This document shows, piece by piece, positions 1 to 37,774 of a DNA stretch of 37,774 nucleotides. The translations under genes were made by a program, and so were the position numbers. Positions within the stretch are counted from its first letter, which is position 1. Every line of letters begins with the position of its first letter. The notes under the pieces are model-generated. The model was given only the letters and a program-made list of their open reading frames with translations, was not told the DNA's origin and did no database searches. This stretch comes from a virus: positions 1 to 37,774 of the IMG/VR virus record IMGVR_UViG_3300021197_001001; one strand, written 5' to 3'.

Positions 1-146
1 GCCATTTCATCGTCGACTTGGTCCGTACTCTTCATAGCTTTTAAAACTGCAATTTCAATTTTTTCAGTTTTAAAAACAACTTTATCTCCGCTTCTTTTTA
101 TTACATAGCGCATATCTTTCTCTATTTTATTCATTAGATTTTCCAT
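1..146 (-). CDS. ATP-cone protein, probably ribonucleotide reductase large subunit (N-terminal fragment)
   Basis: Only the first 48 codons lie in the window; the gene continues past base 1. From the ATG at 146 the product reads MENLMNKIEK, then a segment (MRYVIKRSGDKVVF, TEKIEIAVLKAMK) with the pattern of an ATP-cone: a basic beta hairpin followed by 'F..EKI..AvlKA'. ATP-cones are allosteric nucleotide-binding domains at the N-terminus of ribonucleotide reductases (NrdA, NrdD) and of the repressor NrdR. T4-like phages commonly carry nrdA in their DNA-metabolism region, so reductase is the best guess, but the catalytic part is not visible. Internal ATGs at 134 and 113 are possible alternative starts. 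It lies 16 bases downstream of the helicase stop, so it is probably cotranscribed. Confidence 0.6.
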   Translation of the reverse strand, partial: MENLMNKIEKDMRYVIKRSGDKVVFKTEKIEIAVLKAMKSTDQVDDEM

Positions 147-162
147 CTTTTAAGACAATTAA

Positions 163-1542
163 TTAAGATTTATTTTCTTTTTGTTTCCTTTTTTCAAGAA
201 GTTCACGGATTCTTTCTTTGTTTTTCTCCTCCTTTTGTTCTTCAAGACCAAGGAACGTAACACTTTGTTCAGTATCAATTTCTAACATCTCATTATCAAA
301 CTTACAGTTTTCAAATACAATTCCGTCTTTACCAATACGTGACTTAGTAATCGCAATAGTCGCCAAATTCATTTCTTTTTGTTGTAATGATTTTGCCACT
401 GAGATAATTACGTGACCTACTTGTGCCTTTTTAATTGAACCCCCCATTTGGTCTGTTGTGACAACCTCAGAAGAAATAGAGCTTCTATTACCCTGAGTGG
501 CGGTCCATCCAACTAAGTTCAATTCGTGACACATAGACTCGAAACCTCTCATAACCGAACCTTCACTTTTCCATTCATCCCCTAAGTTCTTATCTGGAAC
601 TACACAATCAATGTAATCTAAAACGACTAAATCAATTTTAGTCCCTTCAGCAGTCATCTTACGAATCTGATTTTTAATCTGATTCATTGTTAGTGTATCT
701 GATGGTAGTTTTTTAAGAACTAACTTATTTGGAGCATTTTCTCTGATTTCTTGAACTTTACTTAGTACTTTGTCTTTATGCATTGACAATAAATCGGGTG
801 CAATTTCAGTCCATAGAGTAAAATGTTTCCTTTGAATAATTTTAGGATTGTCTTCAAAGAAAATTTGAAGAACATTATATCCTAAGTTGAATGCGTGATT
901 TGAAATCTTTGTGAGGAAAGTGGATTTACCAACTCCTGTTGGTGCCAGTATAACCCCTATTTCTCCTTTTGCCATCCCACCTTTAAGTAGGTTGTCGATA
1001 CCTGGTATTCCCATAGGTATTGGGTGTCTGAAGTCTTCTTCGAGTACCTCTTCAAGGTTAGCAAAAACCTCAGCGGTACCCATGTCTACTTCCCCGACTT
1101 GTAAAGCTTCTCTCACCATTTCTTCCAAATGGTCATAAGATTCAAAATCACCTTTATCAATGATTTTTTGAGCCTTAGACATAACCTTCTGAAGTTCTTG
1201 TTGTTTACAAAACTTAAGAGCCTTTTCCTGAACGAAGGATTCTCCTCCCTCAGGGGCTTCTTTAACTTGTTCTAACATATCAAGAACCATCTTCTGAGCC
1301 ATAGGAGATGAGACTTCTGACTTAATAAGTTGTTCAAGGGTATTATATGAAGGTGTATGTTCATACTTCTGATAATACTCCTTTAGGACTTGCATAATCA
1401 ACTTAAAATACTGATTATCAAAGTATTTAGGTTCAATCACATCAACAATAGAAGTCGCAAAGTCCTTATAAAGAACGATGTTGTTTAATAACTGAATTTG
1501 AAATGTGTTTCCGAGATAACCGAAATTTTTTTCCTTCGACAT
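163..1542 (-). CDS. 41: Replicative DNA helicase, T4 gp41 / DnaB-like
   Basis: A 459-residue hexameric replicative helicase of the T4 gp41/DnaB class, expected to unwind the fork 5'-3' on the lagging strand with the polymerase and SSB of this window. The RecA-type ATPase domain starts near residue 190. Walker A is LAPTGVGKST (about 198-207), Walker B is the VVLDYID segment, and near the C-terminus KSRIGKDG follows the GSIKKAQVGH stretch and carries the arginine that usually acts as the finger in this family. The N-terminal 150 residues are helical, matching the DnaB N-terminal collar. Length is close to T4 gp41 (about 475). It starts with ATG in an A-rich leader without Shine-Dalgarno. It follows the 151-residue gene by 40 bases and has its own ATATTTAT motif 30 bases upstream. 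No primase gene is seen beside it. Confidence 0.92.
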   Translation of the reverse strand: MSKEKNFGYLGNTFQIQLLNNIVLYKDFATSIVDVIEPKYFDNQYFKLIMQVLKEYYQKYEHTPSYNTLEQLIKSEVSSPMAQKMVLDMLEQVKEAPEGGESFVQEKALKFCKQQELQKVMSKAQKIIDKGDFESYDHLEEMVREALQVGEVDMGTAEVFANLEEVLEEDFRHPIPMGIPGIDNLLKGGMAKGEIGVILAPTGVGKSTFLTKISNHAFNLGYNVLQIFFEDNPKIIQRKHFTLWTEIAPDLLSMHKDKVLSKVQEIRENAPNKLVLKKLPSDTLTMNQIKNQIRKMTAEGTKIDLVVLDYIDCVVPDKNLGDEWKSEGSVMRGFESMCHELNLVGWTATQGNRSSISSEVVTTDQMGGSIKKAQVGHVIISVAKSLQQKEMNLATIAITKSRIGKDGIVFENCKFDNEMLEIDTEQSVTFLGLEEQKEEKNKERIRELLEKRKQKENKS

Positions 1543-1572
1543 GCTAATTGTGATTACTAATAATGTGTCTTA

Positions 1573-1580
1573 ATAAATAT
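1573..1580 (-). promoter_or_regulatory. ATATTTAT promoter-like motif before helicase gene
   Basis: Reads ATATTTAT on the minus strand, 30 bases before the helicase ATG and just past the stop of the preceding gene. It is one of ten sense-oriented copies in the window. This is the only copy in front of a replication gene. Promoter function is inferred from recurrence and position only. Confidence 0.4.
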
Positions 1581-1582
1581 AT

Positions 1583-2038
1583 TCAAGAAAGGGTATATTC
1601 CATATAATTCTGTGTCAATTTGTCAGAAGAAAAAACTTCAGTCAAGGACTTCAGAATGGACTTTAAATGAGGTCTTACATCAACCGTGTACCTAATCTTT
1701 GGTGGATATCTCTTTCCGTCCCATCCTCGATGCATGATAACTTCGTCGTTATACTTAACATATATGTTAAATACCTCGTCATCATCGGTCATAGATGTTT
1801 CTAAAATTTTAGGGTCGGACATAATTTGATATTGATTCTCCAACATATACCAAACTGTTTTAGCTTTCAAATCACCGTGAATTCTCATATATATGTCATT
1901 AACTGATTCAGCTAATTCAATACTATTTTTAGCCTCTCCGTTAAATCCTTTGACATTGTAGTACCTCTGTACAATAATATTGTCATTCAACGTGAGTAGA
2001 AACTCCATCTTAGTAATGTCATTCTTTTCTTTACTCAT
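1583..2038 (-). CDS. Conserved-looking phage protein of unknown function in replication operon
   Basis: A 151-residue acidic, soluble protein without membrane segments or a signal peptide. I do not recognise a catalytic motif. It opens MSKEKND and carries a hydrophobic strand-like start (MEFLLTLNDNIIVQRYY), a helical middle with LKAKTVWYMLENQY, and a C-terminal half with IRYTVDVRPHLKSIL. Similar short openings ('MEFLLTLN..IICQRYF') occur, from memory, in hypothetical proteins of marine T4-like phages. It lies 13 bases after the 5' nuclease stop and ahead of the helicase, so a role at the fork (loader or accessory factor, the positional equivalent of T4 gp59) is possible, but I see no sequence support for gp59. 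Start: ATG after a run of As (AAAAAAACAAAAAAATG). Confidence 0.8.
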   Translation of the reverse strand: MSKEKNDITKMEFLLTLNDNIIVQRYYNVKGFNGEAKNSIELAESVNDIYMRIHGDLKAKTVWYMLENQYQIMSDPKILETSMTDDDEVFNIYVKYNDEVIMHRGWDGKRYPPKIRYTVDVRPHLKSILKSLTEVFSSDKLTQNYMEYTLS

Positions 2039-2051
2039 TTTTTTGTTTTTT

Positions 2052-3062
2052 TTAATTAGTTTTTCTAAATCTTCTTTTTTCTTTTCTTGTAAGTTTCATA
2101 AAAGGTGTCAAGAAATACACCCATGCGTTGTCTGTTTTAGGTAAGTACTTAAAAATTCCGTCTTCCATCATCATTCTCATAAGATTTTGATATCCCCGAC
2201 CTTCAGGGTCAATATCTTCTTTATAATATAATTCCACGAGTGACCTCGCTTCATCCGTTAACAAAGGTAAGGATAAATCCACTAAACTTTTATTAATAAC
2301 ATAGAATTCTTCACCGTACACCCCTCTTTTTGTTTTACCCGATAGTAAATTCTGTAAGGCTCTGTTGTCTTTGTCATTTTCGTGTAGTTGTTCACCTTTC
2401 TGTAAAATATCGTCAACACTAACTACAGAATCAACTATCTCAGGAAAAAGTTTTACAAATGTCTTTTCTCCAAAATAATATATTCCGTCAATATTATCAG
2501 ACTTATCTCCTGATATTATTTTAAATGTTGTGACGTTCTGATGAGGTATTGAAATATCTTTAAGTTTCACCTTATCACCAAACTTAATCATTTGTTTTTG
2601 AGTCGGTGTATAAACTTGTACCTTTTCAGAAATAAGTTGTGTCAAATCTTTATCTGCAGAAAATATAGTTTTATTTTCATCTTCGGATATTTGACAGTAG
2701 TATGCAATCATGTCATCAGATTCATTCCCATCAACTACAACCTGACGTATAAACATCTCTTCCAAATATTCTTTTACCCTCTTTTGTTGCCAATTGAAGG
2801 ATTGTTTTTGAATATCATTTAGTCTGTTATATCTTCGATTTTCTTTATACTCAGGAAATATTTTCTTCCTTTGGTTCGAGTTGTCGTTACCGTCCCAAAA
2901 AACAATAACCTTATCGTAGTTGTACTCAGATATAAAACGTCTAATAGTATTCACAAAATGGTAAATCCCACCTATATGATTACCCTTATGGTAATATTCC
3001 CGAACACCATGATATCCAATCTTAAATAGATTGTTACCGTCTACTAATAAAGTTTTTGTCAC
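2052..3062 (-). CDS. rnh: 5'-3' exonuclease / flap nuclease, T4 RNase H-like
   Basis: A 336-residue nuclease of the FEN/5'-exonuclease family, as in T4 RNase H, which removes RNA primers and flaps from lagging-strand fragments. The two-metal acidic site is complete: D8 in LLVDGNN, D57 in VFWDG, E114/D116/D117 in ESDD, D137/D139 in SADKD, and D186/D189 in the SGDKSDNIDGI helix-hairpin-helix region. A basic arch-like stretch (QRKKIFPEYKENRR, 64-77) matches the 'PEYKxxR' signature. Length equals the family norm (T4 305). The start is GTG at 3062 (GTGACAAAAACT), preceded by a run of eight As and no Shine-Dalgarno. It lies ten bases after the uvsX stop, so it is cotranscribed with the recombinase. 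Confidence 0.9.
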   Translation of the reverse strand: MTKTLLVDGNNLFKIGYHGVREYYHKGNHIGGIYHFVNTIRRFISEYNYDKVIVFWDGNDNSNQRKKIFPEYKENRRYNRLNDIQKQSFNWQQKRVKEYLEEMFIRQVVVDGNESDDMIAYYCQISEDENKTIFSADKDLTQLISEKVQVYTPTQKQMIKFGDKVKLKDISIPHQNVTTFKIISGDKSDNIDGIYYFGEKTFVKLFPEIVDSVVSVDDILQKGEQLHENDKDNRALQNLLSGKTKRGVYGEEFYVINKSLVDLSLPLLTDEARSLVELYYKEDIDPEGRGYQNLMRMMMEDGIFKYLPKTDNAWVYFLTPFMKLTRKEKRRFRKTN

Positions 3063-3072
3063 TTTTTTTTAC

Positions 3073-4077
3073 TTATACGGTTACACTATCTTCTTCCAAC
3101 TTGTAGTCACTACCCGTCCCGATAATATCTTTCCAATACTCAGAATGTTCTGCCTTGTATTTTTCAATGGACTTTTTCTCTTCTGTAGAGTCTTTACCCG
3201 CCAAGAATCCATGTGCGGTTACAAGAATTCTACCATCCTCATATCCTAATCCATTAATGTGGTTTTTCATTACCGAAACTTTTGTTCGACTAGCGAACTT
3301 TACTTTTCTCTTATCTTTAACTGCAGTAATCTTAGTAGTACCTGCGTTTTTTTGATTACCAAACAAGAAAACCATTGAGGAGTTCAACCATATTGCCTCT
3401 CCTCCTTTAGCCTTAATCTTAGGTTGTCCGAAAGGATTGTCGGGAAGTTCAACCCACGGTTGATTAACAATAACCAAAGTATTTTCGTGTTTAGAGTCTG
3501 ACCTGCGTGAGCCTGAGATTCTTTGGTTGATACCCATTCCGATTTTATCGGCAAGTACTGCCGCGTTGTGTTGTTTACCTCCTTTACCATCATAGGTCAT
3601 CTTACAGGGTACAGAACCCACAGAATCCCAAAGGAACAAAAGGTCGTAATCTAAATCCCCTTTCTCTTGTGCATCCAACAAAGAGTTAATGTAGTCAGTA
3701 ATTTGTTCGATATATTCAAAATTATTGTTGAAGATAAAGAATCCGTCCCAATCCAATTCACCTGTTTCTTCGTCTACCACCTCTTCACATTCAAAACCCA
3801 TAAGTTTCGCGTGGTCAAATGACCATTTTTGTTCAGTTATAATAAATACAGGGAGAACATCTCTTTTTTGAGCGTCAACCGCAGCTTTAACCAATGCAGT
3901 TGTTTTACCTGTGTCTGAATGACCCAAGAACATATTAAGATGGCCCATAGCCGGTCCTGGTACTCCTACCGCGTCCAAAAAATCAGTACCTAAGTCATAG
4001 AATCTTTGTGGTTTGAATTTGGCTGAAGAAGAGAACTGCTTCTTTATGTCTTTAAATGATTTTTTCTTAATTGCCAT
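3073..4077 (-). CDS. uvsX: UvsX recombinase (RecA-like)
   Basis: A 334-residue strand-exchange recombinase that forms filaments on single-stranded DNA for recombination-dependent replication and repair. The N-terminal helix (KKKSFKDIKKQF) is followed by GVPGPAMGHLNMF and Walker A GHSDTGKT (52-59). Walker B is LLFLWDSVGSV, and LVIVNQPWV lies at the DNA-binding loop region. The C-terminus is acidic (KLEEDSVTV). Length is somewhat below T4 UvsX (about 390). The ATG directly abuts the TAA of the upstream methyltransferase gene (TTATAAATG), so no leader of its own remains and translation must be coupled. Codons 3-9 lie in an exact 21-base repeat shared with that gene. Confidence 0.93.
   Translation of the reverse strand: MAIKKKSFKDIKKQFSSSAKFKPQRFYDLGTDFLDAVGVPGPAMGHLNMFLGHSDTGKTTALVKAAVDAQKRDVLPVFIITEQKWSFDHAKLMGFECEEVVDEETGELDWDGFFIFNNNFEYIEQITDYINSLLDAQEKGDLDYDLLFLWDSVGSVPCKMTYDGKGGKQHNAAVLADKIGMGINQRISGSRRSDSKHENTLVIVNQPWVELPDNPFGQPKIKAKGGEAIWLNSSMVFLFGNQKNAGTTKITAVKDKRKVKFASRTKVSVMKNHINGLGYEDGRILVTAHGFLAGKDSTEEKKSIEKYKAEHSEYWKDIIGTGSDYKLEEDSVTV
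4049..4069. repeat. 21-base direct repeat, copy at uvsX start
   Basis: Exact 21-base copy of 4727-4747, lying at the same distance (6 bases) inside the start codon of uvsX as the other copy lies inside the methyltransferase gene. Both encode KKKSFK plus an aspartate or glutamate and isoleucine. The offset between copies is 678 bases, exactly the length of the methyltransferase ORF with its stop. Confidence 0.95.
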
Positions 4078-4755
4078 TTATAAAAGGTGTTTGAATCGAT
4101 ATTCTCGATTATTAATTTTAATTTCTTCTGAAGTTTGTTTTTTAATTATAATGCAGTTTTTCGCAAAAGTCATCATAGATATATTTAAACTATTTTTTTT
4201 GTTACTAAATTCAGAATTTACCTCATCTATTTGTCTTTTAAAAAAATCAAATATATTGTCATGACCAATGGTATATCCGTAGACTTTACTGTTTTGTGAC
4301 CAATAACTAGTTTCAATATCTTCAATTATGTAATAACCTCCGTTTTCTAACAAATTTTTAAATAGATAACAAAAAGTATCGAATTGATGTCTTGGGTGAT
4401 GTGAGCCGTCATCTATTACTAGTCTAGCGTTTTTCACGATTTTTGTGACTTTTTCTAAATCTTCAGATTTTGACTGGTCACCTTTAATAACTTTAGTATT
4501 CCCATCTTCATTAGAATCTTTTATATCCATTATAAAATGTGTAGAATATGGGAAGTATTCTTTAAATAGGTGAGACGACTTTCCTGTATCTTCATCTTTA
4601 TTTTTCGAACCTAAACCTATCTCTAAAAAATTAAAATGTTCTTTTCTTAAATTTTCTAAAAAAATAGGATATATTAAATCATATCTATGATAAGTAATCT
4701 TATCATTATTGTACGTTTCTCCAATTTCTTTAAATGATTTTTTCTTATTATCCAT
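4078..4755 (-). CDS. Class I SAM-dependent methyltransferase, sugar O-methyltransferase-like (MycE type)
   Basis: A 225-residue protein with a Rossmann methyltransferase core. Motif I is FLEIGLGS (43-50), the acidic residue after strand 2 is D77 in FIMDIKD, then LVIDDGSHH (112-120) and YYIIEDIETSYW (141-152). The DDGSH pattern followed by an ED..TSYW pattern is characteristic, from memory, of Mg-dependent sugar O-methyltransferases such as mycinamicin MycE, where the acidic residues hold the metal. The substrate here is unknown; glycans of virion or host, or a modified nucleobase, are possibilities. The gene sits between gp32-like SSB and uvsX, where T4 relatives have no methyltransferase. 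It is strikingly AT-rich (15-22% G+C in 60-base blocks at 4141, 4201 and 4621, against 45% in a uvsX block at 3481), suggesting recent acquisition. Confidence 0.8.
   Translation of the reverse strand: MDNKKKSFKEIGETYNNDKITYHRYDLIYPIFLENLRKEHFNFLEIGLGSKNKDEDTGKSSHLFKEYFPYSTHFIMDIKDSNEDGNTKVIKGDQSKSEDLEKVTKIVKNARLVIDDGSHHPRHQFDTFCYLFKNLLENGGYYIIEDIETSYWSQNSKVYGYTIGHDNIFDFFKRQIDEVNSEFSNKKNSLNISMMTFAKNCIIIKKQTSEEIKINNREYRFKHLL
4727..4747. repeat. 21-base direct repeat, copy at methyltransferase start
   Basis: Identical to 4049-4069. It covers codons 3-9 of the methyltransferase gene. With the other copy it brackets the gene precisely, consistent with insertion by recombination at the uvsX start, or with capture of the uvsX translation start. 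Confidence 0.95.
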
Positions 4756-4798
4756 TATATTTTGTTTCTTCTTTACGAAAATTTCATTATGAAAAATA

Positions 4799-4822
4799 CG
4801 GGAGAGTTGTTACACTCTCCCG
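4799..4822 (-). terminator. Rho-independent terminator after gp32-like SSB gene
   Basis: Perfect 9-base-pair stem CGGGAGAGT / ACTCTCCCG with a 6-base loop, followed on the minus strand by TATTTTTC. It lies 18 bases past the SSB stop and before the methyltransferase. It should raise SSB output over the downstream recombination genes, as the terminator after T4 gene 32 does. Confidence 0.85.
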
Positions 4823-4840
4823 TCTGTGTTTTTGTTTTTA

Positions 4841-5698
4841 TTAGAAAGGAAGGTCTTCATCAACCTGAGCCTTCGCTTGCGGGTCTTGAGACGTTTCAGT
4901 TGTTTCTGTCTTAGTTGTCGCACCTCCGATAGTTTCAGTTGTGTCATTACCATAAACAAACTTTTTAAGTTCAGAGTCCCATACAGGTGTCTCTCCTCGT
5001 GCAACTGCTTCAAGGTATTCAATAGGACGTTGTGCGTATACATCAGACCAAGTCATCTCGTCTTCCATCCATTCTTTCATCTGGTCCGCGTCTTCACTCA
5101 AAGGACAAGGGTCGTCATACATGATTGTTTGAACAATAGTGTACTCAATACCTGAATTAGTCTTAGACTTAGACAGTTCAACGATTAGGTCTCGACCCTC
5201 ATTACCGTCTGTAACGTCTCCTTTAGCCCTCCAAATCGGGATGATTTTGTCAAGAATACCTTCTTGCTTATAATTGTCTTTAAATCTCCAAAACTTAACC
5301 CCGTCTTCTTCGTTGTCTCGGTCAACAACTTTTACAATGTAAAATTTACGAGGACGGTATTGCATTGCCAACTTCTTATCTGTCTCTTTACCCGTCGACA
5401 TGAGTTCCTCATATACTTCAGTTAGTGGAGACCGTTCTCCGTCATTTTTTCCTGGGTCATAAAGTTTAACCCATCGTCCATCAACTTGTACCTCATGAAA
5501 CCATACTTCCTTAAAGGGTGATGAACCATCAGGTGTCGGGAGTATCCTAACCCGTGATTGTCCTGATTTTGTTCCTTTAGGAAGATACGTAGTAAAGTAT
5601 TTTTTAAGACGTTGTTCCTGTGTCATTCCGTCTCCGCCACCGCGAGACTCTGTGTTTTTTTCGTACTGTGCCAGTACTGCGTCGAGTGCATTTGCCAT
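4841..5698 (-). CDS. 32: Single-stranded DNA-binding protein, T4 gp32-like
   Basis: A 285-residue SSB. Length, position at the head of the uvsX operon and the acidic tail fit T4 gp32 (301 residues), which coats single-stranded DNA at forks and organises UvsX, helicase and polymerase. The basic N-terminal arm is followed by SRVRILPTPDGSSPFKEVWFHEV and aromatic strands (FWRFKDNYKQ, PIWRAKGD) suited to base stacking. The C-terminal region is low complexity (Thr, Glu, Gly) and ends DEDLPF. Two oddities: only one cysteine is present, so the zinc ribbon of T4 gp32 is missing, and the DEDLPF tip resembles the partner-binding tail of bacterial SSB (DDDIPF). The ATG follows AAAAGAAAAAAAATT. Confidence 0.85.
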   Translation of the reverse strand: MANALDAVLAQYEKNTESRGGGDGMTQEQRLKKYFTTYLPKGTKSGQSRVRILPTPDGSSPFKEVWFHEVQVDGRWVKLYDPGKNDGERSPLTEVYEELMSTGKETDKKLAMQYRPRKFYIVKVVDRDNEEDGVKFWRFKDNYKQEGILDKIIPIWRAKGDVTDGNEGRDLIVELSKSKTNSGIEYTIVQTIMYDDPCPLSEDADQMKEWMEDEMTWSDVYAQRPIEYLEAVARGETPVWDSELKKFVYGNDTTETIGGATTKTETTETSQDPQAKAQVDEDLPF

Positions 5699-5792
5699 AA
5701 TTTTTTTTCTTTTATTCGTTAAATTTTTATCTGTTACTCAATATAAAATATAACAACGAAAATCACTAAGTCAAATAATTACCATTAAAAAA

Positions 5793-5810
5793 GGACCCTC
5801 AATTGGGTCC
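5793..5810 (-). terminator. Terminator after lipoprotein gene
   Basis: Stem GGACCC / GGGTCC with a 6-base loop. It is flanked by T-runs in both directions (CTTTTTA on plus, TTTTTTAA on minus), so it could act bidirectionally. It separates the virion-gene operon from the gp32 leader. Confidence 0.8.
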
Positions 5811-5814
5811 CTTT

Positions 5815-6090
5815 TTATTTTGATATGTCACTACGAATTATTAAAACCCCTTCTTCTGTTGGGTGTTTCTCAATTACCCATGTCATTCCATTCCTGTCTG
5901 TCCATGTTTCCCCGATTTTAATTGTACCCTCCCAATATCTTACAGGATATTGTCCATCCCAATAGGTGGGAATCATTACGTCAAATCCAAATTTACTAGG
6001 ATTTTTATATACTTTAGTTGGGATTACGTTTTGACATCCCAATAATAAAAAAGTAAGTGTCGGTAATATTAATTTATATACTATTTTCAT
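5815..6090 (-). CDS. Small phage lipoprotein
   Basis: A 91-residue protein starting at the ATG at 6090. The reading frame is open further upstream, but only this start puts a signal peptide at the N-terminus. The signal (MKIVYKLILPTLTFLLLGC) has a basic start, a hydrophobic core and a lipobox LLGC with the lipidated Cys19. Residue +2 is Gln, which would favour outer-membrane sorting in a Gram-negative host. The mature part is beta-rich (PTYWDGQYPVRYWEGTIKIG, WVIEKHPTEEGVLIIRSD) with no family I recognise. Phage lipoproteins of this size include superinfection-exclusion proteins (T5 Llp type) and outer-membrane spanins; neither is provable here. It overlaps the end of the preceding gene by 17 bases and ends in terminator sequence. 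Confidence 0.75.
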   Translation of the reverse strand: MKIVYKLILPTLTFLLLGCQNVIPTKVYKNPSKFGFDVMIPTYWDGQYPVRYWEGTIKIGETWTDRNGMTWVIEKHPTEEGVLIIRSDISK

Positions 6091-6706
6091 CTTCAAATGG
6101 TTTATCAAACGACTTTTTGATATCACCATCGGAATAACTCTCAACATCGTCAGAAGTAAGTATATATTCGTTTTTACCTGTCTTTTCTATTTCTTCTTGT
6201 TTGTCCATAAAAAAGTCGGTTAGTTTTTGATTGTAAGGATAACTATCTAAACTCCTAAGTTGTAGTTTTTCTTCGGGTGATTTCTGTCTATATTTTTCAA
6301 CTTTTTGTTCTAAGTCATTAATCTTATTTAAGATTGTATCCATTTCCCCAAGTTTAGAAGTTAAATCCTCTAACTTACTAAACATCGTTTCCATATACTC
6401 GTCTTGTTTGTCAGAAATATCTTTCTGAGTCGTTACTAAATCTGTGATATCTAACTCCTCAACTCCACCTTCATCAGTCGTATCAATACCTTCGTCCCCC
6501 ACAACTTCAACATCTGGGTCACTATCAATGTCTACAGGTTCAGGAACTTCATCGACATCTGTTTCGGTATCTACACTCATGTCCAAATCTTCATCACCAC
6601 CTTCATCAGGTAGTGGAGGTAATTCAGTATCTTCCTGCTCAACGATATAATTAGTTATCTTATTATATCTCTCAATTTCATTTATAATATTTTTATCTAT
6701 AGACAT
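6074..6706 (-). CDS. Acidic coiled-coil protein of unknown function, candidate packaged protein
   Basis: A 210-residue, very acidic protein. Residues 1-23 form a helical leader ending NYIVE, like the leaders of other genes in this window. Residues 24-95 are a disordered Asp/Glu/Pro/Val tract (DEVPEPVDIDSDPDVEVVGD). Residues 100-160 form a heptad-like helix (MFSKLEDLTSKLGEMDTILNKINDLEQKVEKY) typical of a coiled coil. The C-terminal 50 residues are mixed. No enzyme motif is seen. Acidic, helical proteins with a cleavable leader in T4-like phages include prohead-core or internal proteins, but its place beside baseplate genes would also allow a tail role. Starts with ATG after AAAATTACAAAA. Confidence 0.8.
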   Translation of the reverse strand: MSIDKNIINEIERYNKITNYIVEQEDTELPPLPDEGGDEDLDMSVDTETDVDEVPEPVDIDSDPDVEVVGDEGIDTTDEGGVEELDITDLVTTQKDISDKQDEYMETMFSKLEDLTSKLGEMDTILNKINDLEQKVEKYRQKSPEEKLQLRSLDSYPYNQKLTDFFMDKQEEIEKTGKNEYILTSDDVESYSDGDIKKSFDKPFEDENSI

Positions 6707-6717
6707 TTTTGTAATTT

Positions 6718-6942
6718 TTAACCATTTAATAATGTTTTTACACCATGTCGTGTCTCAACTTTCATAGTTCTGTTAAGCTTCATAGTGTTATCAACCCTCT
6801 CTATTAGACCATCTTTCATTCTGACAGTATAACAATCTCCAGTATCTAAATCACAAACTTCTTTATAACCATTACCGTTATCTCTTTCTGTAATTCTACT
6901 ATCTTTTTGTAGATAGTCGTCTAATAATTTTTTGATATTCAT
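6718..6942 (-). CDS. Small protein of unknown function
   Basis: A 74-residue protein (MNIKKLLDDYLQKDSR...) with two cysteines in EVCDLDTGDCYTV and a beta-rich C-terminus (TMKVETRHGVKTLLNG). I chose the ATG at 6942. The longer frame would need a TTG at 6987 and would place the ATATTTAT promoter-like motif inside the coding region, whereas from 6942 the motif sits 15 bases upstream, as before other genes. The family is not recognised. It is 11 bases ahead of the acidic coiled-coil gene, so probably cotranscribed with it and the lipoprotein. Confidence 0.65.
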   Translation of the reverse strand: MNIKKLLDDYLQKDSRITERDNGNGYKEVCDLDTGDCYTVRMKDGLIERVDNTMKLNRTMKVETRHGVKTLLNG

Positions 6943-6957
6943 CAGTAGTCTTTTTAT

Positions 6958-6965
6958 ATAAATAT
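6958..6965 (-). promoter_or_regulatory. ATATTTAT promoter-like motif
   Basis: Minus-strand ATATTTAT 15 bases before the ATG at 6942 and just after the stop of the 2210-residue gene. It would start the 6942-5815 unit. Confidence 0.45.
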
Positions 6966-6983
6966 GTTTATTGTTTGAAATAT

Positions 6984-9900
6984 TCAAATTTCCCCTCTCT
7001 GTACCACAGATTTAAATATATCTAACCATTGATTGTAAACTTTTTTGAATTTTTCATCGGTTTGTTTTTGATAATTCACTTCTTCTATTATGTCTGATGC
7101 GCTCCCATTTATCGTTGGGTTAGAGTAGACATTACTCATATAAATTATTGTTAGTGTTTTAGGTAGTTCGTCAATGACAGTCCCTTGAGTTAGTACATCG
7201 TATATTACATCTGATATAGGACCGATGGGGTTTAATGTTGCCCTCATAAAATCTAATGATTTATCTACGGTATCGAATGATGCAATAGTCGTTATTATTT
7301 CACCGTTCTGTACACAAACTTGCGAGTCGAAAAACTGTTCCCTATTCGTAACTAAAGAATCAGTCCTTACGTCCATTATGTTATTATTATAACAATTCTC
7401 TCTAACTGACTGATTTTGTGTGGCAATACCATATATTAATGTTTTTATCTTATCACTTGTAAAGTCCTTAGCATTAACATAATCAATAACTTCTTGTGCC
7501 TGTATTGGTGTTTTTACCATATCAGTAAAAGGTTTTTGGGGGTATTTGGTAATTTCTTGTCCTTTGTCTTCTGGCGCTTGAGTTATATTTTTCATCTTGG
7601 TTAACGCTAAGTTATTATTAGTCTCACCTGTTTTAGCGTTTGTTTCGATTTGTCTAACTTTTTCTTCCCATTGTTTTAGTAACTGTCTATTAACACTAGC
7701 AACTAATTTATCGGGTGGGGATAATGCAAATTTTGGTATCCTTACCCCATCAAAGTTGGTGGTAAATCCTCTATTTGTTATGTTATGAGTTACATTCATA
7801 ATTAAGTACGGCCCATAAAATAAAGGTACGTTTGTTAGGTTAAAGTACATCGTGGGTTGTATCATCGCATTACCCATAGATTGTACTTGACATGTGTAAC
7901 TTCTAGTCTTGTAAAAATTATAAAGAGACTGTGACTGTTGAGCAACCTGTTGACCCGAAGCTTGAGAACCCATGTCCGCCAATACTTGGAATGTCGGTCC
8001 AATATTTTTATGTTGATTCATGTCTACTGAGACCGAGTTGAATACCCCTTGATTTCTTTTTCCAAAGTCCACCTGAAATCCGACACACCTATTACTATCA
8101 GAATAGTTAGTCTTATTTGTTTGATTTTCCCTTAATGGACAATCTGATGGGTTAGTTATATCAAATGCGTCATCACCTTTTCTAAATGTAGTGTTTTGAC
8201 CGGTCCCTAAATTTGCTGAAGGTTCACCCACATACATACCAATCATTCTTGGTCTACTATCTCTGGTATCGACTTCCATAAAAGTACCAAATAAATCATT
8301 CGGTATGTCTTGTGGTAGTGGCTCTCCTTTTTTAGTCCTCTCGTTTCTACCGTAAAAGTTAGTATAAGCGGGTGTCGGAATAAATGTAAAATTATTTTTT
8401 TGATATATTAAACCTAATAAACCGTATACGGACATCTTATCATTACGACCTCTTATAAAACCTTCTAATTCGGAAATGTTCACAACTACTTTATCCCCTA
8501 CAGGTCTATTTGCTCTATCTAAAAATAAGAAATCTTCAAATATAGTTCTGTTTTTAAAATCTTGACCCGCTATCCATTTGTCATTAAGAGCCTGAAAAGT
8601 CTTCCACAATTCAAGTTTTGGTATATTTCCATCTATTTTAGATAAACCTAAGGATTCTTCAGTAATAGATACTGACGGTAAATCTCTATTTAATTTTATG
8701 AAAATTTGATTTAGTATGTCTTTTTGGAAGTTTTCTTGTTCCGCGACGTAATCGTTTATTTTTTTTATGAATTTGTTTTTGTTCATGGTCGGGTCTTCCG
8801 ACTTTTTAGACGCATAAATTTTTATAACAGACGATAATAACTCAACATTACTTTCAGTAAATTCAAATTCCATATCAACAAAAAAGTCGGTTAGGTATGA
8901 ACCATTATCTCCATACTTAAATCCTTCTTCGGAGAAGTCTCCTACATATTCATACATTGCCTTCCATGCACTCGGATAATCACCTTTACTTGACCCTAAA
9001 CTTACACCACCCCCTTCGGTCGGTAATGAACCCTGTACGTAGTTTCCAAAACTATAAGGGTCTTCAATTTTTTGTGACGATAATGTTGTTAATGAACCAT
9101 AAACTTTGTTGTTATATTTCGACGGGTTTCCAATCTTAAATATAATATCTTTGTTTATTAGTGCATCCAAACTATAATTAATAAATTGATTGCTCTGTGA
9201 GTTGTTTAAACTTTTTAATACACCATCAAAGTTTTGCTGTCCTGTTGGTTTGTCAACCATTAATAATGATTTTAAAACTTCATAAATATTTAAATCATAT
9301 TTATATAAATTAGGTCCATTATATAAACTTTCCTGGTTTTCATATACTGACCTCCATCTACCAAATTCAGTCGAAGGAACTTCACCGTTCTCATATTGTC
9401 CCTTCACCTCTTCACTATTTAAAAACTCTTCAAATGTCGTGTTTCCTCTATTAACTAAGAATTGTGTTTTATTTGGTGGTTGACAGAAATTTAAAAAGTG
9501 TTCTTCAAATAAATCTAACATATCTTTAGTAAAGACACCAAAGATATCATCAATGGATGAATACGTTAAAGAAGTGTTATTACCTAAATTAAATGCCTGT
9601 GTGTTTTTATATTCAGGGTTAATATGTTTTATATATTGACTAGGAGTTGGCTTATCAATCATTGCATTTGAAAAATATCCGTAGTTAGGTGCCGACCATA
9701 ATGTTCTCACACCTCCATTATAAATCGATGGATTTGTTGTTACATTTTGTTTGTGGTCGCCAATCCCGTTAAAACATTCGAACCTCGCTTGATTAAATTT
9801 AGCGTCACCGAAAGAAGGTATTATTAGTACTTTATTTTCTTTATTTTCTCTGAAATCATAATTACCCAACACATTAAAGTATTGTGACCAAGTATTCATC

Positions 9901-12900
9901 TGATAATCTGTCTCAGGGTTTTTAGAAAGTTTTATTTTAGTCTTTGGTGTTGTCCCTATTGTTAGTCCTTTTTCATTTTGTGCTGATTGTATTTCTGAAG
10001 ATGAATATGTACTAAACACATCTTTTTTAGTGAAGAAGTAATAAACATCATTCATCACTTTAGGGAAAAATCCGTTCTGTACTCTAGTTGATTCAAGGTT
10101 TATTGTGACATTTAAGTCCCCCCCTAAAAACGCGGGGTCTCCCTGATTCATCTGAACTATATCAGTAAATTGTTCATATTGTTTTATTGTTGTGTCGTTT
10201 CCTCCATAATCACTAAAACTATACGATTTAGACGTATTGTTTGAAATGGGGTCATAAGCATCCACATAATCAAAGTCTTTCCATATATCGTCTAAAATAT
10301 CTATTTCGTCGTTTTGGTATTTCTTGTACCTGTGCCATATTGAACCATACTTTAATATAAAGAGGTACGGTAATTTATGTATTGCGGAGTATTTGTTTAG
10401 TGTCGCAAAAATATAATTTAGGTCTGTAGTGATTGTATTTGAATTCGTTTTAAATTTTTCTCTTAATGTCGCTAAGGGTAAAGAATTTAAGTACAGATAT
10501 CCTAAAGCAGTGTATGGGTTTTCAATTTCATTTTTTTCATTCTCAACCCCTTTCATAATAGAGTTAATAAAATAAGGTGTGTTAAGTAATGACGTTGTTT
10601 GTTTTTTGGTTATATAATTCTCAGTTGTGTCGTATTTTGTCCCATAATCAACAAAAGATTCTGTTAATACTAAATCTTTTTGCATTCTAAGATTGTAGTA
10701 ATTTACAACCTGAGCATTTGTTAGGTAGTTAGTATTTCCGTTAGAGTTAAGTGATGAGTCGATATCACTTGTTTCTTGTGTCGGTGAATCACTATAGTTC
10801 AAAATCCACTCAAAATATGTGAATGGTTTTTTAGAGTGTGTTGTACCCAATTCTGATAATGAGGCAAAACCATCTTTAATCCCAAAAGAAGCTATCGTTT
10901 TCTTTGTTTCATTAATTGAAAACATTTTAGACGTATCATTACTTGATTCAACTGAATTTACTTGTGAACCCTGTGATAGATTACTTTGTACCCATGATAA
11001 GTTGTTGAACGGATAACCGTCACTAAATGACATTTCATCAGAGTAGTTAGCTTTAAGGTATTTTTCTAATTTATCTATATTTTCAACATTTGACTCAACT
11101 GTTGTACTATCTCCTTCTAAGTAACTTAAATCATATATTCCATAATCATTTTCTAAATATGATTTTATATATGGTGTCGTAAACTCTCCCCTTGAAAATA
11201 AATTCCAGTTCGTCCCTTGTCCGTTGTTGGAAATGGACTTCATGTATCTCAACATGTTTTCATAACTAAACGCAAAGTTTTTTAATAACCCAATTAACTC
11301 CGTTGAGTTAACAACTGATTCTTTAAGGTTATTATACTCGAAGTCACTAACAACACTGTAAACCTCATCCCTATAACCACTTGATTTATAAAGGTTAGTG
11401 TAATTACTACTTAATAAAGTTCTTTCAAATATTTCATATATAAATGGAACTATGTTTAAATCTGTATACGGTTGGTTTTGGTTTGGGAACTCTATGGCGT
11501 TTATACCCATAAATGGATTATCCTTTAACGTATTAGTTAAATCGAAGTCTATATTTCCCGACTCTTTCTGAGTAGCCCCTTTCATGTATTCTTCAACAAA
11601 CCTAACCTCAGGCCATACCGTAGAGGAGAACGCCCTTAATTGTGATGCAACAGTATAGTCACCAGGATATGTATCTTTTAGTTCTTCATTCCCATCTTCA
11701 TCTACTGAGTTAACAAAATACTGTGGCCAAGGATATACAATGGCGGTTTCTTGTTGTGGGTTATTAGTTGTCGGCGCGTTACCACTATTTGTTTCAACAC
11801 CTTGTGATTTTTCAGGTGATAAAATCGCGTTTCTTCTTATCGGGTTTTTTCTCTGCTCCCAAGACTCGTCATGTACTTGGTCCATTAACCTTAAGAATGC
11901 ATCCGCACTTGCAGATATTACTGCAATAATATTTTTTATTGTGGGGTAGAATCCGAGACCTACATTGGGGCTTTTTATTTTCTCTGCCAACGCCTCAGAC
12001 ATTTTTTCTTCCACCATACTCCTCTTAGTCTCAAAGTCGTCGTTTAATCTTTGTAACTTACCCAAAAAACTAATTCTATTAAATTTCGTTTTACCGTATA
12101 TATCACCAAAAACAAAAAATGTTTTCTTGAGTTGGTTGTCTTCCATTTCTAAAGTTTCAGCATTAATCTGATATCCATTAATCAAAAGTTCAGTCTCTAT
12201 TTCAACTTTTAATGTCTCAACTTCTTGTTCGGTACCAGCCCTGCCATTTCTAATTTCAAATGTAGATTCATAATCAATGTCATCTGGATTAGTTATTTGT
12301 GTTAGAAAATTATTTATTGATATTGTTGAGGTGAGTGTTGTTTCTAATTTTTCTCCGTGTATTTTCGCTTGTCCGTCACTTCCAAATGTTGCGTTGTCGT
12401 TTAATTTGGTGTTATACTCCTTAATTATAGTGTCAAGTGACGAGATAGAATCGCTTATATTTTGTAACGCAGTCTCTTTTTGATTTGTTAGTTCTTTTTT
12501 TAACGGGTATACCACTCCTGAGTTTGGGATGTTTAATATAAACGGTAGGTTTTTATCGATGTTTTTTGTTTCCCAATTATCCGTTATTTGTCCGTATATT
12601 TTACTCTGGTATTCTTTTAACGTTTTTCGATATAAATCAATGTCGTTTAAGATGGCAAAATCTTCTTTTCCGTATGCTTCCATAACATACCTTTCAAAGT
12701 TTTCCAACTTCATTAACATCTGACTTAATGTCAATTCAGGGAAGTTTTCGTCTATTAATCCTTTAGCTTTATATGAACTATAAACATTCTTTATCATATC
12801 ATATCCTCTTGTGGATTTGATTCTTCTAACTTCTTGTGTACCACCTTCATTATTGGTTGAGGTTTTATCGGGCCCTAATGTTGCCGTCCGTTCGTACATA

Positions 12901-13616
12901 TGAGGTAACGCGAATAAGGAGTCCACCGATATATCGGAAAGAAGTGCGTAAGTACGAGAAATAAAGTTAGTGGTAATCTTATAGTTGCCTGAAGACGGGT
13001 CGAATCTTGCGTTAAAATCTTTTAACATTAATTCATATCTTAACGCCTTACCATAATAACCTTTAACTGTTAAAGTAAATAATGGATATGGTAAATGAAA
13101 AAACGCACTATATGGTGAGTTTTCTCCTTGTTCAAATAACACCCTCCCCTGCACATCCTCCATTTCAATGGTAACCAATGCCGCGTATGATGTATTTATT
13201 TTAATCGATATATTAGTTATACCTAAAAGTTGTGAGTCAACATCTCCATTACGTGTTCTACCGAGTGTTAAGTTATCCGTCCATGAGGTATCTAAGTAAG
13301 AGTCTTGTGTTTGACCCTCTCCCGTATCTTGGGATTGTGGCTTCATAAAATTGATTACGGTTTCTTTACTATCGTCGATGGCACCTACTCTAATATTTTC
13401 TACCGCAGTTTCGAAATTATCTCCGACAACTAATTTACTTCGTGGTATTACTTTAGCCTCCAAGTTGGCGTACATGACAAGTTCTTCGTGATTTACTAAC
13501 CTTTCAGAAACTTTACCTCCTTTATCAACAACTTTATTAGGGTCTACCACGATTACGTTGTCATAGTCGGTTTCTACATATACATTTTGATTATTAAAAA
13601 ATTCGTTACCTGCCAT
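6984..13616 (-). CDS. Very large baseplate-type structural protein (2210 residues)
   Basis: By far the longest gene here. Near the N-terminus (residues 110-240) lies a beta-rich segment (SWTDNLTLGRTRNG, LLGITNISIKINTSY, FTLTVKGYYGKALRYEL) that I associate with large uncharacterised structural proteins of marine T4-like phages. At about 1850-1940 the pattern GVFNSVSVDMNQHKN then GNAMIQPTMYFNLTNVPLFYGPYLIMNVTHNI resembles the baseplate-hub fold (gp27/gpD type) in which a tube-like domain ends 'GPYLI..V.H.I'. The middle is rich in Asn, Ser and Tyr without clear domains. It is preceded by a gp53-like wedge gene with an 11-base overlap, so it is translated as part of the baseplate operon. A hub, or a hub fused to wedge-like scaffolding, is my inference. 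Confidence 0.75.
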   Translation of the reverse strand: MAGNEFFNNQNVYVETDYDNVIVVDPNKVVDKGGKVSERLVNHEELVMYANLEAKVIPRSKLVVGDNFETAVENIRVGAIDDSKETVINFMKPQSQDTGEGQTQDSYLDTSWTDNLTLGRTRNGDVDSQLLGITNISIKINTSYAALVTIEMEDVQGRVLFEQGENSPYSAFFHLPYPLFTLTVKGYYGKALRYELMLKDFNARFDPSSGNYKITTNFISRTYALLSDISVDSLFALPHMYERTATLGPDKTSTNNEGGTQEVRRIKSTRGYDMIKNVYSSYKAKGLIDENFPELTLSQMLMKLENFERYVMEAYGKEDFAILNDIDLYRKTLKEYQSKIYGQITDNWETKNIDKNLPFILNIPNSGVVYPLKKELTNQKETALQNISDSISSLDTIIKEYNTKLNDNATFGSDGQAKIHGEKLETTLTSTISINNFLTQITNPDDIDYESTFEIRNGRAGTEQEVETLKVEIETELLINGYQINAETLEMEDNQLKKTFFVFGDIYGKTKFNRISFLGKLQRLNDDFETKRSMVEEKMSEALAEKIKSPNVGLGFYPTIKNIIAVISASADAFLRLMDQVHDESWEQRKNPIRRNAILSPEKSQGVETNSGNAPTTNNPQQETAIVYPWPQYFVNSVDEDGNEELKDTYPGDYTVASQLRAFSSTVWPEVRFVEEYMKGATQKESGNIDFDLTNTLKDNPFMGINAIEFPNQNQPYTDLNIVPFIYEIFERTLLSSNYTNLYKSSGYRDEVYSVVSDFEYNNLKESVVNSTELIGLLKNFAFSYENMLRYMKSISNNGQGTNWNLFSRGEFTTPYIKSYLENDYGIYDLSYLEGDSTTVESNVENIDKLEKYLKANYSDEMSFSDGYPFNNLSWVQSNLSQGSQVNSVESSNDTSKMFSINETKKTIASFGIKDGFASLSELGTTHSKKPFTYFEWILNYSDSPTQETSDIDSSLNSNGNTNYLTNAQVVNYYNLRMQKDLVLTESFVDYGTKYDTTENYITKKQTTSLLNTPYFINSIMKGVENEKNEIENPYTALGYLYLNSLPLATLREKFKTNSNTITTDLNYIFATLNKYSAIHKLPYLFILKYGSIWHRYKKYQNDEIDILDDIWKDFDYVDAYDPISNNTSKSYSFSDYGGNDTTIKQYEQFTDIVQMNQGDPAFLGGDLNVTINLESTRVQNGFFPKVMNDVYYFFTKKDVFSTYSSSEIQSAQNEKGLTIGTTPKTKIKLSKNPETDYQMNTWSQYFNVLGNYDFRENKENKVLIIPSFGDAKFNQARFECFNGIGDHKQNVTTNPSIYNGGVRTLWSAPNYGYFSNAMIDKPTPSQYIKHINPEYKNTQAFNLGNNTSLTYSSIDDIFGVFTKDMLDLFEEHFLNFCQPPNKTQFLVNRGNTTFEEFLNSEEVKGQYENGEVPSTEFGRWRSVYENQESLYNGPNLYKYDLNIYEVLKSLLMVDKPTGQQNFDGVLKSLNNSQSNQFINYSLDALINKDIIFKIGNPSKYNNKVYGSLTTLSSQKIEDPYSFGNYVQGSLPTEGGGVSLGSSKGDYPSAWKAMYEYVGDFSEEGFKYGDNGSYLTDFFVDMEFEFTESNVELLSSVIKIYASKKSEDPTMNKNKFIKKINDYVAEQENFQKDILNQIFIKLNRDLPSVSITEESLGLSKIDGNIPKLELWKTFQALNDKWIAGQDFKNRTIFEDFLFLDRANRPVGDKVVVNISELEGFIRGRNDKMSVYGLLGLIYQKNNFTFIPTPAYTNFYGRNERTKKGEPLPQDIPNDLFGTFMEVDTRDSRPRMIGMYVGEPSANLGTGQNTTFRKGDDAFDITNPSDCPLRENQTNKTNYSDSNRCVGFQVDFGKRNQGVFNSVSVDMNQHKNIGPTFQVLADMGSQASGQQVAQQSQSLYNFYKTRSYTCQVQSMGNAMIQPTMYFNLTNVPLFYGPYLIMNVTHNITNRGFTTNFDGVRIPKFALSPPDKLVASVNRQLLKQWEEKVRQIETNAKTGETNNNLALTKMKNITQAPEDKGQEITKYPQKPFTDMVKTPIQAQEVIDYVNAKDFTSDKIKTLIYGIATQNQSVRENCYNNNIMDVRTDSLVTNREQFFDSQVCVQNGEIITTIASFDTVDKSLDFMRATLNPIGPISDVIYDVLTQGTVIDELPKTLTIIYMSNVYSNPTINGSASDIIEEVNYQKQTDEKFKKVYNQWLDIFKSVVQRGEI

Positions 13617-13923
13617 AATAGAAGAAGTGTGTGTCTAACGCCTTTTTATAATCTTGTAAAGAATTCACCAAAGGAAAGGGTATAACCAAAACAGCGCCAT
13701 CATCAATATTATTTTCTAAACCTCCGAACTTAGGGTTTGCCGCTAAAATTAACCAACCAAAATATGGAGTTTCATAAAATTCCTGACTTACCTTATCTAA
13801 TCGGCTTCGACTAACTTTATAGATAAACTTTTTGTCTGTCGGTTTTGATGGTATGTTTACAAACGGTACTACAGTTTGTTCCCCATTCAAAAGAAAGTCT
13901 TGGTATCTATTATAATATCTCAT
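13606..13923 (-). CDS. 53: Baseplate wedge protein, T4 gp53-like
   Basis: A 105-residue protein with the shape of gp53-type wedge proteins. It has an N-terminal arm (MRYYNRYQDFLLNGEQ), then a LysM-like segment: YKVSRSRLDKVSQEFYETPYFGWLILAANP, followed by the closing strand GAVLVIPFPL. In T4, gp53 clamps wedge to hub in the baseplate. The LysM-like fold here is likely structural rather than wall-binding. The ATG overlaps the stop of the 1575-residue gene as ATGA, and the gene overlaps the next one by 11 bases, so translation is coupled across the whole baseplate block. Confidence 0.7.
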   Translation of the reverse strand: MRYYNRYQDFLLNGEQTVVPFVNIPSKPTDKKFIYKVSRSRLDKVSQEFYETPYFGWLILAANPKFGGLENNIDDGAVLVIPFPLVNSLQDYKKALDTHFFYYGR

Positions 13924-16900
13924 AGGTTAAAACTGTATTTTTCGTTATATTCATTTAGTGGCCCTGCGTTTTGTCCACTTGTGAATGTTCTTCTAAAGTA
14001 GTTTACTTTACTATTTTCCGCCTGTTCTTGTGCTTTTTGTATGTATGTGAAATTCCTAACTTTATCAGGATTAAATGGTTCATATAATGTGAATTTTTTT
14101 ACATTATTATTATTTGTAAAATCTTTAAATTCGTCAATACCATTTTGTTGTAACTCTTTATAAACATCCAGTAATCCAGGTTGTGACGGTAATATCGGAC
14201 TATTCATACCTTCACTCCCTAATATCGATGGAAGATTATTCGGTATCTCTGGAGTACCATATACCACTCTATTTACATATTGTACCCAATCTGATTTTTG
14301 AATTAACTCTTCACCTAAAATCCTATCTATAAGATATTCGGGGTCTTGTATCATAATACCATAAGCTATTGTACAAAACCTTGTTTGTGGTTCTGAATTA
14401 AACCCATCAGATAAAAATCCCTCATATAGATTATCTTTTTGTGGTAATAACCCATTACTCTCAAAAATTTCATCGTAAAAGGCTTGTAAATCAAATCCAA
14501 CTGTTTGTATATCGGCCAATAACTCTTCTTGTGTATTTGCTTGTGTTGATGAAACATCTACATCTGTGGTTGCTGACAATTCGAAAATAAAGGCTCTTCC
14601 TTTTTTATCATTATACCCATCAGTTTCTGTCGTAATTAAACTTAGTTTATCATTAACCCTAACAAACTCTGTTTGAGTTTCTAATAAATCAAACATCGTA
14701 CTATTAAATGTGGTTTGGAAAAATCCGATATACTCCTTTATAAACGACTTTAAATTTTTTCTAAACTTTTTAATGTCACTATTTTTAAAATTCTGTAAAG
14801 ATATCTGACTTAAAAATGGGTTAGTATTATTGTCTACATCTTCATTTAATTTAACCTCTAACTCTGTGGTTCTATTTGGTATCTCAGATGGTTTACCAAA
14901 AATGTTAGTGAACAGTTCATCATTGCCGTCTAAGTAACCTGTCGTATACCCATCTTGGTAATTTCTTGTTTGAGTAAAGTAATACATCCCGATTTTTGAT
15001 TGGTCTTTCGAAATTGTTTCTAATGTATTCAAAATGTTTTGTGTGTAAGACTGTGCTTTAGAAACATAGTCATTTACTATAGATTTGTAATTAATATCCC
15101 CTTGTAGAAATTCTCCAACAGTTGTTGATGTGATTTCTCCTATTGTATCTCCCGCTTCTTCACTCCTTTCAACCTGACCGTTTTCAGTCAATGAAAAGTC
15201 ATTTGCGTCTTCTATTGCGTCTAAAACTTCTCTATTTAATACTGACCTATCTTCAGTGACTATTGAGCGGTCGTCATAAACCTCTGTGTTACCATAATAA
15301 TTAAAAGACAATGCGTTTTGTAATCTAGATACCGGCTCTTTTATTCCTTGTCCACCTATAAAGTAAAAGCTCATATTAATATCAGCAATCATAGGTTGTA
15401 CACCGATTCCTTCAGGATTCAAGTCAAATGTTAGTGGTTCGTAACTAATACTCATTTGTTGAATTGCAATTTTTGAATGATAGAAATCACCAATTCTTAA
15501 TACACATATCGGCGGGGCACCAAACGCAGTGTTTTTAACGTCCCCCTCTCTTGGTTTACCGTCCTCACCTATTACAGGGATTGTATCACCAGGTCTCAAA
15601 CATTGTTGTAAGAAAGTAAGTCTACTATTTAAACCTTCAGGTGTCATAGAATGAAATGCCGGTTGAAAGTATTTAATCTTCTCTTTAATCCCTTCGTATA
15701 CTCTTGGTGTTTCCTCCCTCATCATATTAAAGTAGTCACACTCAGTTAATAATTTTTTAACTATTATCTTAGCAACTTCGTTTCTCGGCTGGGTTAGTTT
15801 TGATTCTTTCTGTCTTATTACCTCCGTTTTTCCTGTTACGGTTTCTGTTATTATAGTTTCCTCCGGCGGTACTTCGGTTACCCTTTGTTCAGGTGGTGAA
15901 GGTACTTCTTCAATTGTTTTTATAACCACAGCTCTACACGCCATAGCATTTACCGAATATGTTGTAGAGTTACCTACTAACTCTTCTGTACAGTTAAATG
16001 AACCATATTCACCACCTCCTGGTGTTGCCGTTGATTGTTCCCCTTGTGGGTCTTCGGTAATTGAAAATCTATCTTCATACTTACTTAAGTCAAAAAACGA
16101 AAATAGATATTTTTTAACTGCGTCTATTCTTCTTTTCGATAATGACTCATTATAGTCCGCACTATTGGGGGCAGAAGCGGAGCCCACTAATTTCATGTTA
16201 ATAGTCCCTCCCTTATCTAACGCTTTTTTAATTTTTGAAACTAGTTCCTGTGTTTTCTTTTCTATTAAATTAGTACCCTCTCCGTTTATTAAAAAACTTT
16301 CAAAAAATTGTAGTACTTGAATTTTTTCATCAGAGTCAGCAGTATTATAGTAAGTTTCTTTTTTTCCTATATATGTAGAAAGTGTTGTCGCGTATTCTTC
16401 AGTTGTTGTTGTGGAGGATGCGGTTCGTGGACCCGGAACATCATTATCGAAGTAGAACTCATACTCATAATCTTGTACTTGTACTTCAGGAGTATATTCT
16501 TCAATGACGGGGTCTTTTTCGGTTAAGTTAATTCTCTCAATGTCTTTTGAAAAATTTTCATATGTTTTTACGTCTGTAGTTTCTGTAACTATCTCGTATA
16601 TGTCTTTTAATGTAAATTGAGGGAACCTTTGAGCTAATTCATATATGTCATATTTTCTACATCCAGCAAAAAATGAATCAACAATGTCATTAACTCTTTG
16701 TGAGTTTTGGCCCGCCAACTCTTTGTCGACAATTGCATTCAATATTGAAGGGTGGTCAACTACTATTTTCCAAGATAAACTACCTTGTCTTGTTGTATTG
16801 TTATACGTATAAACCGGTTCAGGTCTTCCTAAAAACTCGTTAGATGTCCAATTGGATGAGTTGGTTTCAGATACTTTCATATCGTATGGTGGGAACCACA

Positions 16901-18647
16901 TAATTCTACCTCCGCTAGGTCCTCTTTCACAAACGGGTAAATCGGAATAAGTGAATCCAGGCTTACTTGATGTTCTCCAAGCCAAGTTTTCAATCGAAAA
17001 CATGTACTTTTTTACTTTACCAGCTTGTATATTAGTTGAGTCGTCATCCCTAAAAGGTGTAATATTAAGGTTATAGGTATTGTCTAAGACAGAATATTGA
17101 AATCTTCTGTTTTGATTAGTCATACCGTCTTCCTTTTGTAGTTCACTATTTGAGAAGTAAGGAACGTCTTTAGTGAATACTCTACAGTATTCCATTCCTT
17201 TTATTTCTCCTGTGCTTTGGTCTTCATACTTATAAACCCTTGAGCCTTTGGTCATCTCACGGGTTCCATCACTGAAAACTTTTGACACTTGATTAATCGC
17301 GTTACCAACATGTTGTAATCTAGCATCTCCCTGTAGACCTTCAGCAGCATCAATTAACTTCTGAGTATCATCTAATATCGAACCTTTCTTAAAGTCATAT
17401 TGTGTCGATACCCCCGATTCAAATGACGATTGTACATTCGATTCAAAGTTACTATCAACGGAACCAAGACCACCCCCTTGTGACGCGAATCGTCCTGCAG
17501 ATTTTACTCCGTCTAAACTAGTCCATGTAAAACCTCCTTGTAGTCTAGGTGCGTCATAACTACTGTTTGTTGCAGTTCCTATTCTTAAGAATTTAGTTCC
17601 GTTAAGTCCAAATTTAAACGAGAAGTTACCTTCATATAATTTAGCTAATTCAGAGTATCCTCTAACAGGAGTTCTCACTCTATTACCAAATTGGTCTATC
17701 GGCAATTCGTTTGGTGGTGCAACAATATCTTTAGGGTCTTGTGTTTTACTCCCCACGTAATAATTACCTGAAGGTGCTTTTAGTCCGAAAGCTCTATTGT
17801 TATCTGTATAATCGGGAGCAAAAACATTTAGTGATAAACTCTTAAACAACCTTTTAGTTTGTCCTCTACCTGAATTAGAAATAAATAATTCCGAAGACCT
17901 TTTATTTGCGTCGGGTAGCAATGTTCCTCTATCACCATACTCTCCATCACCTCTTGAAGCCTGATTAATACTTGATTGAGCTTCGACCTTAGTAAAGTAA
18001 CTTCCAGGAATCCAAGAATATGGTGAATAAACACCCGATATTCTACTAATAAAATCTAACCCTTTACCTATTATATTATCGGGTACCGATATTTTCCAAT
18101 CACTCTCAATCGCTTGTTCATTACCGGTAGCAATCGCTAAAGCGTCGAAGGGGTCTGATAACGCATCTATTACGTTAATCCTACCAAGTGTCTGTTGGTA
18201 TGTCTCTTCAGCAACTCGATATTCAAATTCTGTTTTAAGTTGGTTTCCCGCAATTTGTGCTAATGTAGAATCTTGACTTAAACTTCCGTTTGTTCCTGTA
18301 GGATTAAATGAGGTTAATAGGTTGAAAGCGTTATACGTAGACGACACAAAAGTGTAGTAAGTTTCTCTCTTTTCTATTTTATTCTTTATATCTCGTATAT
18401 CTATCAAATCTTTATACCCACCCTCAGGGCCATACTGATTAGATATAAACGCTCTTTTTTTTGCTTCTTCGTTTACTTGTAGTTCAGTAACTCTTGTACT
18501 GTCTACCACACCAAGGTCCTTTATTGAGAATTCAACACTGCCAGGACTTTCATTTCCTTTGTAACCTTCTTTGTATGGTTCAAGGTTCCTAACTAACAGT
18601 CTTTTTCTAAAGTTCTCTGTAGCATCAAATGTTAATTCACTAGGCAT
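13920..18647 (-). CDS. Large tail/baseplate protein with an internal OmpA-like domain
   Basis: A 1575-residue structural protein. At about residues 726-912 is an OmpA C-terminal-like domain: a start YEFYFDNDV, a helix ending LVSKIKKALDKGG, the strand NMKLVGSASAP, then NESLSKRRIDAVKKYL matching the family's 'N..LS..RA..V..yL' signature, and a closing RAVVIKTIE. That domain binds peptidoglycan in outer-membrane proteins. The usual TD of the 'GhTDs' turn is replaced (GSASAPNS). Around 1050-1120 is a conserved-looking beta region (ISYEPLTFDLNPEGIGVQP, RLQNALSFNYYGNTEVYD). The N-terminal 700 residues are Gly/Ser/Asn-rich. It lies between tape measure and wedge genes, so it belongs to the baseplate or tail tip. 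It starts with ATG 16 bases after a CTATTTAT motif. Confidence 0.75.
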   Translation of the reverse strand: MPSELTFDATENFRKRLLVRNLEPYKEGYKGNESPGSVEFSIKDLGVVDSTRVTELQVNEEAKKRAFISNQYGPEGGYKDLIDIRDIKNKIEKRETYYTFVSSTYNAFNLLTSFNPTGTNGSLSQDSTLAQIAGNQLKTEFEYRVAEETYQQTLGRINVIDALSDPFDALAIATGNEQAIESDWKISVPDNIIGKGLDFISRISGVYSPYSWIPGSYFTKVEAQSSINQASRGDGEYGDRGTLLPDANKRSSELFISNSGRGQTKRLFKSLSLNVFAPDYTDNNRAFGLKAPSGNYYVGSKTQDPKDIVAPPNELPIDQFGNRVRTPVRGYSELAKLYEGNFSFKFGLNGTKFLRIGTATNSSYDAPRLQGGFTWTSLDGVKSAGRFASQGGGLGSVDSNFESNVQSSFESGVSTQYDFKKGSILDDTQKLIDAAEGLQGDARLQHVGNAINQVSKVFSDGTREMTKGSRVYKYEDQSTGEIKGMEYCRVFTKDVPYFSNSELQKEDGMTNQNRRFQYSVLDNTYNLNITPFRDDDSTNIQAGKVKKYMFSIENLAWRTSSKPGFTYSDLPVCERGPSGGRIMWFPPYDMKVSETNSSNWTSNEFLGRPEPVYTYNNTTRQGSLSWKIVVDHPSILNAIVDKELAGQNSQRVNDIVDSFFAGCRKYDIYELAQRFPQFTLKDIYEIVTETTDVKTYENFSKDIERINLTEKDPVIEEYTPEVQVQDYEYEFYFDNDVPGPRTASSTTTTEEYATTLSTYIGKKETYYNTADSDEKIQVLQFFESFLINGEGTNLIEKKTQELVSKIKKALDKGGTINMKLVGSASAPNSADYNESLSKRRIDAVKKYLFSFFDLSKYEDRFSITEDPQGEQSTATPGGGEYGSFNCTEELVGNSTTYSVNAMACRAVVIKTIEEVPSPPEQRVTEVPPEETIITETVTGKTEVIRQKESKLTQPRNEVAKIIVKKLLTECDYFNMMREETPRVYEGIKEKIKYFQPAFHSMTPEGLNSRLTFLQQCLRPGDTIPVIGEDGKPREGDVKNTAFGAPPICVLRIGDFYHSKIAIQQMSISYEPLTFDLNPEGIGVQPMIADINMSFYFIGGQGIKEPVSRLQNALSFNYYGNTEVYDDRSIVTEDRSVLNREVLDAIEDANDFSLTENGQVERSEEAGDTIGEITSTTVGEFLQGDINYKSIVNDYVSKAQSYTQNILNTLETISKDQSKIGMYYFTQTRNYQDGYTTGYLDGNDELFTNIFGKPSEIPNRTTELEVKLNEDVDNNTNPFLSQISLQNFKNSDIKKFRKNLKSFIKEYIGFFQTTFNSTMFDLLETQTEFVRVNDKLSLITTETDGYNDKKGRAFIFELSATTDVDVSSTQANTQEELLADIQTVGFDLQAFYDEIFESNGLLPQKDNLYEGFLSDGFNSEPQTRFCTIAYGIMIQDPEYLIDRILGEELIQKSDWVQYVNRVVYGTPEIPNNLPSILGSEGMNSPILPSQPGLLDVYKELQQNGIDEFKDFTNNNNVKKFTLYEPFNPDKVRNFTYIQKAQEQAENSKVNYFRRTFTSGQNAGPLNEYNEKYSFNL

Positions 18648-18662
18648 ATAAATCTATTTCTA

Positions 18663-18671
18663 TATAAATAG
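18663..18671 (-). promoter_or_regulatory. CTATTTATA promoter-like motif
   Basis: Minus-strand CTATTTATA, 15 bases before the ATG of the 1575-residue gene, in the 39-base gap after the tape measure stop. It is a one-base variant of the ATATTTAT element. It would start the block down to 6984. Confidence 0.45.
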
Positions 18672-18686
18672 ATTAATTCTATATTT

Positions 18687-20732
18687 TTATACAGAATACG
18701 TATTATTTGAATCAGTAAATATTGACATTAGCTTACTAGTGAAGTTAGGATTATTCACTATTTGACTTGCCAACTCCTCAGTAGATATATTTTGGGGTAG
18801 ATTTCTACCGTCAATTGCGAAATCTATAGTTCCTCCTACATTTAAATTAACATCGCCATTTAAAACTCCTTGGGTCGTTGTTTGATTTAAATTGGATGTG
18901 TCTTGTACGTTCGTATTTGGAGTTACCGGTGTTACGGGTGTTACTGTTTGTGTACCACTATTTGTTGTGAGTATTGTTGTACTTTCGGGAGCATTTCCTT
19001 CTTGTTCGTCAGGTCTTTGTTCGTCGTGTTGTCCTAATCTCATATCTAAAGCTATCAAACCTTTAATAAAGTCATCTATATTTCCTTCGATACCGTTAAA
19101 AACCCCTTCTAAAGCGTCGGTTTTGAATTCATCTATGTTGATTCCTAATTTTTGTAGCGACGAGCCTAAGGCGTTAAATCCTTCAGTAGTTTTAAAAATA
19201 CTTTCATCATCGAGGTTTTCTTTAAGTTTGTCGTCAAAGGTCCCCATCTCAGTATTTAAACTATCTAAAACATCCCCAAACCTTGCCCTCATAACTTCAA
19301 CTGCCTCTGGATTTTTAAAACCAGATTTAGCAGCTTCTGTAAACGCTTCTCCAAGTTGACTCACGTTTTCCTCAGTAAAGCTTTGGTTAACGATATCCAT
19401 AACAGATTGTGCTCCGGCACCTGCAGCGTCTATCGCAGACTCAACGGCGCCTGTCTTAGTCCCTATAAGTGGTCCTAAGGCGGCAACTTGATTAGTTAAA
19501 TTTTTATTAATTTTTTCTAATGTACTTAACTGATTTTCGGCTATCGTTCTATCCGATTTTTCAGCCATCTCTTGTTGCTTATTTAATTTTTCTAAAACAT
19601 CTTTTTGGTCTTCATTTCCTAATAATCTAGCGTCAATTAATTCCTCTGTACCTGGTACTTTAATTTTTACTTCCCCATCTTTTATTTCACCTAAGTTAGC
19701 TATAAGTTCCTTAGTATCATCATCAAGACCTGAACCCGCCAACATATCAAGTTTCCTTGTTCTTTCCGCACTTTTAACTGCAGTATTGGCAAGTTCTTGA
19801 TAATCCATACCCGTAAGTTTAGCAGCTTCCCTCAATCGATACATCTCTGTAACAGGAATATCGAACTCTCCAGTTTTTTCATTAAATACTGTTGCCGACT
19901 CAGCCATACCTAATATTGAGTCTTGTAGTCCTTCAACATCATTTTGAGCCATATATAACAACTTAAATGGGTCTCCTAAGTCACCTACCGCTCCTCCTAA
20001 CATTTGGAATCCTGCAGCTGTTTCAATGGCAGTTTCAGGTGATAATAGGCTATCGGCTAAACTAACTGTTTTATTAAAGTCGATACGTAGTGCCTGTGCT
20101 TTTGCCACCATTTTAGTAAATCCTTCAACTCCATTTTTAAAATTGTATGAATTCAATAATTTTATATTTGAGCCGATATTTTTCATAAACTGACCTACGT
20201 TTATTCCGTAAGACCTCGCCTCTTGTTGCATTTTACTTATGTTATTTATTGCGTCATCAGTATTAACCCCAATAGAATCAAACGCCTCTACCATGGTCGC
20301 AATATCACCAGCAGCTACACCTGCGTTTCTAGCTAATAACGCCATGTCGGTTTGTTGTTCTGAAGTTAGTACAGTGTTTCTTTGCATAACTTCATTAATA
20401 GACCTAAATACTGCGAATTGGTCATCCAAACTAATTCCATATTGTGCAGATTCAAAAGCGGCTTGAGCCATTATGCTTTGAATATCTTTACCGATAATAC
20501 TCGTTTGTCCGAGGACTTCTCTAGATAATCTGAAACTTAAGTCCTCTAACTGAGCGGTTGCATTTGCTATACCTTTTAGTCCCGTAGGACCAAGAGGTAA
20601 ATTTGCGGATACCGTTTTTTTAAACTCTTTTATATTGAAGTTAAGGTCTCCCGTTGCCGCGGCTAACCCCGTTAACTGCTTAGCAGTTTCATTACTACCA
20701 CTACTTGTTGAACCTTCGTCTTGTAAAAACAT
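18687..20732 (-). CDS. Tail tape measure protein
   Basis: A 681-residue protein that spans the tail lumen and sets tail length, counterpart of T4 gp29. Almost entirely helical, with Ala- and Gly-rich segments and repeated 'A..LA..AG....' patterns typical of the tape-measure core (EVMQRNTVLTSEQQTDMALLARNAGVAAGDIATMVEAF is followed by similar helices up to about residue 330). A basic, Gln/Lys-rich coiled-coil segment lies near 385-425, and the last 100 residues are a Thr/Asn/Pro linker and a small beta domain. The chaperone pair directly upstream and tube and sheath further upstream give the standard tail-gene order. At roughly 0.15 nm per residue the length predicts a tail near 100 nm, close to T4. 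Starts with ATG 14 bases after ATATTTAT. Confidence 0.85.
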   Translation of the reverse strand: MFLQDEGSTSSGSNETAKQLTGLAAATGDLNFNIKEFKKTVSANLPLGPTGLKGIANATAQLEDLSFRLSREVLGQTSIIGKDIQSIMAQAAFESAQYGISLDDQFAVFRSINEVMQRNTVLTSEQQTDMALLARNAGVAAGDIATMVEAFDSIGVNTDDAINNISKMQQEARSYGINVGQFMKNIGSNIKLLNSYNFKNGVEGFTKMVAKAQALRIDFNKTVSLADSLLSPETAIETAAGFQMLGGAVGDLGDPFKLLYMAQNDVEGLQDSILGMAESATVFNEKTGEFDIPVTEMYRLREAAKLTGMDYQELANTAVKSAERTRKLDMLAGSGLDDDTKELIANLGEIKDGEVKIKVPGTEELIDARLLGNEDQKDVLEKLNKQQEMAEKSDRTIAENQLSTLEKINKNLTNQVAALGPLIGTKTGAVESAIDAAGAGAQSVMDIVNQSFTEENVSQLGEAFTEAAKSGFKNPEAVEVMRARFGDVLDSLNTEMGTFDDKLKENLDDESIFKTTEGFNALGSSLQKLGINIDEFKTDALEGVFNGIEGNIDDFIKGLIALDMRLGQHDEQRPDEQEGNAPESTTILTTNSGTQTVTPVTPVTPNTNVQDTSNLNQTTTQGVLNGDVNLNVGGTIDFAIDGRNLPQNISTEELASQIVNNPNFTSKLMSIFTDSNNTYSV

Positions 20733-20746
20733 TATATTACTTTAAT

Positions 20747-20754
20747 ATAAATAT
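20747..20754 (-). promoter_or_regulatory. ATATTTAT promoter-like motif before tape measure gene
   Basis: Minus-strand ATATTTAT 14 bases before the tape measure ATG. It is squeezed between the chaperone stop at 20755 and this gene, giving the tape measure a potential start separate from the chaperone pair. Confidence 0.45.
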
Positions 20755-20958
20755 TTACCTTTTCGAATTTCTTTTATCCATTTCTTCTCTTTGTTTATCA
20801 AACTCTTCAACCAACTTATTTATAAAGTATTTTCTCTCATAGGTCGGCATAGACATCACATCTTGATATGTGAAGTTAACGTGTTTTGATAAATAATAGA
20901 TTTCGTCGAGCAGAGATACCCTATATTCAGAAGAAAGGCCGAAAAAACTCCGCCCCAA
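20755..20958 (-). CDS. C-terminal part of tail assembly chaperone, probably made by frameshift from the upstream gene
   Basis: A frame of up to 67 codons (FFGLSSEYRVSLLDEIYYL ... DKRNSKR) ending just before the tape measure gene. The first possible start is TTG at 20958, inside the upstream gene, with no ribosome site; the next Met lies in DVMSMP, too far in. The frame is offset by +1 (or -2) from the gp26-like gene and shares 32 bases with it, including a T6C run. A separate small protein is therefore unlikely. The likely product is a fusion of about 305 residues, like the gpG/gpGT pairs encoded just before tape measure genes in many tailed phages. The sequence (helices, charged C-terminus) suits a tape-measure-binding extension. 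The alternative is independent TTG initiation, as with the separate gp26 and gp51 of T4. Confidence 0.65.
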   Translation of the reverse strand: MGRSFFGLSSEYRVSLLDEIYYLSKHVNFTYQDVMSMPTYERKYFINKLVEEFDKQREEMDKRNSKR

Positions 20959-21676
20959 AAGTGACTCTCACATTCACTTTTTCTCCTGACGGGGCGGTTA
21001 CTTGTCTTTGTAAATCCAATTTTGGTTCACATTTGTTGAGAGACGTTCTGATAAATTTTGAATCAGAAATGGGTAATCCTAATACGAACTGTGATATGGT
21101 TTCTCTTTCTTCGTTACCATCTACACTCACAATGTGCCTTTCTAGCCTGTTAGTAACTACTGGAGCTACCACACCTTGTGGGTACTGTTCGATTATTTCG
21201 TTTAGTTCTTTAATGTCACCTACGGTTAAAAGTTTACATTTCAAAACATTTCCCGACTTAGGTAATGTAATATCGAAGTACCCATCAGACCCCGGCTCAT
21301 TTGTAACCTCAGTAATATTAAGTTCATCTAACTTTATAGAGGCTTTAAATGTTTTTGCGGTTTTAGGGTCGGTTAAGGTAAAATCATATTCGGGTCCAAA
21401 AGCTGTATTCCGTAAAAAAATCAAAATAGACTCCATATCTCCTTCCAATAAATCGTCAACATTAAAATCAGGTTCATATACCTTAGATTTAATAAGTTTA
21501 CGAATCAAATCATCTCCACCATTGTTAGAAATAAGGGTGTTTTCGTCCTGAGCGGTTAAGTACCCTACTTTTATACTTTTCTTTTTGTTCTTATAGAATT
21601 TACCTTGCGATGGTAATGTCATCACATCGTGAGGTAAGTTAAAGTCCTGTTGTCCGTATTGTCTTGCTTCTTCCAT
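20927..21676 (-). CDS. 26: T4 gp26-like baseplate/tail assembly chaperone
   Basis: A 249-residue protein of the T4 gp26-like family. The family's opening is clear: FNLPHDVMTLPSQGKFY followed by KSIKVGYLTAQDENTL, then a helical core (IRKLIKSKVYEPDFNVDDLLEGDMESILIFLR) and a beta domain (FTLTDPKTAKTFKASIKLDELN). T4 gp26 was named as a hub protein but is absent from the solved baseplate, so family members probably act as assembly factors. The position immediately upstream of the tape measure is where tail assembly chaperones sit. The frame ends GAEFFRPFF-stop right after the T6C run, where a +1 or -2 shift would enter the next frame. It is followed upstream by the tube gene and its strong terminator; no ATATTTAT copy was found before it. 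Confidence 0.75.
   Translation of the reverse strand: MEEARQYGQQDFNLPHDVMTLPSQGKFYKNKKKSIKVGYLTAQDENTLISNNGGDDLIRKLIKSKVYEPDFNVDDLLEGDMESILIFLRNTAFGPEYDFTLTDPKTAKTFKASIKLDELNITEVTNEPGSDGYFDITLPKSGNVLKCKLLTVGDIKELNEIIEQYPQGVVAPVVTNRLERHIVSVDGNEERETISQFVLGLPISDSKFIRTSLNKCEPKLDLQRQVTAPSGEKVNVRVTFGAEFFRPFF
20941..20947 (-). other. Candidate programmed frameshift site (TTTTTTC)
   Basis: On the minus strand the zero frame reads GAG TTT TTT CGG CCT TTC TTC TGA; the second frame reads TTC GGC CTT TCT TCT GAA. A Phe tRNA can slip +1 from TTT to TTC at TTT-C, or -2 within the six Ts, and either enters the second frame. The stop follows four codons later. I did not find a convincing stimulatory hairpin by eye. 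Confidence 0.5.
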
Positions 21677-21690
21677 ATTGAGTAAAAAAA

Positions 21691-21716
21691 AACCATAGGG
21701 AATGAACCCTATGGTT
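21691..21716 (-). terminator. Strong terminator after tail tube gene
   Basis: Perfect 10-base-pair stem AACCATAGGG / CCCTATGGTT with a 6-base loop. On the minus strand it is followed by nine Ts. It lies between tube and chaperone genes and should keep tube expression far above the assembly factors. Confidence 0.9.
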
Positions 21717-21750
21717 AATTATATAAATTATTTTTTATTTTTCAATAGTA

Positions 21751-22239
21751 TTAGTAAACCAAAATACATCTATCAGGACGTAGTGTCGCGGTAATTGTTG
21801 CTAACGCGTCATCACTATACCCTAAACTATCGAAATTAACATCCGTTAAGAATGTTCCTTGTAAAATCCATTTCTCTACAGCAACACCTGTAGGGTCTAA
21901 CATTTCCAAGTCTAAGTCTTTCTTATAACCTGCAGCATATCCCATACGACCTGTAACTGATTCTGCAGTTAATCTAACCCATTCCATTAATGCTTGTGAA
22001 GCCGAGGGTCCGATTGGGTCTCTAAACGTTACATTAATAGTGTTCCATGTAAATCTACCCGCAACGTAAGTAGATGTGTTTAAGAATGGAATCTCAGTTG
22101 AATTAATTTGGACGTTAGGTCTTGATGTAGACTCAACATACCAAGAGTTTATACCTAATGATGAAGGGAAAGTAAGAACAAATCTATTTTTCCTTTTCGG
22201 TTCATACGGTACGGGCATTTTCATTAATAAATCAGCCAT
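21751..22239 (-). CDS. 19: Tail tube protein, T4 gp19-like
   Basis: A 162-residue protein that stacks as hexameric rings to form the inner tail tube. Length matches T4 gp19 (163). Features of the family: the N-terminal KNRFVLTFPSSLGINSWYVESTSRP strand-loop region, the central FTWNTINVTFRDPIGPSASQALMEW, and the C-terminal strand LQGTFLTDVNFDSLGYSDDALATITATLRPDRC. It lies between sheath and tape measure as in T4, with a HAD gene and a small ORF in between. It is flanked by an ATATTTAT motif 35 bases upstream and a strong terminator downstream, consistent with high-level monocistronic expression. Confidence 0.93.
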   Translation of the reverse strand: MADLLMKMPVPYEPKRKNRFVLTFPSSLGINSWYVESTSRPNVQINSTEIPFLNTSTYVAGRFTWNTINVTFRDPIGPSASQALMEWVRLTAESVTGRMGYAAGYKKDLDLEMLDPTGVAVEKWILQGTFLTDVNFDSLGYSDDALATITATLRPDRCILVY

Positions 22240-22274
22240 AGTATTTTGGTTTTAAATTTCTTGTTTATTTAATT

Positions 22275-22282
22275 ATAAATAT
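22275..22282 (-). promoter_or_regulatory. ATATTTAT promoter-like motif before tail tube gene
   Basis: Minus-strand GATATTTATAATT, 35 bases before the tube ATG; it also contains TATAAT. It makes the tube gene its own transcription unit together with the terminator at 21691. Confidence 0.5.
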
Positions 22283-22350
22283 CAGCTCAGAACTTTTTTC
22301 TCTTTACTTTTATTTTTTTATCTGTAAAATCTTATTCCAGCAGTTATAAA

Positions 22351-23199
22351 TTATACTTCTAGTTTATCACCTCCTTTAGTTAAATAAGTTTTTACTGGGC
22401 TTTCTTCATATTCTTTATCTAAAAACTTTTTTATAGATTCTATATTACCTGGGTCATCATCAGAAAAACCAATTAAAGGAACAAAATTATTCTTTACGTC
22501 ATTAGTAAATGTTACTTTTTGTCCTAGTTTTTGGCTTTGATATTTAACATAGTTAATAAATTCTCTTAAAGCTTTTATTTTACCTTCTTCGGGATTAGAT
22601 GCGGAACCTTCACCATAGGTTACAGGATGGTACTTACACATATCTAAATATTCTTTGATTAGTAATTGGTCGTCTTTTAGGACCTCCCCTGACAAATCTC
22701 GATACTTTTTAAGATTCTCTATAAGTGTTTGTGCGTTAATCCCATTATGATTTGTGACAATCATATTGTAGATGGATTCTTTTAAAACAGATGGTGTATG
22801 ACCCCTAGCGGTTATGATTGCAAAAATAGAACCCCCATTTATACATTCTACAAAATCACTCCATGACGGTCCTGGTTCGGCTAACATAGAGTCGACAATA
22901 AATCTTTTATCACCTTCCACACCGAAGTTCCTATAAGGATTTTCTGAGTATCCAACAATTGTTTCCCCATTATATTCAAAAGGTTGTCCTCCTATTTTTT
23001 GTCTATATTCCGCAAAATCTTCTGTAGACATACCTACTTCATGACCATCATCAGAAACTAACATAATTTGAGTAGGCATAGTTACGATATTATCGTCCCA
23101 ATCAAAAGCGTAGTACTTATGGTCGGGATTACCGTCTTCTATACCTTCTGTAACTATAATGTTATTAAGGTTTTTCCTAATAATCTGTTTTAAACTCAT
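22351..23199 (-). CDS. HAD-superfamily phosphatase-like protein with leader peptide
   Basis: A 282-residue protein of the haloacid dehalogenase fold. Motif I is YAFDWDDNIV with nucleophile D33 and acid D35, motif II is IITARGHT (about 130-137), and motif IV is IGFSDDDPGNIESIKKFL near 250. A cap-like region lies between motifs I and II. This is the phosphohydrolase arrangement; the substrate cannot be read from sequence. Residues 1-18 (MSLKQIIRKNLNNIIVTE) precede the domain and resemble leaders on other proteins here. It sits between sheath and tube, so a virion-associated enzyme is plausible. No ATATTTAT precedes it; it starts 4 bases after the 45-residue gene. The 5'-to-3' end of the unit is more AT-rich (23% G+C in the block at 22381) than the sheath gene. 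Confidence 0.82.
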   Translation of the reverse strand: MSLKQIIRKNLNNIIVTEGIEDGNPDHKYYAFDWDDNIVTMPTQIMLVSDDGHEVGMSTEDFAEYRQKIGGQPFEYNGETIVGYSENPYRNFGVEGDKRFIVDSMLAEPGPSWSDFVECINGGSIFAIITARGHTPSVLKESIYNMIVTNHNGINAQTLIENLKKYRDLSGEVLKDDQLLIKEYLDMCKYHPVTYGEGSASNPEEGKIKALREFINYVKYQSQKLGQKVTFTNDVKNNFVPLIGFSDDDPGNIESIKKFLDKEYEESPVKTYLTKGGDKLEV

Positions 23200-23203
23200 A
23201 AAA

Positions 23204-23341
23204 TCACTTATTTAAGTTCTGTATAAGTCTTTCTAATTGAGATTCAGTCATAACAATATTCTGAGGTTTCTCAGAATATGTTTCAACATTATTACTTTCT
23301 ATCTCCATAGATTCTCTTAAAATTTTCTTTTTGAATTCCAT
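23204..23341 (-). CDS. 45-residue peptide of unknown function
   Basis: Short ORF starting at ATG 23341 and ending TGA at 23204, just ahead of the HAD gene. The product is charged (MEFKKKILRESMEIESNN...) and ends NIVMTESQLERLIQNLNK, an amphipathic helix. 'TES.L.RL' segments recur, as far as I remember, at the ends of virion proteins in marine phages, and here they resemble the leader motif of neighbouring genes. It could be a leader-like peptide, a scaffold-associated peptide or a virion peptide. It begins 40 bases past the terminator of the sheath gene. Confidence 0.5.
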   Translation of the reverse strand: MEFKKKILRESMEIESNNVETYSEKPQNIVMTESQLERLIQNLNK

Positions 23342-23380
23342 TCTTTTATTTTTATTAAATGTTTAATTAAAGGCTAAAAA

Positions 23381-23405
23381 TGGGAGACAGTTAATCTGTC
23401 TCCCA
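23381..23405 (-). terminator. Terminator after tail sheath gene
   Basis: Perfect 10-base-pair stem TGGGAGACAG / CTGTCTCCCA with a 5-base loop, followed on the minus strand by TTTTTAG. It begins 12 bases past the sheath stop. Confidence 0.9.
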
Positions 23406-23416
23406 TTTAATAATTA

Positions 23417-26400
23417 TCAGATATCTTCAAATGATGCACCTGTTGGTGTGATTAAGAATTCGATATCAATGAATTCTAACGCTCTCGTCGGTTTCAGATA
23501 AATTTTACCTACCAAGGTATTGTTATCTAAATCCTCAGGAGTGTTCTGAACTACGACTCTAAAGTCGATTAAACCTCTATCTCTTCTGATAGAATCTAAG
23601 ATTGGGTTTACTGAATCCAAGAACTCTTGTCTTACTTGGTCGTCATTTTGTTCGAACAATAGTCTTACCGCGACCGCTGAAATTAACTTACGAGCTTGTA
23701 ATAACAATCTTCTAACGTTAATTCTATCGAGAGCTGACTCTTTAACTTGAGTAGTTTTGTTACCCCAAATTACAGTTCCCACATCTGAGAAAGTCGCAAT
23801 CGGGTTAATTCTACCCTTGTACAGGATATCCCTATCGTCTTGAGTTAACTTCTTACGTGCTTTAATACCGTTAACCAAACCTCTTGTATAACCCGCTGAC
23901 GCGAACCAAGGGAATGCGATATTATCAGTTAACGCTAAGTTTCTAACAACCTCTGCGGTTGGGGGTAGGTATACCTGTGTATTATTAACAGTATCTCTTG
24001 TTAAAATCCATGGGTAGTAAGTTGCCGTATAGTTAGAATCGATACCCGTATCTTCTAAATTTTCAGTAGATTCTTGTGGGTAAATAAAGTTACCTGTAAA
24101 GTCTGAAGTTGTATTAACAAACATATTATAATCAGGAGTTGTACAAATATAAACTGAATCTGCTCTATCAGTTTCAATCATATCAATAGCCTCCTCGACT
24201 AAGTTTGAGTTGTTAACATAATCCACACCTGGTGTCGTAAATACATTTATGTTTACCGCTTCAGGGTTTACAAATGTAGACTGACCCCATAAGTAAGCGT
24301 AGTAGTCAGTATTACCCCAATCTTGTTTGTCAGGACCAGTTATTGTCTTAAATGCTCCCCATCCTGTTGCGGTTGGGAATCTTATGGACGTCGCAGCTCC
24401 TTTGAGATAACCACTATTACCTAATATGTATCTATCTCCGTTAGTACGATATTCTCTATATATATCCCATCCATCAAAACCACCTGTGGGTATTAATGTA
24501 AATTTACGTGAATTTAATCTATAGTATGGTGATGTGTCACCTGGTTCACTTCTAAACGACGCATCTCCAACTTCGAACGCAGTTTCACCTGAAGTAGTCC
24601 ATTGACTTGAGATTGTTATTACAGTAGCCCCTGAATCCATGTGGAATCCTTTAGTTAATACCGCCCATGGTGATGATTCAGTTGCAGTTGCTAAGTCAGT
24701 AGGGTTTTGTTTACCTTTGTAAGACGCAAAATCAACATCGATACCAACAGTATTTGACACACCCAAATAAACTCTTCTTGGGTTATCACCTGAACTTCTC
24801 GTTACATTATCACCTCCCTGTGTTCCGAATGGTGGGTTAGCAATAACTTCACCTGGTGTGTTATACTTTGTCTTATATATTAGATGAGGTGACTTATAAT
24901 TTTTATACTGTCTCGTTTGATAACCTCTAAATCCACATGGTAAAGAGTCGATGGGTGCTTCTTCATTAATCTCTAACATTATGTAACGAGATTTTAATTC
25001 GAAGTCTCCATTTGCGGTACCTACTTTTTTAGCCACAAAACTATTAAGATTTGGGTCCATTGTACAGTTTGTAAATTTCTCTAAGACTACAGGACTTGAG
25101 TCAGTGTCATAAAAATCTCTTACGACTATATCGAAGGTTAAATTATTGAACGAAATATTCGCGATGGATACTTTTATTTCTCTGTTTGCACCACTACCGT
25201 CTGAAATTGAGATGAACTTGAATAGGTTAAATACCTCATTACCTCTTAATTCAGAAACTACAAATGGAGTGAACGGTGTTTGGTATCTATCTAAATACCA
25301 ACCGATACCTGTGTTATCTGTGTCTGTTCTAGCACCATTAAATGGTAATAAATCGGTATTTAATCCTCTGATTTTACCCTGTCTATAACCTGTATTTAAT
25401 AAGTTATAATAAAGTTCTCCCACCATTAAAGGTACATCGTTTCTATCTTTACCAAAGTTAGATTGTCCCAATACCTTACTTAAGAAATTAGGGTCACTTA
25501 ATGTGAAAGAAGTGTCGAAAGTAAACGTTTCTGAATCACTAGTTATACCTGATAACTGGAAGGTCGCAAATGGATTGTTTGTAATTCCTGAATACGCCGC
25601 TGTACTATTAATAGTAACATCAGTTAAACCTGATACTTCATATACTGGTCCATCGTCATTACTATACGTTGAAATACCTCTTGAACGTAATGTTGAAATC
25701 ACCATGTTATGGTAATCAGTAATTACAGTGCCTGAGTAAGTTGTGTCATAAACAACCGCCGTACCCGTATAGTTATTACCTGACGTATTTGTAAGACCTG
25801 TAACGATTAGACCGAAACCTACACCTGAGTAGTCTTGGTCTGTAGAATCGTATGGGAATAAAGAGTAATACCAAGAATCATTTTCGGATGCTTCAAAATC
25901 TGCGGTGTCGATAGTTAATCCGTCAACGCTAAGTACATTAGTACTACCTGTCCAATTTGACGTTCCTGTAATTGTGTCGTAGGTTCCTCCACTTACCGTA
26001 CCGAACATATAAGCAGTTTTACCTGAGTTTGATGGGTCTACTATATCTTTATAAAGACTTGTTTTAAAATCGTCTTCAATTGTACTCACTCCTCCACTAA
26101 ATGTAGTGTAAGGTAATGAGAAGTAATTTTCAATATATGATGGTAAATCACTATAATTAGTGATTGTTGTCGACGCACTAGTTCCTGATACACCACTGAA
26201 AGTTACCGTAAACGGACCTGCATTACCTGTACCGACTACGGTGTCTTTTTTAAGATTACCTACGGTTGATATTGACCAAGCCGGTCCCGCGTCATAACCT
26301 GACAAACCAAGTATACGAGTTACAAAAAGTTGATTTGATTGTTGTAAATATGCCTTAGCAATGTATGCTGCTTCATATTTTGGAATCTGAGTGTTTATAA

Positions 26401-26593
26401 ATTTGGTTGGGCTTGTACCGCCAAAATATGCAGTGAACTCATCGAAGTTTGTTATAAAAATGGGCTCAAACGCAGGACCTGACTGAGTTTCACCAACAAT
26501 ACCTAATGTAGTTACACCAACACTTTGAGCTACAAAACTTAAATCTCTTTCTGATGTATATACACCTGGAGATACGAATACTTTGTCTGCCAT
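23417..26593 (-). CDS. 18: Contractile tail sheath protein, T4 gp18-like
   Basis: A 1058-residue sheath subunit. The conserved N-terminal block is VSPGVYTSERDLS, GVTTLGIVGETQSGPAFEP and FGG..PTKFIN. The conserved C-terminal block (about 860-1058) has NNTQVYLPPTAEVVRNLALTDN, the GVNGIK-like LVNGIKARKKLTQDDRDILYKGRINP, AVRLLFEQNDD and KPTRALEFIDIEFLI. Between them, at about 125-560, lies a Thr/Ser/Gly-rich beta insertion (TSGNNYTGTAVVYD and similar) that makes the protein some 400 residues longer than T4 gp18 (659). Surface-exposed insertions are known in sheath proteins and could decorate the tail. Starts with ATG after AAAACTAATTAAT, no Shine-Dalgarno, with ATATTTAT 34 bases upstream and a terminator downstream. 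Confidence 0.93.
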   Translation of the reverse strand: MADKVFVSPGVYTSERDLSFVAQSVGVTTLGIVGETQSGPAFEPIFITNFDEFTAYFGGTSPTKFINTQIPKYEAAYIAKAYLQQSNQLFVTRILGLSGYDAGPAWSISTVGNLKKDTVVGTGNAGPFTVTFSGVSGTSASTTITNYSDLPSYIENYFSLPYTTFSGGVSTIEDDFKTSLYKDIVDPSNSGKTAYMFGTVSGGTYDTITGTSNWTGSTNVLSVDGLTIDTADFEASENDSWYYSLFPYDSTDQDYSGVGFGLIVTGLTNTSGNNYTGTAVVYDTTYSGTVITDYHNMVISTLRSRGISTYSNDDGPVYEVSGLTDVTINSTAAYSGITNNPFATFQLSGITSDSETFTFDTSFTLSDPNFLSKVLGQSNFGKDRNDVPLMVGELYYNLLNTGYRQGKIRGLNTDLLPFNGARTDTDNTGIGWYLDRYQTPFTPFVVSELRGNEVFNLFKFISISDGSGANREIKVSIANISFNNLTFDIVVRDFYDTDSSPVVLEKFTNCTMDPNLNSFVAKKVGTANGDFELKSRYIMLEINEEAPIDSLPCGFRGYQTRQYKNYKSPHLIYKTKYNTPGEVIANPPFGTQGGDNVTRSSGDNPRRVYLGVSNTVGIDVDFASYKGKQNPTDLATATESSPWAVLTKGFHMDSGATVITISSQWTTSGETAFEVGDASFRSEPGDTSPYYRLNSRKFTLIPTGGFDGWDIYREYRTNGDRYILGNSGYLKGAATSIRFPTATGWGAFKTITGPDKQDWGNTDYYAYLWGQSTFVNPEAVNINVFTTPGVDYVNNSNLVEEAIDMIETDRADSVYICTTPDYNMFVNTTSDFTGNFIYPQESTENLEDTGIDSNYTATYYPWILTRDTVNNTQVYLPPTAEVVRNLALTDNIAFPWFASAGYTRGLVNGIKARKKLTQDDRDILYKGRINPIATFSDVGTVIWGNKTTQVKESALDRINVRRLLLQARKLISAVAVRLLFEQNDDQVRQEFLDSVNPILDSIRRDRGLIDFRVVVQNTPEDLDNNTLVGKIYLKPTRALEFIDIEFLITPTGASFEDI

Positions 26594-26627
26594 ATTAATT
26601 AGTTTTCTATTTTAATTTATTTATTTG

Positions 26628-26635
26628 ATAAATAT
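26628..26635 (-). promoter_or_regulatory. ATATTTAT promoter-like motif before tail sheath gene
   Basis: Minus-strand AATATTTATC, 34 bases before the sheath ATG, in the 139-base divergent region shared with the small plus-strand regulator gene. Confidence 0.5.
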
Positions 26636-26657
26636 TATGTAAAAACCGAAAGGACAA

Positions 26658-26672
26658 ATACGTATAACGTAT
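26658..26672. promoter_or_regulatory. Inverted repeat, candidate operator
   Basis: ATACGT-ATA-ACGTAT, a perfect 6-base inverted repeat with a 3-base spacer, lying between the divergent sheath and ribbon-helix-helix genes. It overlaps by two bases the plus-strand ATATTTAT at 26671. Ribbon-helix-helix proteins bind short palindromes, so this is a plausible target of the adjacent gene product. Confidence 0.4.
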
Positions 26673-26678
26673 ATTTAT
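26671..26678 (+). promoter_or_regulatory. ATATTTAT promoter-like motif before small regulator gene
   Basis: Plus-strand ATATTTAT, 54 bases before the ATG at 26733. It overlaps the inverted repeat, which would allow autoregulation. Confidence 0.35.
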
Positions 26679-26732
26679 TTACTAGGCGCTATTTTTTCTA
26701 CCTTTTTTCTGCCTTATTAAAAAACCCCACAC

Positions 26733-26879
26733 ATGAAAATCAAAAACTTAAAAATATCCGAAGAACACCACTCAATACTAAAGAGTTACTGTAATAAGAA
26801 AGGTCTAAAGATGTATAAGTTTATAGAAAAAATGATAGAAGATACTTGTAAAGATGTTACAGACATATACGGAGAGTAG
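26733..26879 (+). CDS. Small ribbon-helix-helix-type DNA-binding protein
   Basis: A 48-residue ORF on the plus strand, between two minus-strand genes. The pattern (MKIKNLKISEEHHSILKSYC, then KKGLKMYKFIEKMIED) has one beta strand, a helix 'SEE.H..LK.YC', a Gly turn and a second helix. This is the arrangement of short ribbon-helix-helix regulators such as Arc/MetJ-fold proteins, which act as dimers. It begins with ATG and ends TAG at 26877-26879, directly against the stop of the 349-residue gene at 26880, so the two are convergent without a gap. An antitoxin-like role is also possible, but no toxin partner is beside it. Confidence 0.65.
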   Translation: MKIKNLKISEEHHSILKSYCNKKGLKMYKFIEKMIEDTCKDVTDIYGE

Positions 26880-27929
26880 TTACGTACTATAAGGTATATG
26901 TGCTTTAGACTTAATAATAGACTCCTTTGTCGGGTCTAATTTAACCACATCTATCTTAATAGTGTCGTTAGTATTTACCTCTATTGATGGTAAATCGTCA
27001 CCCATGTAATTGTTATTTATATAGACAGAGTATTCATCTATGTTAATCGTGTCTAAGAAATTTAAATCTATCTTGTAAGGGTAAACTTCGGACGTACTAG
27101 TAACGCCAGTTAAAAATAAAATATCTAAATCAAAATTCTGAGGATTCGGAGGGCTCTTTTTTGCTCGTCTAGATTTATTGTCCACACCAACCTCGTATAA
27201 CGTTAACGCTCTAGTAATTGCGGGTATCACCTCAAACTCTTCTTCATCAATTAAAAACCCTAACATAGTAAACGTATAATTTTGTATGTAGTATTTTCTT
27301 TTTTCGATATCTAAAACAGATTCGTCTGAAATACTGTCTAAAATAATAGGAACATAATGACCTTTAACAAATGTGTAAGCCTGTCTTGAAGAGAACTTTT
27401 GTAAAACAATTTTGTTAAACTCATTTAAGTGTCTCATTTTGGTACAAAAAATCTTTATGTTATACGTAATATCTACAGGTACTGGCTGTGGTATCTTATA
27501 AATGTCCATACCTTTTCTTTGACCATCCCAAGTAGGGACTTTAGCGTAGTAGAATTGTTTTCTGTTAGGTATGGTGTATTGAAGTGATGGATTTGACCCA
27601 TATTTTACATCAGGTTGTCTTACAGTTGCAATAAATGGGGGTTTAATATTCTTATCTAAATCTTGAAATCTCCACGTCTCTGTAAACTGAGCCCAATTTT
27701 GAGTCGTAATGATAATGTCAATGGGATTCACTGTTTTACCATCGGCAACCATTTCTAAATCATCCTTTACAAAATCCAACATACCACGGTCTAAATCGGC
27801 ATGTAAAACACTTTTAGGTAAATAAGTTCCGTTTTCTTGAATGTATTCAAGTAGTTCTTCTCTCCTCTCTAATAAAATTTTATCAGGTGTGATTTTTAAA
27901 TCCTTTTTTATTTTTTTTGGAAATGCCAT
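26880..27929 (-). CDS. Probable tail completion / sheath terminator protein, T4 gp15-like
   Basis: A 349-residue protein in the position of T4 gene 15, between the gp14-like gene and the sheath. The segment VPVDITYNIKIFCTKMRHLNEFNKIVLQKFSSRQ, then GHYVPIILDSISDESVLDIEKRKYYIQNYTFTMLGFLID (about 150-235), is consistent with gp15, where a strand, 'I..R.ED....v.Q...' helix, and a C-terminal strand pair after 'RR' form the ring at the tail top. The N-terminal 130 residues and the C-terminal 100 residues (beta, Ig-like look) are extensions not in T4 gp15 (272). Its ATG shares one base with the stop of the upstream gene (TAATG). The assignment rests on order plus weak similarity. Confidence 0.5.
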   Translation of the reverse strand: MAFPKKIKKDLKITPDKILLERREELLEYIQENGTYLPKSVLHADLDRGMLDFVKDDLEMVADGKTVNPIDIIITTQNWAQFTETWRFQDLDKNIKPPFIATVRQPDVKYGSNPSLQYTIPNRKQFYYAKVPTWDGQRKGMDIYKIPQPVPVDITYNIKIFCTKMRHLNEFNKIVLQKFSSRQAYTFVKGHYVPIILDSISDESVLDIEKRKYYIQNYTFTMLGFLIDEEEFEVIPAITRALTLYEVGVDNKSRRAKKSPPNPQNFDLDILFLTGVTSTSEVYPYKIDLNFLDTINIDEYSVYINNNYMGDDLPSIEVNTNDTIKIDVVKLDPTKESIIKSKAHIPYST

Positions 27930-28396
27930 TACTTAACAATTTCATTTATATGAAAAATTTTATTTTTGGTGTTAATCATATCAACCTCGTTAGCATTATA
28001 TACTGGCTCCTCAGTTTCTTTATTTACAAAAGAGTCGTATAAATATGGATTGTAAGTGATGACCTTATCATTACTTTCAGGTGGTAAATTATCACAAGGG
28101 TATAAACAATAATCAACCAAATCTCCTATAACAAATGCGTGGACATTTTTCCTTGTCTCTTTTCTTACTTTTGACCTACCACCTTCTCTCACTCTAAATT
28201 CGACATTTTTTAATTTAACATAATCGGCATGGACGACAACTTTACCCTGATACTGAACTGAAAAAGTTTTTTTATGTAAGTTATAATAGACCATAACTCT
28301 CTTGCCGATTAACTCATTGTTATCATCATTTTCCTCATTTATTAATCCCATACGATTTTTAATAAATGACAACTCTTTTAATAATTTTTTACTCAT
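27929..28396 (-). CDS. Conserved phage protein with 'YYNLHKK...KNVHAFV' pattern, function unknown
   Basis: A 155-residue protein. After a 21-residue leader (MSKKLLKELSFIKNRMGLINE) comes a compact domain: GKRVMVYYNLHKKTFSVQYQGKVVVHADYVKLKNVEF, then GRSKVRKETRKNVHAFVIGDLVD. From memory the pattern 'vYrNLhrk.wSv...GkVvaHaD...L.d..F.V...GR.rVl.e.rKNVHAFV.G' defines a hypothetical protein found in many phages and some bacteria, with no assigned role. It lies in the neck block and overlaps both neighbours (ATGA upstream, TAATG downstream), so coupled translation with neck proteins is certain to be possible. The leader is unlike the domain and may be removed on maturation. Confidence 0.75.
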   Translation of the reverse strand: MSKKLLKELSFIKNRMGLINEENDDNNELIGKRVMVYYNLHKKTFSVQYQGKVVVHADYVKLKNVEFRVREGGRSKVRKETRKNVHAFVIGDLVDYCLYPCDNLPPESNDKVITYNPYLYDSFVNKETEEPVYNANEVDMINTKNKIFHINEIVK

Positions 28397-28908
28397 AATC
28401 CTCTAAATTCATTATCATTAACAGGTGATGCCACAATACTACGATAGAATGGTTTGTACCCACCATAAGTATGTTTATTATCACTAACAACTCTACCGTC
28501 ATTAACTACTGAGTAGTACCTAACCCTAGATTCGGTTTCATAGTACCCGATGTAATCCCCGTACTCTACCTCAATTCCCAAGTCATCTAAAGTTTCTTGA
28601 TATACACCTACTTTTAAATTACCCGGCTCCATTTGTGACATACTACTTTGTCCATAATTTTGATTTTCGGGTTGCTCTACCTGTACATAACCACGAAACT
28701 CTACAGGAGGATGAAACTTTATCCCGTCCTCAACCGTTTCTCCATAAACGTCATCAGTCTTAGTTTTCTGTTTATCAACCCTATAAAGCACTAACCTAAA
28801 GTTCATATCACCCTCAAGCCACTCACGACCCATAGCAATATCTAATTCGAAGTCTTCTGCACCGAAAAACTTTTCTAACCTTGTAATAGGTATTTTTCTT
28901 TTACTCAT
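28393..28908 (-). CDS. Probable neck / head-closure protein, T4 gp14 position
   Basis: A 171-residue protein first in the neck-sheath unit. Features: N-terminal basic arm (MSKRKIPITRLEKFFG), then beta strands with charged loops (FRLVLYRVDKQKTKTDDVYG; VEFRGYVQVEQPENQNYGQSS) and a conserved-looking C-terminal block (LKVGVYQETLDDLGIEVEYGDYIGYYETE, then RYYSVVNDGRV..GGYKPFYRSIVA). The 'GDyIgy' strand after an LDDLGIE turn recalls neck and head-closure proteins. In T4 order gene 14 precedes 15 and 18, as here, but gp14 itself has 256 residues and I cannot confirm the family. Starts at ATG 28908, with an ATATTTAT only 5 bases upstream. Confidence 0.45.
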   Translation of the reverse strand: MSKRKIPITRLEKFFGAEDFELDIAMGREWLEGDMNFRLVLYRVDKQKTKTDDVYGETVEDGIKFHPPVEFRGYVQVEQPENQNYGQSSMSQMEPGNLKVGVYQETLDDLGIEVEYGDYIGYYETESRVRYYSVVNDGRVVSDNKHTYGGYKPFYRSIVASPVNDNEFRGL

Positions 28909-28913
28909 TATTG

Positions 28914-28921
28914 ATAAATAT
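28914..28921 (-). promoter_or_regulatory. ATATTTAT promoter-like motif in 21-base divergent gap
   Basis: Minus-strand AATATTTATC, 5 bases before the neck gene ATG. If it is a -10-like element the transcript would begin at or inside the start codon (leaderless), unless the gene starts further in. Confidence 0.4.
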
Positions 28922-28929
28922 TCGGTTAT

Positions 28930-30714
28930 TTGTTATCTTTAAGTGTATTTACTCACGTATTGGAAAATAAAACATTAAACAACTTACCTGAAGTAAGGGC
29001 TCTACGTATTCTTGAAGAATACAGTGGATACAATAACTACATCTTAAATCTTAAGGTTAAAATGAATAAATTTAATCATTTTAAGTTAACGAGAGCACAG
29101 TCTGACTACATATTAAAATTTAATAAAGTAGTCCCTAAGATAGCTAGAAGATGGGTTGAGTTAGATAGTTATTTCGCACAAAAACTAATGGACGACAAAC
29201 TTCTAACCAAAAAGCCCGAAAAAATTTATATAGAAAAACTTTTAGTAGAAAAAGAAAAGTCATACCACATATGGGGGAAACTTTTTGAAAAGGAGGAGCT
29301 TTCAAGTATATGGTTACCGAGGGTGGCCCTTCAAAAAAATAGACAAAGAGAAGTAAACATAGACTATGAAAAATATAGTCATAGACCCCCACTATCTCAT
29401 CAGATAGAGTCTATAGAGAAATTAGTAGGTAACGACAAGTATATACTGGCAGATGACATGGGTCTTGGTAAAACAACATCAACTGTAATAGCTTCTTTAG
29501 AAAATGATTCTGAAAAGGTTTTGATTATATGTCCCGCTTCGTTAAAAATAAATTGGCAGAGAGAGATTGAAAATTACACTGATAAGGACATATCAATTAT
29601 TGACGGTAAAAAGTGGGAGCCTTCAGATTATACAATAATAAATTATGATATTCTCAAGAACTTTCACGACCCAAAACACCCTGATAAATCAGACATTTTA
29701 AATTACGGTTTTGATTTGGTTGTAATGGACGAAGCTCATTATATACAAAATGTTAAAGCAGCAAGAACAAAAATTGCAAATAACATCGCAAAAAAGGTTG
29801 GGAAAGTTTGGTTATTAACGGGTACTCCGATGACTTCGAGACCAATGAACTACTACAATCTTTTAGATTTAGTTGATTCACCCGTCGCCGAAAATTGGAT
29901 GGCTTACGCTATAAGGTATTGTGCGGGATATCAATTCAATGTCGGGGCTAAAAAAGTTTGGAACGTGTCAGGCTCTTCTAATCTTGAGGAGTTACGAGAC
30001 CGAACAAAACCACAGGTTTTGAGAAGGTTGAAGGAAGACATTTTAGATTTACCTGAAAAGATTATAACTCCTGTTTATTTAAAATTAAAATCTAAGGAGT
30101 ACGAAAAATTAATGGGAGAATACTATGATTGGTATAACTCATCAGAAGAGTCTACATCACTAACGATACAATTCTCCAAGTTAATGAAAGTGAGGCAAGT
30201 AATCGCTGAAAGTAAAATAAAAAATACGATTGAGGTTGCTCAAAACATAATAGACCAAGGAAAAAAGGTTATTATCTTTACTAATTTCACTGACACTCTT
30301 AATAAGATTACCGACCATTTTGGTAAATCTGCAGTTAAGCTTGACGGTAAAATGTCAAAACCTCAGAGACAAAACTCCGTTGATGAATTTCAGAACAACG
30401 AAAAAATAAATGTTTTTGTAGGAAATTTAAAAGCGGCTGGTGTTGGTATAACATTAACCGCGGCAGAGGCGGTAATAATGAACGACCTATCTTTTGTCCC
30501 ATCAGACCACTCTCAAGCAGAAGACAGAGCATATAGATACGGACAAAAATTTTCGGTATCGGTTTACTACCCTATTTTTGAGAATTCTATAGAAGGAGTT
30601 ATATATAACATACTCAACAAAAAGAAAAATATTTTTGAGACAGTTATGGGTGATAATGAAGGAAAGGGTGACGTAATGGAAGAAATACTGAATATGATTT
30701 CAGAAAAAAGATGA
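28930..30714 (+). CDS. SNF2-type DNA helicase/translocase
   Basis: A 594-residue superfamily 2 ATPase. Motif I is LADDMGLGKTT (about 173-183), II is VVMDEAHYIQN (DEAH), III LLTGTPMTS, IV-V KKVIIFTNFTDTLNKI and FVGNLKAAGVGITLTAAEAVI, and VI QAEDRAYRYGQ (about 529-539). The motif VI wording and the arrangement fit the SNF2 group, close to SMARCAL1/annealing-helicase types, so ATP-driven translocation on double-stranded DNA, fork reversal or strand annealing is likely; T4 UvsW is a functional parallel. The N-terminal 140 residues are a separate domain (NNLPEVRALRILEEYSGYNNYILNLKVK). There is no ATG: a stop at 28915 is followed only by TTG at 28930 or 28960 before the conserved region, so the exact start is uncertain. 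Confidence 0.88.
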   Translation: MLSLSVFTHVLENKTLNNLPEVRALRILEEYSGYNNYILNLKVKMNKFNHFKLTRAQSDYILKFNKVVPKIARRWVELDSYFAQKLMDDKLLTKKPEKIYIEKLLVEKEKSYHIWGKLFEKEELSSIWLPRVALQKNRQREVNIDYEKYSHRPPLSHQIESIEKLVGNDKYILADDMGLGKTTSTVIASLENDSEKVLIICPASLKINWQREIENYTDKDISIIDGKKWEPSDYTIINYDILKNFHDPKHPDKSDILNYGFDLVVMDEAHYIQNVKAARTKIANNIAKKVGKVWLLTGTPMTSRPMNYYNLLDLVDSPVAENWMAYAIRYCAGYQFNVGAKKVWNVSGSSNLEELRDRTKPQVLRRLKEDILDLPEKIITPVYLKLKSKEYEKLMGEYYDWYNSSEESTSLTIQFSKLMKVRQVIAESKIKNTIEVAQNIIDQGKKVIIFTNFTDTLNKITDHFGKSAVKLDGKMSKPQRQNSVDEFQNNEKINVFVGNLKAAGVGITLTAAEAVIMNDLSFVPSDHSQAEDRAYRYGQKFSVSVYYPIFENSIEGVIYNILNKKKNIFETVMGDNEGKGDVMEEILNMISEKR

Positions 30715-30732
30715 GTTATTTTATGTTCCGCG

Positions 30733-30740
30733 TTATTTAT
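30733..30740 (+). promoter_or_regulatory. TTATTTAT promoter-like motif before SOD-nuclease fusion
   Basis: Plus-strand TTATTTATAG, one base from the ATATTTAT form, 14 bases before the ATG at 30755, the same spacing as before several virion genes. It suggests expression with virion genes rather than with the helicase upstream. Confidence 0.4.
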
Positions 30741-30754
30741 AGATAAAATAAATT

Positions 30755-32302
30755 ATGGGAACTAAGTCAAAAATAGAAAAAATACGAGAGATAGAAACCC
30801 GTATTATTACTGAAAAAATCGGTAGTAAGTTACCCAAAAAAATAATTAAAGAGATGAAAAAAATAGGAATTGAAAGGTTACCTTATTCTTATTCAGCCGT
30901 TGAGCGTTTTATAGATAAAGAAACTATGGACGTTCATTACAACAAACACTACAAAGGTTATGTTGAAAAACTTAACAAAGCGATTAAAGATAAGAAAGGT
31001 AAAGAGAAGAGTCTCGAAGACATTGTAAAAACAATATCAAGGTATGACTACACGGTCAAAAATAATGCAGGAGGGGCGTTTAACCACGCGTTATTTTGGA
31101 AGATGTTAAGTCCAAAAAAACAAAGGTGTTCGGGAGAGATATATGAAAAAATACTTAAAGACTTTAAAACTTTTAATAATTTTAAAAAACAATTTGAGTC
31201 TGTCGCACAAAAAAGGTTTGGTTCAGGATGGGTTTGGTTAGTTTTAACCAAAAATAATCGATTAAAAATAATGTCGACCCCAAATCAGGATAACCCACTT
31301 ATGAACACAATAAAAGGAGGTGGGTTCCCATTATTAGGTTTAGATTTATGGGAACACTCATATTATCTTAAATATAAAAATAAAAAAGACGATTATATTA
31401 AGAACTTTTGGTCTGTAGTAAATTGGTCATTTGTGAATGACTTATATAACAGTCAAAATAAAAAAACCTTAACTGAATCGGTGAGACCCAAGGAATTGCT
31501 GGTCGAGTCTGAAAGTTCGGGATGCTCATCGAGGGACGTGAAAGAAACCATCGATTTATTCAATAAAAACCCAAGGATAAAATGGTCCTATAGAAAGGCA
31601 ATAGATGAAATCTTTAAAGAAATGTTTAAAGATTTTTGGAGAGAAAAACAAGGAGACCAACTATCAGGTATTTATGATTTTGAATATGAAGGTGTCGTAG
31701 AACCAGGAAGGTCAGTTCTAAATAAGATTAATACCAACGCAACGACTTTTTGTCTATTAATGAATGATATGAACAAGGTGTTAAAGTATTACGGTCACCA
31801 ACCGATTAGTTTCAAAGGTAAAAACGAAAGTCAACAAATAAAAGAAGTCTATAGATTTATAGGTTATATAAGAAATTTTAAAACAAGATTATTTGGACAC
31901 GCGTCAAAAACGTTAACGAATATGTATAAAACTGTTAATAGAAGACACAGACAAGGTGATAGAACGGAACAAAATTCTGTTAAACTTTTAAATAAGATTT
32001 TTGGTGACGGAAATGTAAAACAAGTTGGTGAGATGGGTAGTGTTGTCGATGCAATTGGTGGAGTTGATGCGGTGATAAGAACACCTGAAGGTGATAAAAC
32101 CGCACAAATAAAACCATTTAAGTATTATAAGGAGGACGATGGTAAAATCATTATGTTTGATACGGGAGTTATAAAACCCTATAAAACCGATTGGTTAGTT
32201 TTCCATAATAACAAAAAGGGTGTGATGGTATTCGATAATAGTAATACTGAGATAATTGGGGGTAGGTACGTCTTTAATAAAGAGGATTTATATAATACTT
32301 AA
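30755..32302 (+). CDS. Manganese superoxide dismutase domain fused to a PD-(D/E)XK-like nuclease domain
   Basis: A 515-residue two-domain protein. Residues 1-20 are a charged leader ending RIITE. Residues 42-233 are an Fe/Mn superoxide dismutase: LPYSYSAVE, ligand H61 and H65 in HYNKHYKGYV with Y69, GGAFNHALFW (H111), FGSGWVWLV, NQDNPL (Q178), and LDLWEHSYY (D197, H201). The GG before NH and the Gln in NQD are Mn-type features. All four metal ligands are present, so the enzyme should convert superoxide to peroxide and oxygen. Residues 234-255 form a linker with LTE-S (239-242) and LVE-S (249-252). The C-terminal 260 residues contain an E near 404, GGVDAVI (D about 437) and AQIKPF (Q-I-K about 450-452), spaced like a PD-(D/E)XK nuclease core with Gln for the second acid. 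I know of no such fusion in phages. Confidence 0.88.
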   Translation: MGTKSKIEKIREIETRIITEKIGSKLPKKIIKEMKKIGIERLPYSYSAVERFIDKETMDVHYNKHYKGYVEKLNKAIKDKKGKEKSLEDIVKTISRYDYTVKNNAGGAFNHALFWKMLSPKKQRCSGEIYEKILKDFKTFNNFKKQFESVAQKRFGSGWVWLVLTKNNRLKIMSTPNQDNPLMNTIKGGGFPLLGLDLWEHSYYLKYKNKKDDYIKNFWSVVNWSFVNDLYNSQNKKTLTESVRPKELLVESESSGCSSRDVKETIDLFNKNPRIKWSYRKAIDEIFKEMFKDFWREKQGDQLSGIYDFEYEGVVEPGRSVLNKINTNATTFCLLMNDMNKVLKYYGHQPISFKGKNESQQIKEVYRFIGYIRNFKTRLFGHASKTLTNMYKTVNRRHRQGDRTEQNSVKLLNKIFGDGNVKQVGEMGSVVDAIGGVDAVIRTPEGDKTAQIKPFKYYKEDDGKIIMFDTGVIKPYKTDWLVFHNNKKGVMVFDNSNTEIIGGRYVFNKEDLYNT

Positions 32303-32309
32303 TATTTAT
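32302..32309 (+). promoter_or_regulatory. ATATTTAT promoter-like motif before gp13-like gene
   Basis: Plus-strand AATATTTATAATAAAAAGG, 13 bases before the ATG at 32323; it starts on the last base of the preceding stop. AAAAAGG just after it is one of the few Shine-Dalgarno-like stretches in the window. Confidence 0.45.
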
Positions 32310-32322
32310 AATAAAAAGGTAT

Positions 32323-33435
32323 ATGTCTGCAATAACTGAACCACAAAGAAGTAAACTATTTACTAGGATAAAACATCTACTAGGTGCACCTATAAGAGGT
32401 GTTGAGATAACCGATGAGATGATGGACTCACTATTAGAGTTGTCCATACAGGATTACGCTCAATATGTTAATGATTGGTTAATAGAATCACAATGGACCT
32501 CGTTATATGGTTTAAATTTAGATGAACAGTCATTAACTAGAGCATTTATTAGTCGAAGTTTAGACTGGGAAACTCAGTATACTTACGCATATTCTAAGAT
32601 TGTGGGACTTCAAGCGGGGGGTGACTCCGTTTTGAAGAAAGATTATATTGATTTGGTTGCAGGACAACAGATTTATGAAATACCCAAAGGAAGAGAATTA
32701 AATGAACTTTTATGGTTTAGTCGAGCAGAATTAGACGCCGCTTATTTTGACCCATTTATGGGTGGATTTGGTGGTTTTGGTGGAGGAGGTTTAGGTGGTG
32801 GCGCTGGTTTTTCACAAATGGGTACTACAGGAAATTATTTTATAACTCCCGCTTTCGATATCTTATTAAGAATGCAGGATATTAACATTAAAAGAAGAAT
32901 AATTTCGGGAGAGTTAACATATAGAGTTACCGCACTTCCTAATGGTAAAAAGGCAGTACACCTAATGAACGTACCTGGAGGTAAGTTTGATTTCGGGAAC
33001 CTTGAAAACAATCAATACAAAGTATGGTATTGGTATTACGAAACCGATGATAGGGACTCATGTTTAGCGGAAAACCCTGATATTGTTAGACTTCCTTCAG
33101 ATATTCCGATAGATGAAATGTTATGGGATGAATTAAATAGTCCGGCACAGACATGGGTAAGAAGGTGGTTCACGTCATACGTAAAAGAATCATTAGGTAG
33201 AGTTAGAGGAAAATACCAGGGAAATTTAAAAACGCCTGATTCGGAGATACAATTAGAATACGATTCGTTATTAACAGAATCTAAAGATGAAAAATCTAAA
33301 TTAATTGAAGAATTAACACAGAGATTAGAAAGGTTAAGACCTGACAAAATGATGGAGAGACAGGCAAGTGAGGCTGAAAATTTAAATAAATCATTACAAT
33401 ATAGGGCATTCCCAAGACAGTTTTACTCTATCTAA
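32323..33435 (+). CDS. 13: Neck protein / head-tail adaptor, T4 gp13-like
   Basis: A 370-residue protein. The family pattern is visible: N-terminal helices (FTRIKHLLGAPIRGVEITDEMMDSLLELSIQDYAQYVNDWL), a beta region beginning DLVAGQQIYEIPKGRELNELLWFSR, a late strand LENNQYKVWYWYY, and the C-terminal helical block WVRRWFTSYVKESLGRVRGKY then LTESKDEKSKLIEELTQRLERL. T4 gp13 (309 residues) joins the portal to gp14 in the neck. A Gly/Phe-rich loop (GGFGGFGGGGLGGGAGF, about 148-164) is inserted, absent from T4 gp13. It is on the plus strand, away from the gp14- and gp15-like genes on the minus strand, a split of the T4 13-14-15 block. No Shine-Dalgarno except AAGG ahead of the ATG. Confidence 0.75.
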   Translation: MSAITEPQRSKLFTRIKHLLGAPIRGVEITDEMMDSLLELSIQDYAQYVNDWLIESQWTSLYGLNLDEQSLTRAFISRSLDWETQYTYAYSKIVGLQAGGDSVLKKDYIDLVAGQQIYEIPKGRELNELLWFSRAELDAAYFDPFMGGFGGFGGGGLGGGAGFSQMGTTGNYFITPAFDILLRMQDINIKRRIISGELTYRVTALPNGKKAVHLMNVPGGKFDFGNLENNQYKVWYWYYETDDRDSCLAENPDIVRLPSDIPIDEMLWDELNSPAQTWVRRWFTSYVKESLGRVRGKYQGNLKTPDSEIQLEYDSLLTESKDEKSKLIEELTQRLERLRPDKMMERQASEAENLNKSLQYRAFPRQFYSI

Positions 33436-33436
33436 A

Positions 33437-33769
33437 ATGGCGATATTTAAATCAACACCAGTTACTAAAATTATTAATGGTATCACCATTAAAACATCAG
33501 AAGCAACTTTATTAAGTAATTCTAATTATAAAACTAACGGCGAAAGTGCGATTATTGTTAAAGACCTTAAGGCTTGTCAAATAGAATTAGATTCAAAAAC
33601 TACCGAAAATATAACAATAAAAGCTCTTTGTGATGTATTAATAATTGCCGATTACTCTATAGATGATGAATATGACGAGATACAGTTAAACTCTGGTTCG
33701 TCTGTGGAATTGAGGTTTTTAAGAGACGGATGGTATATCATGTCATCTGATGGGATAAAGAACTCATAA
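33437..33769 (+). CDS. Small beta-rich virion protein, unknown
   Basis: A 110-residue protein two bases after the gp13-like stop, so coexpressed with it. Alternating hydrophobic strands (KIINGITIKTSEATLL, ESAIIVKDLKACQIEL, NITIKALCDVLIIADY) end in VELRFLRDGWYIMSSDG. Ending in 'V.L.f..dGWYI.SS.G' is common in phage fibre and decoration proteins with a terminal beta-sandwich. A decoration, head-fibre or neck-whisker role is a guess. The last 32 bases overlap the polymerase gene on the other strand, so the C-terminus (MSSDGIKNS) is encoded opposite polymerase codons. Confidence 0.65.
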   Translation: MAIFKSTPVTKIINGITIKTSEATLLSNSNYKTNGESAIIVKDLKACQIELDSKTTENITIKALCDVLIIADYSIDDEYDEIQLNSGSSVELRFLRDGWYIMSSDGIKNS

Positions 33770-36497
33770 TCTCTTTATTTTTATTAACATAGTCTTTATT
33801 AACCAATTCAGTAGTACCATCTAAATACATATAGAAAGGGTCAATTCCAACGGAAGTCCAAAATCTTTGTTCGGAATCTGAAAGAGTTAATACCTCATCT
33901 AAAGTGTCTTGGTCACCGTCCTTTCTTGGAAATCCTCTTACTAGTTTTGTTTGGGTTTTAGTAAACAGGGGTTGATTCTCAGGGTCGTCAATCAGTATCT
34001 CATTTCTTATTTCAGTAGAAAAGACAACCAAAAGAGGTTCAATTCTTTTATTAAATGCTGCAATATATCTAGGGACGTTATATTCCCCCAACTTATCAGG
34101 GTTTTGTTCAATATCCTTCTCATTAACGTGGTAACAATTAATAACCACTTCGTCCTTTTTCTTTTGTACATCCCCGTGTGACTTACGAGTACCATTATTA
34201 ACATAATATATTGTATCACCTAAACCTACGTTTAAATCATTAGACATCGCCAACTCCATGTGTGCTTGACGAGACATAAATGAGCCCGATTTAGTTCTTT
34301 TTGTTATGTGAATTTTATATTCGTCAATAGACTGTTTTACCCTCGCCTTATTTGCGATTTTTGAAATGGGTATTTCACGATTGAAAAGTTTACCTATATA
34401 ATCGTAATAAGAATCTAAAAATTCTTGTCCTTTACCGTCCAACAACATAGTAAGACCTGAATCCAAAAACTCCGCAACATAAGTTTGAAGTCTTTTAGAT
34501 TTAATGGTATTACCTGTTAACTTTACTTTTCCTTTATCTGTCAGAAGTGCGTAATTCTTACGAGCCACATTAATGGTTGCTGGCCACTGTCCGTCTGTGT
34601 CTAGACCCATCTCATCTCTCATAAATAAATCATTATATTCTGCAACATCAGCTTCAGAACCATTATACTCTTTACCTTCTTCCACTAGACCGTTAAGACC
34701 CTTTCCTACGTAGGTATGATTATCACGACCTTCGGGTACGGAAAAGTTAACACCATCAGTATCCATAACCAAAGGCTCGTACCCTCGGTTCATAAACCAC
34801 ATAATCATTTGTCTTAGGTATTGTCTACCCGTACATGTTATCTGTTCACCCATATCCATATCACCCCACGGAAATACATGTGGGGCAGACAGAGACCCGA
34901 AGAATGCGTTAATAAAAATTTTAATCGGAAGTTGTTTTCGATTATACTGTGAAGATAGTTTAGGGTCTGTAGTGTAGTGGTCCGCAGCTAACTTCTTATA
35001 TTTAATACGAGTATCACGGAAGTACTTCAACATACTCTTCATAGCACCTGTAACATCACACTTAGGGAATACATCGTGTACGAGTTGAATAGAGGGGTAT
35101 AGAGAAGAGTAATCTAGCTTAAGTACATCAGTGGAGTACCCGACCTGTAAAAGTCGTGAGAGACCCCCTGTAAACGACCTCTTTTCACCTTTCTTAGGTA
35201 TTGCGAGTCCATGTTTATATGACCATGACATCATAATCATCTTCCACAACGTTGCGGTACCCATAGTAGATAGTCGTTCGTAGGTTGTAGGTACGAGCTT
35301 TGCGAGTAAAAAGTTAGCTTGATTAAACTCTTCATCAACCACCATAGTCTCCCATATATCATCATACAAATATCTCTCAACGATATACTCACCATTAACT
35401 TTTTCATAGTGACCGGGGAATTTTTCCATAAGACTTTCGGTACCTGGAGTACCCAACTCCTTATATCCGCCTGTTTTAGGGTTGAAGTAGTACTCTTTAT
35501 TATCAAAATAAGTCTTGCCGATTTTATCTCCTTTGACGTATACTCGGTTTTCTTTCTCTGCCCCAATAAACTGAGTAATATATTTAAGACCCCAACTCTT
35601 AATGTCAGAATTAATCGCTTGAGCTCGTCTTACTGCGTGAGCAATATCTACGATATTATACCCCCACATCATTGTTTGGGTGTAGTCTTCCATCTCATTT
35701 GCAAGCTTCAACATCCCTTGTTTTTGTCTAAGTTTTTTTTCGGGATTTAAAGTTTTGGCAATCTTATCTATATCCATACCGAGGATTTCCGCTCTTGTTA
35801 ATATAAATGGAAAATCGAAAAACGCGGAGTTATATCCACCCACGAGGGATGGTTTTAAATAATTGATTGTATTGAAGAAATCAATAATCATTTGTTTTTC
35901 TTCTTCTTCGTTTTGTGCTGATATGACTTTTTCAAACCCACGGTTATCTTTCATACCGATAAGGAAAATCTTATCATTTTTTGAGTCGAGACCTGTGGTC
36001 TCAATGTCAAATACAAAACGGTGAACCTCATCGTATTCGTCAAAACCTTTAAACAATCGTTTTTGTTTTTGACATAAGTACTGTTCAACAGGAGATAGTA
36101 TTGCAATCGCATTCGTATTTTCTCTATCCCATGGGTCTAACCCACCCATTTTAAAAAAGTTTACTAAGTTGGAGTATGTTTTGGTCGTCTTAACCATGTA
36201 CTTCAGACCTTGTTCCATTCTTTCATCCCCACGAGTGTCCAACTTTTCAATGATGATACCGTGTTTGGACATCGCTTCTTTCTGAGCATATTTAGAACCG
36301 CTATAAAAGTTCTTACCTTTCAAATCCCCCACCCAAGCAAAAGGGATAAAAGTTTCTGATTTAATTTGTTTTCCTTTTAGTGGGTCTTGAATGACTTTAA
36401 AAATCTTATTAGACCTGTAGTCGTATTCTAACGCTACAATATACTTTTCTTCATCCTCTCCGTGGAGGAATTGTTCAATTTCTTCTTGAGATACCAT
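33738..36497 (-). CDS. 43: DNA polymerase, family B, T4 gp43-like
   Basis: A 919-residue replicative polymerase with proofreading, close to T4 gp43 (898). Exonuclease motifs: FDIETTG (D164), NSAFFDFPF, and a Y..D pattern at RYLYDDIWET. Polymerase motif A is LDYSSLYPS (about 460-468), motif B KIFINAFFGS (about 525-534, with Phe where YG is usual) and motif C MDTDGVNF (about 578-585, DTDG in place of the canonical DTDS). ARKNYALL after motif C matches the KxY region. A stretch at about 325-365 (GDKIGKTYFDNKEYYFNPKTGGYKE) looks like a family-specific insertion. It is separated from the other replication genes, sits between neck and fibre-type genes and is convergent with the neck unit (32-base overlap). 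No ATATTTAT precedes it. Confidence 0.93.
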   Translation of the reverse strand: MVSQEEIEQFLHGEDEEKYIVALEYDYRSNKIFKVIQDPLKGKQIKSETFIPFAWVGDLKGKNFYSGSKYAQKEAMSKHGIIIEKLDTRGDERMEQGLKYMVKTTKTYSNLVNFFKMGGLDPWDRENTNAIAILSPVEQYLCQKQKRLFKGFDEYDEVHRFVFDIETTGLDSKNDKIFLIGMKDNRGFEKVISAQNEEEEKQMIIDFFNTINYLKPSLVGGYNSAFFDFPFILTRAEILGMDIDKIAKTLNPEKKLRQKQGMLKLANEMEDYTQTMMWGYNIVDIAHAVRRAQAINSDIKSWGLKYITQFIGAEKENRVYVKGDKIGKTYFDNKEYYFNPKTGGYKELGTPGTESLMEKFPGHYEKVNGEYIVERYLYDDIWETMVVDEEFNQANFLLAKLVPTTYERLSTMGTATLWKMIMMSWSYKHGLAIPKKGEKRSFTGGLSRLLQVGYSTDVLKLDYSSLYPSIQLVHDVFPKCDVTGAMKSMLKYFRDTRIKYKKLAADHYTTDPKLSSQYNRKQLPIKIFINAFFGSLSAPHVFPWGDMDMGEQITCTGRQYLRQMIMWFMNRGYEPLVMDTDGVNFSVPEGRDNHTYVGKGLNGLVEEGKEYNGSEADVAEYNDLFMRDEMGLDTDGQWPATINVARKNYALLTDKGKVKLTGNTIKSKRLQTYVAEFLDSGLTMLLDGKGQEFLDSYYDYIGKLFNREIPISKIANKARVKQSIDEYKIHITKRTKSGSFMSRQAHMELAMSNDLNVGLGDTIYYVNNGTRKSHGDVQKKKDEVVINCYHVNEKDIEQNPDKLGEYNVPRYIAAFNKRIEPLLVVFSTEIRNEILIDDPENQPLFTKTQTKLVRGFPRKDGDQDTLDEVLTLSDSEQRFWTSVGIDPFYMYLDGTTELVNKDYVNKNKEIMSSLSHQMT

Positions 36498-36529
36498 AAT
36501 TTTAATTTTTACACTTGAGATATTATCCT

Positions 36530-36546
36530 CATATCGTAATGATATG
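36530..36546 (-). promoter_or_regulatory. Inverted repeat upstream of DNA polymerase, candidate regulatory hairpin
   Basis: CATATC-GTAAT-GATATG, a perfect 6-base-pair stem with a 5-base loop, 32 bases before the polymerase ATG in an otherwise AT-rich 95-base gap. T4 polymerase represses its own translation through a hairpin near its start, but here the hairpin is further upstream, so the parallel is only suggestive. It may also be an operator. Confidence 0.3.
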
Positions 36547-36592
36547 ATTACTCTTAGTATTGATTAAAGTATATGGATTTTTTAATGGAGAG

Positions 36593-36946
36593 TCAATTTA
36601 TATTAATGAATAACTTTTCTCTGATTGGACATATTAAGTCCCCATCTTTTGTTGTGATTGTAAACTCACCTATAAATCTACCTGACTGATTAGTGTCTCT
36701 TAAAGACCATTTGTAGTATATGTAATACTCTTTTGGTGAGTCGGGGTTGTTTAATAATTTTTCGGTTATAAACGCATTGTTCATAATAATTTTTTGTGCC
36801 CCGTCCGATTCTCGTTTCATGGAAAATCTTATAGATGCATTAACTAAATCCTCATTAAATTTTTTATAATTGTCAGTTCTACCGTCATTCACTACTTCCA
36901 TAGTAAGTATGGGTAATTCACTATTATTTTTAATAAAAAATTCCAT
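36593..36946 (-). CDS. Small structural protein, BppU-N-like beta-sandwich
   Basis: A 117-residue protein that looks like a fibre-attachment domain. ELPILTMEVVNDGRTDNYKKFNEDLVNASIRFSMKR and DGAQKIIMNNAF precede KEYYIYYKWSLRDTNQSGRFIGEFTITTKDG. The pattern of a strand followed by 'a.I.F.m......' and a final 'W...DT...G.f.gEF.i' recalls the N-terminal domain of baseplate upper proteins of Gram-positive phages, which link fibres to the baseplate. Similarity is by pattern only. It directly follows the stop of the Cys-rich gene (TAAATG), so it is translationally coupled to it. Confidence 0.5.
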   Translation of the reverse strand: MEFFIKNNSELPILTMEVVNDGRTDNYKKFNEDLVNASIRFSMKRESDGAQKIIMNNAFITEKLLNNPDSPKEYYIYYKWSLRDTNQSGRFIGEFTITTKDGDLICPIREKLFININ

Positions 36947-37774
36947 TTAACAACCCGTTACTGTTATTTGCCCTGCGGACCCTTCAACACCATTATAACC
37001 ATACCAGTAACCACCGTTGGTTCCTGCGGAACTAAAGTTTACAACTATTGTTGAAACGTATGCTCCATTATTATCGACACCATCAGACGACCCTAATGCG
37101 TCTGAACCATCGGGTTCAGATTCTGATGATATATTATATTGGTCAGCCATCCAAAACTGTGTTGTCGAGCCACTACTACATACGTGGAATTGGTACTCAA
37201 CTCCACATTCTAACGTTAAATCAGGTTCAACCTCACCGTTAATGACCCATTGACCACTACCGTTTAATTGTACGTCATATCCCACAATACCACTACCTAG
37301 ACCATCGTAATCACAAGTACCGTATAGTTGTATTGCCATACCCCCACCACACTCAGAAAGTGTGTAAATTGTTGTACCCGATTCTGAAGTGACCGCCATA
37401 TACAATTCTTGACTTGCGAATGATGGTGGAACACAGTCGTCATTAAAACTTGATTGTGTATATGTAGTACATGTCGACCCGTCAGGTGACTGAATCTCAA
37501 CACATGAACCAACGGTTGTTGGTAATCCCGATAAAGTAGGGATTGAAATCGGACAGTCTAATAACGTACTACCAAAACCAATGTCATTTATTGAACTGCA
37601 ATTTATTAAATCGCAGATGCTCTGATATGCTCCTGACCCCACTGTGGGCATATAACCTAAGAATACGTTAACATCCTCCAACGGGTCACCGACAGAGATG
37701 GTGTCTATATTTACTTCCACACATGGTGGTGGTGAAGGTGTGGGTGTTACAGTAATACTTGGAGTTATAGTTGG
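36947..37774 (-). CDS. Cys-rich, Thr/Pro-linker fibre- or adhesin-like protein (C-terminal part)
   Basis: The reading frame is open from 36947 to the window end, so the 5' part is missing. The GTG at 37720 is internal, not a true start, because the frame continues upstream as a Thr/Pro/Ser linker (PTITPSITVTPTPSPPPC). The visible 275 residues contain 12 cysteines and are rich in Gly, Ser, Thr and Asn (SICDLINCSS; STCTTYTQSSFNDDC; TLSECGGG; GTCDYDG). Short beta strands end in GYWYGYNGVEGSAGQITVTGC. Repeated cysteine loops with TP-linkers are typical of extracellular or virion adhesins in Bacteroidota phages. It precedes a BppU-like gene, so a receptor-contacting tail fibre or head fibre is likely. 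Disulfides imply folding outside the cytoplasm or after virion release. Confidence 0.6.
   Translation of the reverse strand, partial: PTITPSITVTPTPSPPPCVEVNIDTISVGDPLEDVNVFLGYMPTVGSGAYQSICDLINCSSINDIGFGSTLLDCPISIPTLSGLPTTVGSCVEIQSPDGSTCTTYTQSSFNDDCVPPSFASQELYMAVTSESGTTIYTLSECGGGMAIQLYGTCDYDGLGSGIVGYDVQLNGSGQWVINGEVEPDLTLECGVEYQFHVCSSGSTTQFWMADQYNISSESEPDGSDALGSSDGVDNNGAYVSTIVVNFSSAGTNGGYWYGYNGVEGSAGQITVTGC

Follow-up and report, generated by a model that had tools for sequence, protein, structure and literature searches.

Among the free-standing homing endonuclease genes of phage T4, segG lies at the gene 32/59 junction and segA at uvsX/beta-gt; illegitimate repair of double-strand breaks in this phage leaves microhomology at its junctions (PMC2988022). 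PeSLs, in the account cited in PMC4503421, are intergenic cassettes bearing stem-loops, and a role in gene shuffling in T4-like phages has been proposed for them. Here we describe an event of this known kind in the DNA of a T4-like phage (the whole stretch analysed, 37,774 nt, is referred to below as the window), in which a methyltransferase gene lies between a gp32-like gene and the essential recombination gene uvsX. The insertion is real and well resolved, the start of the new gene is chimeric and the site is a recurrent one. We propose, with a probability of roughly 0.78, that microhomology fusion captured this AT-rich foreign gene at the point where the uvsX leader met its ATG, and that the uvsX start was duplicated in the process.

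All features of the locus are on the minus strand. The upstream neighbour is the gene for the gp32-like single-strand DNA binding protein (4841-5698; Pfam gp32, E=1.3e-13), which is followed on its 3' side, and upstream of the inserted gene, by a terminator-like hairpin (4798-4823) with a 10-bp stem and a T tail. The RNA fold of the region spanning this hairpin (4720-4845) has z=-4.7, and a stem-loop is also present at the same place in relatives with an empty site. The 225-aa methyltransferase gene (4078-4755) comes next, followed by the uvsX recombinase gene (3073-4077; PHROG UvsX-like, E=1.7e-15), whose protein shares 83-98% amino acid identity with 80 viral contigs. The first-pass annotation had described the methyltransferase stop as touching the uvsX ATG and the gene as far more AT-rich than uvsX, and both descriptions are accurate: its TAA (4080-4078) directly abuts the ATG at 4077, leaving uvsX without a leader of its own, and its GC content of 25.5% (GC3 18.6%), against 38.8% for uvsX and 42.7% for gp32, is the lowest of the 26 window ORFs checked. 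Matches to sigma-70 promoters were dismissed as uninformative in an AT-rich phage that probably infects Bacteroidota. Elsewhere in the window, we note a tail sheath protein of 1058 aa (23417-26593) in which the sheath profile covers mainly residues 736-1055, leaving a long N-terminal part unassigned, and two very large ORFs with no PHROG match, of 2210 aa (6984-13616) and 1575 aa (13920-18647).

The junction was compared with those of the 80 uvsX relatives (83-98% amino acid identity) and of loci from two pattern scans, giving 155 non-identical gp32-uvsX junctions with gp32 in view, the window itself excluded. In 110 of these the gap between the two genes is short (12-115 nt), and these are the uncut, empty sites that the first-pass annotation had proposed looking for. 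The methyltransferase is absent from the site in all relatives inspected (155 distinct junctions), and its insertion there is known from one genome, that of the window. The nearest relatives, with 86-89% nucleotide identity in uvsX, carry directly before their uvsX ATG a leader with 73-83% identity to the 85 nt that precede the methyltransferase gene of the window (4756-4840), with the exception of one near relative (L001/L082) whose leader is shorter and does not match. The matching leaders finish in ...AAACAAAATACA-ATGGCAATTAAGAAAAAATCATTTAAAGA, and that of the window in ...AAACAAAATATA-ATGGATAATAAGAAAAAATCATTTAAAGA. Since the homologous leader stands directly before uvsX in the nearest relatives, the methyltransferase was inserted precisely where this leader used to meet the uvsX ATG. 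The earlier proposal of an insertion at the uvsX start is thus backed by the many close relatives that lack the gene, keep an empty site and have a homologous leader there, and the outcomes named in advance as refuting it, a gene carried by every relative or a missing empty site, were not observed. We also observe an inverted repeat, TTACGAAA/TTTCGTAA, that is preserved in the leaders of L083-L099 some 25 nt ahead of the uvsX start codon; it is partly eroded in the window (4756-4795, minus strand), where the methyltransferase now comes next.

The two genes begin alike. The sequence TCTTTAAATGATTTTTTCTTA is present, letter for letter, at both 4049-4069 and 4727-4747, as the first-pass annotation had reported, with an offset of 678 nt that equals the length of the methyltransferase ORF; read on the minus strand, both copies are TAAGAAAAAATCATTTAAAGA, nucleotides 9-29 of uvsX and of the methyltransferase gene alike. 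The left copy (4727-4747) forms part of the chimeric methyltransferase start, from K4 into the opening bases of codon 10, and the right copy (4049-4069) belongs to the native uvsX start and is identical in 17 relatives with an empty site. The ungapped match around the repeat reaches about 33 nt at 88% identity. This is the sole exact direct repeat of at least 16 nt in the whole window, and only one of 200 windows simulated under a Markov-1 model held any repeat of at least 21 nt. Beside the 21 identical nucleotides, codons 2-3 are unlike between the copies (GATAAT in the methyltransferase gene and GCAATT in uvsX, three changes in six nucleotides). Dating the duplication from the 21/21 identity was considered and dropped, because close relatives hardly vary in their uvsX start and because the search itself partly selected for it.

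The position of the left joint can be approached through the starts of methyltransferase homologues, which profile searches recovered both as free-standing genes (L105-L107, 51-56% identity) and as domain copies (39-48%). In the alignment, the closest free-standing relatives begin ML-SFKQIGEKY, M-TLEQLGDKY and MN-TFKQLGTKY, and other free-standing starts read M-ESFYNIG, MAI-RSFREIG and MN-SFEEI; the family start is a methionine with zero to three residues, followed by [ST]F or a near match to it. The window methyltransferase begins M-DNKKK-SFKEIGETY and has five residues before SF, as does uvsX (M-AIKKK-SFKDIKK), a spacing that differs from all free-standing relatives. From these comparisons SFK is native to the newcomer, because its closest free-standing relatives begin M(x)[ST]F-K, and MDNKKK is an extension with uvsX spacing. 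Of the 161 distinct uvsX starts just 11 have KKKSFK, and these include the starts of the window's nearest relatives. Further, TCATTTAAA, which occurs in the uvsX start, also makes up codons 3-5 of L105, a gene only 56% identical, whose DNA reads ATGTTATCATTTAAACAA; the motif is thus native to both partners. The simplest reading is that uvsX supplied the leader, the ATG and the lysine codons (KKK) and that the donor supplied everything else, with the fusion falling inside TCATTTAAA. The earlier suggestion that the uvsX start was copied onto the newcomer therefore stands for the leader, ATG and KKK, which match uvsX, and gives way for SFK: this segment is native to the methyltransferase family, and the left joint is therefore better described as a microhomology fusion than as wholesale copying of KKKSFK. 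In the predicted model residues 1-7 are unstructured and the first helix runs from F8, and the added N-terminal residues are predicted to fall outside the methyltransferase fold.

The resemblance between the two starts could in principle be a matter of chance or convergence, with AT-rich, lysine-rich starts arising in an A-rich phage and the leader meeting the gene's native start right at the ATG. This accords with the unlike codons 2-3, with an SFK that is native to the methyltransferase family and with the frequency of lysine-rich, A-rich starts, as seen in a gene family beginning MSINKK that scores 25/33 against the uvsX start. However, in a start-anchored comparison of 1,251 distinct non-uvsX ORFs with the uvsX start, the methyltransferase reaches 28/33 identities and a run of 21 nt, where the runners-up among the 1,250 others reach 25/33 identities and a run of 10 nt. 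Similarly, the longest match between the contents of 45 other wide gp32-uvsX gaps and their own uvsX start is 12 nt, and the ATG spacing in the window equals that of uvsX, unlike all free-standing relatives. We accordingly disfavour a chance resemblance and regard it as improbable.

Capture by microhomology fusion would begin with a recombination-dependent replication fork, or a double-strand break under repair, that switches to donor DNA at a microhomology. At the left joint, uvsX would contribute its leader, its start codon and its first codons (lysine), fused to the newcomer at TCATTTAAA(G), which codes for S-F-K both in uvsX and in the methyltransferase family. A return to uvsX just upstream of the exit point would then be expected to produce a duplication, setting the methyltransferase stop directly against the intact uvsX ATG at the right joint, where no clear microhomology is seen, and leaving about 30 nt of the uvsX start in two copies, one at each end of the insert. 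The uvsX expression signals would now serve the methyltransferase, with the gp32 hairpin (4798-4823) and the leader remaining upstream, and uvsX would be left to translational coupling at TAA|ATG, which is probably how it is translated, or to promoters within the insert. Codons 2-3 (GATAAT against GCAATT) count against this reading, in that copying of the whole start would require later substitutions or a donor already beginning MDN. As the searches gave no close donor of the methyltransferase, the best homologue being 56% identical, the breakpoints are not fixed to the base.

We further note an unrelated gene between gp32 and uvsX in 44 of the 155 other distinct junctions; a wide gap in L075 was not counted among these inserts, being due to a truncated gp32 match. 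The inserts include a family of 73-75-aa ORFs (30 ORFs), a 98-108-aa family (11), two glycosyltransferase-2 types and one outer-membrane beta-barrel protein. In L030, L034, L066, L070, L204 and others, the inserted ORFs end inside the uvsX start as ..YGN* or ..NGN*; this ..GN* stop, seen in the 75-aa family, in glycosyltransferase 2 and in the ~100-aa family, is encoded by TATGGCAATTAA or AATGGCAATTAA, uvsX codons 1-4. As several inserts stop inside the uvsX start, inserts repeatedly finish at the uvsX ATG.

A recurrent insertion point of this kind, together with ample flanking homology (79-89% nucleotide identity), would also suit an import from a phage that already carried the methyltransferase there, through ordinary homologous exchange within gp32 and uvsX, the chimera having been made earlier, in the donor. 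We consider this possible as a minority view: no second genome with the methyltransferase at gp32-uvsX was found in viral contigs or at the relatives' junctions, and such an import merely shifts the fusion event to another genome. The short direct repeat flanking the insert likewise recalls transposition, and a mobile element with target-site duplication, by homing or transposition, might have placed the gene. Yet the insert encodes a methyltransferase only, with no nuclease or transposase gene and no GIY-YIG or HNH endonuclease in it; the repeat lies within coding sequence, is imperfect at codons 2-3 and is fused in frame; and none of the other gp32-uvsX inserts carries a copy of the uvsX start. 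A mobile element is in our judgement the least credible source of the gene.

The first-pass annotation had also proposed that a single crossover between the repeats would excise the gene cleanly, giving phase-like loss in the population. An active recombination switch with on/off variation is permitted by the geometry, which would allow an in-frame deletion of exactly 678 nt, and recombination genes lie on both flanks. A crossover in the 21-mer would, however, give a uvsX starting MDNKKKSFKDIKK, with codons GATAAT (DN) in place of GCAATT (AI). All 161 distinct uvsX starts are MAI (some of them were retrieved by a pattern requiring ATGGC, which makes this a less than fully independent test), and a search for the exact 20-mer, blind to codons 2-3, gave 17 uvsX contigs, every one of which has GCAATT. 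No uvsX with the MDN scar was found among the 161 starts or in a degenerate scan of viral contigs, a set from which records very close to the window may be absent. T4-type homologous recombination needs roughly 50 bp, and a 21-bp repeat is short for it. Clean excision is not supported by these observations, and we regard a switch as very improbable, although excision may still occur at a low rate.

The product of the captured gene is assigned by PHROG as a methyltransferase, and its closest solved relatives, by sequence and by fold, are the macrolide sugar O-methyltransferases MycE (PDB 3ssm; phmmer E=5e-16) and SpnK (8ia9), which are also the top fold matches of its AF2 model (pLDDT 88; Foldseek E=7e-16). 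The window protein has in common with these enzymes the catalytic-domain fold and the IDDGSH...GG-YIIED motif (DDGSH / GG-Y-IED), and residues D115, D116, S118, H119, G139, G140, E145 and D146 are invariant in the family alignment. It differs in being phage-borne and in lacking the ~150-180 N-terminal residues of MycE and SpnK. A DNA methyltransferase function was rejected in favour of a MycE/SpnK-like O-methyltransferase on these sequence and fold matches. Homologues occur within glycan gene clusters or as glycosyltransferase fusions: that in L105 adjoins genes for an FkbM-type methyltransferase and a hexapeptide transferase, and that in L113 is fused to glycosyltransferases; the window protein is likely a glycan O-methyltransferase. 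Searching viral contigs with the methyltransferase by itself gave no relatives, nor did a scan of genome contigs, and in the 24 nearest loci checked no homologue from the profile scan adjoined uvsX.

It is tempting to see gp32-uvsX, in this Bacteroidota-type T4-like group, as a standing capture site for surface-glycan genes, at which newcomers fuse to the uvsX start, gain a leader and a start codon, and are shielded from easy loss because uvsX would then depend on them for translation; we offer this as a speculation and think it unlikely. The locus itself is an unusually readable fossil of phage gene acquisition. Because one can see the unoccupied junction, the way in which the newcomer's family natively begins and the beginning of the recipient gene, it is possible to narrow the joint to a short microhomology and to recognise that a leader and a start codon were gained together, in one step. 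The comparison likewise identifies gp32-uvsX as a site of recurrent insertion in a large group of uncultured phages.

Compared with the known systems, the locus resembles PeSLs, as far as the cited account describes them, in the gain of a gene beside a stem-loop and leader at an intergenic junction, and differs in that its joint lies in a coding start instead of a stem-loop and in that no early promoter is shown at the window junction. Its likeness to segG and segA is that of foreign single genes placed in spacers beside gene 32 and uvsX; those genes are often promoter-less and exploit existing signals, as the window insert does. Unlike them, the window insert is a methyltransferase without nuclease or self-mobility, and its arrival left the start of uvsX duplicated.

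Follow-up and report, generated by a model that had tools for sequence, protein, structure and literature searches.

A superoxide dismutase fused to a predicted nuclease, a putative head-cargo precursor of uncultured T4-like phages

In bacteriophage T4, the prohead protease gp21 cleaves on the C-terminal side of glutamate, and propeptides serve as capsid-targeting sequences (PMC5694885). The N-terminus of the T4 head protein Alt is removed at ITE-6 and its C-terminus at LTE-619 (PMC5694885); in the T4 sequence, the residue following LTE-619 is S. The internal proteins IPI-IPIII and Alt have [LI]xE motifs near their N-termini, and Alt has them at both ends. When staphylococcal nuclease was packaged in T4 heads, the DNA was cut once calcium was added (PMC3012670). 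Superoxide dismutases (SODs) of freshwater phages have also been reported, and interpreted as a defence of the host against reactive oxygen species (PMC6802176). Single-domain Fe/Mn-SODs occur likewise in large phages, namely the jumbo phages of the PA5oct group and Vibrio phage 2.275.O.

The gene described here lies in a 37.8-kb virus record (IMG/VR IMGVR_UViG_3300021197_001001; 37,774 nucleotides), the whole of which is called the window below and which carries T4-like genes for UvsX, a DnaB-like helicase, the tail tube, sheath and hub, and DNA polymerase. On its plus strand, a reading frame uninterrupted throughout (30755..32302) encodes a protein of 515 amino acids, in which residues 40-229 make up an intact SOD of the Mn type, followed by a disordered linker and then by a PD-(D/E)XK nuclease. 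An earlier note made from the sequence had read the protein in these two domains, had proposed a search for the same fusion in other phage genomes and had named a read or assembly error joining two genes as what would overturn the reading. Such an error is ruled out, since the fusion is present at full length in at least 80 other contigs of up to 322 kb, at 42-96% identity, and 135 distinct full fusions are found among the relatives. No named phage record has the fusion, but sequence databases already contain a protein of its size, BFVD A0A6J5L953 (501 aa), which is named only 'superoxide dismutase' and aligns with almost all of the nuclease model.

The SOD domain (residues 40-233, 30872..31453) matches both Pfam families of Fe/Mn-SODs, PF00081 (Sod_Fe_N, residues 40-119, E 5e-23) and PF02777 (Sod_Fe_C, residues 126-229, E 4e-39). 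The metal ligands H61, H111, D197 and H201, which together with Y69 had been recognized beforehand as the Fe/Mn-SOD signature, are identical along with Y69 and Q178 across 182 aligned phage SODs, not all of which are independent sequences. The closest solved structures are Mn and Mn/Fe SODs (best E 3.5e-60), and the GG..NH and NQDNP motifs suggest the Mn type. The full domain signature, the metal ligands and the NQDNP motif are common to this domain and to Mn-type Fe/Mn-SODs, and identity to bacterial-type enzymes reaches 47%; the fusion differs from them in adding a disordered leader and partner domains and in its setting in a phage head-tail module. The SODs of the PA5oct group and Vibrio phage 2.275.O are just 26-28% identical to the fusion, and the match is confined to the SOD part. 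The earlier statement that phage SODs are rare is not supported as it stands: in this phage clade, SOD is nearly universal and its gene adjoins that for the neck protein gp13, and SODs had already been reported from freshwater phages (PMC6802176).

The nuclease half (residues 257-515, 31523..32299) consists of a helical region with a GRSVxNxxNTN-type motif and then a PD-(D/E)XK core. An AlphaFold2 (AF2) model of residues 254-515, built from an alignment of 28 sequences, has a pLDDT of 89.5 and a pTM of 0.82; in it, E405 lies within a long helix, D438 directly before a strand, and the QxK pair (Q451 and K453) in the following strand. Its best solved matches in Foldseek are Hjc resolvases and the homing enzyme I-Ssp6803I (probability up to 1.0). 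The E-values are modest (2e-3 to 9e-3), yet the matched entries, unrelated to one another, all belong to a single superfamily, PD-(D/E)XK. The catalytic stretch from E405 to K453 (31967..32113) keeps E405, D438, Q451 and K453 unchanged in 168/168 aligned rows, a homologue from a 735-kb megaphage included. Together with the SOD matches above, these fold matches and the unchanged catalytic set bear out both domains first read from the sequence, and the structure prediction that had been suggested for this half does give a PD-(D/E)XK fold; a chance active-site pattern is ruled out by the same two observations. The C-terminal half is a predicted PD-(D/E)XK nuclease, with an alpha/beta core in the model and E, D and QxK in the right elements. 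It has the predicted fold and the E-D-QxK active site in common with nucleases of the Hjc and I-Ssp6803I type, and differs from them by its additional conserved helical N-terminal region. No convincing family match was obtained for it in Pfam or PHROG, and a profile of this half against the sequences of solved structures gave nothing usable. In phmmer searches of three related genomes, whose proteins include the fusion, no relative of T4 gp4, gp49 or denA was found. As a scan of bacterial genome contigs confirmed no copy, the domain looks virus-only. For the 735-kb megaphage homologue, no synteny with the helicase or gp13 was found, and a viral scan with it as query gave no confirmed relatives.

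In the full-length AF2 model, confidence is very low (pLDDT <50) at residues 1-4, 9-46 and 236-254 only. The first two stretches fall largely within the N-terminal leader (residues 1-39, 30755..30871), which is predicted to be disordered and has an [IL]xE motif at E33 (codon 30851-30853); a targeting role may be suggested for it. The third is exactly the linker (residues 236-254, 31460..31516), the only predicted-disordered stretch between the two enzyme domains. It contains two putative prohead-protease sites, LTE|S at E241 (31475..31477) and LVE|S at E251 (31505..31507), both of which had been noticed before as sites at which such a protease could free the two halves. Over 136 aligned rows, which represent 135 distinct fusions with the window sequence counted twice, glutamate is found in 136/136 rows at E241, in 135/136 at E251 and in 118/136 at E33. 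The sole exception at E251 (L076) has a linker insertion with an ITE of its own. At P3, all 136 rows have L, I, V or M for the E241 site, and the alignment of 28 rows has L or I for the E251 site; the residues around the conserved glutamates are mostly variable. In nearly all fusions, the spacing between E241 and E251 is fixed at 10 residues. Because S follows LTE-619 in T4 Alt, the E241 site of the window (LTE|S) is identical to a gp21 site that has been mapped by experiment.

A gp21-type protease and a capsid protein with a site of the corresponding kind are encoded by the relatives. Genes for gp21 (PF03420) and the capsid protein gp23 co-occur in the same 9 of 20 large related contigs, and these nine are precisely the contigs that extend to the capsid genes; both are known from the relatives' contigs, as that region lies outside the window. 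Their gp23 reads LINE|A near residue 60, and T4 gp23 has LTE|A at 65. The fusion resembles the internal and ejected head proteins of T4 in its [LI]xE cleavage-type motifs and in the presence of gp21 and gp23 in its relatives. The likeness is one of motifs: the fusion is a putative SOD and nuclease cargo that lacks homology to the T4 proteins, and its sites lie also internally, between two enzymes. No match to T4 ipI-III or alt was found by phmmer in the three related genomes, which contain the fusion protein. Conservation, predicted disorder, the T4 precedent, gp21 in the relatives and the loss of the motif in unpartnered SODs together make the linker look suited to a prohead-type protease, as had been supposed.

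The fusion gene lies between a SNF2/UvsW-like DNA helicase gene (28930..30714, plus strand; phrog_62, E 6e-109), a neighbour kept in relatives, and a gene for a gp13-like neck protein, the head-tail adaptor Ad2 (32323..33435, plus strand; phrog_211, E 2e-10), orthologues of which are matched by T4 gp13. This setting recurs in three related genomes, G012, G009 and, without SOD, G001. The 8-mer TATTTATA stands before the fusion gene (30734..30741, plus strand) and again before the gp13 gene (32303..32310, plus strand). In these three genomes, it has 121 upstream occurrences against 8 expected, about 15-fold, and it precedes the terminase, portal, scaffold, sheath, tube and gp13 genes; by analogy with T4, it is probably the late promoter box of the clade. 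The fusion gene shares this element with head and tail genes and may be expressed late along with them. The canonical T4 late box TATAAATA was rejected as the relevant element, being rare upstream of the fusion gene (4/168).

Other features of these genomes were seen in passing. An ORF between the tail sheath and tail tube genes of the window (22351-23199, minus strand), which starts with an IIVTEG leader and contains the HAD-like motif YYAFDWDDN, is kept in G012, G009 and G001. The tail sheath itself (23417-26593, minus strand) is unusually long, 1058 aa in the window and 1189-1195 aa in G009 and G001, and its matches to sheath families lie mainly at the C-terminal end. In the contig L321, the helicase ORF (1474-3843) has an intein-like start (FTPNGRKKIGDLKVGDNVIGSDGK). 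The nearest cultured major capsid proteins include that of Flavobacterium phage immuto, at 39% identity, and several ORFs of G009 start with Bacteroidota-style signal peptides, so that a host among the Bacteroidota is likely.

Among 73 distinct gp13-anchored loci, a sample limited to gp13 identities of at least 67%, 39 have the SOD-nuclease fusion, 31 a SOD without this nuclease, two the nuclease only and one neither, and SOD lies between the helicase and gp13 in 70. The partner at this position may be the nuclease, an HExxH domain, another nuclease or none. Seventeen SODs without a C-terminal partner (L430, 3847-4944; L412, 3837-4940; and 15 others) carry at the N-terminus an extra domain, about 120 aa long and containing HExxH, which reaches no Pfam family above the cut-off and looks like a metallopeptidase. 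By these architectures, SOD is the stable member of the locus and the partner enzyme changes. Scans of IMG/VR gave 168 distinct proteins with the nuclease, of which 135 are fusions with SOD and 33 lack it, proportions that are biased towards the query as the best 80 matches per scan were taken. In a tree built with FastTree only, and without reliance on a split gene that may be a frameshift (L327), SOD was lost independently in one 28-member clade and in three or four single lineages, all nested inside fused proteins. No SOD was found elsewhere in eight contigs of such SOD-less phages.

The linker motif follows these changes. In one relative (L265), SOD and nuclease are two adjacent genes and the tail of SOD reads KINN where fused relatives read KINE; in another (L286), SOD is cleanly excised, with the leader motif on one side of the gap and the second linker motif on the other. 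All 31 SODs without a C-terminal partner keep [LIV]xE immediately before SOD, and a true remnant of the E241 motif (KLNES) is found in just two of them (L440 and L443); a third pattern match (L434) lies within the last helix of SOD. In a protein of 919 aa (L462, 2219-4975), LxE linkers separate three domains, namely SOD, a PD-(D/E)XK-like domain other than the one described here, and an unknown one. Taken together with the SOD losses, these cases indicate that the halves of the fusion are separable and that the linker motif goes with having a partner to release.

The reading that we prefer, at a probability of about 0.6, is that the fusion is a precursor of head cargo, which the prohead protease would cleave and whose products would leave the particle along with the DNA. 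The precursor would be made late, alongside head and tail proteins, and its leader would take it into the prohead core, where a gp21-type protease would cut after [LI]xE at E241 and E251 in the linker and probably at E33 in the leader, freeing the Mn-SOD and the PD-(D/E)XK nuclease in their mature forms inside the head. Both enzymes would then leave the head with the DNA at infection; SOD would remove superoxide around the genome as it enters, or in the newly infected host, and the nuclease would cut or resolve DNA, most likely that of the host or a competitor, or branched phage DNA. This reading is favoured by the invariant E241 and nearly invariant E251 in a predicted-disordered linker, in the same form as T4 gp21 sites; by gp21 and gp23, with its LINE|A, in the nine capsid-reaching contigs; and by the promoter-like element common to the fusion gene and to head and tail genes. 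It is favoured also by the E241 motif being mostly gone without a C-terminal partner while the leader LxE is kept, by the KINN tail, the clean excision of SOD and the LxE linkers of the three-domain protein, and by a paralogous PD-(D/E)XK nuclease of 318 aa in G009 (L197, 118104-119060), which has the leader MKITISE|G and is encoded between the gp21 protease and a scaffold gene.

Several points stand against head cargo. Cutting alone needs no fixed 10-residue spacing, which a scaffold-binding or structural motif could explain; the spacing hints that the linker also binds something, perhaps scaffold. In the P1' position, E33 is mostly followed by M or I, which sets it apart from the majority of T4 sites; Alt, however, has ITE|L. 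In some SOD-less relatives, the site is eroded (LSTE|K, PTE|K). Finally, a packaged nuclease would have to stay inactive, since a free one could damage the phage DNA, as the precedent of staphylococcal nuclease indicates (PMC3012670).

The main rival, though unlikely, is that the nuclease serves late recombination or packaging inside the cell that produces the phage, as a Holliday-junction resolvase or head-completion nuclease, with SOD protecting the DNA or the enzyme and the protein remaining uncut and outside the head. The resolvases among the best structural matches, the UvsW-like helicase and neck gene gp13 as neighbours, the late promoter-like element upstream and the lack of a gp49 or gp4 relative in the phmmer searches of three related genomes all fit this role. 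However, 32 of the 73 gp13-anchored loci (about 44%) are without this nuclease, which is odd for a core packaging enzyme, and neither the constancy of the [LI]xE sites within a disordered linker nor their loss in unpartnered SODs is explained. It is improbable that the gene is of a metabolic type, SOD shielding the infected cell from reactive oxygen and the nuclease being a hitch-hiking partner: freshwater phage SODs are so read in PMC6802176 and the SOD active site is intact here, but the gene has a structural-gene promoter-like element upstream and adjoins gp13 in 70 of the 73 loci, and this explanation gives no account of the leader and linker motifs. That SOD is an oligomerisation or structural scaffold of the nuclease, with no enzymatic role, would suit the fixed linker length and glutamate spacing but is very improbable, as all metal ligands and second-sphere residues are invariant and SOD is found without the nuclease and, after several independent losses, the nuclease without SOD.

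Beyond the fusion itself, dozens of ORFs per genome in G009 and G001 (L191-L225) and in G012 (L176-L190) have leaders such as MKKIIRLTESDLxxIVKRVIxE and MKYLITESKL, and [LI]xE[SGA] is about 2-fold enriched within the first 45 residues of their ORFs. No paper naming such leaders was found; they may be the head-loading signals of a large cargo set. As a tentative extension, to which we give somewhat less than an even chance, SOD may be the fixed core of a modular head-cargo cassette of aquatic T4-like jumbo phages, in which enzymes (the nuclease, a metallopeptidase and a further nuclease) are swapped via prohead-protease sites and which belongs to this larger set with LTES/LITES-type leaders. 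Along with its genome, each virion would then bring an antioxidant and a number of attack enzymes to the cell.

The freshwater SOD genes described previously share with the fusion clade a phage SOD and similar habitats, and a text search of the paper on them found no mention of a fusion, linker sites, a head locus or packaging (PMC6802176). In the open-access literature, no paper was found on the fusion, its linker, the head-module locus or the swapped partners. The fusion is a putative head cargo of the T4 type with new and modular content, and the two conserved protease motifs of its linker suggest that a widespread group of uncultured giant T4-like phages may load both enzymes into the head and release them separately. 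If this is true, a large group of uncultured aquatic phages would deliver SOD and a nuclease inside the particle by way of a polyprotein-like precursor cut by the head protease. Phage SODs would then shift from host-helper genes to parts of the virion, an unnamed nuclease family would gain a setting, and [LI]xE leaders and linkers would be a signal for predicting head-loaded effectors in T4-like phages at large.
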